Shown: one piece after another, positions 1-64,000 of the stretch
Layout: each line of letters opens with the position of its first letter
Numbering within the stretch: the stretch's first letter is position 1
NCBI GenBank assembly: GCA_029237825.1
Contig: JAQZBQ010000001.1
Coordinates: 1 to 64,000 of the forward strand
Length of the DNA stretch: 64,000 nucleotides
DNA from: Bacteroidota bacterium
GTDB taxonomy: Bacteria; Bacteroidota; Bacteroidia; B-17B0; Aurantibacillaceae
Direction of reading: 5' to 3'
Notes under the pieces: model-generated
Seen by the model: only the letters and a program-made list of their open reading frames with translations
Told to the model about the DNA's origin: nothing
Database searches by the model: none
Program-made: the position numbers and the translations under genes

Positions 1-21
1 GATTTCTGTACTGTGAGACAT
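1..21 (-). CDS. 5' end of next gene in the oxidase cluster (truncated by window edge)
   Basis: An ATG at 21-19 opens a minus-strand frame reading MSHSTEI that runs off the window. It lies about 45 bp downstream of the oxidase subunit III gene in the same direction. In Bacteroidota, heme O synthase and one subunit III gene are commonly followed by a second subunit III gene, so that is the guess; seven residues cannot prove it. Confidence 0.35.
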
Positions 22-66
22 AATAAAATTTACGTTTTAACGATTTTTATAAATTATGGTGCAAGT

Positions 67-666
67 TTAACGAATATAATACAAAAATAAAAACAAATAC
101 ACCCATAAAATATCAAGAAAATGCCAATATATAGAGCATAGTTCCAATCCCAGGGTGTTCCCTCCGTTATATTTCCCTTTAAAGGCATTTTTAAGGGTCA
201 CTAAAAGTGAAAGCAAACCTGCAAATAGGTGCATCAAGTGTAAAAAAGTGATCAGATACAAAAATGATCCTGAGGCATTTGCGGATTTTCCGGCAAACAC
301 AATATTTTTACTATACAACTCGCCCCACCCCTGGTATTGTAAATAGGCGAATATCAACCCAAGTATAAATGTGGCCAAAACACCAAAACCGGTTGCGCGG
401 GAATTGTTTTTCTTTGCCATCTGAAAAGCAAAAAATAAAGTAATACTACTGGTAATTATAACAGCTGTACTTAGGTAAAATGCGTTTGGCAAATTAAAAA
501 TCAGCCAGTTGCCGTTATCGGCTCTCACCACGTAAGCGCTGGTTAGGCCGGCAAATAACATCACAATACTTAATATTCCCACCCATAACAGAGGTTTTGA
601 CGCTTTTTGGCGAGCTGCTTTTAACTCAGCTTTAAACGTGGGACTAGGTTTTACTTTTTCTTCCAT
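67..666 (-). CDS. ctaE: cytochrome c oxidase subunit III family protein
   Basis: A 199-aa polytopic membrane protein of the heme-copper oxidase subunit III family, which supports the catalytic subunit of the terminal oxidase in the inner membrane. There are about five hydrophobic segments. The C-terminal part carries the family pattern GSFLYLITFLHLMHLFAG and YWHFLDILWVYLFLFLY, with the conserved histidines and the WHF/W pattern of helices VI-VII. It is short compared with the seven-helix mitochondrial form, which is normal for the bacterial five-helix type. It starts 6 bp after the heme O synthase stop, so the two are probably co-transcribed and link cofactor synthesis with oxidase assembly. 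Confidence 0.9.
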   Translation of the reverse strand: MEEKVKPSPTFKAELKAARQKASKPLLWVGILSIVMLFAGLTSAYVVRADNGNWLIFNLPNAFYLSTAVIITSSITLFFAFQMAKKNNSRATGFGVLATFILGLIFAYLQYQGWGELYSKNIVFAGKSANASGSFLYLITFLHLMHLFAGLLSLLVTLKNAFKGKYNGGNTLGLELCSIYWHFLDILWVYLFLFLYYIR

Positions 667-672
667 GACTAA

Positions 673-1584
673 CTATATTAATAATTTACTGCCAACCATA
701 AGCGCAACCTGCACAACCGGCAAATAAATGAACGAACCAAACATTAATTTCCTTGCATCTTCAATCGTACCACTTCTGTATAAGTTGTAGGCCTGAACAA
801 TAAATACGAGCCCCATACAGCTCACAACCGTCGCAGAAATCCAACCGGTGTAATTAAAAACAAATGGAGTAAGCGCAAGAGGGAATAATGAGAGTGTGTA
901 TACAAGGATTTGGGAACGAGAACTTTTATCGCGTCCTCCTTTTGAAGGCAACATAAAAAATCCTGCGCGCTGATAATCGTCATGGCTAACCCATGCAATT
1001 GCCCAAAAGTGAGGGAACTGCCAGAAAAATTGAATACAAAACAGTAAAACAGCAAAAAATGTGATTTCTCCAAAACCCTCTGTTGCTGCAATTGCTCCAA
1101 TTAAAGTGGGTAAAGCTCCCGGAATAGCACCGATAAAAACCGAAAATGGAGTTCTTCGTTTCATGGGTGTGTAAACCAGTGCATATAAAATGATGGAAAT
1201 AAAGCCGATAATCCCACTAAGAGGATTAGTAAATACCCACAATAAAATAGTTCCGATAACGCCAAAAATTCCACAAACCAATAGGGCGGTCCCTACTGTT
1301 AAGTTCCCGGTGGGAATTGGCCTTTGTTTGGTACGGTTCATTAATTTATCAAGATCCTTTTCAATGATTTGGTTAAAACCATTTGCAGCCGCGGTCACTA
1401 AAAATCCACCCACACATATCGCGAACACTTGTGTCCAGGTAAATGAATCGGCAACGGTAAAAAAAGTAATGATTGCAGAAAAAACAACTAAAGCAGAGAG
1501 CGTAAATTTTGTAAGTTTAAAAAAAACTTTTACTTTACTATAGGTGATAGTTTCTTCTGTTGCTGTATGAGACTCGTTTTGCAA
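673..1584 (-). CDS. cyoE: protoheme IX farnesyltransferase (heme O synthase)
   Basis: A 303-aa UbiA-superfamily prenyltransferase that adds a farnesyl group to protoheme IX to make heme O for heme-copper oxidases; it acts in the inner membrane. The first Asp-rich motif, NQIIEKDLDKLMNRTKQRP (N-x3-D-x2-M-x2-T-x2-RP), is seen around residues 71-89. A second conserved region, with the HFWAIAWVSHDDYQRAGFFM pattern, follows in the middle of the protein. About nine hydrophobic segments and the length match the family. It heads a minus-strand unit with the subunit III gene and is divergent from the peroxidase gene. Confidence 0.95.
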   Translation of the reverse strand: MQNESHTATEETITYSKVKVFFKLTKFTLSALVVFSAIITFFTVADSFTWTQVFAICVGGFLVTAAANGFNQIIEKDLDKLMNRTKQRPIPTGNLTVGTALLVCGIFGVIGTILLWVFTNPLSGIIGFISIILYALVYTPMKRRTPFSVFIGAIPGALPTLIGAIAATEGFGEITFFAVLLFCIQFFWQFPHFWAIAWVSHDDYQRAGFFMLPSKGGRDKSSRSQILVYTLSLFPLALTPFVFNYTGWISATVVSCMGLVFIVQAYNLYRSGTIEDARKLMFGSFIYLPVVQVALMVGSKLLI

Positions 1585-1701
1585 AGCGGCACAAATTTAG
1601 GAAATAAATCAGCATCTGATTAAGATGATTCGGTTATATTTGTTAGAAACTAAGAACAATCATAAAACTATTCGTTAATCTTAATAACTAATCATCATCC
1701 C

Positions 1702-2235
1702 ATGAAAAAAATTATCGCGTTCGCACTCTCTGTCTTTTCACTAGGATTTAATTCACCGGGAAGTAAAACCCTGCATGATTTCAGGTCACAGACACTGGAC
1801 GGATCAGATTTTAATTTTTCGGATTTAAAAGGCAAGAAAGTGTTAATCGTAAACACGGCTTCGGAATGCGGCTATACCCCACAATACAAAGATCTGGAAG
1901 CGCTGTACCAGAAATACAAATCACAGAACTTCATCATAGTAGGATTCCCTTGTAACGACTTTGGCGGACAAGAACCAGGTTCGGCTGCCGAAATAAAATC
2001 CTTTTGTACAAAAAACTATGGCGTTACGTTTCCCATGATGGAAAAAATTAGCATTTCAACAAGTCCAATATATAAGTGGCTTACCTCAAAAGCCGAAAAT
2101 GGTGTACTGGACGCAACGGTGAAGTGGAATTTCAACAAGTTTCTTGTGGATGAAAAAGGACGCGTTGTAAAGCATCTACCGTCCAAAGTGCAACCCATGG
2201 ATAATGAAATTACCGGTTGGATTGAAGGGAAATAA
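1702..2235 (+). CDS. glutathione peroxidase family thiol peroxidase, exported
   Basis: A 177-aa protein with a hydrophobic N-terminal segment (about residues 1-18) that looks like a signal peptide, followed by a GPx thioredoxin fold. The catalytic tetrad is visible: Cys56 (NTASECGYTP), Gln90 (FGGQEPG), Trp142 and Asn143 (KWNFNKF). Cys replaces selenocysteine. Cys102 in SFCTKNYG sits where the resolving Cys of thioredoxin-dependent 2-Cys GPx enzymes lies, so thioredoxin is a more likely reductant than glutathione (inference). It probably reduces hydroperoxides in the cell envelope. The stop abuts the convergent neighbour at 2236. Confidence 0.9.
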   Translation: MKKIIAFALSVFSLGFNSPGSKTLHDFRSQTLDGSDFNFSDLKGKKVLIVNTASECGYTPQYKDLEALYQKYKSQNFIIVGFPCNDFGGQEPGSAAEIKSFCTKNYGVTFPMMEKISISTSPIYKWLTSKAENGVLDATVKWNFNKFLVDEKGRVVKHLPSKVQPMDNEITGWIEGK

Positions 2236-2652
2236 TTATTCTCTTACAATTTCCACCTTTTCAATGAGGTAAGGGGTTTCCGATTGCCAGAAAAAATTCT
2301 TCAGGATTTCTTTATAATAAAGCCTGACATGTTTTCCCTGCGATTTGGTAATGGCATCGTAAACACCTGTATTCTTTTTGTGAACGGAAAACCGCCAAAT
2401 CCTCGTTGGCATAATGGTTCCGTCACCTTCTGAAATGCCGCCTAAATTCAATTCACCTTCGTATGTCTTAAAAACATAGCCTTTCTGTGAAAGCTTGATT
2501 ACAACACCGGATCTGGTGCCTGAACTGTAAGACATACCGCAAATCAAAACATAAATTACAAAAATCAAGATCAACAAAAGAACGGAGAAAAACAGCCATT
2601 TTTTCCAGCTTTTCTTTTTACCCGGCGTATTGATTGCACTCGTAGTTTCCAT
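2236..2652 (-). CDS. conserved hypothetical membrane-anchored protein
   Basis: A 138-aa protein: a Lys-rich N-terminus, one transmembrane helix at about residues 20-42, then a soluble domain of about 95 aa containing SSGTRSGVVIKLSQKG, VFKTYEGELNLGG and VRLYYKE. This pattern matches a conserved Bacteroidota family that databases often label '6-phosphogluconate dehydrogenase'. There is no Rossmann motif here, so that label should not be propagated. No function can be assigned. It is convergent with the peroxidase gene, with no gap between the stops. Confidence 0.75.
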   Translation of the reverse strand: METTSAINTPGKKKSWKKWLFFSVLLLILIFVIYVLICGMSYSSGTRSGVVIKLSQKGYVFKTYEGELNLGGISEGDGTIMPTRIWRFSVHKKNTGVYDAITKSQGKHVRLYYKEILKNFFWQSETPYLIEKVEIVRE

Positions 2653-2838
2653 AACATAAAACTACATATTATTAAAGGCCTTCGTCTTGCAACCTGACAT
2701 TAACTAAGAAATTTACAAGTAACGACACTTATCCGGAATTTTCAATCAGTTATTAGAAAATTCAAGTCAGTTAATAATCTATTTAATACAATTAAAAATA
2801 TGACAATACTTTTATTAAAAACCCGCATAATATATCTC

Positions 2839-4473
2839 ATGAAAATTATATTTTTTTTATTCTTAAACCTGCTGGGCATAGCCTATGCTCAAACGTATGA
2901 ATACCTTGATATAAACCAAGTAAAAGCACGCGTTAATAGCGGAGGCGATTTGCACTGGGATCCTGCGACAGGAAACCCTGGCTACGAATGTCCGAAGGGA
3001 AGCAATAGAAATTGGGGTGGCACAGCCAGTTTATGGCTCGGAGGCCTGGATGCAGGAGGGCAATTACATTTATCGGCTCAAACCTACCATCAGAGTGGTG
3101 TGGATTATTGGCCGGGACCACTGACAACCAATGGAGCAACAACAAATTCTACAACTGTGGGGCAATACAACCGTGTATGGAAAATTAATAAATCAGAGAT
3201 AGATACTTTCCTTATAAATATAGCCAACGGAAATGTACAAAACGGAACCTATACCATACCGAACAGCATCTTAAACTGGCCTGGCAACGGCGACGTTACT
3301 CAAAACCAGGATTTAATTTTAGCACCATTCGCGGATGTGAATGGCGACCAGTATTATGATCCATCCTCTGGTGATTATCCACTTATAAAAGGCGATCAGG
3401 CAATTTTTACAATTTATAATGACGTGTATTTACCACATGGATCTGGCGGTGATGCCTTTGGCGTAGAGGTTCATTTAATGGCTTACGCATATGGACCATG
3501 CAGTATAACAACTGGCAACTCCTTTTTAAACTATACCACTTTCTACAATTATAAAATCATTAACCGGAGTTCATTTAGCTATATAATCTATTCAGCATTG
3601 TTCAACGATTCGTATTTTGGAGTAACTGAATATGTAGGTTGCGACGTAATGGACGATTATGGTTATAACTACAATAACTCTTCAACTAAAAATCCTGCAA
3701 TTGGTGTTGCAATTTTAAGAAGCCCTTATAATACCAACAATGGAATTGATGATGATGATGATGGAATCATCGATGAACTATTTGAAGAAATTGGTATGAC
3801 TAATTTTATGTATTACAATAATTCCTTTCCCGGAATACCACTCTCGCAAAGTGATCCAATTACTGCCAACGACTATTATCAATATTTGAGGAGTTCCTGG
3901 AAAGATGGAACCCCTTTAACCTGTGGTGCCAATGGATATGGCGGAAGTGTGGCAACCAATTTCGCCTATCCGGGAAATTCGCAAACAACCGGACCATGTG
4001 TGCCAGGAAATTGGGCAGAAAACGGAACTGGAAGCGATAAACGATTTGTTATGAGTTCTGGTGATTTTACCCTTTTTCCTGGATCAATAACCGAACTGGA
4101 ATACGCTTACATCACTGCTTTTGACAGCATCACGAATGATCCTTTAGGTAAACTTGATTCAGATGTGCAAAATCTGCATGCCATTTACAATACTACCTTA
4201 AATCAATGTATGAATACAGATCTAAAAGAATCATATTCACAAACCAACATTATACTTAGTCCAAACCCAACAAAGGGCATATTAAATATAAAGAGCGATT
4301 TAAAAAAGAATTTTAAAATTGAAGTTATTGATGTATTTGGTAAAGTTCTTTTATCAGAAGAATGCAAAAATTTTGACACTTCTCTTAATGTCACGTCTTT
4401 GCCCCAGGGAATCTACTTTCTGAAATTAATCTCTGAAAATATAAATACAACCAGGAAATTTATTAAAGAATAG
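2839..4473 (+). CDS. T9SS type A sorting domain-containing secreted protein
   Basis: The ATG at 2839 is chosen over one at 2800 because it begins a clean signal peptide (MKIIFFLFLNLLGIAYA, then Q). The mature part is about 525 aa. It has Gly/Asn/Tyr-rich regions, an acidic stretch near residues 302-314 (GIDDDDDGIIDELFEE) that could bind calcium, and a C-terminal domain of about 75 aa beginning SPNPTKGILNI and ending TTRKFIKE. That tail is the Por secretion system sorting domain (TIGR04183-like). The protein is therefore predicted to cross the outer membrane by T9SS and be attached to the surface or released. No enzymatic motif was recognised. Confidence 0.85.
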   Translation: MKIIFFLFLNLLGIAYAQTYEYLDINQVKARVNSGGDLHWDPATGNPGYECPKGSNRNWGGTASLWLGGLDAGGQLHLSAQTYHQSGVDYWPGPLTTNGATTNSTTVGQYNRVWKINKSEIDTFLINIANGNVQNGTYTIPNSILNWPGNGDVTQNQDLILAPFADVNGDQYYDPSSGDYPLIKGDQAIFTIYNDVYLPHGSGGDAFGVEVHLMAYAYGPCSITTGNSFLNYTTFYNYKIINRSSFSYIIYSALFNDSYFGVTEYVGCDVMDDYGYNYNNSSTKNPAIGVAILRSPYNTNNGIDDDDDGIIDELFEEIGMTNFMYYNNSFPGIPLSQSDPITANDYYQYLRSSWKDGTPLTCGANGYGGSVATNFAYPGNSQTTGPCVPGNWAENGTGSDKRFVMSSGDFTLFPGSITELEYAYITAFDSITNDPLGKLDSDVQNLHAIYNTTLNQCMNTDLKESYSQTNIILSPNPTKGILNIKSDLKKNFKIEVIDVFGKVLLSEECKNFDTSLNVTSLPQGIYFLKLISENINTTRKFIKE

Positions 4474-4495
4474 ATAATGGCCTAAGAAAAAAACG

Positions 4496-5302
4496 TTATT
4501 TCAAAGACAATTCCTCAGACCTACGCTCCGCACTTTTTAATGCCTGAATGATTACCTCACCCATGTGTTGTTCATTGAATATTTTTAATGCTGCTTCGGT
4601 AGTTCCTCCTTTTGAAGTTACGGAGGAAATATATTCGTCGAGGTTTTTTTGCCCATTATTAATTAAATGAAAAGAACCCAGCATGGTTTGTTTTGCAAGG
4701 ATGGAAGAGACATGTTCATCCAATCCCATCTTTACACCTGCATCTATCAAATACTTCATGAAGTAAAAGAAATATGCTGGCCCGCTGCCACTCAATGCCG
4801 TTACTGCATTCAGTTGCTTTTCATCTTTCAGGAATAAAGTACGGCCTGTAGTGCATAAAAGGTTTTCCACAAGCATAATTTGGTCATGGTTAAGCTTCTC
4901 GGAAGCTGCAAATGCCGTCATACCCATGTTCACTTCAACGGGTAAATTAGGCATAGCACGAACCACCAACTCATGTTTAAGTTCCGATTGTATAAAAGAA
5001 ATTTCAATTCCGGCCATAATAGACAGGAGAAGGGAATTAGAGGAAATTACCTTTCTCAGTTCAACACTCAGTTCTTTGAAATCCTGGGGCTTAACAGCCA
5101 GGATAATTATTGAGCACTCTGATATGGACTTATCATCCGTTGTAACAACCTGACCGATATTCACTAAGGATAAATTCTGCCTTCGTTCCTGATTTTTTTC
5201 GATCAACAATAAATTTTCAGGCGTTACAATTTTGTATCTTAAAAATGCATGGGCATAGATAAGTCCCATATTCCCGCAACCAACAATCGCAATCTTATTC
5301 AT
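4496..5302 (-). CDS. proC: pyrroline-5-carboxylate reductase
   Basis: A 268-aa cytoplasmic enzyme for the last step of proline synthesis: P5C plus NAD(P)H to proline. The Rossmann motif GCGNMG is at residues 8-13, the NAD(P) loop VKPQD follows in the first domain, and the P5CR signature ALSGSGPAYFFYFMKYLIDAGVKMGL lies at about residues 167-192 in the dimerisation domain. Length is typical. It overlaps the end of the small upstream gene by 8 bp, so the two are probably translated from one message. Confidence 0.95.
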   Translation of the reverse strand: MNKIAIVGCGNMGLIYAHAFLRYKIVTPENLLLIEKNQERRQNLSLVNIGQVVTTDDKSISECSIIILAVKPQDFKELSVELRKVISSNSLLLSIMAGIEISFIQSELKHELVVRAMPNLPVEVNMGMTAFAASEKLNHDQIMLVENLLCTTGRTLFLKDEKQLNAVTALSGSGPAYFFYFMKYLIDAGVKMGLDEHVSSILAKQTMLGSFHLINNGQKNLDEYISSVTSKGGTTEAALKIFNEQHMGEVIIQALKSAERRSEELSLK

Positions 5303-5531
5303 TGTTATTTTTTAAATAGGATTTATATTCGTCTGAACTTGACATCTCACAGGTTTGTCCCACATCATGTAACAGGTCGTAGATAAAATTTCGATCAGGC
5401 AAGATGCGTGCTACATGTAACTCTATCACTGCTTTTGAACCAATAAATCGAATTTCCTCGAATTCATGGTCATTGATTATTTTAAAAAAATGCTTATTGT
5501 TTTTATATTTTCTGTAGGCAGGGAAATCCAT
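5295..5531 (-). CDS. small hypothetical protein upstream of proC
   Basis: A 78-aa soluble protein starting at the second ATG (5531, MDFPAYRKYKNN); an alternative start at 5549 adds six residues. It contains NDHEFEEIRFIGSKAVIELHVARILPDR and an acidic C-terminus. No TM segment or known motif is visible. The last 8 bp overlap the proC start, which suggests coupling. Similar small proteins occur in other Bacteroidota, but I know no function. Confidence 0.6.
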   Translation of the reverse strand: MDFPAYRKYKNNKHFFKIINDHEFEEIRFIGSKAVIELHVARILPDRNFIYDLLHDVGQTCEMSSSDEYKSYLKNNNE

Positions 5532-5558
5532 TATTTTAAAAATTAGCATTTAAAAAAA

Positions 5559-5582
5559 AGTCCTGCAGTTTTGCAGGACTTG
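5559..5582 (-). terminator. intrinsic terminator of the DUF2723 gene
   Basis: Perfect 10-bp stem AAGTCCTGCA/TGCAGGACTT with a 4-nt loop. Read on the minus strand it is followed by a T tract. It lies 7 bp past the stop of the DUF2723 gene and separates it from the hypothetical/proC unit. Confidence 0.85.
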
Positions 5583-5589
5583 AAATTCA

Positions 5590-8500
5590 TTACATTCCTC
5601 CCTGAGGAACCTGTTGCTGCTGGTCTTCAGGCATCAATTCCTCCATTGGAATGGAAGCCGTTAATCGCTTCATCAATTCTTTTGAATGCGCTTCCTGTTT
5701 AAATTGTTCCGCCAACATGACCAAACGACGCATGATTTCTTTGGCCTGATTCATTTCTCGGTTGAATGCGGCCCGGTGAATAGATGTCTGGGCGTTATAT
5801 ACTTTCAAATCATTCTCATAAATATCAAATAATTTACCGGATAGTTCGGTCGCCTTTTTCATGTTTCCAATTTGATAGTAACCAGCAATGATTGTATAAA
5901 GTGTTGCTTCATAACGCACATTTGCATCCGGCATTTTCTCCAGACATAAATCAAGAACTTTCTCAGCCTTCTTCTTTTGTCCTTTGCTGATTAAAGCTCC
6001 GGCTAAAGTAGCCATCTGCATTCTCATATTGGAGGCCATACGCGTGCAGTTCTCATCCAGACTTACTCCCGGTTTATCTAAACCACCCCAGGCAAACTTA
6101 TTCATGACGTTGTCATACATCACGTCTGTATTTACACGTCCGCCAACAGCCATTTCATCTTCATTGCTCTTAATAGGCGTTAATCGGTACGCCAAACCCT
6201 CCAGTTGAAAATATTCTTCCAAGCCTAGGTATGCTTCCGATCCTGTTGTAACAGCAAAATAAATTGGTCGCTTCCAGTTATTGTGCGCAATTAAATCCAG
6301 AACCATCAAATCATTTTTGGTAAGATATTGTCTGTTTATGGTCCATTTGATTGATTTTGCCAAACGCGCTGTATCTTTCACAGCGATTACCTTTTCACGC
6401 ATCACTGTAGCAGAATCCACAGGAACATAGAACGTTTTAGCGGGGAAGTAATCAAGAGGCTTGTGTCCGTAATCCAGTTTATTCTCCAGATCATCCGATA
6501 CAACAAAATCTATTGCCTTTTTCAGATTCATAGGACCTGCACCTTTGTCCATGATGTAAACCACTTCGCGTTTACTTTGCACGTATTTATCAGGAGGAAT
6601 GGTGAATGGAACCGGTGCTGATTCGTAAGCTGCTCTCCGCATTTGATTTATGTACCAGTCTGTTTGCAATAAACTTAAATTTACCACGCGCACATCTGTG
6701 CGTATACCTTCAACTTCCTGGGCATACCAGAGAGGGAATGTATCGTTATCGCCATTTGTAAATAGAATGGCATTCGGCGCACAGGTGTTCAAATAATTCA
6801 CGGCGAAGTCACGGCTCATGGTTCGTTTCGAACGGTTATGATCGTCCCAACCTTCAGCTGCCATCAACGTTGGAATAATTAAACCAAGGACGGTTGCTAC
6901 AATAGATGCCGTTTTAACGCTGGATTTCTTGCTTAAAAAATCAAAAATAAATAAGACACCTAACCCGATGAAAATGGCAAAGGCGTAAAACGACGCTACA
7001 TAAGCGTAATCACGCTCACGTGGCTGATAGGGATACTGATTCAAATAAAACACAACCGCAACGCCATTCAATAAAAACAGTAGCGATACAACCCAGGTAT
7101 CATTTTTATTATTCTTTACATGAAATACAAAACCTAATAAACCTAAAATAAATGGTAGTGCATAAAACGAATTGCTAGCCATATTGTTGGAGGCTGCATG
7201 TGTAACAAACGATGTGTCTGTATCAAGAAACGCGTCATCTAAAGCTTTAATACCGGTCTTCCAGTTACCTTCTAAAGGATTACCGTTAAGTCCCTGAATA
7301 TCATTTTGGCGGCCAATAAAGTTCCAGGCAAAATAACGCAAATACATGTATTTTATCTGATAACTGATAAAGTAAGTCATGTTGGCTGTGAAGTTTGGAA
7401 TCTGAACTTCTTCCATTTGTCCGGTCTGTTCGTTCATTACCGTTTTTTTCTTGTGATGATTTTGAACATCACCCCAGTAACGGTAAGCAGCTTCATGGTT
7501 TCGTTGCTGGCTCCACATCCTGGGAAAAGGTGTGCAGAACTCTTTCTGGTAAGCAGGAATTGATTTTTTGCGATCGTCAATAATTTTATATTTTCCGGAT
7601 GCCTCATCCTTAGCGAATACAGGCTCCCCGTCTTTAAAATTGGCGTTGTCGGTTGGTGCATTGTAGTATTGCCCGTAGGTTAATGGCCAGTCGCCATACT
7701 GCTCACGGTTCAGATAAGATAACATGGTAATGGCATTCTCCGGATCATTTTCATCCATTGGGGTGTTTGCCTGAGAGCGGATGATTAACACAAAAAAGGA
7801 AGAATAACCGATGATGAGCGTTGTAAAACTTACTAATACCACATTCAACGTATTGATGTTTTTTGATTTCAAATAATGTATCCCATAAAGTAATGCGCCA
7901 AGCACCAGTAAACGGCTAAACATGCCGCCACCGGTATTCGCTGAAATGACAGCAATGGCCGAAAACAGGATCGCTGTGTAAAATCCAAATTTGTAATAGG
8001 ATTCCTTTTTCTTAACCGTGTATAAAATCAACCCGGTTAACGCAGCAAAAAGGAAAACAAAATAAAAAGCGGATCCAATGTTGAAACCCATGCCTAGTTT
8101 GTTTACAAAAAAGATTTCATAGTCGGCAGCAAACTTCACGATTTTCGGGATCATGATGTTTTGAATGCCACCTAATAACACAAGGGAAATAATGCCAGTG
8201 ATAAAAAACGATTTCCAGGTAAAAGGATACTTCTTAAAATAATAGATAAAGCAAATAGCCGGGATACACAATAAATTCAGCAAATGGACACCGATGGATA
8301 AACCCATCAGATAGGCAATTACCACAAGCCAGCGCATGGCGCCAACGGGGTTCTCTGTATCTTCTTCTTCCCATTTAAGAATTGCCCAAAACACAAGTGC
8401 AGTAAAGAAGGATGACATGGCATATACCTCACCTTCAACAGCCGAGAACCAAAAGGAGTCTGAAAACGTGTAAGCCAGTGCGCCAACAATTCCCGCTCCT

Positions 8501-8862
8501 AAAACGGCCCATTGTTTTCCACTTGTGAACTCTTCACCTTTTCTTAAAATAGCCCTGATACCGAATCGGGTGATTGTCCAGAACAGAAACAGGATTGTAA
8601 AGGAGCTGCACAACGCCGACATGATGTTGATCATTTTCCCCGCCATCGCTGGATCTCCTCCTGCCATGAGGGCAAACATCCTACCCACCAACATGAAAAA
8701 AGGTGCCCCGGGAGGATGCCCTACTTCCAATTTATAAGCGCAGGCAATGTACTCGCCGCAATCCCAGAAACTAGCAGTTGGTTCAATCGTAGAAACATAT
8801 GTGAAAGTTGCAATGGCGAAAACAATCCAGCCAATAATGTTGTTTAATCTTTTAAACTGCAT
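5590..8862 (-). CDS. DUF2723 family membrane protein (glycosyltransferase-like)
   Basis: A 1090-aa protein of the large Bacteroidota DUF2723 family, related to GT-C protein O-mannosyltransferases. The N-terminal ~330 aa and a later block (about 560-680) hold many TM helices. The first periplasmic loop has the family motif FWDCGEYIACAYKLEVGHPPG (about residues 32-52); its Asp/Glu pair is the expected catalytic site of GT-C enzymes. The C-terminal ~350 aa is soluble and ends in TPR-like helices and a Gln/Pro-rich tail. The probable role is transfer of a lipid-linked sugar to exported proteins, such as Bacteroidota O-glycosylation; this is inferred from the family. It stands alone, with its own terminator. 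Confidence 0.85.
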   Translation of the reverse strand: MQFKRLNNIIGWIVFAIATFTYVSTIEPTASFWDCGEYIACAYKLEVGHPPGAPFFMLVGRMFALMAGGDPAMAGKMINIMSALCSSFTILFLFWTITRFGIRAILRKGEEFTSGKQWAVLGAGIVGALAYTFSDSFWFSAVEGEVYAMSSFFTALVFWAILKWEEEDTENPVGAMRWLVVIAYLMGLSIGVHLLNLLCIPAICFIYYFKKYPFTWKSFFITGIISLVLLGGIQNIMIPKIVKFAADYEIFFVNKLGMGFNIGSAFYFVFLFAALTGLILYTVKKKESYYKFGFYTAILFSAIAVISANTGGGMFSRLLVLGALLYGIHYLKSKNINTLNVVLVSFTTLIIGYSSFFVLIIRSQANTPMDENDPENAITMLSYLNREQYGDWPLTYGQYYNAPTDNANFKDGEPVFAKDEASGKYKIIDDRKKSIPAYQKEFCTPFPRMWSQQRNHEAAYRYWGDVQNHHKKKTVMNEQTGQMEEVQIPNFTANMTYFISYQIKYMYLRYFAWNFIGRQNDIQGLNGNPLEGNWKTGIKALDDAFLDTDTSFVTHAASNNMASNSFYALPFILGLLGFVFHVKNNKNDTWVVSLLFLLNGVAVVFYLNQYPYQPRERDYAYVASFYAFAIFIGLGVLFIFDFLSKKSSVKTASIVATVLGLIIPTLMAAEGWDDHNRSKRTMSRDFAVNYLNTCAPNAILFTNGDNDTFPLWYAQEVEGIRTDVRVVNLSLLQTDWYINQMRRAAYESAPVPFTIPPDKYVQSKREVVYIMDKGAGPMNLKKAIDFVVSDDLENKLDYGHKPLDYFPAKTFYVPVDSATVMREKVIAVKDTARLAKSIKWTINRQYLTKNDLMVLDLIAHNNWKRPIYFAVTTGSEAYLGLEEYFQLEGLAYRLTPIKSNEDEMAVGGRVNTDVMYDNVMNKFAWGGLDKPGVSLDENCTRMASNMRMQMATLAGALISKGQKKKAEKVLDLCLEKMPDANVRYEATLYTIIAGYYQIGNMKKATELSGKLFDIYENDLKVYNAQTSIHRAAFNREMNQAKEIMRRLVMLAEQFKQEAHSKELMKRLTASIPMEELMPEDQQQQVPQGGM

Positions 8863-8942
8863 AGTTGTAATTTATACGGATAAGTTGCGAATTTAACTAA
8901 AAATGGGAGCTAAACAGAATCAATCTTTTTTTTTATGAATTT

Positions 8943-8972
8943 TTTGTAGATGAATATATTTTACTATTTTTG
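8943..8972 (+). promoter_or_regulatory. Bacteroidota-type promoter for tRNA-Gln
   Basis: TTTG at 8943-8946, an 18-nt spacer, then TATTTTTG at 8965-8972, which matches the Bacteroidota sigma-A consensus (TTTG / TAnnTTTG). The tRNA begins 28 bp further on. Confidence 0.7.
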
Positions 8973-9000
8973 TCGCCCGAACTTTTAACAAAGTTCAGAT

Positions 9001-9073
9001 TGTCCGATGGTGTAACTGGCAACACGACTGATTTTGGTTCAGTAGAGTCTAGGTTCGAGCCCTAGTCGGACAA
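9001..9073 (+). tRNA. tRNA-Gln (anticodon TTG)
   Basis: The acceptor stem TGTCCGA/TCGGACA pairs perfectly. The anticodon arm is ACTGA-TTTTGGT-TCAGT with anticodon TTG, which decodes CAA. The T arm is CTAGG-TTCGAGC-CCTAG. The discriminator base is A73, and CCA is not encoded. The 3' half of the T stem, the acceptor strand and three flanking bases are duplicated at 18599, showing that an element has integrated here and restored the tRNA end. Confidence 0.97.
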
Positions 9074-9076
9074 CGG
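9061..9076 (+). repeat. attL (16-bp direct repeat inside tRNA-Gln)
   Basis: CCTAGTCGGACAACGG covers the 3' T-stem strand, the acceptor strand and three bases past the tRNA. An identical copy lies at 18599-18614, and identity ends at both edges. Confidence 0.9.
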
Positions 9077-9077
9077 T

Positions 9078-9114
9078 AAACCCCTTTTTGTTACAAACAT
9101 TAAGGGGTTTTTTG
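9078..9114 (+). terminator. intrinsic terminator after tRNA-Gln (element-borne)
   Basis: A 9-bp stem AAACCCCTT/AAGGGGTTT with a 15-nt loop and a T run. It is the first sequence inside the element, so the element supplies a terminator in place of the native one now found past attR. Confidence 0.75.
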
Positions 9115-9116
9115 TT

Positions 9117-9303
9117 GTACAAATATAGGCAAACACGTACAAATATCAATAAACACAAGCATTTCAAGGGTTTTATAAAAATTAATCTTGGTAGTATTGC
9201 GCCATGATTGAATATGTTTAATTATAATTTTTTGTTACCATTTTGTTACTCTAAAAAAGGAAAAATCAAAAAGGTAACAAATGACTAAAAAAAACTGTAT
9301 GCC
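9117..9303. repeat. probable integrase arm-site region: short direct and inverted repeats
   Basis: Two copies of GTACAAATAT lie 20 bp apart (9117-9126 and 9137-9146). A 9-bp inverted repeat TTTGTTACC/GGTAACAAA lies at 9231-9239 and 9273-9281, with a further TTTGTTAC at 9242-9249. There is no ORF here. The position between the att core and the recombinase gene, plus the regular spacing, suggests binding sites for the integrase arm domain or an excisionase (inference). Confidence 0.45.
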
Positions 9304-9362
9304 ATGAAATTTAGCTATGTTTTGACCGGAAAAAGAAGTGTACAAAGCCCTCTGTAAAAGGA

Positions 9363-10490
9363 GTGATTGAATTAAGAGTTTACGAGCCGAATAAACCGCC
9401 GTTAATCATTTCAACCAAGCAAACTATTAAGCCAGGAGAATGGAACGAACAGACGCAAAGAGTTAACGCCAGGAACCAGGATGCAGATGATATAAATTTC
9501 TACCTGGACAAATATTTACAGGATTTAAAAAATCTAAGGATTGAGAGAAAGTTTAAAAACCTCCCATTTACTTTTGATGACATTAAAGGTTTTTTTAAAA
9601 AGAAAAATGAAAAAACAAGCTCTTATATCGAGTTCGTAAAGCAGGAACTTGCAATGAATAAAGAGTATGATAAAAAAACAAAAACTCAACACGAAAACAC
9701 CCTTAACAAGCTAACGGACTTTCATAAAAAAGATGTTCTATTTACTGATTTGACACCTGAATTTATTGATAGATTCTTAAACCACCTCCGGGAAAAAGGA
9801 TTTAAAACAAACTATGTAAACAACTTTCATAAAAACATTAAAAAATACTTCGAATTAGCAATTGTTAAAGAATACACCGATCTAAAAAATCCCTGTAAAA
9901 TTATTAGGGTAAAAAATGAACTCACAAAATTCGACGCTTTAACAACCGAACAAATGGAAGCTATAAGAAATTTGGCTTTAGAAGATCATGAGGAGCGATT
10001 AAAACATGTCCGGGATATGTTTCTTTTCGCTTGCTATACCGCATTAAGGATAAGCGACACCACCGGCTTAAAAACAAGTTCTATTTCAATTATTGAACAG
10101 GGATATAAATTAAATTTCAGATCAAAAAAATCTAAAAAGCCTGTGAACCTGCCACTTTATAAATTATTCCCTGGCCAGGATAAAATTAGTTTCCCTGAAA
10201 AAATTGTATTGCAATACCTTAATGCAGAAAACGAATATTTGTTTCCAAGAATACCAGAACAAAAGATAAATGAACATTTAAAGATATTGGCACACAAAGC
10301 CAAGATTAAATTTAACCTCACTTTTCATGTGGCCCGGCATACATTCGGAACTGTCATGTCAAGTAAGGTAAGCCCCTTTGAATTAATGGACTTAATGCAA
10401 ATTTCAGATTTAAAAACTGTGATGGTTTATGTGAATATCAATGAAACGAAAATCGTTAAATCGCTTGAAAATATTGACTGGAACAATTAG
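9363..10490 (+). CDS. tyrosine recombinase/integrase with disrupted 5' end
   Basis: A 375-aa open frame from a GTG at 9363 with an arm-binding domain (IELRVYEPNKPPL), a SAM-like core-binding domain (about 85-185) and a catalytic domain. Catalytic residues seen are Arg229 (ALRISD), His322-x-x-Arg325 (HVAR) and Tyr356 (MVYVNI). The usual second His of the LGH motif nine residues before Tyr is Ile347 here. The GTG directly abuts an AAAAGGAG sequence, too close for normal initiation. The likely original start is ATG 9304 (MKFSYVL), which joins the main frame (DRKKKCTKPS) only if one missing base near 9324 is restored. Either the gene is damaged or the base is a sequence error. The stop overlaps that of the convergent repressor gene by 3 bp. 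Confidence 0.85.
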   Translation: MIELRVYEPNKPPLIISTKQTIKPGEWNEQTQRVNARNQDADDINFYLDKYLQDLKNLRIERKFKNLPFTFDDIKGFFKKKNEKTSSYIEFVKQELAMNKEYDKKTKTQHENTLNKLTDFHKKDVLFTDLTPEFIDRFLNHLREKGFKTNYVNNFHKNIKKYFELAIVKEYTDLKNPCKIIRVKNELTKFDALTTEQMEAIRNLALEDHEERLKHVRDMFLFACYTALRISDTTGLKTSSISIIEQGYKLNFRSKKSKKPVNLPLYKLFPGQDKISFPEKIVLQYLNAENEYLFPRIPEQKINEHLKILAHKAKIKFNLTFHVARHTFGTVMSSKVSPFELMDLMQISDLKTVMVYVNINETKIVKSLENIDWNN

Positions 10491-11017
10491 TTTTGTGCAT
10501 CTAAAAGATCCCTAATTTCTTCTTCATATTCGACGAAGTTTTCTAAGTCAATCAATAGGTCTTCTTTATATTTTACAAGCTGATTTTCATCAAAATACTT
10601 TCTTTTAGAGTACTTCGGGATCCTATCTTCTGAAATAAATTTTAAAGCATAAGCCCGTTGTTCCGGAGAAAAGTAACTAAATTTTTCATCTATTAGTTCA
10701 TTACCCCACTTGTAAACTCTTTCCTTTTCGATTTTATCATAGATCTTTATTCTGAATTTTTTATCTTTTAGCATTTCTTCTAGTTCAGAAATTCTCTGTG
10801 TTAATTTTGCGTGGTCATCAATCTCGTTGACACCAAAAAAATACGTTACCGGGAGGTTTAAGGCCTTACATATTTCGTTCAATTGGCTAATCTTTAAGTC
10901 ATCTGAACCTAATATCCTTGATAAATTTTGTTTTGAAATACCCGTTTTTCTCACGAGCACAGAATGACTTATACCCTTTTCGTCTAAGTATTTTAAAATT
11001 GCTTTATTAATGCTCAT
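10487..11017 (-). CDS. XRE-family HTH repressor (CI-like)
   Basis: A 176-aa protein from ATG 11017 (MSINKAILKYLDEKG); an ATG at 11041 would add eight hydrophobic residues and pass through the promoter. The N-terminal HTH spans about residues 10-60 (SHSVLVRKTGISKQNLSRIL, then LKISQLNEICKALNLPVTYFFG). A helical segment (about 70-105) is followed by a charged C-terminal domain, probably for oligomerisation. No S24 peptidase Ser/Lys dyad was recognised, so RecA-driven self-cleavage is not predicted. It is divergent from the small HTH gene and is the likely keeper of the integrated state. Confidence 0.8.
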   Translation of the reverse strand: MSINKAILKYLDEKGISHSVLVRKTGISKQNLSRILGSDDLKISQLNEICKALNLPVTYFFGVNEIDDHAKLTQRISELEEMLKDKKFRIKIYDKIEKERVYKWGNELIDEKFSYFSPEQRAYALKFISEDRIPKYSKRKYFDENQLVKYKEDLLIDLENFVEYEEEIRDLLDAQN

Positions 11018-11023
11018 AAGGCA

Positions 11024-11031
11024 CAAAAGTA
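11024..11031 (-). promoter_or_regulatory. -7 element of the repressor promoter (leaderless layout)
   Basis: CAAAAGTA on the plus strand reads TACTTTTG on the minus strand, a full match to TAnnTTTG. It ends 7 bp before the repressor ATG, so the transcript would begin at or within a base or two of the start codon, as lambda cI does from PRM. A TTTA sits about 21 nt upstream as a poor -33 element. Confidence 0.5.
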
Positions 11032-11035
11032 GTAT

Positions 11036-11051
11036 TAACAAGAAATTGTTA
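11036..11051. promoter_or_regulatory. candidate operator palindrome between divergent promoters
   Basis: Perfect inverted repeat TAACAA-gaaa-TTGTTA in the intergenic switch region, just upstream of the repressor's -7 box. Size and place fit binding of an XRE dimer. No second perfect copy was found nearby. Confidence 0.4.
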
Positions 11052-11096
11052 GTAAATCAAATATAAATTATATATGTACTTTACAAATATTTAATT

Positions 11097-11104
11097 TACT
11101 TTTG
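11097..11104 (+). promoter_or_regulatory. -7 element of the early rightward promoter
   Basis: TACTTTTG matches TAnnTTTG exactly and is identical to the repressor's -7 box on the other strand. The first rightward gene starts 38 bp downstream. No clear -33 TTTG was found at the right distance, which is common for activated or regulated promoters. Confidence 0.45.
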
Positions 11105-11141
11105 TCCACACATAATGTAAATTTAAACAAATATAATCAAA

Positions 11142-11396
11142 ATGAGAATAGAGTCAGAAAAAAAAGGGATCAAGGCAAACGAAATTGCTTTAATGGTCCA
11201 AATGGAGAGAATAACTAAAACAGATGCGGCAACGATGCTGTCAGTTTCACTTGGGACAATTTCCAACTATGTTAAAAAGGGCCTCCTAATACCTATAAAG
11301 TTAGGGTTAACAAAACAAAGCCCGGTTTACTTCAAAAGGGATGATGTTTTAAAACTCATGGATTTTGAACTAAAACAAAATGCTTTTCAGCGATAA
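11142..11396 (+). CDS. small HTH protein (excisionase/Cro-like)
   Basis: An 84-aa protein with a MerR/Xis-like HTH: ERITKTDAATMLSVSLGTISNYVKKG (about 27-52), followed by a wing with SPVYFKRDDVLKLMDF. It is the first gene of the rightward operon, directly across from the repressor. That location suits a directionality factor for excision or a Cro-type regulator. The family alone does not settle which. Confidence 0.7.
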   Translation: MRIESEKKGIKANEIALMVQMERITKTDAATMLSVSLGTISNYVKKGLLIPIKLGLTKQSPVYFKRDDVLKLMDFELKQNAFQR

Positions 11397-11411
11397 CTAA
11401 AATCTTGCAAC

Positions 11412-11558
11412 ATGAAAAAAACGCCAAAGGGAAAAGTATCAAAACTGAATTTAGCGCACATGAAAAAACATGAGAGCATAAACTTTATAAGGTCAGTAAC
11501 CAAAGTGCACACAAATGAAACGCTTAAGAAAATGGGAATAATCCCACCAAACAAATAA
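11412..11558 (+). CDS. small basic protein, unknown
   Basis: A 48-aa frame from ATG 11412 (MKKTPKGKVSKLN) to TAA 11558, rich in Lys and His (HMKKHESINFIRSVTKVH) and ending MGIIPPNK. It lies 15 bp after the HTH gene in the same direction and 60 bp before the next. No motif was recognised. It is a plausible element-encoded small DNA- or RNA-binding protein, supported mainly by position and an uninterrupted frame. Confidence 0.4.
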   Translation: MKKTPKGKVSKLNLAHMKKHESINFIRSVTKVHTNETLKKMGIIPPNK

Positions 11559-11618
11559 GCCCGTTGCGGGAACAACAGGCTTAAAATAAAAATAATCAAT
11601 CTACAAAAATCAATTATT

Positions 11619-12041
11619 ATGGAAACAAATTTAAGAAATAAAGGATTACAAAGTATTTACGGCGGTTTACAAATGCTTTTGGAAGAAAAAGCCAATAACA
11701 TGAGTGCACTTGCTGAGATTTCAATATTAATATCCCGAACAGATATAAGGGACAGACACGGTATAAGTGACGAAGTAACTCAGCTATTAGAAGCCATTCA
11801 TTTCCAATTAAAAGATCTGACAGAAGAAAGCGTAAAATCTATCACTGACTATATAAACAAGCTGCAGTATGAAACCGGAGATTCTGAAATTGATTATAAA
11901 ACCAAATACGAGCAAACACTTGAAAAACTTAACGAAGCAAATGAGGAATTAATAGCATTTAAAGAAGTGCCAAAAAGAAAACCGTACGAAAGAACACCTT
12001 ATCAAAGAAAACCATATGAAAGGACATCATATCAAAGATAA
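11619..12041 (+). CDS. hypothetical element protein with basic C-terminal repeats
   Basis: A 140-aa protein: a helical N-terminal domain (LQSIYGGLQMLLEEKANNMS), a coiled-coil-like stretch (about 95-115, YEQTLEKLNEANEELIAF) and a C-terminal tail of near-tandem units KPYERTPYQR/KPYERTSYQR (about 120-140). The DNA under the tail is an imperfect 30-bp tandem repeat. The Arg/Tyr-rich tail could bind nucleic acid (inference). It lies 3 bp from the next gene, so they form an operon leading to the helicase. Confidence 0.65.
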   Translation: METNLRNKGLQSIYGGLQMLLEEKANNMSALAEISILISRTDIRDRHGISDEVTQLLEAIHFQLKDLTEESVKSITDYINKLQYETGDSEIDYKTKYEQTLEKLNEANEELIAFKEVPKRKPYERTPYQRKPYERTSYQR

Positions 12042-12044
12042 CCT

Positions 12045-12533
12045 ATGCAGACAATTTCCAATTACAATAAAAGCAGGTTAAGGATAACAGACGCTTTAAC
12101 TGATTTTGAAACCCAAATCAAAAACTTAACTAATGACCTGGAGATTTATAAACAAAAAGAAAACGCAAACGAAAGGCTAGTGTTTCATAAACAACAACAA
12201 ATCAATTCACTAAAAAACACAATTGATTTATTTATAGAATTTCAGGAAAGTAGCACGTTTCAAATGATCAGTTATGCTAAGGAAATATCAAAACTAAATA
12301 CCACCATTTTCAAATTGGAAGGAATCTGTTTACTACATGGTATTTCAAACCTGGGTTATTATTTGAGGATGAAAAAAGACGTTTTAATATTTACCGTAAA
12401 AGAAGCTTTTCAAAATGGGTTTAGGCAAACACCTATCGAATTACTACCGGAAATCGACAATCAAACCACAAAAGAAAATTTTATTTCACCTCTAGTAAAC
12501 AAAGCTAAACAACTAAACAATAATGGGAAATAG
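12045..12533 (+). CDS. hypothetical coiled-coil protein
   Basis: A 162-aa, mostly helical protein. Residues about 18-100 form a likely coiled coil (DFETQIKNLTNDLEIYKQKE and later heptads). The C-terminal part has TPIELLPEIDNQTTKENF. No catalytic motif is seen. The end overlaps the helicase gene start by 11 bp, suggesting coupled translation; a helicase loader or accessory role is possible but unsupported by homology. Confidence 0.65.
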   Translation: MQTISNYNKSRLRITDALTDFETQIKNLTNDLEIYKQKENANERLVFHKQQQINSLKNTIDLFIEFQESSTFQMISYAKEISKLNTTIFKLEGICLLHGISNLGYYLRMKKDVLIFTVKEAFQNGFRQTPIELLPEIDNQTTKENFISPLVNKAKQLNNNGK

Positions 12534-13776
12534 CGAAGAATTATATTCCACTAACGGCGAAACTATTGAAGTCGAGCAAAAAAAAGGCAAAAACAGTCAG
12601 CGCCAGGAGATTGAGAGGTGGTTAAATTCAGCTTATACCTTCCGGGTAAATTGGATAAAACAAAAACCTGAGTACCGCGAGAAAGCAACTAAAGATCCCA
12701 AATTTCATCCAATTGATAAATACAAACTGTTGTCTATAAAAAGACAATTAGATACTGCTGGTTTCAATATCTCGAAAGATGGGTTAATGGATATTTTATT
12801 TTCCGATTTTAGTCCGAAAGTAAACCCGGTTAAAGATTACTTTGAAAATCTTTTTCCCTGGAATGAAGAAGACGATTATATTGAAGAATTAGCAACCACT
12901 GTCAAATGCAAAAATTCAGATCAATGGATGCCATATTTAAAAAAATGGCTTGTGGGTGTGGTTGCCAATGTCTTTATTGATGAACGATGCGCCAATCATA
13001 CAATGCTTGTATTAACAGGTGGCCAAGGCAAGTTTAAAACTACCTGGTTAGAAAATCTTTGTCCGAAAAATTTAATAAACTACCTGTATACAGGTAAATT
13101 AAACCTGGAATCGAAAGACAGTTTAACTTTAATAGCCGAAAACCTTTTTATCAATATCGATGATCAGCTAAAGCAATTACACAAAAAAGACGAAAACGAA
13201 CTTAAAAACCTTATCACTATAAATTATGTAAAGTACCGGAGACCGTATGATCCCATAATTACTGAATACCCCCATTTATGCAGCTTTATGGGGTCAGTAA
13301 ATGGAAACGAGTTTTTGAACGACCCGACAGGCAGCCGGCGCTTTTTGCCTTTTGAGGTAGAAAACATAGATATAAAGGCAGCCCAGGGACTGGATATGGA
13401 CCTTGTGTGGGCTCAGGCATACAATCTTTTTATTAATAAATATCGGTATTGGTTTAATGATGAAGAAATAGACGAACTTAATAACCGAAACAGCGAGTTT
13501 GCTATGACTAGTATCGAGGAACAGCTTGTTCAATTTTATTACAGTAACAAAGTTTCCGAAGGAGCCTATGGGGTACTAAAATACATCCCGCCGGCTATTA
13601 TCTTATCAAGGCTCGAAACGCTTTCTAAACTCAGATTAAGCCCAAAAAAATTGGGAGACGCTTTAAGTAAATTCAATTTTAACAAGTTACAAAAAGGGTC
13701 GCCACCAAACAGGCAATGGGTTTGGGAGGTATATGAGAAATCAGACGAACAAATCGCAATTCAGCAACAATCATAA
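12523..13776 (+). CDS. VapE/VirE-family replication helicase
   Basis: A 417-aa protein with a VapE/virulence-associated E P-loop NTPase domain. The Walker A-like TGGQGKFKTTW is at about residues 166-176, the Walker B-like NLFINIDDQL at about 206-216, and the family block CSFMGSVNGNEFLNDPTGSRRFLPFEV at about 250-276 (sensor and Arg finger). The C-terminus (about 365-410) is a winged-helix-like DNA-binding tail (LSPKKLGDALSKFNFN, then RQWVWEVYE). No primase domain is fused at the N-terminus. In phage satellites and small plasmids such proteins unwind the origin; the adjacent iteron array fits that role. Confidence 0.85.
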   Translation: MGNSEELYSTNGETIEVEQKKGKNSQRQEIERWLNSAYTFRVNWIKQKPEYREKATKDPKFHPIDKYKLLSIKRQLDTAGFNISKDGLMDILFSDFSPKVNPVKDYFENLFPWNEEDDYIEELATTVKCKNSDQWMPYLKKWLVGVVANVFIDERCANHTMLVLTGGQGKFKTTWLENLCPKNLINYLYTGKLNLESKDSLTLIAENLFINIDDQLKQLHKKDENELKNLITINYVKYRRPYDPIITEYPHLCSFMGSVNGNEFLNDPTGSRRFLPFEVENIDIKAAQGLDMDLVWAQAYNLFINKYRYWFNDEEIDELNNRNSEFAMTSIEEQLVQFYYSNKVSEGAYGVLKYIPPAIILSRLETLSKLRLSPKKLGDALSKFNFNKLQKGSPPNRQWVWEVYEKSDEQIAIQQQS

Positions 13777-13781
13777 AATAC

Positions 13782-13807
13782 AAAAGCCCAAAAACGGGCT
13801 TTTTTTT
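13782..13807 (+). terminator. intrinsic terminator of the helicase operon
   Basis: An 8-bp stem AAAAGCCC/GGGCTTTT with a 6-nt loop and a run of T, 5 bp after the helicase stop. Confidence 0.85.
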
Positions 13808-13847
13808 ATTGTTTGTACTTAATATTAATAAATCTTTCTAAAGTATG

Positions 13848-14055
13848 TAGTGCATCTAGTGCATTGGTTCAAAAACCGCATTGTTAAAGGAAATTTTATG
13901 CACTAGATCTAAAAAAACAATCCTATGCACATCTAGTGCATCCTGTGCAATGCACTAGATTAAATTAAATGCACTACTTATGCACTACTAAACATTTGTA
14001 TAAGTAGTGCATTTTTAACCCTCATTTACCAAAGGATTCAGACAAAATGCACTAG
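13848..14055. repeat. iteron/palindrome array, candidate replication origin
   Basis: Nine exact copies of the octamer ATGCACTA lie within 208 bp: five on the plus strand (13898, 13950, 13969, 13980, 14047) and four inverted (13848, 13857, 13933, 14005). They form a perfect 11-bp inverted repeat (ATCTAGTGCAT/ATGCACTAGAT, 13931-13941 and 13950-13960) and a perfect 12-bp inverted repeat (ATGCACTACTTA/TAAGTAGTGCAT, 13969-13980 and 14001-14012). Degenerate copies lie between them. There is no ORF. The place right behind a VapE helicase, with AT-rich flanks, suggests an origin; multi-site transcriptional control is the alternative. Confidence 0.65.
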
Positions 14056-14211
14056 ATGCACAGGATAAAATGGTCAAAACTTTGGGTTAGGCAAGCCCTC
14101 AATAAGCTCGGCTTCAAAACACAAAAAGGAGTCGAAAAAACCAGCGAATTCAACAAGTATGTATTTAGTGTGAATTATGTCATACAGCCCTCGCACAGGT
14201 GTATGACCTAG
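14056..14211 (+). pseudogene. remnant of a second VapE-type C-terminal domain
   Basis: A 51-codon frame, MHRIKWSKLWVRQALNKLGF, then FNKYVFSVNYV. It has the same layout as the winged-helix tail of the intact helicase (KKLGDALSKFNFN, then WVWEVYE): helix, Leu-Gly-Phe turn, then an aromatic beta strand. It has no plausible upstream part because the iteron array begins immediately before it. I read it as the 3' stub of a lost or recombined helicase gene. The match is by eye and the frame could be chance. Confidence 0.35.
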
Positions 14212-14234
14212 TAAACACTAGAAAATACAAAGGG

Positions 14235-14295
14235 TTGGTTTAAAAATACACATTCTTGAAACCAAAAACGCGTTGGATTTTAAACCATTGGTTTC
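14235..14295. repeat. nested inverted repeats upstream of the small-membrane-protein operon
   Basis: GGTTTAAAA/TTTTAAACC (14237-14245 and 14278-14286) interleaves with GAAACCAA/TTGGTTTC (14258-14265 and 14288-14295). Just downstream, TATATTTG at 14305-14312 matches a -7 box. The overlapping palindromes could be an operator or an alternative RNA fold. The stretch 14296-14488 has no gene; it holds this box, a weak hairpin near 14354-14376 and the promoter below. Confidence 0.4.
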
Positions 14296-14462
14296 AATAT
14301 TTACTATATTTGTATACCCCAAAAACCCTTTACAAGGTATAATTTAAGCCAGGCAACAATTGTCAGGCTTTTTTTGTGCTTACTTGTTTTTACTTACTTA
14401 AATTAAGTTATGATTGATTAAATACGCTTCTGATTGTCTAACTAAAGGGCTTTTTTGCAAAG

Positions 14463-14470
14463 TACCTTTG
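14463..14470 (+). promoter_or_regulatory. -7 element for the 14489-15576 operon
   Basis: TACCTTTG matches TAnnTTTG and sits 18 bp before the ATG at 14489, giving a leader of about a dozen bases. No good -33 match was found. Confidence 0.5.
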
Positions 14471-14488
14471 TAGAAAAAAAAATAAACA

Positions 14489-15130
14489 ATGGAAACAACA
14501 ATCAAAAACGAAGAATTACAAAAGGAATCAGAACCCAAAGAAAAAAGAGGTTTTGTTAGCCTGGCCATGCCAATGGAAAAAAAATTGGCACTACAAAGGG
14601 AAGCAAATTTAGTTTGCGGAATTTCAGTAACTGAATATTGCATGACAAAAATTTTCAGTCCAACGCCGGAAAAACAGGAAGCTGTTATTGTTCCGGAAAA
14701 TGAGGAAGAAATCAAAAATAAAGATTTGATCATTGATGAACTATTAAAGGAAAATAAATCTTTAAAGGATGTTGTTAGTAAACAAGCGGGAGAAATTATT
14801 ACTTTAAAAGTTTCAAAATCAATTCCCGTAATTGAAGAAACTTCAACTGAAGAAGTTAGTACGTCTGCAATTTCTGAAAGTTCAATAGTGATTGAACTGA
14901 CACCGGAGCAAAGGGCAATAGTGGACATGGCTGTTGAATTTGAAACTAATAGTTTCTTTGGTAACGAATACGCAAATATTAACCATTTTGTGAAAAAGAA
15001 AATTGGTGACCTGGTAACAAGTAACCAAAGTTCATTCCCGGATAAATACCATGAGAAAGATAAAACTGAATATAAAATAGCTTTCGATTTTATTAAATAT
15101 TTAAAAGAGGTTCCGAACAATGGAAAGTAA
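14489..15130 (+). CDS. hypothetical element protein (possible RHH-like N-terminus, coiled coil)
   Basis: A 213-aa acidic protein. Residues about 22-52 (RGFVSLAMPMEKKLALQREANLVCGISVTEYCMTKI) have the strand-helix-helix look of ribbon-helix-helix proteins used in plasmid mobilisation or copy control. A coiled-coil stretch (about 74-105) and a Ser/Thr/Glu-rich linker follow, then a helical C-terminal domain (ELTPEQRAIVDMAVEFE). No catalytic motif is seen. It opens a three-gene unit whose other members are tiny membrane proteins and overlaps the next gene by 11 bp. A DNA-binding or packaging-accessory role is conjecture. Confidence 0.6.
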   Translation: METTIKNEELQKESEPKEKRGFVSLAMPMEKKLALQREANLVCGISVTEYCMTKIFSPTPEKQEAVIVPENEEEIKNKDLIIDELLKENKSLKDVVSKQAGEIITLKVSKSIPVIEETSTEEVSTSAISESSIVIELTPEQRAIVDMAVEFETNSFFGNEYANINHFVKKKIGDLVTSNQSSFPDKYHEKDKTEYKIAFDFIKYLKEVPNNGK

Positions 15131-15269
15131 TAGCATTTTGCCAACGATAATCAACTCTAAAGCCATGAATTATTTAGTGATAACAATTTGCTTAATGATC
15201 ATGATTGCGTTTGTAGCTGTTATGTTCAAACAAAAAGAATCAAAAAATTTACCAATTAAAACAAAATAA
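15120..15269 (+). CDS. 49-aa single-TM protein
   Basis: The frame runs from ATG 15120 (MESNSILPTIINSKAMNYL) to TAA 15269. One TM helix (about residues 17-36, YLVITICLMIMIAFVAVMF) is followed by a short basic tail (KQKESKNLPIKTK). The start overlaps the upstream gene by 11 bp, and only one base separates its stop from the next ATG. That spacing supports it as a real translated gene. Size and topology resemble small phage membrane or coat proteins, or holin-like peptides, but no family is recognised. Confidence 0.55.
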   Translation: MESNSILPTIINSKAMNYLVITICLMIMIAFVAVMFKQKESKNLPIKTK

Positions 15270-15270
15270 T

Positions 15271-15576
15271 ATGGCATGGAATGAAGGATTGTCGGATGGG
15301 TTTTGGGGCGCAGTATCAGCGAACGTTGGCCAAGTAATTGGAGCCGTAAGCGGTACCACCAACCACCAAGCAGACGCACAAATCGCAATGGCTAACCAAA
15401 ACAGAGCCGAGCAACAACAAAACACCAGTTTTTTACAGAGTCTTTTTGCCAACAATAACAGTAATAGCACTCTAGCTAGAAATGGCCTTACTAGTCAATT
15501 AAGCCCGCAAATGATGATCATAATAGCATTAGTTATCATTATGATTATTGGTGCTATGATGAGAGCAAGAAGATAA
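15271..15576 (+). CDS. 101-aa Asn/Gln/Ala-rich protein with C-terminal TM anchor
   Basis: The N-terminus (MAWNEGLSDGFWGAVSANVG) has an amphipathic look, the middle is low complexity in N, Q, A and S (about 30-78), and the C-terminus has one TM helix (about 80-97) ending in MRARR, a positive stop-transfer tail. This tail-anchored plan is seen among small virion proteins of membrane-containing phages and in other small secreted or membrane factors. No capsid or packaging ATPase gene lies nearby, so a virion role is only a hypothesis. A strong terminator follows. Confidence 0.6.
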   Translation: MAWNEGLSDGFWGAVSANVGQVIGAVSGTTNHQADAQIAMANQNRAEQQQNTSFLQSLFANNNSNSTLARNGLTSQLSPQMMIIIALVIIMIIGAMMRARR

Positions 15577-15598
15577 AACCTAAGCTCACGTGGTTTAG

Positions 15599-15627
15599 AG
15601 GTTGCCAGGAATGGCAGCCTTTTTTTA
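15599..15627 (+). terminator. intrinsic terminator of the small-membrane-protein operon
   Basis: A 9-bp stem AGGTTGCCA/TGGCAGCCT (one G-U pair) with a GGAA loop and a T run. The T run overlaps the stop codon of the convergent AlbA-domain gene. Confidence 0.8.
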
Positions 15628-16653
15628 TAATTTATCCATTAACAATTCCAAATATTTTTGTCGGGTCCCAACATACACACCATTGAAGTTTTCATAACCG
15701 GTATAAATGTATATTGACTCGTAATGTTTGGCAAGCCTTGGGAATTCACTTGCCGGTTTCATCTTTGATGAAAAACTATTCATCCCCCTTTCTTTAAATT
15801 CGTTAATACTGGTTTCAATAATCGTTATACTTTCATTCATAAAAATCGTTTGTTCCGAGAAACCATCATGGTTTTTCATTTCAGTCCAAAATTCATTTAT
15901 CGTGCCATGTACATTTGTTACCTGGAACGGGGAAATAAATGCTTTTGTTTTTCTATGGCTAATTGTAGGGTCATCGCTTGTGTACGCTCCATAATATCCT
16001 CTTATTTCATTTTTACAGAAATCGCCAATACTTTCATATCCTGATACATTACCGATGGTAATACCTCCCGTCAAAAGAACGGATAATGGCGTTGTTTGCA
16101 TATTGATTTTAGCAATTAGATCCACAATCTTAGTTTTCACTTCAGACTTCTCGATAATGTCAGGCAAATTAGTTATCCAAGTATTTATTTGGATTGCCTC
16201 CCTGCCTGTTGCTTCATCATTAGTGGAACCACGTCTGAAATATATTTTACCAACTTCTAAACCTTTCATTTTAACAACAGGCATAATGGGCTCTGCATGC
16301 TTTCTAATTGGTATCTCAATAATTCCAAAAACCTTATCCAAATATTCAAAATTGCAGTATAAAAAGTGTGGTCTTGGCGAAACCTTATCTTTTATTTTAG
16401 CTTGCAAAATGTTGTCATCAATTGGCTCATTAATGCCATGTAAGTGCTTCTTCACCCCTTCTTCTTCTATCCCTAATATTATATAAGCCGTCCTTTCCCT
16501 TATGGTATTACTTAGCGAAATAATGTCCTTTACCATCTTAGCAAGATCATCCTCTGTACCACCAATTAATTTATAATGTTCTCTCTTAAAGTCAAGTAAC
16601 CAGGATTCATTTGTGCTTAATAATTGTTCAAAAAGGTCTTTTGTCATTGTCAT
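15625..16653 (-). CDS. AlbA_2/Schlafen-type putative DNA- or RNA-binding protein
   Basis: A 342-aa protein. Residues about 1-165 match the AlbA_2 (Schlafen-like) fold: ESWLLDFKREHY at 16-27, a helical segment with MVKDIISLSNT, the strand AYIILGIEEEG at 56-66, then IPIRKHAEPIMPVVK and KIYFRRGSTNDEAT at about 137-150. The second half is unassigned, with several aromatic and acidic patches (YYGAYTSDDPTIS, FNGVYVGTR). Such proteins are often stand-alone cargo in mobile elements and sometimes belong to defence systems. It is reversed relative to the replication genes, as cargo usually is. Confidence 0.7.
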   Translation of the reverse strand: MTMTKDLFEQLLSTNESWLLDFKREHYKLIGGTEDDLAKMVKDIISLSNTIRERTAYIILGIEEEGVKKHLHGINEPIDDNILQAKIKDKVSPRPHFLYCNFEYLDKVFGIIEIPIRKHAEPIMPVVKMKGLEVGKIYFRRGSTNDEATGREAIQINTWITNLPDIIEKSEVKTKIVDLIAKINMQTTPLSVLLTGGITIGNVSGYESIGDFCKNEIRGYYGAYTSDDPTISHRKTKAFISPFQVTNVHGTINEFWTEMKNHDGFSEQTIFMNESITIIETSINEFKERGMNSFSSKMKPASEFPRLAKHYESIYIYTGYENFNGVYVGTRQKYLELLMDKL

Positions 16654-16763
16654 ACATAAAGTTACAGGGATACAAAATAAGTTCCGCTAGAACTAATTAA
16701 CTATTGGCGATCTTTTTTAACAATCGTAATCAACAAATGCATTTATCCTATATTTACTGTAAT

Positions 16764-17138
16764 ATGGACATTAACATAACTTTACTCGAAAGATATTTTG
16801 AGAAAATCGGTTACCCGGTAACTGTTTTCTCATCAACTGAAATTCCTGGCTTGCTTATAATTCAAGCAGGGAAACCTGAAATGGAAGGTAGCAATAGAGT
16901 GTTAATTGACACAATTGATTTACTCCATATTTTAGAACTAAATAAGATAATAGGGGAAGGTAGCGCTGTTAGAAAGATACTTGATGACAAGAAAATTCGG
17001 GATCCGCAAATCGAAATTAATAATCTAATTTACGAGCTACTTGTTAACTACATTTACCAAATGCTAAAGTCTTCAGGTGATAGGCTATTTAATAAAGATA
17101 TAATCCCATTACCAAAACATCAAGGAATGTATTTTTAA
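16764..17138 (+). CDS. hypothetical cargo protein
   Basis: A 124-aa protein starting at ATG 16764 (MDINITLLERYFEKIG); a TTG at 16704 would add 20 poorly conserved-looking residues. A near-consensus -7 box (TATATTTA, 16749-16756) sits so close to the ATG that the message may be leaderless. The sequence reads as an alpha/beta domain (YPVTVFSSTEIPGLLIIQAG) then helices (IEINNLIYELLVNYIYQML). No family was recognised. It is a monocistronic gene between divergent and convergent cargo genes. Confidence 0.5.
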   Translation: MDINITLLERYFEKIGYPVTVFSSTEIPGLLIIQAGKPEMEGSNRVLIDTIDLLHILELNKIIGEGSAVRKILDDKKIRDPQIEINNLIYELLVNYIYQMLKSSGDRLFNKDIIPLPKHQGMYF

Positions 17139-17141
17139 TTG

Positions 17142-17176
17142 AAAAAGCCCTCAAAACGTAGGTTTTCAGGGCTTTT
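17142..17176. terminator. bidirectional intrinsic terminator
   Basis: Stem AAAAGCCCT/AGGGCTTTT extended, after one C-C mismatch, by AAAAC/GTTTT. Flanked by A and T runs, it can serve both the plus-strand gene ending at 17138 and the minus-strand gene ending at 17196. Confidence 0.8.
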
Positions 17177-17195
17177 CAATCATTGTATTCTAGAC

Positions 17196-18005
17196 TTAAA
17201 TTATTAGTTCGACAACATATACTTTTTGTCCTATATTTTTAAAAATCCTTTTTTCAGTAAAACTCAATTTATTCTTTGATTTAATCGTTTTTAAGCACTT
17301 GTCAATATTTGTTATGTTTTTTGCGCCAATACCATGAACGTGAAAAAACCCAAGTCCATAAGATTTTGCGCTTGTTATTCTTCTTTCTATTTCTCCCTCA
17401 ATATGCTTTAAATCCATTCGTCCGTTGACAAAAAAAGCAGTTAACCCTCTGTCAATAGTAATATCATAATATTCGTGAAACTCTCTATGATTATCTGAAG
17501 AATTGAATAATGGTATCATGACTTGTTCAAAATAACCTGCACTACATACATTACAAATACTGTTGCCCCTTTCGCCATATCTAACAATAATGTCAGTTTT
17601 TAAGCCGTTAATATTGCCACCACCTTTAAATTCTGTACGAAGAAACAAAGAGTCCCTAAGGGCGTTATAATCCGGAATAGATAAGATTGGCTTAAAAAAC
17701 TCTAGAGTTTGTTTGTCTTCAGAATTATCATAATTATATAATTTCTCAAGCAATGAAGCTTTTAACTCATTAATTAAAACCACGGCGTCTTCATTAAAAA
17801 AAATTTTGATAACTTTTTTTAATGTTGCGGTCTCCTTTGGAGTTAGTTTATTAATGAAAATGGTGACGACTCTATCCCCAGTGCTAATCTTATACTTCGT
17901 GAGTGCTTTACTCTTTGATTCGTCTAATTCGAGATTAAAATTAAATAAGGTTTTGGCTTTATCAATTGGAATAATAAGCCCCTTTAACTCCTCAAAAAAA
18001 GTCAT
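17196..18005 (-). CDS. unknown protein, second gene of a coupled cargo pair
   Basis: A 269-aa predicted soluble protein with no TM segment. Visible features are a charged N-terminal half rich in Lys/Leu, a two-Cys pattern SICNVC at about residue 150, and a C-terminal alpha/beta part with YYDITIDRGLTAFFVNGR and GLGFFHVHGIGAKNITN. No known motif was recognised. Its ATG shares a base with the stop of the upstream 80-aa gene (TAATG), a sign of translational coupling and joint function. A toxin-antitoxin or defence pair is possible given the cargo position, but unproven. Confidence 0.6.
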   Translation of the reverse strand: MTFFEELKGLIIPIDKAKTLFNFNLELDESKSKALTKYKISTGDRVVTIFINKLTPKETATLKKVIKIFFNEDAVVLINELKASLLEKLYNYDNSEDKQTLEFFKPILSIPDYNALRDSLFLRTEFKGGGNINGLKTDIIVRYGERGNSICNVCSAGYFEQVMIPLFNSSDNHREFHEYYDITIDRGLTAFFVNGRMDLKHIEGEIERRITSAKSYGLGFFHVHGIGAKNITNIDKCLKTIKSKNKLSFTEKRIFKNIGQKVYVVELII

Positions 18006-18247
18006 TAAAGTTCGTTTTTAGTGAGCTTCATTAAAGAAGTTAAATCTCCAGCAATGAATTTTTCAGAACCTTTCTTTATAACTGCCAATTCATCCGAAGT
18101 AATCTCTTTTCCTTCAGGAGTTAGCACTCTCGATCTTGATGATTTTTCAATTATGAATCCTTCTGAATCAACACTTTTACCGAAGATATCAAGCACAAAA
18201 TTTCTACTAGATTTATTAAAAATAATCTTTGTCGTAACGGCTGCCAT
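18005..18247 (-). CDS. unknown small protein, first gene of a coupled cargo pair
   Basis: An 80-aa protein (MAAVTTKIIFNKSSRNFVLD...) with a beta-rich start and a helical C-terminus (DELAVIKKGSEKFIAGDLTSLMKL). It is the leader gene of the TAATG-coupled pair. There is no HTH or known antitoxin motif by eye. A matching -7 box (TATTTTTG on the minus strand, 18386-18393) lies about 140 bp upstream, so the pair probably has its own promoter and a long leader. Confidence 0.55.
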   Translation of the reverse strand: MAAVTTKIIFNKSSRNFVLDIFGKSVDSEGFIIEKSSRSRVLTPEGKEITSDELAVIKKGSEKFIAGDLTSLMKLTKNEL

Positions 18248-18598
18248 GGTTTGTTTCCTTCCTTATGTTTTAAAATCAATAGTAATTAGTTTCTATTGAT
18301 TTACTGTTGCTTTTATAGGGCTTTTTTGCCCAATCAACTTCCTCAATACTTCCAGTCTATTTCACATTTGATACAATGTGGGGACCAAAAATAATGATTA
18401 TTTTTAATCAAGCAAGCTAAATTTATAACACAAATATAATACATTCATCCTCAGATTAAAACAATCTTTAGGCGAATGCCCCTTATTTTTAGCTAAAATT
18501 ACAATAAAAAACAAAAAAGATACTTTTTTGTTACTTTTACTAAGCAATACGCCTTGAAACTATTGCCTGTATTGGAAACTTAAAGGTTTTTAGCTTGT
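18248..18598. other. non-coding right end of the element
   Basis: 350 bp with no credible gene. It holds an inverted repeat TCAATAG/CTATTGA (about 18279-18302), two minus-strand -7 matches (TATTTTTG at 18386-18393, TATATTTG at 18431-18438), and an AT-rich approach to attR. It probably contains the promoter of the 18247 pair and the right arm of the attachment site. Confidence 0.5.
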
Positions 18599-18614
18599 CC
18601 TAGTCGGACAACGG
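18599..18614 (+). repeat. attR (16-bp direct repeat)
   Basis: Second perfect copy of CCTAGTCGGACAACGG. The sequence on its left is unlike a tRNA, so the full tRNA is at the other end. The native tRNA terminator follows at once. Confidence 0.9.
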
Positions 18615-18650
18615 AAAAGCCCTCTTAATCAATGATTGAGAGGGCTTTTT
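18615..18650 (+). terminator. native terminator of tRNA-Gln, displaced by the element
   Basis: An 11-bp stem AAAAGCCCTCT/AGAGGGCTTTT plus T run, directly after attR. Before integration it would have followed the tRNA by one base. Confidence 0.85.
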
Positions 18651-18865
18651 GATTTATCTAAGTTTATCCCACAAAACAAGTACTTACTCCTAACGCTTTG
18701 TCAGAAGATAAAACATGGATAAAACATAGATAATGCATAGTAAGTGCATGGAGAATTTATTTTGACACAATCGTTTGTCAAATTGTCACTTTCATGCAAT
18801 TGGTATAACCTTTGACAAAGAGACAGCGAAAAAATAAAAAGTCTTACCTTAAATACCATCTAATT

Positions 18866-20764
18866 ATGAGCACTGGCAAAATTAACGTACAAACCGAAAA
18901 CATTTTCCCGATTATTAAAAAGTTTCTTTACAGCGATAACGAAATCTTTTTACGCGAATTAGTAAGTAACGCTACAGATGCCACTCAAAAGCTGAAGGCT
19001 CTTAACTCCATGGGCGAAGCCAAAGGCGAACTGGGTGATCTCAAAATTGAAGTTAAAGTTGACAAGGATGCTAAAACCATTACCATTAAAGATAAAGGTA
19101 TTGGGATGACAGCGGAAGAAATTGAAAAATACATTACTCAGATTGCGTTTAGTGGCGCGGAAGAATTTGTAACCAAATACAAAGACAAAGTCGACAAGAA
19201 CGTAGTAATCGGGCACTTTGGTTTAGGATTCTATTCTGCATTTATGGTAGCACATAAAGTAGAAATTTTTTCTCTGTCGTATAAAGAAGACGCGAAAGCC
19301 GTTCGTTGGGAGTGTGACGGCAGCCCGGAATACCAGATTGAAGAGATTGACTCTAAAAAAGATCGTGGAACGGAAATCGTTCTGCACATTGCGGAAGACA
19401 GCCTTGAGTTTCTTGAGAAAAGTAAAATTGAGGGTTTATTAAAGAAGTACTGTAAATTCTTGCCGGTTGAAATTGTATTTGGAACCAAAAAAGACTGGAT
19501 TCCTTCAGGAGAAAAAGATGATAAAGGAAATGACAAGGAAAAAGAAATTGAAGTAGAAAACATCATCAACAATCCCGTTCCGGCCTGGGTTAAAAAACCG
19601 GCAGATTTAAAGGATGAAGATTACAAGGCATTTTACAGGGAATTGTACCCGATGCAATTTGAAGATCCCTTGTTTCATATCCATTTAAATGTAGATTATC
19701 CGTTCAACTTAACGGGTATCCTTTACTTCCCTAAATTATCTAACAAGTTTGAGGCACCGAAAGATCGCATCCAGTTATACAGCAACCAGGTGTTTGTGAC
19801 GGACAATGTCGAGAATATTGTTCCTGATTTTTTAACGATGCTGCGCGGTGTGATTGATAGTCCGGATATCCCGTTGAATGTAAGTAGAAGTTATTTACAG
19901 GCGGATCATAATGTGAAGAAAATTTCGGCACACATCACAAAAAAAGTGGCGGATAAACTGGAAGAAATTTTCAAAAAAGAGCGTCCGGATTTTGAAACCA
20001 AATGGGACGATGTGAAAATTTTTGTGCAGTACGGAATGATTAGTGATGAGAAATTCTATGAAAAAGCCGTAAAGTTTGCCCTCGTAAAAAACACGGAAAA
20101 GAAAGCCTTTACCCTAGAAGAATACGATGCATATGTGAAAGCAAACCAGACTGATAAAGATGGTAAAGTGGTTTTCTTGTATGCAACAAACACCGATGAA
20201 CAACACACGTACATCGACGCGGCAAAATCCCGTGGATATGATGTATTATTGATGGATTCGCCATTAGATGCGCATTTGATTAATCACCTGGAGAGTAAAT
20301 TAAATAACACGCAGTTTGTCCGCGTGGATGCTGACACCGTGGAGAAGCTGATAAAGAAAGACGATGGGCAAGTAAGTAAATTAAGTGAAGAAGAGCAAAA
20401 AACTTTAAAACCGGTGATTGAAGGTGTGGTTGCTAAAGAAAAATATTCAGTAGTGTTTGAAAGCCTGAGTGAAACCGATTCGCCTATGTTGATAACACGC
20501 CCTGAATTTATGCGTCGTATGAAAGACATGCAAGCCATGGGTGGCGGAGGCGGAATGAATTTCTATGGTTCTATGCCTGATATGTATAATTTGGTTGTAA
20601 ATGCCAACCATCCTTTAATTGGAAAAATACTGGTAGAGAAAGATGCTGAAAAACAGAAACAATTAGCGAAACAGGCTGCAGATTTAGCCTTGTTATCGCA
20701 GGGTTTATTAAAAGGCGAAGAGTTAACTAAGTTCGTGAAGCGCAGTGTGGAAATGATTAATTAA
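18866..20764 (+). CDS. htpG: molecular chaperone HtpG (Hsp90)
   Basis: A 632-aa cytosolic ATP-dependent chaperone. ATG 18866 (MSTGKINVQTENIFP) is preferred over 18812 because Hsp90 homology begins there. The N-terminal GHKL ATPase shows LRELVSNATDA, DKGIGMT, GHFGLGFYSAFMVA and GTEIVLHI. The middle domain has the conserved NVSRSYLQ catalytic Arg region, and the C-terminal dimerisation domain has a Gly/Met-rich segment (MGGGGGMNFYGSMPDMYNL). There is no eukaryotic MEEVD tail. The 215 bp between attR and the start holds the leader; no recognised heat-shock operator was found. Confidence 0.97.
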   Translation: MSTGKINVQTENIFPIIKKFLYSDNEIFLRELVSNATDATQKLKALNSMGEAKGELGDLKIEVKVDKDAKTITIKDKGIGMTAEEIEKYITQIAFSGAEEFVTKYKDKVDKNVVIGHFGLGFYSAFMVAHKVEIFSLSYKEDAKAVRWECDGSPEYQIEEIDSKKDRGTEIVLHIAEDSLEFLEKSKIEGLLKKYCKFLPVEIVFGTKKDWIPSGEKDDKGNDKEKEIEVENIINNPVPAWVKKPADLKDEDYKAFYRELYPMQFEDPLFHIHLNVDYPFNLTGILYFPKLSNKFEAPKDRIQLYSNQVFVTDNVENIVPDFLTMLRGVIDSPDIPLNVSRSYLQADHNVKKISAHITKKVADKLEEIFKKERPDFETKWDDVKIFVQYGMISDEKFYEKAVKFALVKNTEKKAFTLEEYDAYVKANQTDKDGKVVFLYATNTDEQHTYIDAAKSRGYDVLLMDSPLDAHLINHLESKLNNTQFVRVDADTVEKLIKKDDGQVSKLSEEEQKTLKPVIEGVVAKEKYSVVFESLSETDSPMLITRPEFMRRMKDMQAMGGGGGMNFYGSMPDMYNLVVNANHPLIGKILVEKDAEKQKQLAKQAADLALLSQGLLKGEELTKFVKRSVEMIN

Positions 20765-20827
20765 CTTTTAACTATTGCTTTATTTTTTTCATTGAGCGTA
20801 ATAAAAAACACATTTTAGAAAATAAAA

Positions 20828-20931
20828 CTGCGTTAAGGATTGTAGCGGAAATCCTTTTGGGACAATGCTCTGGCATGGTCCCAAAAGATTGAAGCGAAAA
20901 GCCTGACCCGACTTTAGGAGGGTAACGCCCT
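20828..20931 (+). repeat. structured intergenic repeat, copy A
   Basis: Order: CTGCGTTAAGGATTGTAGCGG, a hairpin with the perfect stem CTTTTGGGAC/GTCCCAAAAG, a second box AGATTGAAGCGAAAA, then GCCTGACCCG, a short hairpin and GGGTAACGCCC. The last 34 bp are identical to copy B. It lies downstream of htpG. See also copies at 21016, 21467 and 60809. Confidence 0.8.
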
Positions 20932-21015
20932 CCTGTATAAAATTTCACCTCTATAAAAAAATCAAACCAATACTATTAATTAAATTAAAACTAAAACATT
21001 GATATTTAAGTAAAA

Positions 21016-21114
21016 TGCGTTAACGATTGAAGTGAAAAAGCCCACAGCTACGAGGAACGAGTAGCGAGGACTTGTAACGGAAAGCCTGACCCGACTTTAG
21101 GAGGGTAACGCCCT
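21016..21114 (+). repeat. structured intergenic repeat, copy B
   Basis: TGCGTTAACGATTGAAGTG, a different internal hairpin (GCTAC...GTAGC), a CTTGTAACGGAAAGCC box, then GCCTGACCCG to ACGCCCT identical to copy A over 34 bp (21081-21114). It lies 30 bp before the DUF3467 gene. Confidence 0.8.
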
Positions 21115-21144
21115 AAAAAATACTTACTTTTAAGAAAAAATAAT

Positions 21145-21456
21145 ATGGAAAACCAAAATCCTGAAAATCAATTGAACATCGAACTTTCTGAAGAAATAGC
21201 AGAAGGCATATACTCCAACCTGGCCATCATCACTCACTCTCCGACGGAATTTGTGGTGGACTTTATCAAAGTGATGCCTGGCGTCCCAAAAGCGAAGGTA
21301 AAATCACGCATTGTATTAACGCCTCAACACGCCAAACGCTTAATGAAAGCTTTGGCCGATAATGTACAGCGTTTTGAACAAATGCATGGCAAAATAAAAG
21401 ACAGCGAAATGAATGCTTTGCCATTGAATTTCGGTGGACCAACAGCGCAGGCCTGA
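21145..21456 (+). CDS. DUF3467 domain-containing protein
   Basis: A 103-aa soluble protein. It has ELSEEIAEGIYSNLAIITHS, then FVVDFIKVMPG and KVKSRIVLTPQHAKRLMKAL, the conserved pattern of DUF3467, a small Bacteroidota family of unknown function. In related genomes it is often near rpoC; here it sits alone between repeat copies B and D. The ATG at 21145 is the only start that keeps the domain. Confidence 0.85.
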   Translation: MENQNPENQLNIELSEEIAEGIYSNLAIITHSPTEFVVDFIKVMPGVPKAKVKSRIVLTPQHAKRLMKALADNVQRFEQMHGKIKDSEMNALPLNFGGPTAQA

Positions 21457-21466
21457 TATTTATTTT

Positions 21467-21586
21467 GGGCGTGCCGGCGCACGATAAGATAAATTCCTTT
21501 TTGGGTTCATTGGCGCCGTCAGGCTTTCCATTCCAATCTTTTGCAAAGTGCAGGCAAAAGTATTTCCATTTCAATCCTTCACGCAG
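21467..21586 (-). repeat. structured intergenic repeat, copy D (inverted)
   Basis: Read on the minus strand: CTGCGTGAAGGATTGAAATGG, hairpin stem CTTTTG/CAAAAG, ATTGGAATGGAAAGCCTGAC, a GGCGC/GCGCC hairpin, and GGCACGCCC. Same architecture as copy A, more diverged. The rest of the gap to 21800 holds no gene. Confidence 0.7.
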
Positions 21587-21799
21587 TTATTATTCGATAC
21601 CGCATTAAAAGCCGTCGTTTCCACTTCCCTTAAATTTTTGGATTTCTCGCGATAGTAGAAGCGTTTTACTAAATCTAAATTTTTAGTTGTTTTGTGAATT
21701 TCCCTTTTTTTACATCTTTTTAATCAGGCACATTTATTGCGTGTTTTGGCTAGGAAATTCCACTTTTTGTTTTATCTTTGAATTTAAATTTTATTGCCC

Positions 21800-24418
21800 A
21801 TGAAAAAACTATACACCCTCTTATTTTTTACCCTTGTAGGTTTAAATAATATTTCTTCTGCAACGTTCTCAAGTGTGTCTTCGGGTACCTGGAGTGCCCC
21901 TGCTACATGGACAATTACATCAGGAACGGATGCGGATGGCATTCCGGATGCGGATGATGATGTGACGATTAATGCGGGGCACGGAATTTCATTGAGTTTA
22001 ACAACTAATTTTGTTAAAAATTTTAATAATAATGGTATTCTTATTGGTAACTCTAAAAGATTTGGAGTGAGTGGTAATTTTTCTAATAACGGCAGCGTAA
22101 ACAATATTATTTTGTACATTCTAAATACCTGTGTATTTACCTCTGCGAGTATATTTTCTGGCGCAATTGCCTGGTATATTAATAGTAATTTAGTTATTTC
22201 AGCGGGAACTACAATATCATCTCCAAATACAATGTCTGTAGGAGGGGCAGTTAATAACTTTGGCATCGTAGCGGTTTCCGGTGGAATTAATTTGAATGGC
22301 AGTTGGAATAATGCGACTAATTCTATTCTTACTGTAAATGGAAACATTGGTGGCACAGGAACTTTAATTGCTTCTAGCATAGGTAACACTGTTAATTATA
22401 TTGGAAGTTGTACCCAAGTTAAAGCCGTGACTTATTATAATTTGAGTTTAGGAGCAGCCGCTGCCGTTAAAGCAGCACAAGGAAATATTACTGTTTTAAA
22501 TAATTTTACTTTAGCTGCAGGTACAACTAATAACTTTAATCTAAGTAACTATAATTTAACAGTAGGTGGTAACTGGTTAAATAATGCTAACCGAACCATT
22601 ACCAACCAAGGAACAATTACTTTTAACGGATCCGGAACTCAAACCATAACACGTGCAAGTACTGAAATTTTCAATAATTTAGAAATTAATTCTACAGGCA
22701 CAGTTTCTTTAGGCAGGAACATAAACGTTACTCAGGACCTAACTATTAATAATGGATTATTAGATGTTTCAGCCAGTAATTTCACCATAGACATTAAAGG
22801 CAACTTTGTAAACAACAGTGCCATTAATTGCCGTCAGGGATTAGTCACTTTTACTGGTTCCAGCGCACAAACTATATCCGGCTCTCAAGGGATTAGCTTT
22901 AATGATTTAACCTCCTCAAATGCAGCCGGAGTGTCAGTTCTTTCAAATATTGCTGTGTTCTATCGATTAACAGTTGCCTCAGGAAGCTTTGGAACTTCCG
23001 GATCAGGTATCGTAACGATTCCTGCCTCCGGTCCAACCACTTACGGCCGGATAGCAACAGTGAATGGCACTTTATTTGGAACGGGCTGGGTACTGGAGAG
23101 CTATATTAATGGTCCTGCTCCAAAGGGATGGCAGTGGTTATCAAGCCCTACAAATAATAGCACATTAGCAGATTGGGATAATGATCCCCGTTTCTATATG
23201 AGTGGCGTTAATGGAAATGACGGGAATGCTTTAAATAGTACCGGTACTGGTTATTTTTATTCTGTTAGAACCTATAATGAAGTCAGTGGTGCCTACACAA
23301 ATATAACCTCAACAAGTACGGCCTTAGCTCTGGGTAAAGGTTTCCATATATGGATGTCAGATAATACAACAGGCCTTACAGCCCCTTTAGTTTATAACAG
23401 CGTTGGGACACCAAATTTTGGGACTATAAATTTTCCCGTTACTGCCGGTGGAGCAGGTAACGGATATAATTTAGTGGGCAATCCTTATGCCTGTCCAATT
23501 ACGTATAGCGCGGTGGTTGCTGCTTCCGGGAATTTATATTCTGATTTCATCGTCCTACAGGAAGATAATAGCTATGCCACTAACCCTAACGGAGGCATTA
23601 TTTCTCCGAATCAGGGCTTTATGTGTGTGGCATCTGCCGGTGGAAATATCACCTTTACAGAGGCCTGCAAAAATATTAATGGAAACCCAAACATTTTGAA
23701 AACCGCCCCTGAAGAGAACGCTATCACCTTCAGTGTTTATAATAATGTGAATGGTATGGGGGGTAGAACATATATTAATTTCAAAGATGGCCCTACTGAT
23801 AATTTTGAAAATGGCACTGATCTTTCTTTTTTAGCTTCACCCTCAGTAGAAGCCGATAACATTTACACAAAAAGCCTGGACAATGTTGCACTATTACGAA
23901 ACGTGTTGCCAAACACTGGTGAAGAGAAACATATTCCATTAATTGTTAAAACCAGCGTTTTCGGATCACATTTTATTTCCGCCAAAGGTCTTTCCAATTT
24001 AACGTTATATAATTCTGTTTGGTTGGAAGACCTGGGCACAGGAAAAAAAGTGGATTTATTAAAAAATCAGGAATATGAATTTAACGCCGAAGAAATCGGT
24101 AAAGATTACGAGTTTGTTATTCATTTCTCTAATTCGAAAAAATCAACAGACAATACTGGTATTACAAATACAAAGTTATTGAATGAAAATACGGCGGTGT
24201 ACAACACTCCATCAAGTGTTGTTGTAAAATTCAGTATGGACGAATCAACTCCGGTGACCATTTCTGTATTTAATTTATCTGGACAAAAAGTAATTGAAAA
24301 TATTAATGCAAATGTTACTGATGATCGGATAGCCTTACCTCTTCAAAAAGAAAATGGTTTATATTTACTCATCATTCAATCGGATAAGGAACAGATTACC
24401 AGGAAAATCATTTATTAA
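21800..24418 (+). CDS. T9SS type A sorting domain-containing surface protein
   Basis: ATG 21800 (MKKLYTLLFFTLVGLNNISSA) begins a signal peptide; a TTG at 21794 is less likely. The mature protein is about 850 aa. The N-terminal part has a GTWSAPATWT...DDVTINAGH segment typical of Bacteroidota surface repeats that form a beta-helix, followed by many Asn/Gly/Thr-rich turns (about 70-400). The middle has GWQWLSSPTNNSTLADW and NLVGNPYACPITYS, patterns common in large T9SS cargo. The C-terminal ~75 aa (VVVKFSMDES...ISVFNLSGQKVIE...RKIIY) is the sorting domain. Predicted to be exported by T9SS and surface-exposed; adhesion is a guess. Confidence 0.85.
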   Translation: MKKLYTLLFFTLVGLNNISSATFSSVSSGTWSAPATWTITSGTDADGIPDADDDVTINAGHGISLSLTTNFVKNFNNNGILIGNSKRFGVSGNFSNNGSVNNIILYILNTCVFTSASIFSGAIAWYINSNLVISAGTTISSPNTMSVGGAVNNFGIVAVSGGINLNGSWNNATNSILTVNGNIGGTGTLIASSIGNTVNYIGSCTQVKAVTYYNLSLGAAAAVKAAQGNITVLNNFTLAAGTTNNFNLSNYNLTVGGNWLNNANRTITNQGTITFNGSGTQTITRASTEIFNNLEINSTGTVSLGRNINVTQDLTINNGLLDVSASNFTIDIKGNFVNNSAINCRQGLVTFTGSSAQTISGSQGISFNDLTSSNAAGVSVLSNIAVFYRLTVASGSFGTSGSGIVTIPASGPTTYGRIATVNGTLFGTGWVLESYINGPAPKGWQWLSSPTNNSTLADWDNDPRFYMSGVNGNDGNALNSTGTGYFYSVRTYNEVSGAYTNITSTSTALALGKGFHIWMSDNTTGLTAPLVYNSVGTPNFGTINFPVTAGGAGNGYNLVGNPYACPITYSAVVAASGNLYSDFIVLQEDNSYATNPNGGIISPNQGFMCVASAGGNITFTEACKNINGNPNILKTAPEENAITFSVYNNVNGMGGRTYINFKDGPTDNFENGTDLSFLASPSVEADNIYTKSLDNVALLRNVLPNTGEEKHIPLIVKTSVFGSHFISAKGLSNLTLYNSVWLEDLGTGKKVDLLKNQEYEFNAEEIGKDYEFVIHFSNSKKSTDNTGITNTKLLNENTAVYNTPSSVVVKFSMDESTPVTISVFNLSGQKVIENINANVTDDRIALPLQKENGLYLLIIQSDKEQITRKIIY

Positions 24419-24433
24419 TCTGTTTTAATTAAA

Positions 24434-24471
24434 TAAAAAAAGGGTTTGCTAAAAAAGCAAACCCTTTTTTT
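24434..24471. terminator. bidirectional intrinsic terminator
   Basis: Stem AAAAAAGGGTTTGC/GCAAACCCTTTTTT with a 7-nt loop between the convergent T9SS gene and the polysaccharide polymerase gene. Confidence 0.9.
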
Positions 24472-24485
24472 AATACTATAATCAA

Positions 24486-25769
24486 TTAAATCAAGCTAGA
24501 ACTCTTGTATTCTCGGTAGGAAACTGAATTATAGTAATACAAGATCAGGAAAAACGGAAAGCCGTTTAAAAAATAATGTCCTTGGCGAAACAGATTTAAT
24601 AAAATCATAATTAAGATTCCATTACTAATGATCCAATGATGGGTAGGAAAAACTTTATCTCGCTTTATGTAACATTTAAACATGATAATAAGAAAAATGA
24701 CAACTCCGAAAATTCCCGTTTCGGAAATAAGCCTTAATAACATTGAATTGGCGTCGGCTGAGTTTAAATTGAAACCCCATTGCTTGATATCTTTGGCAAC
24801 AGAGTATTTATCAAAGGCCGTAGGATGAGAACCGATTCCTGTTCCAAATAGAAAATTAGTCTTAAAGTTTTCAAGGGCAACCCGGTAATTGTTGTATAAT
24901 ATGAATGAAGAGCCATGTGTTTTTCCAAGTTCAAAAGCATCATCATTCACAAATAGCCCAAATGTGCTATCCAATCGCTCTTTGAATTCATTCACATTAT
25001 TATATAAAAAATTAAAGGAAACGATTAAAATAGGGATTAATATTATAATATAACGAACTAATCCAAAACTGATAGCTAAAAAAATGAATGTCAAAAAAAT
25101 GCCGATCTGCCCTAATCCGGAAAAAGATAACCCATAAACAAGAACAATTAAAAAGCTTTGTAAACGGGTTAATCCGTAGGTTTCTTTCCGAATGAGATTA
25201 TACACGGACACGAAAAAAGCAGCCGAGAGTACTGCGCCTAAATGGGTTGGCTCTGCAAAAATGGAGTTAATCCTTAACCCAAAATTACCACCTGTAATTA
25301 ATCCCCATTTATTTAAGATCCAGCTAAAGTTGTAACCGGGGGTAAATCCCACTAAAAAAGAAAGGAATTGGAATATTCCAATTATTGCCGCAATGTAACA
25401 ACCCTTTAAGTACCATTTAAATAATTGTTCTATATCATAATCCAATTCCAATACAACGTAATAGTAAAAGAAATAGGATAAAAATAAACCAACGTACACT
25501 TTAAAAAATTGTCCGGAAGTGTTGTTTCCTTGTAAAATGTGGACAATACCTGCGACCAACAAAATAAGAAATATAAAAAACAAATTTTTATTAAATCCAT
25601 AACGAAAAATAAACCCGGGAAGCAGAACAACGTAGATCAAATATCCAATATAAAATTCAAAAGGCTCTTTAAAAAAAACGATGGAATTAAAAAAGATTGA
25701 TATATAGATGAATAAAACAATCCAAAAGTTTTTACGTTTTCTTCCTATATAAGCTATATCCTTTAACAT
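24486..25769 (-). CDS. Wzy-like O-antigen polymerase/ligase family protein
   Basis: A 427-aa integral membrane protein with about 10-12 TM segments and one long periplasmic loop between about residues 255 and 340 (ERLDSTFGLFVNDD, FGTGIGSHPTAFDKY, NSADANSMLLRLISETGIFG). This loop is the hallmark of Wzy/WaaL proteins, which polymerise repeat units or ligate glycan to an acceptor in the periplasm. Its own promoter is likely (minus-strand TATTTTTG at 25792-25799). It is the last gene of the polysaccharide locus, cut off from the main operon by the plus-strand acyltransferase. Confidence 0.8.
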   Translation of the reverse strand: MLKDIAYIGRKRKNFWIVLFIYISIFFNSIVFFKEPFEFYIGYLIYVVLLPGFIFRYGFNKNLFFIFLILLVAGIVHILQGNNTSGQFFKVYVGLFLSYFFYYYVVLELDYDIEQLFKWYLKGCYIAAIIGIFQFLSFLVGFTPGYNFSWILNKWGLITGGNFGLRINSIFAEPTHLGAVLSAAFFVSVYNLIRKETYGLTRLQSFLIVLVYGLSFSGLGQIGIFLTFIFLAISFGLVRYIIILIPILIVSFNFLYNNVNEFKERLDSTFGLFVNDDAFELGKTHGSSFILYNNYRVALENFKTNFLFGTGIGSHPTAFDKYSVAKDIKQWGFNLNSADANSMLLRLISETGIFGVVIFLIIMFKCYIKRDKVFPTHHWIISNGILIMILLNLFRQGHYFLNGFPFFLILYYYNSVSYREYKSSSLI

Positions 25770-25881
25770 TTCAATTATTATGATTTAGAAACAAAAATAA
25801 CATTTTAATCACGTGTAAAGCTGCATTGAAAGTGATACATTTGCTGAATTCTTAGTGAGTAGATATGACATTATTATTGAA

Positions 25882-27021
25882 ATGAATGAATCCGAAAACC
25901 GCATCTATTTTACAGGCTTAAACTCGTTACGCTTTTTGGCGGCATTCGCGGTGACCATTACTCACATCGAGTTATTAAAGGGAAGTTTTGGGTTTAAAAG
26001 TTATTGGAAAAATCCCCTTATATTTTATTTAGGAGGGTTGGGTGTGTACTTCTTCTTTGTATTAAGTGGCTTTTTAATTACTTATTTATTATTAGTGGAA
26101 AAAGAAAAGTTTCAAACTATAAAAATTAAAGAATTTTATATCAGAAGAATATTAAGAATATGGCCGCTCTACTATCTAATCGTTATTATTGGCTTTTTTA
26201 TTCTCCCAAAATTTGACCTTTTTCATATTTCTTATCTTGAAGAAAGTTTCATCAATAATTTTACAGAAAATTTGCTCCTCTATTTATTCATTTTGCCTAA
26301 TCTGGCATTTTCTCTCTTCCCTGCGGTGCCAAATATTGGACAGGCCTGGTCAATTGGGGTTGAAGAACAATTTTACCTCGCCTGGCCCTGGATCATCTCT
26401 AAAAGCAAAAACATACTTAAAACCTTATTATTGATTATAATAAGTTTATTTTTAATTAAAGTGGGGGTTTTGATATTGGAAAAGTTTTATGGAAATACAC
26501 AGTGGTATGGTCCTCTTAAACTTTTTGTTGCCATGTCTAAATTCGAGTGCATGGCTATTGGCGGAATTGGCGCTTTCTTTTTATTTTCGAAAAATAGCAT
26601 ATTAAAAATATTCTATATTAAATACGTATTACTATTTTCTATTTTATGCATTCCTTTACTAATTTACATCACGCCGGAGTTTTTGCAAGACGGTATTCAT
26701 ATTGTATATTCAATACTTTTTTTAATCATCATTCTCAATGTTTCCAATAATACCATAAAACTCAATTTTGAAAATAAAATGTTCAATTACTTAGGGAAAA
26801 TTTCTTACGGTATCTATATGTACCATTTCATGGTAATTCCTGCTGTTCTTTACACTATTAAAAACTATTTTTATTTGCAGTCAGAATCTGTGATAAACGT
26901 TACAGCCTATTCTTTTGTTATTGTCATTACTGTATTCATTTCCGGTATATCCTATCATTTTCTTGAGCGTCCTTTTATTAATCTAAAATCGAAATATTCT
27001 CCCATAAAATCAGGCGATTAA
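25882..27021 (+). CDS. AT3-family acyltransferase (OafA-like), opposite strand
   Basis: A 379-aa protein from ATG 25882 (MNESENRIYFTGLNSLRFLAA). Typical acyltransferase_3: ten or so TM helices, TM1 with the catalytic-type His (FAVTITHIELL), the motif FYIRRILRIWPLYY, QAWSIGVEEQFYLAWPW, FECMAIGG and the end motif GKISYGIYMYH. No SGNH domain is fused. It would move an acetyl (or other acyl) group to surface glycan. It lies on the plus strand inside a minus-strand locus and closely resembles the gene at 36524-37660 in all these motifs, suggesting paralogy. Confidence 0.85.
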   Translation: MNESENRIYFTGLNSLRFLAAFAVTITHIELLKGSFGFKSYWKNPLIFYLGGLGVYFFFVLSGFLITYLLLVEKEKFQTIKIKEFYIRRILRIWPLYYLIVIIGFFILPKFDLFHISYLEESFINNFTENLLLYLFILPNLAFSLFPAVPNIGQAWSIGVEEQFYLAWPWIISKSKNILKTLLLIIISLFLIKVGVLILEKFYGNTQWYGPLKLFVAMSKFECMAIGGIGAFFLFSKNSILKIFYIKYVLLFSILCIPLLIYITPEFLQDGIHIVYSILFLIIILNVSNNTIKLNFENKMFNYLGKISYGIYMYHFMVIPAVLYTIKNYFYLQSESVINVTAYSFVIVITVFISGISYHFLERPFINLKSKYSPIKSGD

Positions 27022-27028
27022 CGGGTAG

Positions 27029-28102
27029 TTATTTAATAAGAAATCGTTTTCTTGAATCAGTAACAGGCTGGTGAAAAAAGATAATCAACAGGAAAGATAG
27101 AAAAAGAATAACAATATAACTTATTGTTAAGCTGAGTAAATTAGAAATTAAAGGAAACGACCGTTCCACAAAATATAAGATATCCATATGAATTAAATAC
27201 ATAGGGTAAGATAACAGGCTCAGCCAGGTAAGCACTTTTTTCATGATGTTTGTTTCACTAATACTATTTAAACACCTGCTGTTTGTCAAAAAAGGTAATT
27301 GCAAGGCCATCAGTGCGCTGGTTAAGGTAAAACCAATGGTCCTGGTCCAGTAAACTTTTGATGTTAATTCACCACCTAAATATTGACTAAAAAGAATCAC
27401 GTACAATCCGAACAGCAAAGCAATTATCATAAATACATTTCTTTTTGAAATGAAATCAAAGACGTGCTTATACTCCACTTTTAAAAATGCAACAAAAACA
27501 CCAATCATAAAAGAATCAAATCTAAACGGAAAGCTACCAACAATTCCTCCCCATGGCACATCTCTGAAATAAACATAAACTATTCTTAGAACAATTTCTG
27601 CAACAATTACCCCGGCTGAAAAGAAGATGAATTTTTGTTTATGAATACCTTTTTTAAAAAATAAAAAAATTACCAGAGGCATAATTAAATAAAACCATTC
27701 CTCAATAACTAAAGTCCAGCTGACGGCAAAAAAGCTAATACCTCCTATATTGTTTTGAAGAAACAAAAAATACGGCCATACTTTAAACCCAACAAAGGGC
27801 TGTGTCAAAATAATTTTTATGATTAAAATAAGGTAGTATAGCGGTATTGTTCTAAACCATCGCTTAATCCAGAAATTAAATAACAATTTAAAATCAGACC
27901 CATCCTTAAATTCCCTGATCAGCATTTCACCAACCAAAAAACCACTCATTACAAAAAAATATTCAATGGCAATAACACCATACCTGAACCCTGCAATATA
28001 TTCATAACCCGAATGTGCAAATATAACAGCACATACTGAAATGCTTCGGACTAAATCTAAACCAAAAATCCTTTTACTTGTTAACCTACCAAAATTGTAC
28101 AT
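27029..28102 (-). CDS. AT3-family acyltransferase
   Basis: A 357-aa membrane O-acyltransferase. It has LDLVRSISVCAVIFAHSG (TM1 His), EYFFVMSGFLVGEML, FWIKRWFRTIPLYYL, VSWTLVIEEWFYLIMPL and PMYLIHMDIL. It is tail-to-tail with the plus-strand acyltransferase (7-bp gap) and starts 7 bp after the glycosyltransferase upstream, so it ends the main run of the operon. No SGNH domain. Presumed to acylate a sugar of the surface polysaccharide. Confidence 0.85.
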   Translation of the reverse strand: MYNFGRLTSKRIFGLDLVRSISVCAVIFAHSGYEYIAGFRYGVIAIEYFFVMSGFLVGEMLIREFKDGSDFKLLFNFWIKRWFRTIPLYYLILIIKIILTQPFVGFKVWPYFLFLQNNIGGISFFAVSWTLVIEEWFYLIMPLVIFLFFKKGIHKQKFIFFSAGVIVAEIVLRIVYVYFRDVPWGGIVGSFPFRFDSFMIGVFVAFLKVEYKHVFDFISKRNVFMIIALLFGLYVILFSQYLGGELTSKVYWTRTIGFTLTSALMALQLPFLTNSRCLNSISETNIMKKVLTWLSLLSYPMYLIHMDILYFVERSFPLISNLLSLTISYIVILFLSFLLIIFFHQPVTDSRKRFLIK

Positions 28103-28109
28103 CTATCTT

Positions 28110-29246
28110 TTACTGATTACAAGAGCCTAATACTTGCTTATACGCTTTCGTGAATTTTTTTTTGGTGAATGTGCTTAATGCTAATTCACTATTCCTATTT
28201 TTCTTATTCAGATTAACCCTGCCTGCTTCAACAAAACTTTCAACTAATTCACCGCAATTCATTTCAGTTACAAACATACTGTAGTCTCCGAGGTTACTTG
28301 AAATAATTACCTGTAACCCGGATGCAAGATACTCCGCAAATTTAACGGGTGAGGCTACTAAATTGGTAGTTGATTGTTCTCTTATTAATAAACCATAATC
28401 TGCTGCTACTAACAATTCCGGAACTTCTCGAGGACTAACCTTCAAACAAAAAATTTGATGCTTAAACTCTTCCTTCAACCTAATGATATTTGGATCGTCA
28501 TCTGATATAAATAACAATTTATAATTTACCGATTGTTTGAGTATGGGCTTCATAAAATCGTAAAGTAAATTAAAAGACTGCCAGCTGGCAATTGATCCTG
28601 AATAAACAAAAAGAATGTCTTCCGCTTTAATCCATAGTAGTTTGCGAGCTGCTAGAAAAGACCTTTCAGTAATCTCTATTTTCTCAAATGCTGCATTTAA
28701 AGTACATGGAATAACAACATGATCCTTCTTAACATAGCCAAAACTATTTTCCCAAAATGAAACTAAGGCAAACGAAACGGCAATCCTGAAATCTGATTTC
28801 AATACGGCAGTTTTTTCGAGATTATGAATAATGCTTAATAAACCCGGATTGGTGACCACTTTGTACTCTTTCCATTCGGCTTCAATCGCTCCACGACCGT
28901 CGTAAATTACAGTTTTAACTAAGCCTGCTCGCTTTAATAGAAATCCTAAATGCGTAGCCAAAACACTACGTCCTATTATGCATTTTGGACGATAAATTAA
29001 AAAAGCCACAAATAACAAAAAACCATTAAATCGCCATCTGTGAAAGCCCGGGAACATCGGCAAAACTAAAGCGTCAGATTTTTCAGTTTTAATCTTACGA
29101 CGATTGGAAAAGAAATTTCTTAGTGAGATAAATGAAACTAACTTTACATTTCCTTTTAAATCACTGTTCAAAAATTTCACAACATCTATTACCTGACTTG
29201 AAAAAATACCTGAAGGCAAATCATTATATGTTAAATAGAAAAGCAC
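28110..29246 (-). CDS. GT4-like glycosyltransferase
   Basis: A 378-aa protein with a GT-B look: an N-terminal domain with IIGRSVLATHLGFLLKRAG and YDGRGAIEAEWKEY, then a C-terminal Rossmann half with FVYSGSIASWQSFNLLYDFM, LLFISDDDPNI and SPVKFAEYLASGLQVIISSNLGDY, where GT4 enzymes have their E-x7-E and nucleotide-sugar site. The usual second Glu is replaced in the pattern, so it is a divergent member. It starts with GTG overlapping the wecB stop (TAGTG), indicating coupling. Confidence 0.75.
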   Translation of the reverse strand: MLFYLTYNDLPSGIFSSQVIDVVKFLNSDLKGNVKLVSFISLRNFFSNRRKIKTEKSDALVLPMFPGFHRWRFNGFLLFVAFLIYRPKCIIGRSVLATHLGFLLKRAGLVKTVIYDGRGAIEAEWKEYKVVTNPGLLSIIHNLEKTAVLKSDFRIAVSFALVSFWENSFGYVKKDHVVIPCTLNAAFEKIEITERSFLAARKLLWIKAEDILFVYSGSIASWQSFNLLYDFMKPILKQSVNYKLLFISDDDPNIIRLKEEFKHQIFCLKVSPREVPELLVAADYGLLIREQSTTNLVASPVKFAEYLASGLQVIISSNLGDYSMFVTEMNCGELVESFVEAGRVNLNKKNRNSELALSTFTKKKFTKAYKQVLGSCNQ

Positions 29247-30340
29247 TATAACTTTGAAATAAATTCAAGAATTCTCTCAGTTGCTTTACCATCCCAGAAT
29301 TTTGGGATAGTGCCTTTTTTGTAAGTACCGGTTTCTATTTGAGTGATATAACTTTTAATAACCTCCAACTCAAAAGGAACCAGCGTATTTGTACCTTCTG
29401 TTACAGTAACCGGACGTTCGGTATTAGGTCGAAGAGTTAGGCAAGGAATTCCTACAAACGTAGATTCCTCTTGTATGCCGCCACTATCCGTTAAAATAAA
29501 TTTACTGTCCTTAATTAATTTTTGAAAAGCAAAATAACCCAGCGGTTCCACTAAAACCAAATTAGAGTTATTTAATAAAGATTCCTTCAATCCAAAACCT
29601 TCTAATTTTTTAAGAGTACGTGGATGAATAGGAAATATAATTTTATATTTTTTTGTAATATATTCGATCAAATCTTTTAGCTTTAATAATCCTTGTTTAT
29701 CATCTACGGTTGCAGGACGATGCATGGTCATTAAAACAAATTCTTTTTGTTGAAGCTTTAATTCTTCTAAAATAGTTGATTCCTCTATTTGATCAGTAAA
29801 AGCAACCAACGTATCAATCATTGTGTTTCCATAAAACAGTATCCGTTCTTCTACAATACCTTCTTTTCTTAGATGTTCATAACCGCTTGGTTCAGTCACA
29901 AAAAACACATCCGTTAATTTATCCGTAATAATGCGATTATGCTCTTCCGGCATTGTATTATCAAAACTCCGTAAACCACTTTCTAAATGCGCTAATTTGA
30001 TTCCCATTTTATTAGCTGTTAAAGCGGCTGCCAAGGTAGAATTCACATCTCCTACAACAATCATTAAATCCGGTTTAAAAGTTGCATTAATCAAGTGTTC
30101 AAGTTTCACCATAATTCCGGCTATTTGCGAATTAGGTGAACCTTGTTCAATATTCAAAAAATAATCAGGAGTAAGTTCAAATTGTTTAAAAAATACATCA
30201 GCCATTTTATCATCATAATGCTGTCCCGTATGAACAATTTTCAAATCAAAAGATGAATGTTTTGATACCAACTTTTTAAATTGAGTCACCTTAATAAAGT
30301 TAGGTCTTGTTCCTATAACAATTAATATTTTTTTAATCAT
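29246..30340 (-). CDS. wecB: UDP-N-acetylglucosamine 2-epimerase (non-hydrolysing)
   Basis: A 364-aa cytoplasmic enzyme converting UDP-GlcNAc to UDP-ManNAc. Motifs: IVIGTRPNFIKV at the N-terminus, VVGDVNSTLAAALTA, HLESGLRSFDNTMPEEHNR, and ILTDSGGIQEESTFVGIPCLTLRP with the allosteric/UDP site. Length is typical. No UDP-ManNAc dehydrogenase is present in the window, so the product is probably used as ManNAc directly or the partner is elsewhere. Operon neighbours on both sides are glycosyltransferases. Confidence 0.93.
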   Translation of the reverse strand: MIKKILIVIGTRPNFIKVTQFKKLVSKHSSFDLKIVHTGQHYDDKMADVFFKQFELTPDYFLNIEQGSPNSQIAGIMVKLEHLINATFKPDLMIVVGDVNSTLAAALTANKMGIKLAHLESGLRSFDNTMPEEHNRIITDKLTDVFFVTEPSGYEHLRKEGIVEERILFYGNTMIDTLVAFTDQIEESTILEELKLQQKEFVLMTMHRPATVDDKQGLLKLKDLIEYITKKYKIIFPIHPRTLKKLEGFGLKESLLNNSNLVLVEPLGYFAFQKLIKDSKFILTDSGGIQEESTFVGIPCLTLRPNTERPVTVTEGTNTLVPFELEVIKSYITQIETGTYKKGTIPKFWDGKATERILEFISKL

Positions 30341-30345
30341 ATTTA

Positions 30346-31536
30346 CTAATAAATGTACGATTCATAAAGTTTCAAAATTTTTTCAATTATTACTTCTTCA
30401 CTAAAGCATTTTTTACAATCTACCGAAATTTTTTCTTGATCATATGTGTAATAATTTCTAATCATGCTTATCATAGATTCAGCAAATCTATGTTCTTCAA
30501 AATCAGTCACTAAAATACCATTGGTTGAATTAATAATATCCCTTGGTCCTTTAGAATCAGTCGAAACCACGGGCCTTCCACATGCCAGCGCCTCTATGAG
30601 AACAACTCCAAACGTCTCGTAAGTGCTTGCTAATAAAAAGACGTGGCATTGATCTAGTTGCTTTTTAACTTCTATTCTGGACAATGCTCCAAGGAATAAA
30701 ACACTATCTTTAAGTCCGAGATCGTCTGAAAACTGAACTAAAGTATTTTTATAATTCATATCATTCTCGTTTGTAGCGTCGCCACCTATTACTAATTGAG
30801 AGTTAGGGAACTTCTCATGAAAAATTTTAAATGCGTTTATCATTAACTTGTGATTTTTCCGAGTAGTGAGAAAAGAGTTCGTAAAGAATCTTACTCCTTT
30901 ATTTGGATTAATAACTGCCGTAAAATTATTTTCAAAAAATATAGGCGACACCATGTTATGTATAACTTTAAAGCTTTCATCTGGTAGATTTAAAATTTGA
31001 GATAATTCAGAACGGAATTCCTTACTAACAACAATCGACTCTTTAGATTTTACAAAAACTGTTCGGGATATACTTATATCTGCTGATGCTGTAACTTTGC
31101 CAGTAATAAAATGAGTGAGATGTTCCGTAATTATGTAAGGTATTTTGGTTTTTTCACTAATATACATTGCCGCTATACCGCCATAAAATACCGAATGCGC
31201 ATGAATGACATCTGGTATACCGTTGGCATCTATATATTCTTTGAGTATATTATTTACTTTCTTACCAAAAAGCCAATAATTAATTTTATGTAATTTTGGA
31301 ATCGAAGCTCGAAATTCTTTTTGAATAGTAAATAAACCTTCATCATTAAAACATCTATCAAGTAAATTTCGGTTGTACATAAATGGCTTAAAACCCAAAT
31401 GTAGAATCCCTACTTTATAACCCAATCTCATTAAACCCCTTGCCTGTTCTTCAAAAAAGGATCCAAGAACGGGATTCTCTAATGTTTTATACCAAGAAGG
31501 TATGATTAAAATATGTTTGATATTATTTTTCAACAA
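30346..31536 (-). CDS. GT4-family glycosyltransferase
   Basis: A 396-aa GT-B enzyme. N-terminal domain: PSWYKTLENPVLGSFFEEQARGL and IHAHSVFYGGIAAMYIS. C-terminal domain: QLVIGGDATNENDMNY, VLFLGAL, and LASTYETFGVVLIEALACGRPVVSTD with the GT4 E-x7-E motif. It uses an activated sugar to extend the glycan on the cytoplasmic face of the inner membrane; donor and linkage cannot be told. It sits 5 bp before wecB and 5 bp after the acyltransferase. Confidence 0.87.
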   Translation of the reverse strand: MLKNNIKHILIIPSWYKTLENPVLGSFFEEQARGLMRLGYKVGILHLGFKPFMYNRNLLDRCFNDEGLFTIQKEFRASIPKLHKINYWLFGKKVNNILKEYIDANGIPDVIHAHSVFYGGIAAMYISEKTKIPYIITEHLTHFITGKVTASADISISRTVFVKSKESIVVSKEFRSELSQILNLPDESFKVIHNMVSPIFFENNFTAVINPNKGVRFFTNSFLTTRKNHKLMINAFKIFHEKFPNSQLVIGGDATNENDMNYKNTLVQFSDDLGLKDSVLFLGALSRIEVKKQLDQCHVFLLASTYETFGVVLIEALACGRPVVSTDSKGPRDIINSTNGILVTDFEEHRFAESMISMIRNYYTYDQEKISVDCKKCFSEEVIIEKILKLYESYIY

Positions 31537-31541
31537 AATTG

Positions 31542-32579
31542 TTAAAGATCAAATTTTTCTTTAAACATCAAAAAACGTTTCTCCAAATAAACAAAAGAAA
31601 GATGGGTAATAGTACAAGTTAATATGCAGGCGATGAAAAGCTGAAAATAAGGATTAACACTCATATTTAGTTTTCCACTAATAAGTGTCATGAAATAAGG
31701 GATAGGTTTGTGATACAAATATATTCCATAACTCACGCCGCCAAAATATTTTAATACTCTACTACTTAAAATGATACCGGCAAGCCCTTTAAAATTATAA
31801 TAACAACCAACCACTAAACTTATTGATAATGTTAGAATACAAACAACAGAAACCGCGTTTGGGAATGTGTAAATAACACATAAGGCCAGGCCTAAAACAG
31901 AAAGTGGGATAAGAAAATTTTTAAATTTATTGATATAAAGGAACAGGCTCTCTTTTTGCTCTTTCAATAATAACGCGAATAATGCGCCAGAACCTAAAGT
32001 GTCGAAGTGTGCAAATGTCAGCATTCGCATTTCTTCAGTTGTGTTGATACTCTTCAGTAACAAGGCAGAAATGATAAAGCAAAACAAAACAATAATTAAG
32101 TTCCGGTTAGACACAAAAACTGTAATTAATGGCCAGAAAAGATAGAATTGTTCTTCAACAGCCAATGTCCATAGGTGGTTTAATTGCACGCCTTTCATTC
32201 CTTCCAGATAAAACAAAATATTCTGAGTGTACGTGTAATAGTAAAAGCCATCGCCTTTATCCCATACATATAAACCAAAACCCACCATTAAAATAAGGAA
32301 AATAGTAATAAAAAGGTAATATGCCGGAAATAATCTCAGAGCCCGTTTAATAATAAAGTTTCTAATAATTAATAATTTGTCTCCAATAGTTTTTTTTTGT
32401 TCAAGCAAAATAGCAGTAATCAGGTATCCCGAAATAACAAAAAAAATATCTACTCCTATCCAACCGTAATGAAAAAAGCCAATTTTAAACTCATTGAGGA
32501 AATGAAATAATACGACAGAGAATGCTGCTATAGCTCTCAATGCATCCAGCTGTGGCATGTTTTTGATTCTTTTACTCAA
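31542..32579 (-). CDS. AT3-family acyltransferase
   Basis: A 345-aa multi-TM protein: LDALRAIAAFSVVLFHFLNE (TM1 His), GVDIFFVISGYLITAIL, FIIKRALRLFPAYYL, NHLWTLAVEEQFYLFWPL and VSYGIYLYHKPI. Short AT3-only form. The start overlaps the end of the GT2 gene upstream by 4 bp. One of four acyltransferases in the locus. Confidence 0.87.
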   Translation of the reverse strand: MSKRIKNMPQLDALRAIAAFSVVLFHFLNEFKIGFFHYGWIGVDIFFVISGYLITAILLEQKKTIGDKLLIIRNFIIKRALRLFPAYYLFITIFLILMVGFGLYVWDKGDGFYYYTYTQNILFYLEGMKGVQLNHLWTLAVEEQFYLFWPLITVFVSNRNLIIVLFCFIISALLLKSINTTEEMRMLTFAHFDTLGSGALFALLLKEQKESLFLYINKFKNFLIPLSVLGLALCVIYTFPNAVSVVCILTLSISLVVGCYYNFKGLAGIILSSRVLKYFGGVSYGIYLYHKPIPYFMTLISGKLNMSVNPYFQLFIACILTCTITHLSFVYLEKRFLMFKEKFDL

Positions 32580-33568
32580 TACAACGTCTTTATGAAAAAC
32601 TTAATTTTGTCGAGAAGCCGTAATTTAGAATAGCCAAAGTTATTTTTATAAAGCTTAAAAGCCGCCCGCCCGCATTTTGAAGTTGAAAAATAGCAGGCTT
32701 GAAAAATTCGCACATCAATTTGCTTCTCTAAAACATTTGAATTAAACGCTTGATCTATTTTATTCTTTATGTTAAACTCTTTATAAATATCAACAAGTCT
32801 TTTCAATTCATTTAAAGAAAATTGGTACTTATAATTAATGAACCTGTACAAAATTTCAAAATCGTTTTCCTTGATTTCAACTCCGTGCATAATCAATTGA
32901 TCAACTATGATATTTGTCTTGTTCCTATTCATTTCAGTCAGCTGGGTAACTGTCAACTGATTAGGATGCGTACGATATTTTATTAAAATTTTTGGAATAT
33001 TATATAAACCAGAAAACTGACTTATTGCAACCCACAACTTGTAATCCTCAGCCGCTGAAAAACTTGAATCATATAATAAATTATGATCTATTAAAACATT
33101 CCTTCTGAGCATCGCCGTGGATTGAATGATTGAAGAACCCCATAATAATCTGCATTTAATCTCCTCGTTGGATATGGGGTACTCCCAAACACCTTCTTTT
33201 ACTCCGAAATACTCTGCATAGCTACCACACAAACCTATCTCACGATTTTCTTCCAAAAAACTAAATTGTTCCTGCAACCTATTAGGTAATGCAATGTCAT
33301 CAGCATCTAAAAATGCAATATACTTTCCTCTACTTTTCTGTATTGCATAATTTCTTGAATATGCTGGGCCGAAATTCTTTTCATTATCAATAAAAATAAT
33401 CCGTGTATCATTATATGACAATATTATTTCTTTTGATTTGTCTGTCGAAGCATCATTTACAATCAATAATTCAAAATTCTTAAACGACTGATTTAAAATG
33501 CTGTCGATTGCTTCTGCAACAAAAAAAGCTGTATTATATACCGGAATAATTACTGAAATTGTCGGCAT
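32576..33568 (-). CDS. GT2-family glycosyltransferase
   Basis: A 330-aa GT-A enzyme. ISVIIPVYNTAFFVAEAIDS at the start, VNDASTDKS for nucleotide binding, AFLDADDIALPNRL with the metal-binding DAD, and SAAEDYKLWVAIS with the acidic ED catalytic region. The remaining ~130 aa are helical. Its stop overlaps the acyltransferase start by 4 bp, and its ATG overlaps the methyltransferase stop. Confidence 0.9.
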   Translation of the reverse strand: MPTISVIIPVYNTAFFVAEAIDSILNQSFKNFELLIVNDASTDKSKEIILSYNDTRIIFIDNEKNFGPAYSRNYAIQKSRGKYIAFLDADDIALPNRLQEQFSFLEENREIGLCGSYAEYFGVKEGVWEYPISNEEIKCRLLWGSSIIQSTAMLRRNVLIDHNLLYDSSFSAAEDYKLWVAISQFSGLYNIPKILIKYRTHPNQLTVTQLTEMNRNKTNIIVDQLIMHGVEIKENDFEILYRFINYKYQFSLNELKRLVDIYKEFNIKNKIDQAFNSNVLEKQIDVRIFQACYFSTSKCGRAAFKLYKNNFGYSKLRLLDKIKFFIKTLY

Positions 33569-34446
33569 TATCGCATATACTCTGATGTTTCGGACTTTTT
33601 TATCAAAGCATAAATTTCTCCAATATAATAATCTTCAAAATTTGGAATATTTTTAGCTTTAAACACTTCAATCTCCTTTTTTATAAATCTTGAAAAATAC
33701 CACATATAATCATATTTTAATGAAAGTAACTCAGTATCTGGAGTCAATTTTTCCAAAAAAGAAATGTATTCATGTGCAGGTACTCTATTTGTCCATGGAT
33801 ATGATATATTTCTAGCCTTTGCATATTCTTTCAAATATTCTTCAGGAAACAAAATATTTGGATATGGCATTTTAAGTATATGATAGTAATGAAATCCCCA
33901 TGGAGAAAAATAATTCGCCCCAATTTGCAAATAAAAAATACCCCCGGGCTTAAGTTTTTCTAGACATTTTTTTAATCCCGCGACAGGATTTGGAATATGC
34001 TCGAAACAGTCTATTGAGTACATAAAATCAATGGAGCTATCCTCAATGTGGCTCATTTCATGAACACCATCAGTAACATATTCAATTCTTGAATCCGGAT
34101 TATTTGGTTGTTGAATATCTACTCCATATATCTTTTTGCATCCCAAATTTGCAAATTGCTTCAATAATAATCCTGATCCCGGACCTATTTCACAAACATA
34201 CTCTGGAATCTTATTATTATTATAATTTAAAAGCCTGCCAATACGTTCTTTCGCTATCATTTCTTGGCCAAGGGGCGAATAGTCCCAATGAGAGGCTGCT
34301 GTGTAGATCTTGTAACGCTCAACATATTCATCAAACTTATTTTTATCCAAAAAAAAATGCTTCGCGTCTGCTTTTTCAAATGCTCTCCTAGCACTATTAT
34401 AAAAATATTGATTTTTGTATTTAGCAGCTATTTGTCTAATTGTCAT
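33568..34446 (-). CDS. class I SAM-dependent methyltransferase
   Basis: A 292-aa protein. SAM motif I: VCEIGPGSGLLLKQFANLG at about 93-111. Acidic motif II: YGVDIQQPNN. Post-motif DFMYSIDCFEHIPNP and motif III LKPGGIFYLQIGANYF. C-terminal part unusual, with GFHYYHILKMPYPNI. In a glycan operon it probably O-methylates a sugar or caps the chain end; capping would fit chain-length control with the Wzt C-terminal domain (inference). Confidence 0.8.
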   Translation of the reverse strand: MTIRQIAAKYKNQYFYNSARRAFEKADAKHFFLDKNKFDEYVERYKIYTAASHWDYSPLGQEMIAKERIGRLLNYNNNKIPEYVCEIGPGSGLLLKQFANLGCKKIYGVDIQQPNNPDSRIEYVTDGVHEMSHIEDSSIDFMYSIDCFEHIPNPVAGLKKCLEKLKPGGIFYLQIGANYFSPWGFHYYHILKMPYPNILFPEEYLKEYAKARNISYPWTNRVPAHEYISFLEKLTPDTELLSLKYDYMWYFSRFIKKEIEVFKAKNIPNFEDYYIGEIYALIKKSETSEYMR

Positions 34447-35410
34447 TGAATAGTCTATTAAATTTAATTATGAATCTAGAAATAAATTTTGAAAATTTTA
34501 CACGTAGAATTAATTCACTAGAGATTTTTTTACTTAAAACATCTCTTGGCAAGAGCGGATAAATTTCTAAAATCAATTGCCGTGTTTTTTTCTCACTATA
34601 ACCATTCGATTCCATCCAGTAAACAAAAGTTCTTAGAGTCTCCCATTCATATAATGGATATTTTGCAATATCTATTTTTTTTTCAAAAAGAGGTAGTTTA
34701 TCTCTCCATTTCCGGTTTAATAAGATTACACTTTCAAACCAACTTTGATTTATAGTCCCCTGTTGAAAATGTTCTACCAAAATATCATAAACCACACAAA
34801 CCTTTAAATGTTGTTTAACCTGCAATGAAATATCTGTGTCATAACAATGAAAACTCTTAAATAAAACGTCATCAAATCTTATTTTTTTACTATTAAATAA
34901 TTCCTTTCTTATACAAAACCACAAGCCATCGACAATGACAGCATCAACTACATTTTTACCTGTAGGGTTATTATATTGTTTAGTGACGGTTTCAGTACCA
35001 TTTTGTGAAATTATTTCCTGATAATTGTTTTTTGAGACGCCTTTTTGCCAATGTTGTATATTAGAAATCAAATGATCATTCAAAATCTGGCTACTCCACC
35101 ATGGTGAGGGGCTTTTAGGGAACACATTTCCCCCAATCACACCTATCATGCCAACCTTTTCATCTCTAAAATGGGATACCACTTTTTGTCCCCAATCTTC
35201 TGTATGAAACAATAGATCTTCATGAGAAAAACAAATTATATTAAATTTAGACCTTTCAACACCCAAATTATAAGCCTCAAATATACTATATTCCTTTTTC
35301 TGATTATTGATAACAATGAGTTCATATTCTATTCCAATAGTTTTACTAATGTTTTGTGTAATAGCATTTAAATAATCTTCATTTCTATGACAAATTACTA
35401 TTGAAATCAT
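34436..35410 (-). CDS. GT2-like glycosyltransferase
   Basis: A 324-aa protein of the divergent GT-A group: MISIVICHRNEDYLNAI, ELIVINNQKKEYSIFEAYNLG, IICFSHEDLLFHTEDWG (HED in the metal site in place of DxD), and FHCYDTDISLQVKQHL. The start differs from classic GT2 in lacking the NDGSxD motif, as seen in streptomycin-like Glyco_tranf_2_5 members. It overlaps both neighbours by 4-11 bp. Confidence 0.78.
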   Translation of the reverse strand: MISIVICHRNEDYLNAITQNISKTIGIEYELIVINNQKKEYSIFEAYNLGVERSKFNIICFSHEDLLFHTEDWGQKVVSHFRDEKVGMIGVIGGNVFPKSPSPWWSSQILNDHLISNIQHWQKGVSKNNYQEIISQNGTETVTKQYNNPTGKNVVDAVIVDGLWFCIRKELFNSKKIRFDDVLFKSFHCYDTDISLQVKQHLKVCVVYDILVEHFQQGTINQSWFESVILLNRKWRDKLPLFEKKIDIAKYPLYEWETLRTFVYWMESNGYSEKKTRQLILEIYPLLPRDVLSKKISSELILRVKFSKFISRFIIKFNRLFNDN

Positions 35411-36540
35411 AATTCTAAATTAAACAAAATGCGCTCCCAATTTCCTACTTGATTAGAAACATCAAAATGTTTAGCCTTTGCTTTGGCTTTTTCTATATCA
35501 AACCCAATGTTATTCGATGCTACTTCTTTCATCGTATTTGCCAAATCTCTAACATTCCATGAATCAATCACTCTACCTATTTCTGGTGTTATGATTTCCG
35601 ATACTCCCCCCGCATTAAAACTGACTACCGGTTTCCCTAGCGCCAATGCTTCCACTACCACCATACCAAATGGTTCTTCACGGGAGGTAAGCACAAAACC
35701 ATCCATGATATTCATATAATCGTAATAATCATTTGTTTTCTTTCCCAGGAAAAATACATTTTCTAAATTTCCGGCTGTAACTTCTTTCTCAATCATTAAA
35801 TCCATACCTGAATTTGAACTATTTCCCAACCAAACCAACGCCGCATTCTGCTCCATTAAAAGCTTAGCAAGTTCTGGTACCATGTCAGTTCCTTTTCTTA
35901 TAGACGATGTTCCTGACATCAGCCATATAAAACTATATGAATTTAATCCTAGCTCCTTCTTTATTCTCTTTGAGTTATCAATGTCTATCTTGATTTTACT
36001 AATATCAATACATTCATATTGGAGAACAACATTTTTAGCGCCTAAAATTTTAAGTTTTTCGTAAACGGCCAGACTATCAGCAATACATAAAATAGAGTAG
36101 TCAATTGCTAACTGCAACTGTTCTTTTGTTACCAAACCATAATCTGAAGTTAATTCATGAAAATGTGTAATGACTTTAATATTATTTCTTTTGGCAAGTT
36201 TAATTTTATCAGTCATTAATACCGTATTCAAATACCAACAATCTGAATTTACTTTTTTGTGAATTTTAAAAAGGTGTAGATCGTATTGATTTATTTTGAT
36301 GAATTTAGCAGCGATCTTTTTTAAGCGCCCAAAAACTCCTGGATATTTTAGACTTATAAATGTTTTGACTTCTTTGGGCATTTGTGGCAGCAATTCACCA
36401 GCACAATCACTGACCAAGCTTATTTCAAATAAGCTCTTATCATAATTTTGAAACATGTACCATAAAAACATTTCAGATCCGGTGCGGCCCGCGTAAGGTG
36501 TAAAAAACAATATACGCTTAAACTTATTTTTGTCCATCAT
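35407..36540 (-). CDS. GT4-family glycosyltransferase
   Basis: A 377-aa GT-B enzyme. The N-terminus, ILFFTPYAGRTGSEMFLWYM, has the Gly-rich loop. The C-terminal half has IWLMSGTSSIRKGTDMVPEL, VFFLGKKTNDYYDYMNIMDG and LTSREEPFGMVVVEALALGKPVVSFNAGG with E-x7-E. It starts within the end of the acyltransferase gene (17-bp overlap), so translation is likely coupled. Confidence 0.88.
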   Translation of the reverse strand: MMDKNKFKRILFFTPYAGRTGSEMFLWYMFQNYDKSLFEISLVSDCAGELLPQMPKEVKTFISLKYPGVFGRLKKIAAKFIKINQYDLHLFKIHKKVNSDCWYLNTVLMTDKIKLAKRNNIKVITHFHELTSDYGLVTKEQLQLAIDYSILCIADSLAVYEKLKILGAKNVVLQYECIDISKIKIDIDNSKRIKKELGLNSYSFIWLMSGTSSIRKGTDMVPELAKLLMEQNAALVWLGNSSNSGMDLMIEKEVTAGNLENVFFLGKKTNDYYDYMNIMDGFVLTSREEPFGMVVVEALALGKPVVSFNAGGVSEIITPEIGRVIDSWNVRDLANTMKEVASNNIGFDIEKAKAKAKHFDVSNQVGNWERILFNLEL

Positions 36541-37660
36541 TACCGCTTACTATAATTGCATATTTATGTTTCAATTTCAAAAATGGACCTTCGATATAAG
36601 TAAAAGAAAAATAGGATATAACAGTAGTTAATATAAAGCTAATAAGAAAGTAAATAAAATGACCTAAATTTGAGCCCATATTTAAATTTCTAAACAAATA
36701 TCCGCTTAATACAATTAAAACTATTGGGTGATACATATAAAAACCATAAGAGATTTTTCCCATTAAATCAAAAAAAGAATATTCAAGATTTATCAATGAA
36801 TGAGTATTGGATGCTACATTCAAAATTAAAATCGCAGATAGAGAGGCATAATATGTATAATAAAAAATTCCAGGTTTAAAACCAAAAAACATAGAGCCAC
36901 ATATTAAAATAATTGTAAATAATTGGAAAAACTTTGAGTAAAGAAAAGAAAGCAAAGCATATTTACGATATAATATAAATGCAAATAAGCCTCCTATCGC
37001 CATGCAATCAATACGGAAGTAATTGATAAACTGTCCCATAAATTGCCACAAATTTACACCTCCAAAATTCACTTGAGGTATAGTAAAATACGAAAATAGT
37101 GCCCTTAAAGCAATAAAAATAATTATGATAACTATTGTCAACCTAAAAATATTGCCTTTTGTCCACCTCATTAACCATGGCCATAGTAAATAAAACTGCT
37201 CCTCGGTTGCAACTGACCAAATCTGCGAAGGAAACCCCCCGGCAGAAAAAGCAACAAAAGCGATATTTGCTAAAAACGTCACATACAATACGAATTTCGT
37301 TGTAAAAAAATCAAAGTCTAAAGTGTTCATTAATAAAGCTGTTAAAAGACTTATAAGAAGTATTATGAAGTATAAAGGCCAGATTCGTAATATTCGTCTA
37401 ATATAAAATGCTTTAATAGTAATTCTTTTCTTCGAATTCAATTCAACAAGAAGAAGGTATGAAATCAAAAAACCTGATAAAGTAAAAAAAATAGTGACCC
37501 CAATTTCGCCGGCCATTTGAAAAAATGGATGAGACATAAAGTTCGAAACATGATTTAATTCTTTCATCTGTTCCATATGATGAATTAATACTAAAAAAGC
37601 GGCTAGAAACCTGATACCATTTAATGATGGAAAATAAATGCCATTTCTTGTTTTTTCCAC
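36524..37660 (-). CDS. AT3-family acyltransferase, paralogue of the plus-strand copy
   Basis: A 378-aa multi-TM protein: LNGIRFLAAFLVLIHHMEQM, TIFFTLSGFLISYLLLVEL, FYIRRILRIWPLYFI, QIWSVATEEQFYLLWPW, DCMAIGG and GKISYGFYMYHPIV. These blocks match the 25882-27021 protein much better than the other two acyltransferases, pointing to duplication. It overlaps the downstream GT4 gene. Confidence 0.87.
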   Translation of the reverse strand: MEKTRNGIYFPSLNGIRFLAAFLVLIHHMEQMKELNHVSNFMSHPFFQMAGEIGVTIFFTLSGFLISYLLLVELNSKKRITIKAFYIRRILRIWPLYFIILLISLLTALLMNTLDFDFFTTKFVLYVTFLANIAFVAFSAGGFPSQIWSVATEEQFYLLWPWLMRWTKGNIFRLTIVIIIIFIALRALFSYFTIPQVNFGGVNLWQFMGQFINYFRIDCMAIGGLFAFILYRKYALLSFLYSKFFQLFTIILICGSMFFGFKPGIFYYTYYASLSAILILNVASNTHSLINLEYSFFDLMGKISYGFYMYHPIVLIVLSGYLFRNLNMGSNLGHFIYFLISFILTTVISYFSFTYIEGPFLKLKHKYAIIVSGNDGQK

Positions 37661-37663
37661 ACT

Positions 37664-38782
37664 CTACTTTTTAACAACTCTGATATGCAATGATTTTTTT
37701 GGCAGATACTTAATGTAATAATCAAGGCACTGTTGTCTATTTATACTCAAAAAATTAACCATAAACTCATATAATTTTTCCGTTGTTAAATAATTATGAC
37801 TTAGCAAAGACCTATAATTATTAATAATTTTATCCCTTATCACAAAGGATAAAATTATATCTTTTAATTTATATTTATAACTATTACTGTCTAATAACGA
37901 TGGTTCAATATATTCGATTTCCATTGCCGTATTTGATCTTAATTCAAAAAAAACAGTGTATATATCATTAAAGGCAGTTATTGAGAGAAACTGATTAAAT
38001 GATAACTTAGTTCTAGGCAATTTTACATACTCCTCACTTAAACAAACTCTTAAATTACTTTCTAAGACCAAACCCATACCATTACCGTTTCTCGGGAAAC
38101 TTTTATTGTCATGCATATACTGCAGCAAATTGATGTACCAAATTGTTGGCACATTTGAATAACTTTCCGGGTGCCATTGGTGAAGTGAAATAAATTCCAG
38201 ATGATTTAAATAAACCTGATCAAGCAGCAATGCTTTAAGCCTGCTACAAAAGTCATTATCCTCTAAGCCCCAGCCTTGAAAGTATTCGTCATATCCCCGA
38301 ATTGCGAAGAAATCATTTTTTGATACTATGACAAGGCCTGGCGCCAGACCAGAATTCTTCAGATAATTTGAATTAAAATCCTTCCAATTATGTTTATTGT
38401 AATCATAATTCGATGGTAAATAGTGACATTTATAGTTGTAAAAGACTCCTTCGAAAGACAATTTAGAAACTTTGCAAATGAAATCTGAGGCGAATACTAA
38501 ATCAACATCCACGATCATTATTACGTCGCCCTTAATGTTATTGGCTCCAACATTTATCGCATACGATTTATTCCATATTAGACCATTAGTATTTAAATAT
38601 AAATACCTACAAAAATGAAATTCCTGCGAAAGATTTTTAATGCACTCAGCTGTTATTTGATCGCTTCCACTGTCAATTAACAATACCTCAAAATCATCGC
38701 AAGTTTGCTCTGCGAGAGAAGCTAAACAATTAGTGACCCGTTCGGGTTCACGATTGCGATATGGTATAATAATAGAAATCAC
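37664..38782 (-). CDS. GT2/Glyco_transf_7C-type glycosyltransferase
   Basis: A 372-aa enzyme. GT-A start MISIIIPYRNREPERVTNCL, LLIDSGSDQ, MIVDVDLVFASDF (DVD metal motif) and FQGWGLEDNDFCSRL, the WGxEDxD signature of the C-terminal galactosyltransferase (7C) domain. About 120 further residues are helical. The motif pair suggests chondroitin/galactosyl-type transfer; donor is not known. It lies 1 bp from the neighbour gene upstream. Confidence 0.83.
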   Translation of the reverse strand: MISIIIPYRNREPERVTNCLASLAEQTCDDFEVLLIDSGSDQITAECIKNLSQEFHFCRYLYLNTNGLIWNKSYAINVGANNIKGDVIMIVDVDLVFASDFICKVSKLSFEGVFYNYKCHYLPSNYDYNKHNWKDFNSNYLKNSGLAPGLVIVSKNDFFAIRGYDEYFQGWGLEDNDFCSRLKALLLDQVYLNHLEFISLHQWHPESYSNVPTIWYINLLQYMHDNKSFPRNGNGMGLVLESNLRVCLSEEYVKLPRTKLSFNQFLSITAFNDIYTVFFELRSNTAMEIEYIEPSLLDSNSYKYKLKDIILSFVIRDKIINNYRSLLSHNYLTTEKLYEFMVNFLSINRQQCLDYYIKYLPKKSLHIRVVKK

Positions 38783-38783
38783 T

Positions 38784-39590
38784 TTACAGATTCTGTTCCC
38801 TAAATTTATTCACTTTACGTATTTTTCTATATACATTACTATTTTGTACCCACTTAACAAATTGAATAAGTTTTGAACTTTCATAAAACCGCATGGAACT
38901 TCTTAATTTCATTAATTCCATATAATCATCATACATCAAGGGGAACTGCTGTTTCAACACTTCTCTTCGTTCATCTATTTGTAACTGTCTACTTAGCTCA
39001 TTACTACTGACTCCACCTCCCTCGAAAAAAGTAATCACAATATCAATGTGTTGGTAACTACAGCTATATTTAAAAAGTGCAATGATAAAAAATTCCCAGT
39101 CAGAGACAATCTGAAGGCTTTCATTATACAGTCCAATCTTATCAAATAAATTTTTTCGAATAAAACTTACCGGATGACCTATACTGCTATAAAAAAAAGT
39201 GGAATATTTCAATTCATCACTGTAAAAATCCACACCGTAAGAATTTTCAAGATTACCATATACAATATCTTTATCAGGAAAAAAATCAAAAACATTTTCC
39301 AATACATTACTGTTAATTAGCCAATCACCTGAATTTAAGAATAAACAATACTCGCCGGTTGCCTTTTTTATACCCTTATTCATTGCATGATAAATACCTC
39401 TGTCCTTCTCACTAACCCAATAGGTGATATCCTTTTGATAATTTTTAATTAAATCAACACTATCGTCCGAGCTCGCTCCATCAATTACAATGTATTCGAA
39501 ATCTTTAAAGGTTTGATTCACAACGCTTTCAATAGTTTTCCGTAAACCATAAGCGTTATTAAAATTTATTGTAATTATTGAAAGTTGCAT
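38784..39590 (-). CDS. GT2-family glycosyltransferase (WcaA-like)
   Basis: A 268-aa GT-A enzyme: LSIITINFNNAYGLRKTIES, YIVIDGASSDDSVDLI, YWVSEKDRGIYHAMNKGI, CLFLNSGDWL (metal site), and SDWEFFIIALF. This is the compact form common in Bacteroidota glycan clusters. Its motif order matches the broken GT2 gene just upstream and gives the template for locating that gene's frameshift. Confidence 0.88.
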   Translation of the reverse strand: MQLSIITINFNNAYGLRKTIESVVNQTFKDFEYIVIDGASSDDSVDLIKNYQKDITYWVSEKDRGIYHAMNKGIKKATGEYCLFLNSGDWLINSNVLENVFDFFPDKDIVYGNLENSYGVDFYSDELKYSTFFYSSIGHPVSFIRKNLFDKIGLYNESLQIVSDWEFFIIALFKYSCSYQHIDIVITFFEGGGVSSNELSRQLQIDERREVLKQQFPLMYDDYMELMKLRSSMRFYESSKLIQFVKWVQNSNVYRKIRKVNKFREQNL

Positions 39591-39676
39591 AAAAATCTGA
39601 CCTTCTTAACCTGTTCTTGATAGATCTTCTATTTCCTACTAAAGGAAATTAGAATAAGATCCTAACAAAACTCAAA

Positions 39677-40553
39677 TTATAGCATATAGCTTACAAGTTG
39701 AACTTCTTCAATTGAATACATTGAATATTTCTTGTATTTAAAAAACTTAAGCATTGCTCCAAAAGAAGCATTGCGGTTGAGGAGAAACAGTAATTTTACA
39801 AAAAGTCGGCTCTTGAACGTCCACATTGTTAGTGTTTCGTCAACCAATAATTCTAATAAAGCTGAATATTTACTATTATAATGTTTATAGATCTCCAGTA
39901 ACTCTTGCCTTCTTAATTTCCCTCCCGTTCCGGATTTATGTTGTTCGTGAATTCTATATACTGAAATTGCTTTGCTACCTGGATAAAATTGAACACTATT
40001 CTTCTTGGCTCTTAAAAACCATTCCCAATCAAATCCAAAATGAATATCTTCTCGCAGAGGTCCTAACATAAGCCATGTAGCTTTAGTCCAAAAGGAAGAC
40101 GGCTGAATAATATAATCAAACATTTCTAAATTAAATTTGCTATATCTTTCAACATCACTACCATAGCTCTTTAACTCAGTACCCTTGTTTTTAATATGCA
40201 CACAATTAGCATAATATATCCCGAAATTATTTAAATTCTCAATTTGGTGTGCCATATAAAAAAGTGCTCCCGGCAAGTACATATCATCACTATTTAACCA
40301 GGCCAAAATATCACCCGTAGCTCGTTCAAATCCTTTATTTATAGCGTTACTCTGTCCTGCATCTTTTTCACTAACCCAATAAGTTATATGTTCTTCGTAT
40401 AATAATCTCAACTGAATTATCCGTACTGCCTCCATCCATGATTATATATTCCAAATTTGGATAACCCTGCCCTATAACCGATAAAATAGTCTCTTCAATA
40501 AACTGTCCTTGATTATAAGAAGGAGTAACTATTGAAATTTTTGGATAATTCAT
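39677..40553 (-). pseudogene. frameshifted GT2-family glycosyltransferase
   Basis: Two frames together make one ~290-aa GT2. The first (40553 down to about 40401) reads [36 protein letters not shown]; the second (about 40399 to 39677) resumes with [31 protein letters not shown] and HFGFDWEWFLRAKK. The neighbour at 38784 has [20 protein letters not shown] unbroken at the same point, so one base too many, or two missing, at about 40400 explains the split. It is either a true inactivation or an assembly error. 108 bp separate it from the GT4 gene, with no feature seen there. Confidence 0.8.
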
Positions 40554-40661
40554 TAAGTGTTTTTGTAATATGATTTTGAACTATAATTGTTATAAATTAT
40601 GATGCTCAAAGTTGCTTTTAAATAACTAGAATTATTTGGTTCATAAAATAACAAACCATTT

Positions 40662-41927
40662 TCAAACAATTGATTCGAAAAGTTTTTTATAAGCCTCTGC
40701 CTGAAAATCCAATGCATATTTTTCTTTGGCTTCTTTAGCAATTTTCACTCTATCAAAATTTGCTGATTCATTGAAAAACTTTTCAATTGTTGTTGAAAGT
40801 GCGTCCACTGAAATATTAGAGCAAAGTAACCCGGTTTGATAATTCACCACGGCATCAGGAATACCCCCTGTATTAAAGCCAATTACTGGTGTGCCACACA
40901 ATAAAGATTCAATCATTGTATTGGGCAAATTATCTTCTAAAGAAGGTATCACAAAAACATCTGCTGCACTATATGCCACAGCCATGATGCGCTCGTCTGA
41001 AATAGTTCCAAGTTTTACGAGATAATCTTGATTGGGGAGCGAGCTACTATTACCTATTGCGCAAAGAACAAATTCATCTTTACAAGTGCGTAATAATTTT
41101 TCGAGTGCCAATTGAAGGTATCGAAATCCTTTTCTCGAATTAGTGACTGACTCAGCCACAAATAGTATCACCTTTTTATACTTTGGAATACCAAGAACCT
41201 CTCTACAAAACATCATATTATTTGGCTTAAATACATCTGTTGGATAGCCATACGGAATGTGGTAATGTGGAAATTTTTGAAAAAGCTCACTACTTTGAGA
41301 ACTTTCAACTAACCATTTTGATGGAGCTACGATGTGTAAATTCTTTACATTTTCGAGCGCTTTTCTCTTTATTTCAATCAACTTTTTTTCCTCTTCGAGT
41401 TCACTTTTAGAATAAATTCTTGTAATGGGCTGTCCAACTTCGTCTTGGCTTAAAAAACGCTCCGCATAATGTTCACCCCCAAGGAATGGATTTTGATCGT
41501 GTAAAGTCCATACAACTGGCTTTGTATTTTTTTGAAAAAAAGAAGGATAATCTAAAAAGTTTGACACCCAATGTAAATTAATTACATCTGCCTCCTTGTA
41601 ATATTGGGCTAGCGTTAAGTCATATGGCGATTGTGGATAACTAAAAAATTCGAGTCCTTTAGGCCTATTATCTATAAATTTTATTTGCTTGTCTTCGAGC
41701 AAATTCAAATTGGTCATCCACTCTATTGGTTTACCTTTAAGCTTTGTGCCAAATGACTTTTTTAGAGCCAGATGTGAAATGAGAAAGGATTCAGCAATCG
41801 ATTTATCTGATTGCTGCTTCAATATTAATTTTGATTCAATTTTTTCTTGCAATAAACCATGATGCAAACGAATGCAAGATTTGGCAGCACCGCCTTTATC
41901 AGATGTATTAAATAATAACGTTTTCAT
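40662..41927 (-). CDS. GT4-family glycosyltransferase
   Basis: A 421-aa GT-B enzyme. It starts KTLLFNTSDKGGAAKSCIRL, the Gly-rich loop typical of Bacteroidota GT4. It then has VWTLHDQNPFLGGEHY, ILFVAESVTNSRKGFRYLQ, and VIPSLEDNLPNTMIESLLCGTPVIGFNTGG with E-x7-E. It lies 5 bp after the sialyltransferase-like gene. Acts on the inner face of the inner membrane; linkage is not determinable. Confidence 0.88.
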   Translation of the reverse strand: MKTLLFNTSDKGGAAKSCIRLHHGLLQEKIESKLILKQQSDKSIAESFLISHLALKKSFGTKLKGKPIEWMTNLNLLEDKQIKFIDNRPKGLEFFSYPQSPYDLTLAQYYKEADVINLHWVSNFLDYPSFFQKNTKPVVWTLHDQNPFLGGEHYAERFLSQDEVGQPITRIYSKSELEEEKKLIEIKRKALENVKNLHIVAPSKWLVESSQSSELFQKFPHYHIPYGYPTDVFKPNNMMFCREVLGIPKYKKVILFVAESVTNSRKGFRYLQLALEKLLRTCKDEFVLCAIGNSSSLPNQDYLVKLGTISDERIMAVAYSAADVFVIPSLEDNLPNTMIESLLCGTPVIGFNTGGIPDAVVNYQTGLLCSNISVDALSTTIEKFFNESANFDRVKIAKEAKEKYALDFQAEAYKKLFESIV

Positions 41928-41932
41928 TTGGT

Positions 41933-42955
41933 TTATTTGAAATTATATTGCTCAAGTATAGATTCCAAGAATGATTTTTTTGAGCCTAATAAGATGTTAA
42001 CTTTTTTTGATTGGATTATCTTTTTATAAATCAATATAAATTTATCAATGGTCATAATAACATCACTCAAACTTTTATCTATTGTACCATGAACATTCGC
42101 CATTTTATTGTTAACTCGAAGTTCTTCAAGCTTTGCCAAATGATAGTTTCTAACTTTACGTTCTAATTCAGAGTGATAAAGACTTTCATTGTGAAAAAAA
42201 TATTCGTTGTTATTGAGATCTATGCCCATTAGTACAATGTTTTTATATCCGAGTAAAACTCCTAAACTCATCATTAATGTTAAAGAACCTCTGTAATGAA
42301 TCGTAAAATTTATATCCTTAGCATTTTCTTGGCTGTAAAAATACTTTAACAATTTTGTAATCTTTTTTTCATATGAATACATGTAGTAGGCATTTGTAAT
42401 TAAGTTGTTTTTTAGCCAAAAATAGTCTGAAAGTGGTCTCTTTGCGTCTACATGGTAATAATTAGTTAATAAAGGCACCTCATCTAACTGTTCTAATTTA
42501 GCATCTAAAATTTCTTTATAATAACTGTATAACTCTTCTGTGAATTCAAGATGGTAGTAAGTAGGGATAAAGGAATGTAGAATAAATAAATTAAAGCCTA
42601 TGCTATCGTGTTTCTTTATTTCTGCCCATTGTGATTCACTAATATCATTTATACTTGAACCGCTGCCCAAAATAAACAATGTATCTGATTTTTTGAATTT
42701 TATTAAACTTTCATAATCTGCAATTTTTCCACCTTTTTCAATTATTTCCTTCTTTTTTGATTCATGGTTATTTTTAATTTTATCAACCATCTTTAATTCT
42801 TTTGGAGTAATCCAGAAAAAGTTAAAAACAATGAACTTAATAGAACGTAACAAATATTTAAAACTATTGCTAAATCCCTCTCTTAGTATTGAAATTTTTT
42901 CTCTCAAAACTATAGGTAAAAGATTTTTATATGTTTTAATAATTAGTGTTTTCAA
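41933..42955 (-). CDS. DUF115/GT42-like protein, candidate nonulosonic acid transferase
   Basis: A 340-aa protein with TLFILGSGSSINDISESQW (about 93-111; Gly-x-Gly-x-Ser loop), SIGFNLFILHSFIPTYYHLE, a membrane-proximal basic N-terminus, and YKNIVLMGIDLNNNEYFFHN (about 237-256). The pairing of a GxGxS loop with an (L/V)xGIDxx motif is seen in DUF115 and in GT42 CMP-sialyltransferases, which bind CMP-sugars. The gene lies directly after the CMP-sugar synthetase gene, which makes it the best candidate for the enzyme that adds legionaminic acid. Assignment is by motif and context only. Confidence 0.5.
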   Translation of the reverse strand: MKTLIIKTYKNLLPIVLREKISILREGFSNSFKYLLRSIKFIVFNFFWITPKELKMVDKIKNNHESKKKEIIEKGGKIADYESLIKFKKSDTLFILGSGSSINDISESQWAEIKKHDSIGFNLFILHSFIPTYYHLEFTEELYSYYKEILDAKLEQLDEVPLLTNYYHVDAKRPLSDYFWLKNNLITNAYYMYSYEKKITKLLKYFYSQENAKDINFTIHYRGSLTLMMSLGVLLGYKNIVLMGIDLNNNEYFFHNESLYHSELERKVRNYHLAKLEELRVNNKMANVHGTIDKSLSDVIMTIDKFILIYKKIIQSKKVNILLGSKKSFLESILEQYNFK

Positions 42956-42962
42956 AATAGTA

Positions 42963-43649
42963 TTAAATATGGTTTTTAGTATCTTTCAAAATTATCTCCA
43001 CAATTTTCCAATCTTCTAAAGTATCAATATCCACAGAGGCATTTCTATCCATAATATAAGCATAAGCATTTTCAGAATAAAAAGTACCTTGATTTATTAA
43101 TGCTCTTTTAAAAATATAAATGGCCCCATTGGGAAAATAGGTAGGCTTTTCCTCTTGACGGTTACGAAGATTATCTTCAAAAATGGGCTGCAACTTTCCT
43201 GTATCATCAATATATTTGTGCCATACAATTGGGTGATGCTCTTGACAATAACTAACAACTGAATCGGCATCTTTTTGTTTATAAAGTTCAAAGGCTTCGT
43301 CAATATGTTTAGCAGTCCTCAAAGGACTAGTAGGTTGAAGCACCATAAATTCTTCAATTTTCAACAAGCCCTCTTTCTCTAATCTTTCTAACGTATATTT
43401 ATATACATCTATTGATTTGGCAGTGTCAGTTGCTAAATGATTGGGTCTAATAAATGGCACTTCTGCTCCATACTTTTGAGAGATATCAGCAATTGTTATG
43501 TCATCGGTTGAAACAATTAGTCTAGTTACTACCTTAGATGTTAATGCAGCTTCAATGGTATACGCAATTAAAGGTTTACCGCATAAATTTTTAATATTTT
43601 TACCAGGTAATCCTTTGGAACCTCCTCGTGCAGGAATAATCGCAATCAT
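42963..43649 (-). CDS. legF: CMP-nonulosonate cytidylyltransferase (LegF/NeuA family)
   Basis: A 228-aa enzyme that joins CTP and a nonulosonic acid to give the CMP-sugar. The N-terminal nucleotide motif is IIPARGGSKGLPGKN (4-18); LQPTSPLR, KPTYFPNGAIYIFKR and ASVDIDTLEDW follow in the order seen in NeuA/LegF/PseF. Neighbouring legB-legC-legH-legI-legG genes favour CMP-legionaminic acid over CMP-Neu5Ac. It starts 5 bp after ptmE ends. Confidence 0.85.
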   Translation of the reverse strand: MIAIIPARGGSKGLPGKNIKNLCGKPLIAYTIEAALTSKVVTRLIVSTDDITIADISQKYGAEVPFIRPNHLATDTAKSIDVYKYTLERLEKEGLLKIEEFMVLQPTSPLRTAKHIDEAFELYKQKDADSVVSYCQEHHPIVWHKYIDDTGKLQPIFEDNLRNRQEEKPTYFPNGAIYIFKRALINQGTFYSENAYAYIMDRNASVDIDTLEDWKIVEIILKDTKNHI

Positions 43650-43654
43650 TTTTG

Positions 43655-44704
43655 TTATAACTTCAAATGTTTAATATCTTCTTGTGCTTTTTTGAAATCT
43701 TCCTTTTTTCCAATATCTAACCAATAACCATTGATTGGAAAAGTTATCAGCTTTCTATCCATTGCTAACATCTTATCCATCAAATCGGTTATATCAAAAA
43801 ATGTGTCTTTAGGAATAAAATCTAACACAGATTTTTTAAGTAAATAAATTCCTGCATTAGAAAAGTATGTATATCGCGGTTTTTCTTTTAGTGAACGTAT
43901 GCGTTGTGCATCATCAGTTTCCAAAATAGCATATGGAATGTCCACATTGTAGCTTGTTGCCGCTACAGCCATATCAGCATCAGAAGCTTTAAATGTTTTG
44001 TAAAAGTCAGCAAAATCTATATTTGTCAATAAATCGCTATTCATTATCAATACATCTTCATGCTGTAATTTTTCTGCTAATAAAACAGAACCAACAGTTC
44101 CCATTGGTTTCGATTCTTTAATGTACTTGATATTTAATGCTTTTGAACTACCATTACCAAAATAATTTTCAAGTTGTTCACCAAGATAGTTAATACTTAA
44201 ATGAATGTTTTTGATTCCCACTTGCGCCAGACGGTCAATATTATATTCAATGATTGGTTTGTCTCCAACTTTAAGCAATGGTTTTGGAGTATGTTCTGTT
44301 AATGGCCGCAATCTCTTTCCTTCGCCACCAGCCATTAGCAATGCATCAACTGGAATAATAGTAGTGCGTGTTCTAAAATTAACAATATCAACAATTTGAT
44401 TTTCCTTATTGAGAACAGGAACAATTTTAAAATTTCTTTTATAATACTCTTCTAATTTATTTACTGCATTTTCATATTCGCGAATAAATGATGGGTTAGG
44501 TTGAATGAAATCCAAAATAGAATCTTCAAATCCTAAGCCCTTAATAAATCCTCTACGTAAATCACCATCGGTTAAGGAGCCTATTAGCTTATTATCTTTA
44601 TTAGCAACAAATAAAATAGCATCAGAAGCCAATTGGTCTAATCTCCTTAGTGCATCTCTAACACTTTCATTTTCTTGTATGATATGTTTAATTACTGCCT
44701 CCAT
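43655..44704 (-). CDS. ptmE: CBS-domain sugar-1-phosphate nucleotidyltransferase (PtmE-like)
   Basis: A 349-aa fusion. Residues about 1-120 hold a pair of CBS motifs (DAILFVANKDNKLIGSLTDG, FKIVPVLNKENQIVDIVNF). Residues about 122-349 are a nucleotidyltransferase with MAGGEGKRLRPLTEHTPKPL, YLGEQLENYF and NSDLLTNIDF. In Campylobacter jejuni the same architecture (PtmE) makes GDP-glucosamine to prime legionaminic acid synthesis. Its presence beside legF therefore favours the GDP-linked route here. The base and sugar specificity are inferred. Confidence 0.8.
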   Translation of the reverse strand: MEAVIKHIIQENESVRDALRRLDQLASDAILFVANKDNKLIGSLTDGDLRRGFIKGLGFEDSILDFIQPNPSFIREYENAVNKLEEYYKRNFKIVPVLNKENQIVDIVNFRTRTTIIPVDALLMAGGEGKRLRPLTEHTPKPLLKVGDKPIIEYNIDRLAQVGIKNIHLSINYLGEQLENYFGNGSSKALNIKYIKESKPMGTVGSVLLAEKLQHEDVLIMNSDLLTNIDFADFYKTFKASDADMAVAATSYNVDIPYAILETDDAQRIRSLKEKPRYTYFSNAGIYLLKKSVLDFIPKDTFFDITDLMDKMLAMDRKLITFPINGYWLDIGKKEDFKKAQEDIKHLKL

Positions 44705-45376
44705 TCATTTATCAATATATTTCAATAACTGAAACGCTTCTGCATATTCCACTCCAACACTTGCACCTCGAAATGTAGCTAAAGCTTCCATATTTCGTAA
44801 ACTTCTCGGAAACGGATGTTCTGCAATTTCAGATTCGTAAACTTTCATTATTTCTAATTTTTCTTTCAAGTGTTTCGAAACGTCTACAAAATAATTTGGC
44901 ATAAATACTTTTTCAGGAAGATTAGGTGCAAATTCTGTTTCCGAAATGCACTCGTACATCAATACTTGTTTGATAAACGAATAGCGAAAAGACTTGGTAC
45001 AAGCCATTACCGCATCAAATGTATGCCTATGGTCTGAATGCGCATCTGAACGATTCAAACAATAAATAATTTCTGGTTTTACTTCCTGAAACACCTCAGA
45101 AATTTTTGGTGTCATTGTAACTACAGAACTTGAGGATAAACTCATAGTTGGATAGTCTAATAAGAAAGTCTCTTTTACGCCCAATAAAGTTGCTACCTTT
45201 TTTATCTCTGCTTGTCTACTTTCAATTCGTTCTTTACTGAATCCCTGATGCTCAAATACATTAGTTGTAATCAACCAAAAGATATTATCCCCCGCATCGC
45301 GATGTTTAAGAAGAGTTCCTCCTGCTCCTATGATTTCATCATCTGGGTGAGCTGATATAATTATAATGTTTTTCAT
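44705..45376 (-). CDS. PIG-L/LmbE family deacetylase
   Basis: A 223-aa zinc-dependent N-deacetylase fold. The metal motif is AHPDDEIIGAGGT (residues 9-21), with a second metal histidine cluster SDAHSDHRHTFDAV at about 115-128. Family members remove acetyl from GlcNAc-type sugars. In a legionaminic acid locus it could act on a C5 or C7 acetamido group before another acyl group is put on. Stop and start spacing (1 bp on each side) ties it to the formyltransferase-like gene and ptmE. Confidence 0.85.
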   Translation of the reverse strand: MKNIIIISAHPDDEIIGAGGTLLKHRDAGDNIFWLITTNVFEHQGFSKERIESRQAEIKKVATLLGVKETFLLDYPTMSLSSSSVVTMTPKISEVFQEVKPEIIYCLNRSDAHSDHRHTFDAVMACTKSFRYSFIKQVLMYECISETEFAPNLPEKVFMPNYFVDVSKHLKEKLEIMKVYESEIAEHPFPRSLRNMEALATFRGASVGVEYAEAFQLLKYIDK

Positions 45377-45377
45377 A

Positions 45378-46262
45378 TTATTTTAAATACGTATTTATTT
45401 TAGGAAGTATTTCAAACTCATGATCTACAATTCGAATAATTCCATCTGCAGATTTTACATAAATTGAATTATCGTCAATGCTCAATATTTTTCCAGGTTC
45501 TGAATTAACCGGATTTTCATTTATCATTTCAACTTTCCAAATCTTAATTTCTTTGCTATCAAATTCTGTATGCGCTCCCACATAAGGTTTTGTTAATGCT
45601 CGCACTAAATTATAAATTGCTTTTGATGACATTCTCCAATCTATAACTCCATCCGATTTGCCTCTCTTTCTCCAATAATTCGCTTTTGTTTGGTCCTGCT
45701 GGGAAACAGTATAGGTGTTGTTTTGTAGTGCGGGCAAAAATTCTTCTATCTGTAACAAAGAGCTACTTACAATTTTTTCATACAAATTACGAGCATCATC
45801 TTTATCATCAATCTCTATTTTCTTTTGATTAAGAATTGGCCCTGAATCAGCTCCTTTATCCATGAAGAAAAAAGTTGAGCCTGTTTCTTTTAATCCTAAA
45901 ACCAATGCCCATATAATGGGATGTCTTCCTCTATTCAAAGGTAATAATGCCGGATGATACCCAACAACTCCCATTGGACATGCATTCAATATCTCCGCTT
46001 TCAAAAGATTAGACCAACCGAAACAAAAAATAACATCTGGATTTTGACTTTTAATCCAACTCACAGAGTCAAGCGAGTTTACATTTTCTGTATAATGAAT
46101 AGGGACATTGTGCTTTTCGGCAAGAGGTGTTAAATCTGCGTAGTCAGAGTTAAAAGAAGATGCTTTTTGAGTAACGATTCCGGCAATTGTTGCATTTAAC
46201 TCAAACAACTTATTTAAAGTGTAAAAAGAAAACTGAACTGTACCTATGAAAATAATTTTCAT
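45378..46262 (-). CDS. formyltransferase-family protein with atypical active site
   Basis: A 294-aa protein of the Fmt/sugar N-formyltransferase family: MKIIFIGTVQFSFYTL (Rossmann), HPALLPLNRGRHPIIWAL (103-120), KETGSTFFFMDKGADSGPIL (125-144), and a small C-terminal beta domain. The catalytic triad of Fmt and ArnA is Asn-x-His...Asp; here His103 and Asp139 are present but the Asn position is Gly101 (GYHP). A subgroup with this change occurs in glycan loci. It may formylate an amino sugar using N10-formyl-tetrahydrofolate, or have a changed activity. Confidence 0.8.
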   Translation of the reverse strand: MKIIFIGTVQFSFYTLNKLFELNATIAGIVTQKASSFNSDYADLTPLAEKHNVPIHYTENVNSLDSVSWIKSQNPDVIFCFGWSNLLKAEILNACPMGVVGYHPALLPLNRGRHPIIWALVLGLKETGSTFFFMDKGADSGPILNQKKIEIDDKDDARNLYEKIVSSSLLQIEEFLPALQNNTYTVSQQDQTKANYWRKRGKSDGVIDWRMSSKAIYNLVRALTKPYVGAHTEFDSKEIKIWKVEMINENPVNSEPGKILSIDDNSIYVKSADGIIRIVDHEFEILPKINTYLK

Positions 46263-46265
46263 TCC

Positions 46266-47441
46266 CTATTTAAAATTTATATCAAAAAACTTTTTCTTAA
46301 TAATATTCCCAAGATCTACATTTTTAATGTGTTTAATAATATCGGTAGATGGATTTTTTTCTCCATAAGGATTTACCATATTCAAACAAATCTTTTTTGT
46401 ATCCTCGTTAAATGCTTTTTCAAGAGCATCTTTTATGGAACTATATTCCGACTCGCAATCAATAACACTATCCGCTTTAATCCTACCTCTCTGTCTGTCT
46501 CCAATATTTATAGTAGGAATTTTAAAACTCGGAACCTCTAATAACCCACTCGAAGAATTACCAATAACTACATCAACATACTTTAAAGCAGACAAATACC
46601 TTAATTGTCCTAATGAAATAAATGAAATAGAATTTTTGCTATGAGCCAAGACATACTTATCTATATGATCAATAATAACTCTTCCATTTGTATCTGCATT
46701 TGGCTTTGTGAAAATTATATTCAGATCTTTTTGTTCCTCTAATACTTTTAATAAATCACAAAATTGGGCTTCGGCTGTATTATTTTCAAGAGTAACAGGA
46801 TGAAAAGTAACTAATGCATTTTTTTCGCCAAGTTTAAAATTGATTGATTCCTCGAATTGTTCTTTATCTAATAACTTTAATTTGTTAATGTTTTCTATTC
46901 CCAAAGCACCAACATTAAAAACTGTATTTGGATTTTCACCCAACTGAATAACTCTTTTTCGATATTCCTCAGTTGATGTAAAATGCAAGTGAGACATTTT
47001 AGTTATAGAATGTCTAATTGGCTCATCTATAAGTCCCTCTGTGGCTTCGCCACCATGACAATGAGCAATTGGTATTCTAGCAATCATGGCGGCACTTACT
47101 GCTGAAAAAATTTCAAACCTATCTCCTAATACAACAACCAAATTTGGTTTCAATTCTTCAAATGCTTCAGCAAATCCAATTTGAGTAAGTCCCATAGATT
47201 TTGATATTCCGATTGATGTATCAGATGATACTAATGTTTCAATTCTTTTATTTATAAAAAAACCATCACTTTCTATAATCTTATACGTCAATCCAAACTC
47301 AGGGGATAAGTGCATACCGGTAGCAATAATTTGCAATTCTATGTCATCGTCTTCTTTTAAACTTTTCAATAACCAATACAAAAGCCCGTACTCAGCTCTT
47401 GTTCCGGTAACAATACAAACTTTGAGTTTTAGATGTTTCAT
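46266..47441 (-). CDS. legG: hydrolysing NDP-sugar 2-epimerase (LegG/NeuC family)
   Basis: A 391-aa enzyme that removes the nucleotide and inverts C2, giving a free mannose-configured amino sugar (in the Leg route 2,4-diacetamido-2,4,6-trideoxymannose). It starts KVCIVTGTRAEYGLLYWLL, has VVVLGDRFEIFSAVSAAMIA, HCHGGEATEGLIDEPIRHSI and IGNSSSGLLEVPSFKIPTIN. It overlaps the synthase by 4 bp. NeuC and LegG cannot be told apart by sequence reading alone; the legB/legC context selects LegG. Confidence 0.87.
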   Translation of the reverse strand: MKHLKLKVCIVTGTRAEYGLLYWLLKSLKEDDDIELQIIATGMHLSPEFGLTYKIIESDGFFINKRIETLVSSDTSIGISKSMGLTQIGFAEAFEELKPNLVVVLGDRFEIFSAVSAAMIARIPIAHCHGGEATEGLIDEPIRHSITKMSHLHFTSTEEYRKRVIQLGENPNTVFNVGALGIENINKLKLLDKEQFEESINFKLGEKNALVTFHPVTLENNTAEAQFCDLLKVLEEQKDLNIIFTKPNADTNGRVIIDHIDKYVLAHSKNSISFISLGQLRYLSALKYVDVVIGNSSSGLLEVPSFKIPTINIGDRQRGRIKADSVIDCESEYSSIKDALEKAFNEDTKKICLNMVNPYGEKNPSTDIIKHIKNVDLGNIIKKKFFDINFK

Positions 47442-48463
47442 TCTATATCTGACTTTTGTAATTTGTATTCATTAGGAAAATCAGATTTTACTTTTTTTCC
47501 AATAACATTTTTAAGTTCCATTGGAGAAATCCCATCTCCAGGTCGCTTCATAATTAAATCGTCTGCTTGTAATATCTTTCCTTTCTTACAATCCTTATTC
47601 AGATGAATGCTTTTTCTTACCACTAACATATTTTGCATTTCTGTTGGAGTTGGCTCTTTATCAAAATTTCCAAGTGCATTTTCTATATTTCGAATTGCTT
47701 TCACCATTGCTATTAATTCAGCAGGCTCTAACGACGCTTTATGATCTGGCCCCGGTAATGTTTTATCAAGAGTGAAATGTTTTTCAATTATTTTAGCACC
47801 CATTGCTACAGCTGCAATCGGCACTTCTATTCCTAAAGTATGATCTGAGTACCCAACCGAAATATTCAATTGCTTTTGAATACTTAACATAGCATTCAGA
47901 TTAACATCAACCATTGGTGTTGGATAATTTGTTGTACAATGCAATACAGATATATTTTCTTTTATTGTTCCTGCTTCAACTAAAACTGCTACTGCATCTT
48001 TAATTTCAGACATTACACACATTCCGGTTGAAACAATAACTTCTTTTTTTAACGAACCTATTTTTTGAAGGTATGGCAAATTGGTAATTTCTCCGGAAGG
48101 GATTTTATATAACTCAATTCCTAAAGTATTTAACAAATCAATACTTTCAAGATCAAAAGCAGTAGACAAAAAGCGAATATTTTTTTGTTTACAGTAATTA
48201 ATTAATTCATGATGATCATTAACGCTAAGTTCCAATTTCTTTAACATATCAAATTGAGAATCGGAACTATCTTCGGCCATATTTTTTTGTTGATACTCTG
48301 CTTTTTTAGCATTTACACTTACCAGTTTCTCTGTTTTAAATGTTTGGAATTTGACGTAATCAACTCCTGCATCTACAGCAACATCAATAAGTTTTTTTGC
48401 CATATTAATATCACCATTATGATTTACGCCAGCCTCTGCTATAATTATTGTTCTATTTTTCAT
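47438..48463 (-). CDS. legI: nonulosonic acid synthase (LegI/NeuB family)
   Basis: A 341-aa PEP-dependent condensing enzyme. The N-terminal NeuB TIM barrel (1-275) has IIAEAGVNHNGDINMAKKLI, VKFQTFKTEKLVS, and GYSDHTLGIEVPIAAVAMGA. The C-terminal SAF domain (about 285-341) has VVRKSIHLNKDCKKGKIL and KRPGDGISP. It joins the sugar with PEP to make the nine-carbon acid, presumably legionaminic acid. Overlaps legG and legH by 4 bp each. Confidence 0.9.
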   Translation of the reverse strand: MKNRTIIIAEAGVNHNGDINMAKKLIDVAVDAGVDYVKFQTFKTEKLVSVNAKKAEYQQKNMAEDSSDSQFDMLKKLELSVNDHHELINYCKQKNIRFLSTAFDLESIDLLNTLGIELYKIPSGEITNLPYLQKIGSLKKEVIVSTGMCVMSEIKDAVAVLVEAGTIKENISVLHCTTNYPTPMVDVNLNAMLSIQKQLNISVGYSDHTLGIEVPIAAVAMGAKIIEKHFTLDKTLPGPDHKASLEPAELIAMVKAIRNIENALGNFDKEPTPTEMQNMLVVRKSIHLNKDCKKGKILQADDLIMKRPGDGISPMELKNVIGKKVKSDFPNEYKLQKSDIE

Positions 48464-49098
48464 TTAATAATTTTTGCTGGTACTCCTAGCACCGTTTGAT
48501 TATCCGAAATATTTTTAATTACTAAAGTTCCTGCGCCTACTATAACATTGCTTCCTATGTTTACCTGATTTGAAACAGTTGCATTACTTCCAATAAAAAC
48601 TTCATTACCGATTTTACAATCGCCATTTACAAAGGCACCTGTTGAAATATGGCAATGATTTCCAATGACAGCATCGTGCTCAATATTGCAATTTGAGTTT
48701 AAAATACAATTTGTACCAATATTTGCACCTGCATTTATAAAAGCATTATGCATCACAACTGTTCCCTTTCCTATCATTGCGTATTGAGAAATGTATGCTC
48801 TTGGAGAAACTATTGTGGCAATTTTTACACTTAATACATTCAATTTTTCGAAAATATTTTTACGAATATTTGCTGATTTTATTTGCCCTACTGTAATTAA
48901 AAATTCGCAACCTTGTTGATGATATTTTTCATAATCATTATCGTTACCAATAATTTCGTAATTCAAAATTTTTTCACCTTTTTTATCTGGTAAATCTAAA
49001 ATGCCAACAATGTTGTATTTACCTTCATGTTCAATAACATCAATACAGGATTTACAATGTCCGCCTCCTCCAACTAATATGAGTTTGGGGTTGCTCAT
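48460..49098 (-). CDS. legH: LegH/NeuD-type acetyltransferase
   Basis: A 212-aa left-handed beta-helix enzyme. The N-terminal PglD-like Rossmann domain begins LILVGGGGHCKSCIDVIEHE; the hexapeptide repeat domain (about 95-212) includes SNCNIEHDAVIGNHCHI with the catalytic-type His and ends TVLGVPAKIIK. By position between legC and legI it should N-acetylate the 4-amino group of the LegC product with acetyl-CoA. Confidence 0.85.
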   Translation of the reverse strand: MSNPKLILVGGGGHCKSCIDVIEHEGKYNIVGILDLPDKKGEKILNYEIIGNDNDYEKYHQQGCEFLITVGQIKSANIRKNIFEKLNVLSVKIATIVSPRAYISQYAMIGKGTVVMHNAFINAGANIGTNCILNSNCNIEHDAVIGNHCHISTGAFVNGDCKIGNEVFIGSNATVSNQVNIGSNVIVGAGTLVIKNISDNQTVLGVPAKIIK

Positions 49099-50246
49099 TT
49101 TCTTACGCTACTTGGTATATTTACTAATCGTTCTGCAATCCATTGGCTATTTTCCAAATCATCATGCTCACAATCTTTAAACATTGGCAAGGTGTTCATT
49201 AAATCCCAAGCCGGACGGGTCATTACACCACTTTTATTCGTTTCTTCTAAAAATAAATCCCGTTCTTTTTCGTTTTCCAAAAGAATAGCATTCAACCAAT
49301 AATTTGCTTTTGTGTTTTCAATTTCAGTTACAAATTGAATATTGGTTTTAGAAAAATAGTTTTTGTATGTATTTGCTAAATCTCGTTTGTTTTCTAAAAA
49401 TCTGTTTAACTGCTCCATTTGTGCACAAATTAAAGCGGCATTCAAGTTTGGCATTCGGTAATTATAACCAATTTCATCGTGTGCAAATTTCCACGCATGT
49501 GGTAATTTTGCTTGTGTGGTTAAATGTTTTGCCTTTATTGCAATACTTTCATCATCAGTAATTAGTGCGCCGCCGCCGCCGCAAGTAATGGTTTTATTTC
49601 CGTTAAAACTAAATGTTCCTATAGCACCAAATCTACCGGTATGTTTACCTTTATAATAACTTCCTAATGATTCAGCAGCATCTTCAATTAAAGCAATATT
49701 CCATGCTTTACATATTTCTGCAATTTCATCAATACGCAAAGGAAAGCCAAAGGTGTGCATTGGCACACAGGCTTTTATTCTTTTACCGGTCCTTTTATTA
49801 TAAGTGTAACCATCTTTTTTTATTTCAGCGTTTTTTTCTAAAAAATGTTGTAGTGCTTTTGGAGACATCCCCAAGGTGTCTTTATCCACATCAATAAAAA
49901 CAGGATTTGCCAAACAATAACTAATAGCGTTGGCAGTTGCAATAAACGTGAGAGCTTGCGACAAAATTTCGTCATGTTGTTTAATGTCGTTCAAAACCAA
50001 CGCTATGTGAAGCGCATTGGTGCCATTTACACAAGCTATCGCATATTTTGCGCCTGTGTATTTTGCAAAATCTTCCTCAAATTTAGTAACGAATGCACCC
50101 ACTGAAGAAACAAAAGTGGAGTCGATTGTTTCAATCAAATATTTTTTTTCATTACCATTAAAAGTTGGTGCGTGTAGAGGAATAAATTCTTTTTCCTCTT
50201 GAAATGTTTTTCTAATGAATGCTATAATATCTTGTGTATGTACCAT
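49095..50246 (-). CDS. legC: LegC-family PLP aminotransferase
   Basis: A 383-aa DegT/DnrJ/EryC1 sugar aminotransferase that converts the 4-keto-6-deoxy sugar to a 4-amino sugar. Features: VNGTNALHIALVLNDI, PMHTFGFPLRIDEIAEIC, IALIEDAAESLGSYYKG with the PLP-binding Asp, and FSFNGNKTITCGGGGALIT with the Schiff-base Lys (about residue 216). LegC members are longer at the N-terminus (DIIAFIRKTFQEEKEFIPLH), as here. The start codon overlaps the legB stop. Confidence 0.9.
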   Translation of the reverse strand: MVHTQDIIAFIRKTFQEEKEFIPLHAPTFNGNEKKYLIETIDSTFVSSVGAFVTKFEEDFAKYTGAKYAIACVNGTNALHIALVLNDIKQHDEILSQALTFIATANAISYCLANPVFIDVDKDTLGMSPKALQHFLEKNAEIKKDGYTYNKRTGKRIKACVPMHTFGFPLRIDEIAEICKAWNIALIEDAAESLGSYYKGKHTGRFGAIGTFSFNGNKTITCGGGGALITDDESIAIKAKHLTTQAKLPHAWKFAHDEIGYNYRMPNLNAALICAQMEQLNRFLENKRDLANTYKNYFSKTNIQFVTEIENTKANYWLNAILLENEKERDLFLEETNKSGVMTRPAWDLMNTLPMFKDCEHDDLENSQWIAERLVNIPSSVRK

Positions 50247-51433
50247 TACATTTTTGCGTCTAAATATTTACCTGTTTCTTTGTGATTGAAGTTCGGTATC
50301 ATTTCATTAAATAAGTTCACAATCTCTTCTTTTTCCCAACTGCCTTTTGCACGAAGCGATTTAATGATACTTTCAAAGCGCTGCAATTTATTTTCTTCAA
50401 TGTTCAATTCATTTTTAATGATTCCAATATTTTCAAAGCGTTTTAAATCTAGGGTTTCGTTTTCGGTAAAAAATTCTTCGAAATCTTTTTCGCCCGTGGT
50501 GTCACTTGCGGTAAACAAACATGGATATTTTTTTTGCTGAGGCAACGTATTCATGAGTACACGGGCTTCATCTTCGTCTTTACATTCGTATGGCGTGTAA
50601 CCTAACTGTTCTAAATACTTCACTGCAATTTCAGCAAAAGTAATTAAGTGTAATTGTTCGCTAAGTTTAGGAAAAAACACATCTCTGTTATCGCCAAAAA
50701 TAGTTGACATCAAACACAACTCTCCCGATTCTTTTGGTGTAACAAAATAGCGCTTAATATCATTTGGCGCTACAATAGGTTGTTGTTTTTGAAGCCGTTG
50801 ATTAAACCCATGTAATAAAGAACCGTCAGAAAAAGCAACATTCGCAAATCGTGCAGTTGAAATAGCAATATCTTTACTTCTACGCATCAAAAACATTTCC
50901 ATAATCCGTTTTGAAGCTCCCATCATATTTACAGGATTAGCAGCTTTATCAGTAGAAACGCAGAAATATTTTTTGGTGCCTTTTTCTAATGATTGTAAAA
51001 TAGTTTTCTCTGTATTAAACACATTCACATCAATCATTCGCATAAGGGTATAGGGGTCTTTTTCGCTACGCACATGCTTCAAGGCCGAAAGATTCAGAAC
51101 ATAATCGTATTGTCCGTCAGCCTTAATAAAAGCATCATAAATATCAGAACCAATATCTAATGCAAACGTTTTAAAATCTCCGGTGATATAACCTATTGAG
51201 CTTCTAACATCACGCACCAATTCCACCATATTATTTTCGGAAATGTCAACTACATGTAATTTTTTTGGATTGCGCTTAAAAATTTCTTTTGTAACAGCTT
51301 GTCCGATAGAACCAGCACCACCAATAACTAAAAAGCTTCCATTTTGCACGGAATATTTCAACTTCTCAAAATTTCTTTGCAAATCTACATCAAAAAGATT
51401 TTTTTTTCTACCTATAAGATTTAGGATACTCAT
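50246..51433 (-). CDS. legB: NDP-GlcNAc 4,6-dehydratase (LegB-like)
   Basis: A 395-aa SDR of the polysaccharide dehydratase family. It has VIGGAGSIGQAVTKEIFKR (cofactor loop), NLSALKHVRSEKDPYTLMRM, CVSTDKAANPVNMMGASKR (TDK and M-x3-K active site), and FAEIAVKYLEQLGY. It removes water at C4/C6 without the N-terminal TM domain of PglF/CapD, so it is soluble. In the GDP-type Leg pathway it acts on GDP-GlcNAc, which the nearby ptmE supports. First committed step of the block legB to legF. Confidence 0.87.
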   Translation of the reverse strand: MSILNLIGRKKNLFDVDLQRNFEKLKYSVQNGSFLVIGGAGSIGQAVTKEIFKRNPKKLHVVDISENNMVELVRDVRSSIGYITGDFKTFALDIGSDIYDAFIKADGQYDYVLNLSALKHVRSEKDPYTLMRMIDVNVFNTEKTILQSLEKGTKKYFCVSTDKAANPVNMMGASKRIMEMFLMRRSKDIAISTARFANVAFSDGSLLHGFNQRLQKQQPIVAPNDIKRYFVTPKESGELCLMSTIFGDNRDVFFPKLSEQLHLITFAEIAVKYLEQLGYTPYECKDEDEARVLMNTLPQQKKYPCLFTASDTTGEKDFEEFFTENETLDLKRFENIGIIKNELNIEENKLQRFESIIKSLRAKGSWEKEEIVNLFNEMIPNFNHKETGKYLDAKM

Positions 51434-51436
51434 AAA

Positions 51437-52669
51437 TTATTCATCTTTTAAACTTAATATTTCATTGTTTTGAAAAGATTTTCCTTTCATAAATATGCTA
51501 GCGTATATTGTATCATTAAGCCCTACCATCCTTAATTTACTATAATTTCTATATGTTGCTAAAAAAGCATAATTTTTCCCTATACTCTCTGTAATAAAAT
51601 AAGTGATTGCATAATCTCCATCAATAAACTGGATATCATTTAATTCAACTTTAATTTTAGTTTTATTTGTCGAACCTGTAAAATTTTGATAAAATTTATT
51701 TGAAAAATATTGGCCAACAATTTTTAAATCTTTGTCTGTGATTTGGACAGAAATAAAGAATTTGCTTATTTCTTTTTTTAACAAAATATCCAGTTCAATC
51801 GTCAAAGTACCCAAATAATTTAGTTCGATAAAATCATCACAGTTAGTCAGTTTATTATTAATGTATATATTTTCAATGTCAGCACCATCGTTAAATTCTA
51901 TTTTAGAATTTTCCCCCTCAAACGCTTGGTAGTAAAGTTCAATCGCGTGATTTACATTATCACCATAATAAAGCGCACGTCCATGGCTCATAAATGCCAT
52001 TTTACTGCATATACGCATCATAGTGGGCATAGAATGACTCACAAAAATAACTGCACAGCCTTTAATTATTTCGGAAATCTTATTAAACGACTTTATTCTA
52101 AAGCCCGCATCACCCACAGCTAAAACTTCATCTAAAATAAGCACATCGGGTTTAATGCATGTTGCTACTGCAAAACCTAAGCGTACTTTCATTCCACTAC
52201 TATAATTTTGCACAGGCGCATCAATAAATTCCCTCAATTCAGCAAAGTCAATAATTTCATCTACTAGCTTATCTATTTCTTTGCGAGTTAAACCTAATAC
52301 CGAACCATTGTTATAAATATTTTCTCTACCTGTTAAAATAGGATTAAAACCTGCTCCCAATTCAATTAATGCAGCTACTCGTCCATGAATCTCTACTCTT
52401 CCTTCATCAGGGCTAATGAGCCCGTTCAGTATTTTGAGTAAAGTGCTTTTGCCAGCACCATTGTGTCCAATTAATCCTAAGCATTCGCCTCTACGTAATT
52501 CGAAGCTGACATCTTTTACAGCCCAAAACTCATCGCCGCGTAGTTCTCTCTTTTTTGTAGAACCAAATATGCCTGCAAATACATCTACTAAGCCATAATA
52601 CAAGCTCTTTTTTAAATCCTTTGAGAATTTTTTAGATACGTTTTCTACTTTTATTAAAACTTCTCCCAT
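51437..52669 (-). CDS. polysaccharide ABC transporter ATPase with Wzt-like C-terminal domain
   Basis: A 410-aa protein. ABC domain (1-250): Walker A LIGHNGAGKSTLLKIL, Q-loop region with GAGFNPILTGRENIY, signature YSSGMKVRLGFA, Walker B DVLILDEVLAVGD and switch His FVSHS. Residues about 260-410 are a beta-rich extension (ELNYLGTLTIELDILL, FFISVQITDKD) like the Wzt carbohydrate-binding domain that reads the chain terminus. It energises export of the finished glycan-lipid together with the downstream-coupled permease (2 bp apart). Confidence 0.87.
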   Translation of the reverse strand: MGEVLIKVENVSKKFSKDLKKSLYYGLVDVFAGIFGSTKKRELRGDEFWAVKDVSFELRRGECLGLIGHNGAGKSTLLKILNGLISPDEGRVEIHGRVAALIELGAGFNPILTGRENIYNNGSVLGLTRKEIDKLVDEIIDFAELREFIDAPVQNYSSGMKVRLGFAVATCIKPDVLILDEVLAVGDAGFRIKSFNKISEIIKGCAVIFVSHSMPTMMRICSKMAFMSHGRALYYGDNVNHAIELYYQAFEGENSKIEFNDGADIENIYINNKLTNCDDFIELNYLGTLTIELDILLKKEISKFFISVQITDKDLKIVGQYFSNKFYQNFTGSTNKTKIKVELNDIQFIDGDYAITYFITESIGKNYAFLATYRNYSKLRMVGLNDTIYASIFMKGKSFQNNEILSLKDE

Positions 52670-52671
52670 AG

Positions 52672-53511
52672 TTATGCGCTCATGCGCTCGGTTATAATTG
52701 GTATGGCAATACGGTACACCACAATGGATACAAAAAATAAAACGATACTTACTATAGCATAAAATATTAATACATGTAAATTTTCAATGGGATAGCCTGT
52801 TAAAGAGTTTCGAATGTTTATAATTAAGTACGAAAAAGGATTAAGTTCCATCAGTGTCTTGATAAAACCAGTTTTTGGCATAACATAAACTACTGGTGTT
52901 GCATACATGAGTATTTGCATCGCAATGGGCACTGCTTTGCTAATATCCTGATACAAAATACCAATGGGTGTTATTAAAATACCAATGCTAATGAGCGCTA
53001 ACATGCTAATTAACATAAATGGAATAAAGTAAATAATAGAGCTCGAAATTGGAATGTGATAATACAACATTAACACGATAACCAAAATAAACTTAATGAG
53101 TAAATTAAATAACAACTTAATAAAGCCTAAAGTAATCAAGGCTTCTTTTTGAAAATTAATTTTTGTGATGATGGATTTATTGGCATTTACACTTGTAATG
53201 GTTAATAAAATACAATCTGTAAATATTGCCCATAGTGTGGTACCTATAATAACATACAAAGGGTAAGGAATGCTTGTTTGAGCTAATTTAATAGTGCCAG
53301 TGCCGTTTAAAAAAATCCAAACAATGGCGTTCATAATAATTGGAGCAATGGCCCAAAAAACTCCTAATATTGATTGTCTATACTGTGCGCTAATATCACG
53401 TTTAGCTAATTGCTTAGCCAAATAAAATGATTGTTTGTAGCCTTGTAAACTTTCTTTTACAACAGCGCTAATACTATAATTTTTTGTGCTTTGATATACT
53501 CTTGTTTCCAA
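52672..53511 (-). CDS. polysaccharide ABC transporter permease (Wzm/TagG-like)
   Basis: A 279-aa ABC-2 type permease with six TM helices. It has LAKRDISAQYRQSILGVFWA, AIAPIIMNAIVWIFLNG, a pattern shared by Wzm and TagG, and VVYVMPKTGFIKTLMELNPF near the end. With the Wzt-like ATPase it would flip lipid-linked polysaccharide across the inner membrane. 130 bp upstream (53512-53641) carry no gene. Confidence 0.87.
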   Translation of the reverse strand: METRVYQSTKNYSISAVVKESLQGYKQSFYLAKQLAKRDISAQYRQSILGVFWAIAPIIMNAIVWIFLNGTGTIKLAQTSIPYPLYVIIGTTLWAIFTDCILLTITSVNANKSIITKINFQKEALITLGFIKLLFNLLIKFILVIVLMLYYHIPISSSIIYFIPFMLISMLALISIGILITPIGILYQDISKAVPIAMQILMYATPVVYVMPKTGFIKTLMELNPFSYLIINIRNSLTGYPIENLHVLIFYAIVSIVLFFVSIVVYRIAIPIITERMSA

Positions 53512-53641
53512 TATAATACTAGTAAAGATTAAATTACTCTTAATTTTTTTATGGCTTCGCCACCTTAGTCACATTGACTTAGTGGGCGTTTTTATTCAAT
53601 TTCAGCTTTGACTCCGATCTGGCTGACAATAGGACATTATT

Positions 53642-54172
53642 TTATTTACTCCATAAAAGAAGTGGGCTTTCATCCGGCTTCGATATCGATGCCAAAACGA
53701 AATCATCTTCTTTATAATGCGTGTAATGTATCCTTTTATTTATCCTTCTTTCCGCTTTAACTATTAAATCTGTTAAAAAAATTTCGTTAATATCTCCTAC
53801 TAATACTAGTTCTACCGTTTCCGCATCCTTTCCTTTGGACAGTTGGCCAACCAAGTACACTTCCTTTAATTCACCCATGTGTTTTAATACATAGTCAATC
53901 ACATGGTCTAACCCAACCAGTTTCAGCACTATACTATTGATGTCCTTAAATAAAGGATGGTTATCATTCACTTTGAAGATTTTTTTGTTGGCTTGACTAT
54001 AGGACTCTAAAAAGCCTGCCTTTTCGAAACGGTTCAACTCCAATCGGATCGAATTAGTGGATTCACCGAATTCTTCTTCTAAACCCCTTAGATAAGCTGT
54101 CGTATTGCTGTTTAAAAAAAACTTGAGCAATAATTTAAGGCGTGTTTTTGATGAAATAAGGGCTTCCAGCAT
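53642..54172 (-). CDS. winged-helix regulator fused to a nucleotidyltransferase-like domain
   Basis: A 176-aa protein. Residues about 1-75 form an ArsR-like wHTH (SSKTRLKLLLKFFLNSNTTA, GESTNSIRLELNRFEKAGFL). Residues about 95-176 have a Pol-beta/MNT-like pattern (LKEVYLVGQLSKGKDAETVELVLVGDI, LLLW end) but lack the usual GSRARG motif, so it is probably not catalytic. This two-part protein is often found at the 5' side of Bacteroidota polysaccharide loci. It likely regulates the operon; the ligand is unknown. Confidence 0.72.
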   Translation of the reverse strand: MLEALISSKTRLKLLLKFFLNSNTTAYLRGLEEEFGESTNSIRLELNRFEKAGFLESYSQANKKIFKVNDNHPLFKDINSIVLKLVGLDHVIDYVLKHMGELKEVYLVGQLSKGKDAETVELVLVGDINEIFLTDLIVKAERRINKRIHYTHYKEDDFVLASISKPDESPLLLWSK

Positions 54173-54226
54173 TATTGAGTAACAAATTTACTCAATATTA
54201 CAAGAAAAGCAAGAACCTGTTTGATT

Positions 54227-55225
54227 TTAAACGCAACTCGATAATGAATCTTGGTACCAATCGATGGTTATACTCAGTCCTTGATCCAAATTTACCAGAG
54301 GGGAATAATCCAATAAACGTTTTGCTTTGTTGATATCAGCCAAACTATTTTTAATATCACCTTTTCGTTCCGGTTTAAATTGAGGAGACAAAGAACTATT
54401 CAATTTACTTTTTATCAGCGCAAACAGCTGATTAAGGCTAGTGGATGCCCCGTAAGCAACATTATAAACCTGGTTAACAGCAGCTTCATTTTTAGTGGAA
54501 AATGCCAGGACATTGGCATATACCACATTATCAATATAGGTAAAATCCCTGCTGGTGGTTCCGTCACCAAATATGGTTGGTACAGAATTTTTGAGCAGAT
54601 TGGAGATAAAAATTGGGATAACCGCCGCGTAAGCCCCATTTGGGTTTTGTTTTGGACCGTATACATTAAAATATCTTAGACCAATAATCTCCATCCCATA
54701 TGACTTTGAAAATACATCTGCATACAATTCGTTAGTCTTTTTGGAAACGGCATAAGGCGATAATAGATTTCCCGTGACATCTTCCCGTTTTTCGGTACTG
54801 GAATCATCGCCGTAAACCGAAGATGAGGATGCATAAATCACTCGCTTCACCCCACAATTTTTTGCTGCAAACAATACATTAACAAAACCAGACACATTTG
54901 CCTGATTGGTTGCCATCGGATCCTGCATACTACGCGAAACGGAGCCCAATGCCGCATTGTGAAAAATTCCATCCACACCTTCGCAGGCATTCAAACACGT
55001 TTGATAATGGGAGATGTCGCCCAAAATAAATGTGAAAGCCGGGTTCGATTCGAACTCCCGGACGTTTTCCATAAATCCGGTGGATAAATTATCCAGGACC
55101 CTTACCTCCGCTGCACCATTTTCAACTAAGTAAGCAACCAGGTGGGAGCCGATAAACCCCGCCCCTCCGGTTACTAAAAATTTCTTATCCTTTACCGCAT
55201 TTAAACCTGGAATGGTTTTTTTCAT
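54227..55225 (-). CDS. NAD-dependent UDP-sugar 4-epimerase (WbpP-like)
   Basis: A 332-aa extended SDR. The NAD motif VTGGAGFIGSHLVAYL is at residues 18-33. FHNAALGSVSRSMQDP, ASSSSVYGD, and YAVSKKTNE with the catalytic Tyr-x3-Lys follow, then LRYFNVYGPKQNP and SRDFTYIDNVVYAN. This matches UDP-GlcNAc/GlcNAcA C4-epimerases of the WbpP/TviC type, which supply GalNAc-type sugars. Substrate needs testing. The ATG overlaps the antiterminator stop (4 bp). Confidence 0.87.
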   Translation of the reverse strand: MKKTIPGLNAVKDKKFLVTGGAGFIGSHLVAYLVENGAAEVRVLDNLSTGFMENVREFESNPAFTFILGDISHYQTCLNACEGVDGIFHNAALGSVSRSMQDPMATNQANVSGFVNVLFAAKNCGVKRVIYASSSSVYGDDSSTEKREDVTGNLLSPYAVSKKTNELYADVFSKSYGMEIIGLRYFNVYGPKQNPNGAYAAVIPIFISNLLKNSVPTIFGDGTTSRDFTYIDNVVYANVLAFSTKNEAAVNQVYNVAYGASTSLNQLFALIKSKLNSSLSPQFKPERKGDIKNSLADINKAKRLLDYSPLVNLDQGLSITIDWYQDSLSSCV

Positions 55226-55731
55226 GAATGATTATTTAAAGGTTGAACTGTTAAACTGTGTTTCGGTAAAGTAACCTTAATACTCTGATGAATGCCTTGC
55301 AGTTGAATTTTAAAATAACTTGCATTTGGCGTCTCAATGACGGTACCTTTTACTCCTTTCAGTGGGCCCTGGCTGACTTCTACCTGATCTGCCAGTTTCA
55401 CATCAGTCGTATCACTTACTGCATCGTATCCACTCGCTTCAATGGATTTTAAAACGGCTATCTCGGATTCTTTAATTTTTGCCTCCACACCATTGAATTT
55501 AATGAACGAAAAAACACCCTGACAGCTTAATACGTCTTCTCGTTGGTTACCATCAATTTTCACAAAGACATATCCACTCAACATCGGAAACTTCACCCAC
55601 TTCTTTCGGTCACTCCATTGCTGCAATCTTTTTATAAAAGGTGAATAAGCTTCAATACCCTTTTCCGCTAATTTACTAACAACCTTCTTTTCGTGTTTTA
55701 CATTGACGTATACGGCGTACCAATTAGACAT
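55222..55731 (-). CDS. UpxY/NusG-like transcription antiterminator
   Basis: A 169-aa protein. ATG 55731 (MSNWYAVYVNVKHEKKV) is chosen because the NusG N-terminal domain begins there; an upstream start at 55800 would add 23 residues and overlap the kinase gene. NGN domain about 1-110 (WYAVYV, FPMLSGYVFVKI, GVFSFIKFNG) and KOW domain about 115-165 (QVEVSQGPLKGVKGTVIETP). NusG paralogues of this class bind RNA polymerase at the start of long polysaccharide operons and let it read through terminators. It is the second gene of the ~33-kb operon. Confidence 0.87.
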   Translation of the reverse strand: MSNWYAVYVNVKHEKKVVSKLAEKGIEAYSPFIKRLQQWSDRKKWVKFPMLSGYVFVKIDGNQREDVLSCQGVFSFIKFNGVEAKIKESEIAVLKSIEASGYDAVSDTTDVKLADQVEVSQGPLKGVKGTVIETPNASYFKIQLQGIHQSIKVTLPKHSLTVQPLNNHS

Positions 55732-55747
55732 AGGCTTTTGAACAGAA

Positions 55748-58105
55748 TTATCCTTTTTTTGAATAACCGTAACCATATCCGTACCCATACCCGTAACCAT
55801 AGCCGTAGCGCGAATAATAGTAGCGCGACCGCTTGCGCTTCACCCCGTTGAGAACAAGATACACATCCCTAATGGAGTTATCCTCTACCAATTTTTGAAA
55901 CTGACTCAAGACGGATTTAGTAGCAAACTTTGTATTCATCACGAACAAGTTGATATCCGCATATTGCATCAAATACGCAGCATCCGACAACAAACCTAAT
56001 GGAGGAGTATCAATCAACACATAATCAAAATGAGCTTTAGCATACTCCATCAACTCTTTAAGTTTCTCGGAAAGCACCAGGTCAGATGGATTAGGTGGGA
56101 TAGGACCGGATAACATCGTAAATAGGTTAGGAATAACCGTCGGCTTCACAATTTCATTTAATGCATTTTGCCCCACCATAAATGTACTGATTCCAATCTC
56201 GGCATTCATTTCCAGCGCTTTTTGTATGCGGGGTTTATGCAAGTCCAATTCTAACATCACCACCTTTTTACCGCTTTTTGCGAGTATGGCGCCAATATTT
56301 ATGGTAGTAAAGGTTTTGCCTTCACCGGGCGCATTGGATGTGAGTAAAATGGTTTTCTTGTCGGAATTTAAAATAACGTATTGAAGATTTGTCCGGAGGG
56401 TGCGAAATGCCTCCGCAATAAAAGAAGTGGGATTTTCTTCTACAACGAATCCCAAATTCGAGACCCCTTTTTGATAGGGCAAATCGCCAATCACTGGTAA
56501 AGCCGTACTCTCTTTCAATTCTTCGACCGTTTCAATGGTAGAGAAGAATAATACTCTCAGCACTATGATGAGGAGAGATACAGCCAATCCAATCGTTGAA
56601 AAAGTAGAAATTATTTTCTTTTTATCCGTGCTGATTACCCCTTTATTACGTGGGCTGTCAATCACTTTAATTTCCGGGACAATCGATGCCCGGGCAATTT
56701 TGGTATTGGCGCGCTGTTGTAATAGGAAATTATATAACTGTTCGTTAACCGCTACTTTACGTGAGATGTTGAGCATTTCGCGTTGCTTTGGCGGGATGGA
56801 TTTGATATCGGTTACGTAGGAAGAAATCTCATTGGATACGTTTTCAATGATTTTATAGGTCGCGTTACGAGCGTTATTTAAATACACCAAAATGTTCTGT
56901 TTCAGTTTCTTAATATTTTGACGAAACTCAATGATTTTAGGATTAATTTCTTTTGAAAAACTCAATTGTTTATTGACTTCCATTTGTAAGGAATACAATT
57001 CGTCAATGGATTTTTTCATAAACTCGTCCCCTTCCACCAGATAAATGTTTGGAGGCAGAAATTCAGGATCTTTATCCTCAATGATGTATTTTTCAAGATC
57101 GTTGATGGCATCGATCTTTAATTTTAAAGCTGATTTTTCGCCATCATAGCGTGCCAATTTTTTGAAATAATCTTCCCGCTCCCAGTTTAAATCCAGAATA
57201 TTATACTGCTGCTTAAAATTCTGCATGGTGTCTTCAATATCATTCAGTGATAAACTCACATCGCTCAATTGCCTCTCAATGTAATTGATGGTTCGCTCGT
57301 TAATCTCAAACCTGGAATTCAATGATTTATTGATATACACCTTTGAGAGCGTGTCTAAAATGAGAGTTGCCCGCTCTGGAATGATGTCGTCCATGGTAAG
57401 AACCAATACATTGGTGTAATCAGGGTTATTCACCTTCAATGCGGATTTATATTCATTGACAAGGCTATTTAACTCATGCACTACAAATTGATAATTGAGC
57501 TGAGATAATTGTTCGGTTGCGCCTCTGATAAAGCTACTTTCGCGGTTAATGGTTAAATTAAAATCAATATCCACAAGAGGCATATTGAATTTTCCAATTT
57601 TTTTCGTTTCAATTCCATTGCTCAAATATCGGAGTTCATATTCCTCATAATTTCTAATTTTAAAATCAAAGGGGAGTTCGTAAAAATTTGGATTTACGGT
57701 ATTGATTTTAACCTGGAAGGGGGAGCCTGAAAATTGCTCGGTGGTTCGTACCCTGCCAACAATGAAATAAGAAACCTGTAGCTGATCTTTTAATTTATCA
57801 ACCGTTTCTTTCATGATATCATAAGAAGTAATGATCCGGATCTCGTTGGAATTATCAACGTAAGAACGGGCAGTACTATAAAAACTATTGTCGGTAATTA
57901 AACTGGATTTGTAATAAGTATCATTTGACTTTAACAATTCAATAGAAGCCTGATACACGTTCTCCATTTTATATGAATAGAAATAGCCTATAATATAAAA
58001 AACCGGAATTATTAAAACTGGGATGAACCAATTCCTAACTATAATCCTCCAAATGATTTTAAAGTCATTGATTTGTATGGGGGAGGTATTCTTTTTGTGT
58101 TCCAC
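55748..58105 (-). CDS. Wzc-like polysaccharide co-polymerase with BY-kinase domain
   Basis: A 785-aa inner-membrane protein. The N-terminal Wzz domain has TM1 at about 27-48 and a long periplasmic coiled-coil region (about 260-410), closed by TM2 at about 503-525. The cytoplasmic ATPase has Walker A SNAPGEGKTFTTINIG, Walker A' VVMLELDLHKPR, and Walker B DYVLIDTPP. The C-terminal tail is Tyr-rich: RSRYYYSRYGYGYG and further GY units, the probable autophosphorylation cluster. It controls chain length and assembly of exported glycan. It is the first gene of the locus, behind a clear promoter. Confidence 0.92.
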   Translation of the reverse strand: MEHKKNTSPIQINDFKIIWRIIVRNWFIPVLIIPVFYIIGYFYSYKMENVYQASIELLKSNDTYYKSSLITDNSFYSTARSYVDNSNEIRIITSYDIMKETVDKLKDQLQVSYFIVGRVRTTEQFSGSPFQVKINTVNPNFYELPFDFKIRNYEEYELRYLSNGIETKKIGKFNMPLVDIDFNLTINRESSFIRGATEQLSQLNYQFVVHELNSLVNEYKSALKVNNPDYTNVLVLTMDDIIPERATLILDTLSKVYINKSLNSRFEINERTINYIERQLSDVSLSLNDIEDTMQNFKQQYNILDLNWEREDYFKKLARYDGEKSALKLKIDAINDLEKYIIEDKDPEFLPPNIYLVEGDEFMKKSIDELYSLQMEVNKQLSFSKEINPKIIEFRQNIKKLKQNILVYLNNARNATYKIIENVSNEISSYVTDIKSIPPKQREMLNISRKVAVNEQLYNFLLQQRANTKIARASIVPEIKVIDSPRNKGVISTDKKKIISTFSTIGLAVSLLIIVLRVLFFSTIETVEELKESTALPVIGDLPYQKGVSNLGFVVEENPTSFIAEAFRTLRTNLQYVILNSDKKTILLTSNAPGEGKTFTTINIGAILAKSGKKVVMLELDLHKPRIQKALEMNAEIGISTFMVGQNALNEIVKPTVIPNLFTMLSGPIPPNPSDLVLSEKLKELMEYAKAHFDYVLIDTPPLGLLSDAAYLMQYADINLFVMNTKFATKSVLSQFQKLVEDNSIRDVYLVLNGVKRKRSRYYYSRYGYGYGYGYGYGYGYSKKG

Positions 58106-58123
58106 GAAATGATAGAATTCTTA

Positions 58124-58131
58124 CAAATATA
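58124..58131 (-). promoter_or_regulatory. -7 element of the polysaccharide operon promoter
   Basis: CAAATATA on the plus strand is TATATTTG on the minus strand, matching TAnnTTTG. It lies about 19 bp before the Wzc-like ATG, in the 108-bp divergent gap with the PID-CTERM gene. No good -33 box was found. Confidence 0.5.
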
Positions 58132-58213
58132 CAATTATGCGTTGATTTTTTAATATAGAAGCGATCAGCTTATATTTTTTCGTATATTTACGTTTCAAAT
58201 TTATTTTGTATTG

Positions 58214-58438
58214 ATGAAAACACGTTTTCTTTTAATATGCGCTTTCGTACTTGGGATGGCTTCCTTTGGCGAGGCTTTACCGCCGCCGCCACCGCCGCCG
58301 GATGGTGGTGATGAACCTGGATGCTGGCCTCCGCCTTGTGTTCCCATTGATGGAGGAATTACACTGCTCATTGCTGCCGGAGCCATTTATGGTGGCAGAA
58401 AATTGTACTCAAAACATAAGCAACAAAACCCCTTATAA
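58214..58438 (+). CDS. PID-CTERM sorting-domain protein (exosortase substrate)
   Basis: A 74-aa protein from ATG 58214 (TTG 58211 is less likely). A signal peptide (MKTRFLLICAFVLGMASFGEA) is followed by a Pro-rich segment (PPPPPPPDGGDEPGC) and a C-terminal sorting signal: VPIDGG, a hydrophobic helix (ITLLIAAGAIYGG) and a basic tail (RKLYSKHKQ). This tripartite end is the PID-CTERM type recognised by Bacteroidota exosortases. The mature peptide would be very short (about 35 aa), mostly Pro and Gly, with two Cys. The gene is next to its likely sorting enzyme. Confidence 0.82.
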   Translation: MKTRFLLICAFVLGMASFGEALPPPPPPPDGGDEPGCWPPPCVPIDGGITLLIAAGAIYGGRKLYSKHKQQNPL

Positions 58439-58441
58439 TCC

Positions 58442-58470
58442 AACCCTCCGTTTCAAACGGGGGGTTTTTT
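58442..58470 (+). terminator. intrinsic terminator between substrate and exosortase genes
   Basis: A 12-bp stem AACCCTCCGTTT/AAACGGGGGGTT (one G-T pair) with a 1-nt loop step and six T. It ends 4 bp before the exosortase ATG, so most transcripts should stop after the substrate gene. Confidence 0.8.
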
Positions 58471-58474
58471 ACTT

Positions 58475-59011
58475 ATGTTTCTAAATTTAAAACACAACAA
58501 ATTTCAGTTTTTTATCCTGCTTGCCTCTTCTCTTTACGGGCTTTGCTACGTAATTTATGAATTTGTGATTAAGCGTTATACGCCTTGGGATCAGCTTTTT
58601 ATTCGTAAGATCATCAATTTCTCTCAGTGGATCCTTGAAGAATCAGGATACCGAACATTTGCGAGCAGAGAGGTCAATGATATTCAGGTCATGGGCATTG
58701 ATGGGTCTAATGGCGTGTGGATCGGAGGACCCTGTAATGGAATCACATTAATGTTCCTGTTCGCCATTTTCGTAATTGCTTACCCCGGCAATTTTAAAAA
58801 TAAACTCTGGTACGTACCATTGGGTATCCTTATTGTGCACGGCATCAACATCCTTAGGATCATTGCCCTTGCTTTAATCGCCAATTCTTATCCTGAATAC
58901 CTGCATTTCAACCATACCTATACATTCACCTTTATTGCCTACAGTGCCGTATTTGGATTGTGGATGCTTTGGGTCAATAAATTTTCAAACACAATAAAAA
59001 GTGCGAAATAG
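58475..59011 (+). CDS. exosortase family protein (XrtX-like)
   Basis: A 178-aa inner-membrane protease/transpeptidase with about five TM helices. Catalytic residues seen: Cys87 in IGGPCNGITLMF, Arg128 in HGINILRIIALAL, and a His in YLHFNHTYTFTF (His147, or His144). These are the exosortase/archaeosortase triad. It should cut the PID-CTERM tail of the neighbouring protein and perhaps transfer it to a glycan or lipid. It overlaps the next gene by 11 bp. The XrtX name is from family recall and is less certain than the exosortase call. Confidence 0.85.
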   Translation: MFLNLKHNKFQFFILLASSLYGLCYVIYEFVIKRYTPWDQLFIRKIINFSQWILEESGYRTFASREVNDIQVMGIDGSNGVWIGGPCNGITLMFLFAIFVIAYPGNFKNKLWYVPLGILIVHGINILRIIALALIANSYPEYLHFNHTYTFTFIAYSAVFGLWMLWVNKFSNTIKSAK

Positions 59012-59486
59012 TGCTAAATACATAACGTTTTTAAGCATTTTCGCTATCCTTGGTTTTAGCCGGGAATTTTTCTTTGTAAATATCAACAGCCAGCTATATA
59101 GCCTCTATTACAACCACACCAAGTACCATTTACCCACTAGTTTGCAATTTCTTGCTGGATTGGATTATGCGACACTTTATTTTTTAAAATTCCCCTTTAC
59201 ACTGATTTGTGTTTTAGTATACTTTATCACCAGCTATCTGTCTGTAAAATATATAAACCACGATAAAAAAATCACAATCTGGGTCGTTTATATTTACGCA
59301 TTATTATTAGTTTTGTCGGGAATGGCAATGGCTTACAATTATTTTTTCAAGCACCAACTCAGCGGTGACGAATACACTTTTAGCCGATGGTTGATGGGCA
59401 TTGCGCAATCGCCCTTAGTTGCTTTTTTTATCATTGCCTCCGGGAAACTTTACCATACATTTCAAAAAGACCAAAAACATCGTTAA
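59001..59486 (+). CDS. exosortase-associated membrane protein
   Basis: A 161-aa protein with about four TM helices ([52 protein letters not shown]) and the N-terminal motif [14 protein letters not shown] seen in proteins paired with XrtX-type exosortases. It overlaps the exosortase gene and probably forms a complex with it. glyA begins one base after its stop. Confidence 0.72.
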
Positions 59487-59487
59487 T

Positions 59488-60762
59488 ATGAAAAAAGATA
59501 CTGCTATTTTTAAATTGATCAAGGAAGAAAAAGACCGTCAAACACGCGGTATCGAATTAATAGCCAGTGAAAACTACGTGAGCGACCAGGTGATGAAAGC
59601 CATGGGAAGCGTACTCACAAACAAATATGCAGAAGGTCTCCCCGCTAAACGTTATTACGGTGGCTGCGAGGTCGTGGATAAAGTGGAACAACTCGCAATT
59701 GACCGCGCCAAAGAATTATTCGGTGCTGCCTGGGTAAATGTTCAGCCTCATTCCGGTGCGCAGGCGAACGCGGCAGTAATGCTGGCCTGCTTAAAACCGG
59801 GTGATACCATTTTAGGGTTCGATTTGTCTCACGGTGGACATTTAACACACGGTTCCCCTGTTAACTTTTCCGGAAAGCTTTACCGCGCTACGTTTTATGG
59901 TGTTGATGAAAAAACAGGGCGTGTGAACTATGATAAAGTTGAAGAGACTGCTAAAAAAGAAAAACCAAAAATGATCATTTGCGGTGCTTCTGCATATTCC
60001 CGTGATTGGGATTACGAACGCTTGCGGAAAATAGCGGATAGCGTGAATGCCATTCTTTTAGCCGATATTTCGCATCCATCCGGGTTAATTGCCAAAGGAA
60101 TTTTAAACGATCCGCTGCCTCATTGCCACATTGTAACCACCACCACTCACAAAACCTTACGTGGACCGCGCGGTGGCATGATCATGATGGGTAAAGATTT
60201 TGAAAACCCGATGGGAGAAAAAACTCCAAAAGGTGAATTGAAAATGATGAGTGCCTGTTTAGACATGGGCGTATTCCCGGGAACTCAGGGGGGGCCGTTA
60301 GAGCACGTGATCGCAGCAAAAGCCGTGGCTTATGGAGAATGCTTAAGCGATGAGTACATGCACTACTGCGTACAGGTCATTAAAAATGCTCAAACCATGG
60401 CAAAAGCATTGGTTGAAAAAGGCTATAAAATTATCTCCGGAGGAACCGACAACCATTGTATGCTGATCGATCTTCGCAGCAAAGGTTTAACCGGTAAAGA
60501 GGCTGAAAAAGCGTTAGGTGAAGCAGATATAACCGTGAATAAAAACATGGTGCCATTTGATGATAAGTCGCCATTTGTTACTTCCGGTATTCGTATTGGT
60601 TCACCGGCCATTACAAGCCGCGGTTTAAAAGAAAAAGATTGCCTGAAAGTTGTTGAGTTCATCGATGCTGCATTAAAGAATAAAGACAATCCGAAGGAAC
60701 TTGCAAAATTAAAGGCTAAGATCAATACGATGATGAGCAAATATCCTTTGTTTAAGGATTAA
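59488..60762 (+). CDS. glyA: serine hydroxymethyltransferase
   Basis: A 424-aa PLP enzyme that interconverts serine and glycine and feeds one-carbon units to tetrahydrofolate. ATG 59488 ([20 protein letters not shown]) is chosen over 59419, which lies in the upstream gene. Motifs: [39 protein letters not shown], and [13 protein letters not shown] with the Schiff-base Lys. Its start abuts the exosortase-associated gene (1 bp), so it may be co-transcribed with that module, though it probably also has other promoters. Confidence 0.97.
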
Positions 60763-60808
60763 TGTGTTGTTGTTAAGCACCATCTGGTGACGTCAAGAAA
60801 GATTTATT

Positions 60809-60876
60809 GGGGCGTTTCCCTGCGGGTCAGGCTGAGCTTCGCTCGGTGCCTTCGTCAAAACTTCAATCCTTAACGC
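60809..60876 (-). repeat. structured intergenic repeat, copy C (short form)
   Basis: Read on the minus strand: GCGTTAAGGATTGAAG, a stem-loop with CACCGAGCGAAGCTC, then GCCTGACCCG and GGGAAACGCCCC. The second ATTG box of copy A is missing. The rest of the 281-bp gap holds no gene; at 60937-60962 there is a second short repeat-like stretch (CCATTCGACCAGCTCAGTG). Confidence 0.75.
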
Positions 60877-60992
60877 GGGTTTTTATTCTTCTCTAATTAC
60901 ACAATCAAATTCAAGTCTTGCCAAGTTCAGCACTCACCACGCCATTCGACCAGCTCAGTGTGCCAAATATTTCTTTATACCATGATGAAAAA

Positions 60993-61025
60993 AAAGGGTC
61001 CGCTAAAATTTTAGCGGACCTTTTC
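60993..61025. terminator. bidirectional intrinsic terminator
   Basis: Perfect stem AAAAGGTCCGCTAAA/TTTAGCGGACCTTTT (allowing for a one-base offset) between glyA and the convergent peptidase gene, with A and T runs on the two sides. Confidence 0.9.
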
Positions 61026-61043
61026 CGTTATGAATGACCTGAA

Positions 61044-64000
61044 TTAATATCCAAATACATCCTTCAAGGTTAAATACTTAACAGTCCCATATTTTTCCAA
61101 TGTTTTTATATCCAGCAAATCTTTTTTACCCAATACCAAAATCGAGGCCGGTTTATTTTTAATCTTCTCATCCTGGAATTTTTTCACATCATCGTAAGTC
61201 ATAGTAGCAACTCTGGCGTAAATGTCTTTACGGATATCTGTTTTCAACCCAAATTTTTCCGCATTGATGTAATCAAACAAAATATCTGCTTTATTGATTC
61301 TTTCCGTCCGGATGTTTTGTAAAATCGCTTCCTTGGCAGCACCAAACGAAATATCAGATTTCGGAACATTGTTCAACAGACTCATCATCCCTGCCATGGC
61401 TTCAGGCAATTTATCGGCTTGTGAACCGATATAGGAAAAATTATAAAAAGGCTGTTTAGGATCTTTCGGACTTCTGTACGTCGAGTAACAGGAGTAAGCT
61501 AATGCTTTTGATTCACGCAGATCCTGAAAAACCACCGAACTCATTCCTCCACCAAAATATTCATTATACATATTCACGATTGGAGCATTCTGTGCATCAT
61601 ACTTTTCACCTTCCGTTAATATCACAATCTCTGCCTGCTTCATGTCGTAATCCACCACATAAACCGTATTGTTAAAAGTCTGCGGAACAAATTTCGTTTC
61701 TTCCGGACACGGTTTTAAACCGGTTGCCGGAATCTTATGTAAGTTATTTAAAGATTCTTTCACGTCACCCACGAGCTTTGGTCCGTAGTATAAAATGCGA
61801 TGCTGGAAACTTGTTAATGATTTGATTAGTTCTGCAATGTCCGAAGGTTTCAATTTATTCAGAGCTTCTTCTGAAAGCACATTTGTTGCAGGATTCAATG
61901 CACCGTATTTTGCATAATTCACCATCATCTTCTGAAGAATTGTGCCCTTCTGTTGTTTGGCATCACTCCGCTTTTTCAGAATGTCAGATACCAGGTTCTT
62001 CAACGTGCCCTCATCAATTTTAGGATCTGCCAGTAATTCTTCGAACAACTGCGTCGCTTTTTCAAAATTTTCACTTAGCCCTGTTAAACTCACCCAGGTT
62101 TGATTATCGGAATTAAACACATTAAACGCACATCCCAGTTTATAGAATTCTTGCTGTACTTCCGCAGGCGTCATTTTACTTGTTCCCAGGTAAGAAATAT
62201 AATCAATTGCAACCGGCAGCAACTTATCGTTGTTTGATCCCATGTCAAACGCGTAATACAAATCAAATAACTGGTTCTCCGTATTCTGGCTGTACAACAA
62301 TGGAATATTTCCATTCAACGTTGACTTCATCACATCTTTCTCATAGTCGATGAATTTAGGCTGCATTTCGGCCGTTTTGCTGTTCAGGATATTTTTTACA
62401 AAAGGCGACTGGTCGTCACGGTTCACCTCAACCGGTGTGATCTGTGGCTTTTCCACTTTCTGAATATTTTTATCTTCACCTACCCGCTTATAAACCACCA
62501 CATAATTCTGGTCGTTGTAATGTGTCTTAGCAAAATCAATCACTTCCTGCTTAGTGATTTTCGAAAGACGTTCAACCATATTCACAGCCTGTTGCCATTT
62601 GGTATCGTATACAAATGCTTCCACGAAAGCCATGGCACGTGACTGATTGTTTTCCAGTTCCTTTGTTTTCTGTAATTTCAAATCTGTAATCACTGCACTC
62701 ATTAACCAGTCCGGGAATTCTCCTTTTTTAAGCAATTCTAATTGATCCAGTAATAATTTTTCTACTTCTTCCAAAGTTTGTCCCTCTTTAGGTTCAGCAA
62801 ATAAGATGTGTGTAGAATAATCTTTTAACACGTAAGCAAACCCACCACTGTTCAATACTTTTTGTTGTTGATTTAAATTGAGATCCAATAAACCGGCGCG
62901 TCCATTTACCAGCAATAAATTAATCAGACTAATCATATCCGCGTCTTTCGTACCTGTTCCATCAAAACGCCAGGCCATTGCCAGGTTCGCGGCATCCGGC
63001 CCAATGATCTCTTTGGCAATTTTTTGAGTGATCGGCGCTTCTTTCTCAAATTTATAAGGGGTAACAGGTTTTGATGGCATAGATCCAAAATATTTTTGAA
63101 TCAGTTTTATGGTTTCATCCGGGTCGAAATCTCCACTTAAGCAAATGGCCATGTTGTTTGGAACATAATTCGCGTTAAAATATTTCATGATTTCTTTCAT
63201 GGAAGGATTCTTCAGGTGATCAATGGTTCCGATAGTAGTTTGCGTTCCGTAAGTATGGTTGGTAAAAAGTCCGGCAAAAACCGCTTCCCATAATTTACTG
63301 TTGTCATTATCTAATCCCCTGTTCTTCTCCTCATAAACTGCCTCTAACTCTGTATGAAATAATCTCAATACCGGTTTGCGGTAACGCTCAGCCTCAACTT
63401 TTAACCAATTTTCTATTTGATTAGAAGGAATATCATTCACATATACCGTTTGATCAAAGGAAGTAAACGCATTGGTTCCCTGACCTCCAATTCCCGCCAT
63501 CATTTTATCATATTCATTGGCAATCGCGTATTTCGCAGCTACACCTGAAATACTGTCGATCTGATGGTATATTTTTTTTCGCTGAGCATCATCTTTTGTT
63601 TGACGATACGTTTCGTATAGGTTTTCAATCTTGGCTATTTCAACCGATTCCTTCGCAAAATCTTTTGTTCCAAATTTATCGGTCCCTTTAAAAACCATGT
63701 GCTCAAGATAATGCGCTAAGCCAGTTGCGGTTGCAGGATCATTCTTACTACCGGCTTTTACGGCTACATAAGTTTGAACACGTGGTGCATTTTTATAGAC
63801 ACTCATGTACACTTTCAAGCCGTTTTTCAACGTATAAATCCGTGCTTTAAACGGATCATTTAAAGCGTATTCAAAATTAAGAGACGGAACTTTTGAGCCA
63901 TCCTTTAATGTGCTTTTAGGTGGTACGGGCTTAGAGTTTGCCGGTTTGGTTTGGGCAGATACATTAAAAACTGTAAAAGCCAGAGCCAAAGGTAAAAGAG
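61044..64000 (-). CDS. M16 family zinc metallopeptidase, 5' end outside the window
   Basis: At least 981 aa. The frame stays open to the window edge and reads ...LLPLALAFTVFNVSAQ, the end of a signal peptide, so the true start lies beyond 64000; the TTG at 63989 is not a real start. Two M16 repeats: the first has the inverted zinc motif HYLEH (about 93-97, HxxEH) with the distal Glu in ELEAVYEEKNRGLDND; the second, about 530-960, is inactive, as usual. Predicted periplasmic peptidase (insulinase/PqqL type) of about 110 kDa. Confidence 0.92.
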   Translation of the reverse strand, partial: LLPLALAFTVFNVSAQTKPANSKPVPPKSTLKDGSKVPSLNFEYALNDPFKARIYTLKNGLKVYMSVYKNAPRVQTYVAVKAGSKNDPATATGLAHYLEHMVFKGTDKFGTKDFAKESVEIAKIENLYETYRQTKDDAQRKKIYHQIDSISGVAAKYAIANEYDKMMAGIGGQGTNAFTSFDQTVYVNDIPSNQIENWLKVEAERYRKPVLRLFHTELEAVYEEKNRGLDNDNSKLWEAVFAGLFTNHTYGTQTTIGTIDHLKNPSMKEIMKYFNANYVPNNMAICLSGDFDPDETIKLIQKYFGSMPSKPVTPYKFEKEAPITQKIAKEIIGPDAANLAMAWRFDGTGTKDADMISLINLLLVNGRAGLLDLNLNQQQKVLNSGGFAYVLKDYSTHILFAEPKEGQTLEEVEKLLLDQLELLKKGEFPDWLMSAVITDLKLQKTKELENNQSRAMAFVEAFVYDTKWQQAVNMVERLSKITKQEVIDFAKTHYNDQNYVVVYKRVGEDKNIQKVEKPQITPVEVNRDDQSPFVKNILNSKTAEMQPKFIDYEKDVMKSTLNGNIPLLYSQNTENQLFDLYYAFDMGSNNDKLLPVAIDYISYLGTSKMTPAEVQQEFYKLGCAFNVFNSDNQTWVSLTGLSENFEKATQLFEELLADPKIDEGTLKNLVSDILKKRSDAKQQKGTILQKMMVNYAKYGALNPATNVLSEEALNKLKPSDIAELIKSLTSFQHRILYYGPKLVGDVKESLNNLHKIPATGLKPCPEETKFVPQTFNNTVYVVDYDMKQAEIVILTEGEKYDAQNAPIVNMYNEYFGGGMSSVVFQDLRESKALAYSCYSTYRSPKDPKQPFYNFSYIGSQADKLPEAMAGMMSLLNNVPKSDISFGAAKEAILQNIRTERINKADILFDYINAEKFGLKTDIRKDIYARVATMTYDDVKKFQDEKIKNKPASILVLGKKDLLDIKTLEKYGTVKYLTLKDVFGY

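Follow-up and report, generated by a model that had tools for sequence, protein, structure and literature searches.

A long form of the Flavo-1 element in a Bacteroidota genome looks more like a structured DNA repeat than an RNA gene

The structured repeat found in the window (the whole stretch of 64,000 nucleotides analysed here, from a Bacteroidota bacterium of the Aurantibacillaceae) belongs to Flavo-1, Rfam family RF01705, and occurs here in a form longer than the Rfam model. With its patchy numbers, its occurrence in either orientation and the exchange of its hairpin tip as a whole, Flavo-1 resembles a DNA repeat more closely than an RNA gene. Our preferred reading, put forward tentatively, is that it belongs with the structured DNA repeats of the REP/BIME-like kind, that its named strand folds and that a trans-acting factor enables it to spread. 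Two of the four copies in the window, A and D, pass the RF01705 cut-off of 42 bits and are thereby members of Flavo-1, while B and C are absent from the RF01705 listing at that cut-off. The initial annotation, made from the letters of the window alone, had proposed a comparison with Rfam and guessed at Flavo-1, and the guess was correct. It had also named, among the grounds for refutation, identity with an element characterised before, and here the answer is divided: the family is catalogued, but no function for it is known in the literature found. In 2010 Flavo-1 was listed as probably an RNA and probably not cis-regulatory, from Bacteroidetes (PMC2864571). The literature found states no function; the sole functional remark, in a report on F. 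psychrophilum (PMC9723704), concerns overlap with transcription, the Flavo-1 hits lying sense and antisense to transcribed regions alike and many of them outside such regions.

The coordinates of the four copies and their neighbours are collected in Table 1. The covariance model R2 was built from own-genome copies, with A, B and D used in its training and C not. A search with R2 recovered all four copies where the initial annotation had placed them, with ends that agree within 2 bases, and gave no other match in the window at E <= 0.01. The perfect 34-bp stretch said to be shared by A and B is present; it lies at the 3′ end of B and, by the repeat finder, inside a repeat pair of 43 nt and 93% identity. 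A family of four copies was an underestimate, since the long-form model has 68 matches in the own genome, where RF01705 itself has 52 matches at E <= 1e-3, 26 of them above the cut-off. The shared plan described for the four copies holds in full for A, B and D. Copy C keeps P1, P2 and P4 by sequence, but its interior (half of box 1, P3 and box 2) has been replaced, and the replacement sequence is also found within another copy of the same genome, C23:2355-2491. Copies A and B occupy the gap between htpG and the DUF3467 gene, D follows the DUF3467 gene, and C stands in the convergent gap between glyA and the M16 peptidase gene. Close to copy C, at 60941-60965 of the window, a separate REP-like sequence (CATTCGACCAGCTCAGTGTGCCAAA) was noticed by eye.

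Table 1. Flavo-1 copies in the window and the genes next to them (bit scores from Rfam RF01705 and from the own-genome model R2)
Feature	Position	Strand	Evidence and remarks
Copy A, complete long-form Flavo-1	20830-20930	+	RF01705 62.3 bits; R2 87.9 bits (training-set member); hairpin P3 flanked by box 1 and box 2
Copy A, P1	20830-20834 / 20924-20928		
Copy A, P2	20836-20838 / 20902-20904		
Copy A, hairpin P4	20906-20923		
Copy B, complete	21017-21113	+	R2 70.5 bits (training-set member); P3 type GCTAC/GTAGC
Copy D, complete	21467-21584	-	RF01705 46.5 bits; R2 73.2 bits (training-set member); P1 GCGTG/CACGC; P4 long
Copy C, hollowed	60810-60876	-	R2 28.3 bits, E 6e-4, outside training set
htpG (Hsp90)	18812-20764	+	Pfam PF00183; upstream of A and B; ORF start as listed mechanically
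DUF3467 gene	21145-21456	+	Pfam PF11950; between B and D
glyA (serine hydroxymethyltransferase)	59419-60762	+	Pfam PF00464; runs towards copy C (convergent); ORF start taken from the mechanical list
M16 peptidase gene	61044-63989	-	Pfam PF05193, PF00675; other convergent neighbour of copy C

The element is about 75-130 nt long and has two conserved boxes. In the long form the order is P1 (GCGTN/NACGC), an A, P2 (GGG/CCC and variants), box 1 (GATNGNAGYGRAAATC), P3, box 2 (GATTGNARYGRANAGC), P2′, hairpin P4, P1′, CC and an A-rich flank. The 76 positions of the RF01705 model include neither P1 nor P4, and the long form with its closing helix P1 and hairpin P4 is new here. The sequence of P1 is variable, with at least 10 versions and no fixed core triplet. 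The short form has AGC/GCT as P1 and no P4, and genomes G355 and G382 carry long and short forms together. Taken from the sequences and the Rfam structure line, the facing boxes would make two 3x3 internal loops, GNA against GGA, in which G.A pairs could form. A Flavo-1-like copy on the minus strand of L180 (1855-1996), antisense to, and before, a start codon that by eye reads as miaA-like, has a long conserved insert in P3, as have its orthologues in G567 and G257; copies of this type may be a different structured element.

Folding of single sequences gave an uneven picture. In the minimum-free-energy RNA structure of copy A the helices P1 to P4 and the middle box pair are all formed, and none of 200 shuffles folds as well (z -3.7), whereas the single RNA folds of B, C and D are no better than shuffles (z -1.3, -0.5 and -0.2) and that of C lacks P1. 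Treated as DNA, copy A folds better than shuffles whichever strand is taken (z -5.2 and -3.3), D does so weakly (z -1.6), and B and C do not. Because the single folds of B, C and D are unremarkable, the case for structure rests on comparison. Over 32 own-genome copies the covariation score was 0.323 against 0.159 when shuffled and at most 0.138 when slid, exceeding 500 of 500 shuffles; the score is partly circular, as the structure was drawn from the same hand-chosen copies (alignment A2: 30 of 50 trimmed, with corrected ends and copy B). In that set one of the five measures, the count of further pair types, was not above shuffles, 251 of 500 of which reached it. Nineteen short-form copies (alignment A1, which includes copies of G370, from another family) scored 0.421 against 0.147 when shuffled, again with a pair-type count not above shuffles (377 of 500).

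A better check on covariation than the 32-copy set is provided by 94 matches aligned by fitting to R2. They were drawn from records of Bacteroidota and, in a few cases, from Spirochaetia-labelled bins (80 of 118 stretches, among the matches listed) and were retrieved with a 25-base pattern round box 1 that fixes the fifth P1 base and the 5′ arm of P2. In this set 97.6% of cells are paired, and covariation was 0.182 against 0.083 when shuffled and at most 0.069 when slid. P1 alone has Watson-Crick pairs in 426 of 470 cells, compared with at most 405 in 2000 shuffles; its arms stand 70-110 nt apart and yet covary. P1 and P4 both covary in the 32-copy set and in the 94-match set, and P2 in the 32-copy and 19-copy sets, its 5′ arm being fixed by the pattern in the 94-match set. 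Some metagenome bins with a Spirochaetia or Spirochaetales label (L235, L245, L251, L285 and others) contain long-form matches; these may reflect contamination or spread beyond Bacteroidota.

These comparisons bear on most of what the initial annotation had proposed. A structured repeat family with conserved pairing is what the 32-copy covariation shows, and the suggested covariance model and scan of this genome and other Bacteroidota yielded both covariation and many further copies. The argument that stems which differ in sequence and still pair point to selection on structure stands for P1, P2, the box pairs and P4. It carries less weight for P3, which can be replaced as a whole hairpin, so that pairing in P3 alone is weak evidence of stepwise compensation. 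The low divergence of the core at one fixed locus described below also speaks for selection on the Flavo-1 fold, the contrast at a second locus being weaker.

The kinds of base pair bear on which strand folds, and in what state. G.U accounts for 32 of 2095 cells (1.5%) in the 94-match set, against 18 of 180 cells (10%) in tRNA acceptor and T stems, a rough comparison since the yardstick is 15 tRNAs with 15 of the 180 cells unpaired. The corresponding counts are 8 of 661 cells in the short form and 39 of 1381 (2.8%) in the own-genome copies, and the Fisher test against the tRNA stems gives 1e-8 for the 94-match set and 1e-7 for the short form. Within the 94-match set G.U exceeds A.C by 32 to 9 with one slipping column excluded (A.C is 14 with that column), and the named strand therefore appears to be the folding strand there. 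No such excess is present in the short form (8 against 9 of 661) or in the own-genome copies (39 against 43 of 1381, counted in 27 of the 31 rows of alignment A3 and in part a product of alignment slips). Single-stranded DNA and RNA are both compatible with the pairing, and the low rate of G.U favours DNA. Outside the element, the 94 upstream flanks have no conserved block of bases (highest value 0.42 bits), and the 3′ flank is A-rich (AAAT.A).

Copy number is patchy between relatives. Eight congeners have at least 48, 51, 8, 2, 2, 2, 1 and 0 copies, family members range from 0 to 70 (lower bounds), and at least 57 of 395 genomes of the phylum have a match under strict filters, in keeping with the initial annotation's mention of similar boxes in other Bacteroidota. 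At the DUF3467 locus none of 20 relatives' loci has a long-form match, and htpG is in the locus in 12 of the 20. In the own genome 48 of 69 copies (the 68 and one added from the R2 search of the window) have another copy within 2 kb. Where two neighbours are separated by 150 bp or less, they are arranged head-to-head in 9 cases, in tandem in 9 and tail-to-tail in none, and five of the head-to-head spacers measure 46-47 bp. A palindromic spacer was sought in 8 of the 9 head-to-head pairs and dropped, at best 41 of 1000 shuffles being as good. Other repeats are intermixed with the Flavo-1 copies of this genome; one of them (ATACTTTTTGCAGCCAAAAAGTAT...GATTTTGTGATAGGC) follows several copies, at L031:12460-12520 and on other own-genome contigs.

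The position of copies relative to gene ends, which the initial annotation had wished to see compared, could be tallied by crude ORF calls. The 49 own-genome copies with both neighbours lie in 20 convergent, 24 co-directional and 5 divergent gaps; overlapping ORFs under 500 nt were ignored in this tally, copies sharing one gap were counted singly, and 14 of 63 copies were excluded for want of a neighbour. In its co-directional gaps 13 copies run along and 11 against the genes. Elsewhere, the short-form copies that were tallied, 27 out of 29 (some of them from G370, which belongs to a different family, and with two or more mutually orthologous pairs), are distributed over 3 convergent, 22 co-directional (12 along, 10 against) and 2 divergent gaps, and six long-form copies over 1 convergent, 3 co-directional (3 along, 0 against) and 2 divergent gaps. 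Pooled over the own genome and the short form, orientation in co-directional gaps is even (25 to 21). As regards replication, nothing was evident by eye in the strand of the few hits in two one-contig genomes, position 1 being assumed to lie near the origin.

Some copies have stayed in one place for a long time. In the genomes of genus g27, by inference a Flavobacterium-type genus, one copy lies in the gap between kdpC and a gene of the porin-2 family, and 28 of the 30 loci examined (the best 30, from 232 of 249 genomes matched, with G355 itself included) still carry it; in the other two, L203 and L223, the interior of the element has been replaced by another small hairpin. Over the 28 copies the two ends of the core differ by 4.3% and 6.2% at model positions, or by 2.7% and 4.7% in 27 of the 30 loci when located by an expression that fixes most core letters. 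In the surroundings, divergence is 12% over the upstream 22 nt, 18% over the downstream 45 nt, 31% across the rest of the gap and 30% in the third codon positions of the gene that follows. Even the "free" box base N is identical in 25 of the 28 copies, and this constancy together with the retention points to a function for the host at this particular site more than to a selfish relic. The divergence of P3, 36%, comes from its exchange as a unit: four cassettes are found again, identical in every letter, in separate parts of the tree. On a quick tree with 6 of 27 inner branches open, we counted 10 changes of P3 among 21 loci (species), 11 among 24 with one-base variants merged, and 16 among 30 with each kind as its own state. 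In about 1 Mb of g27-type genomes, some loci of which overlap, two of the four cassettes were seen elsewhere, 2 times and 1 time, always inside Flavo-1. Other palindromic repeats of the kdpC/porin gap (CTAACAGGTTTT..., TCCCGAAGCTTCGGGA; L202-L231) were likewise seen by eye to vary by whole hairpins.

A second locus has its copy antisense to the genes on either side; there, 9 of 20 loci retain the element, and L109 and L112 show remnants. All nine copies give a weak contrast (core 19-20% against flanks 28-33%), and the six most alike give 9-12% against 25-28%. P2 reads CCTG/CAGG, CCCG/CGGG or CCAG/CTGG at this locus and is paired in every copy.

Set beside known systems, Flavo-1 shares several traits with REP, BIME and REPIN sequences. 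It has 68 matches in one genome that are extragenic by crude ORF calls, it forms hairpins and inverted pairs at a recurrent spacing, its number varies between relatives, and other repeats accompany it. REP sequences are described as palindromes of 20-40 bp with a GTAG tag (PMC3733652), whereas Flavo-1 is a longer, two-box element in which the base before AG varies and the tag is not fixed. Relative to RF01705, what is found here has the same P2, the same double box with internal loops, the same P3 and the same host phylum, and differs in the addition of P1 and P4. In integron attC sites, the shape of a folded single strand is conserved more than its sequence. Flavo-1 resembles attC sites in that respect and differs from them in the variability of P1 and the absence of a fixed core triplet.

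Several candidate origins were rejected. Mobilisation by a RAYT transposase (PF01797) has against it that the own genome has 0 matches at E <= 1e-3, that two of the five genomes rich in copies have no PF01797 (G452 also has 0) while G434, with seven, has 1 copy, and that over 41 family genomes it does not track copy number. A MITE of a cut-and-paste transposon would have fixed termini, whereas these vary and covary; by eye there was no target duplication in the flanks of the listed head-to-head pairs. In an insertion search, 15 copies were compared; alignment to relatives was possible for 9 of them, which make up 4 distinct loci, and gave no clean empty site or target duplication. One short-form copy gave no blastn match in phages and plasmids, and an exact short-form pattern none in viral contigs.

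Rfam's label of a small RNA would mean a trans-acting RNA family in which every copy is transcribed, along the named strand, from a separate promoter. Three observations agree with it: copy A folded as RNA shows the comparative helices, G.U exceeds A.C in the 94-match set, and the core is constrained at the kdpC/porin locus. We consider it unlikely, however, given a G.U rate far below that of tRNA stems, the lack of a conserved block upstream, a copy number of 0-70 across family members and, in the F. psychrophilum report, the many hits outside transcribed regions (PMC9723704). An element of mRNAs in operon gaps and gene tails, serving stability, processing or a 5′ leader and working in either orientation because both strands fold, is likewise doubtful. 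It would account for the many short-form copies that fill short gaps between co-directional genes, the copies placed 10-50 nt upstream of a start codon, the retention at the kdpC/porin gap, the preponderance of convergent over divergent gaps in the own genome (20 to 5) and the folding of both DNA strands of copy A. It does not account for boxes that are conserved on one strand whatever the orientation of the copy, and in the 94-match set, though not in the others, the strands are not equivalent. Hairpins at gene tails might also suggest a bidirectional intrinsic terminator, but this is highly improbable: 20700-21850 holds 0 terminator-like sites (a GC stem with a T run) on either strand, the 3′ flank is A-rich, and elsewhere many copies lie in operon-like gaps.

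The covariation could also be mostly a by-product of DNA mutation, through correction of hairpins and exchange of whole hairpins or copies, the copies themselves being without function. P3 is indeed swapped as near-perfect cassettes, the pairs are nearly all Watson-Crick, and there are chimaeric copies with mismatched P1 arms (for example C19:51-145). Against this, P1 covaries over a separation of 70-110 nt, and at one locus the core differs by 4-6% where third codon positions differ by 30%, and we regard such an explanation as quite improbable. An effect exerted through DNA would most easily account for a named strand that is able to fold, for the conservation of its boxes and for copies that face either way beside genes. 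On our preferred reading of Flavo-1 as a REP/BIME-like repeat, the element would act at the DNA level as an interspersed repeat, its named strand folding when single-stranded so that a putative trans-acting factor recognises the fold and lets the element spread. P3 would need to be only a near-perfect hairpin and could pass as a unit from one copy to another, a possible route being template switching at the hairpin base. Once placed, some copies would be kept for long under constraint. Long retention at one site indicates that some copies matter to the host, and a selfish origin with later host use is the most likely compromise. We give little credence to a further version, in which Flavo-1 is structured mobile DNA independent of RAYT, with the folded named strand as substrate, the head-to-head pair with its 46-47 bp spacer as the moving unit and a dedicated machinery exchanging P3 cassettes at fixed sites; if it were true, many of the "sRNA" annotations made with Rfam would be DNA elements.

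For an element that is neutral in orientation, patchy in number and prone to swap its hairpin, the small-RNA label of Flavo-1 may mislead. P1 and P4 provide a fuller structure for better detection of the family, and the kdpC/porin gap offers a single locus where the function of Flavo-1 could be tested.
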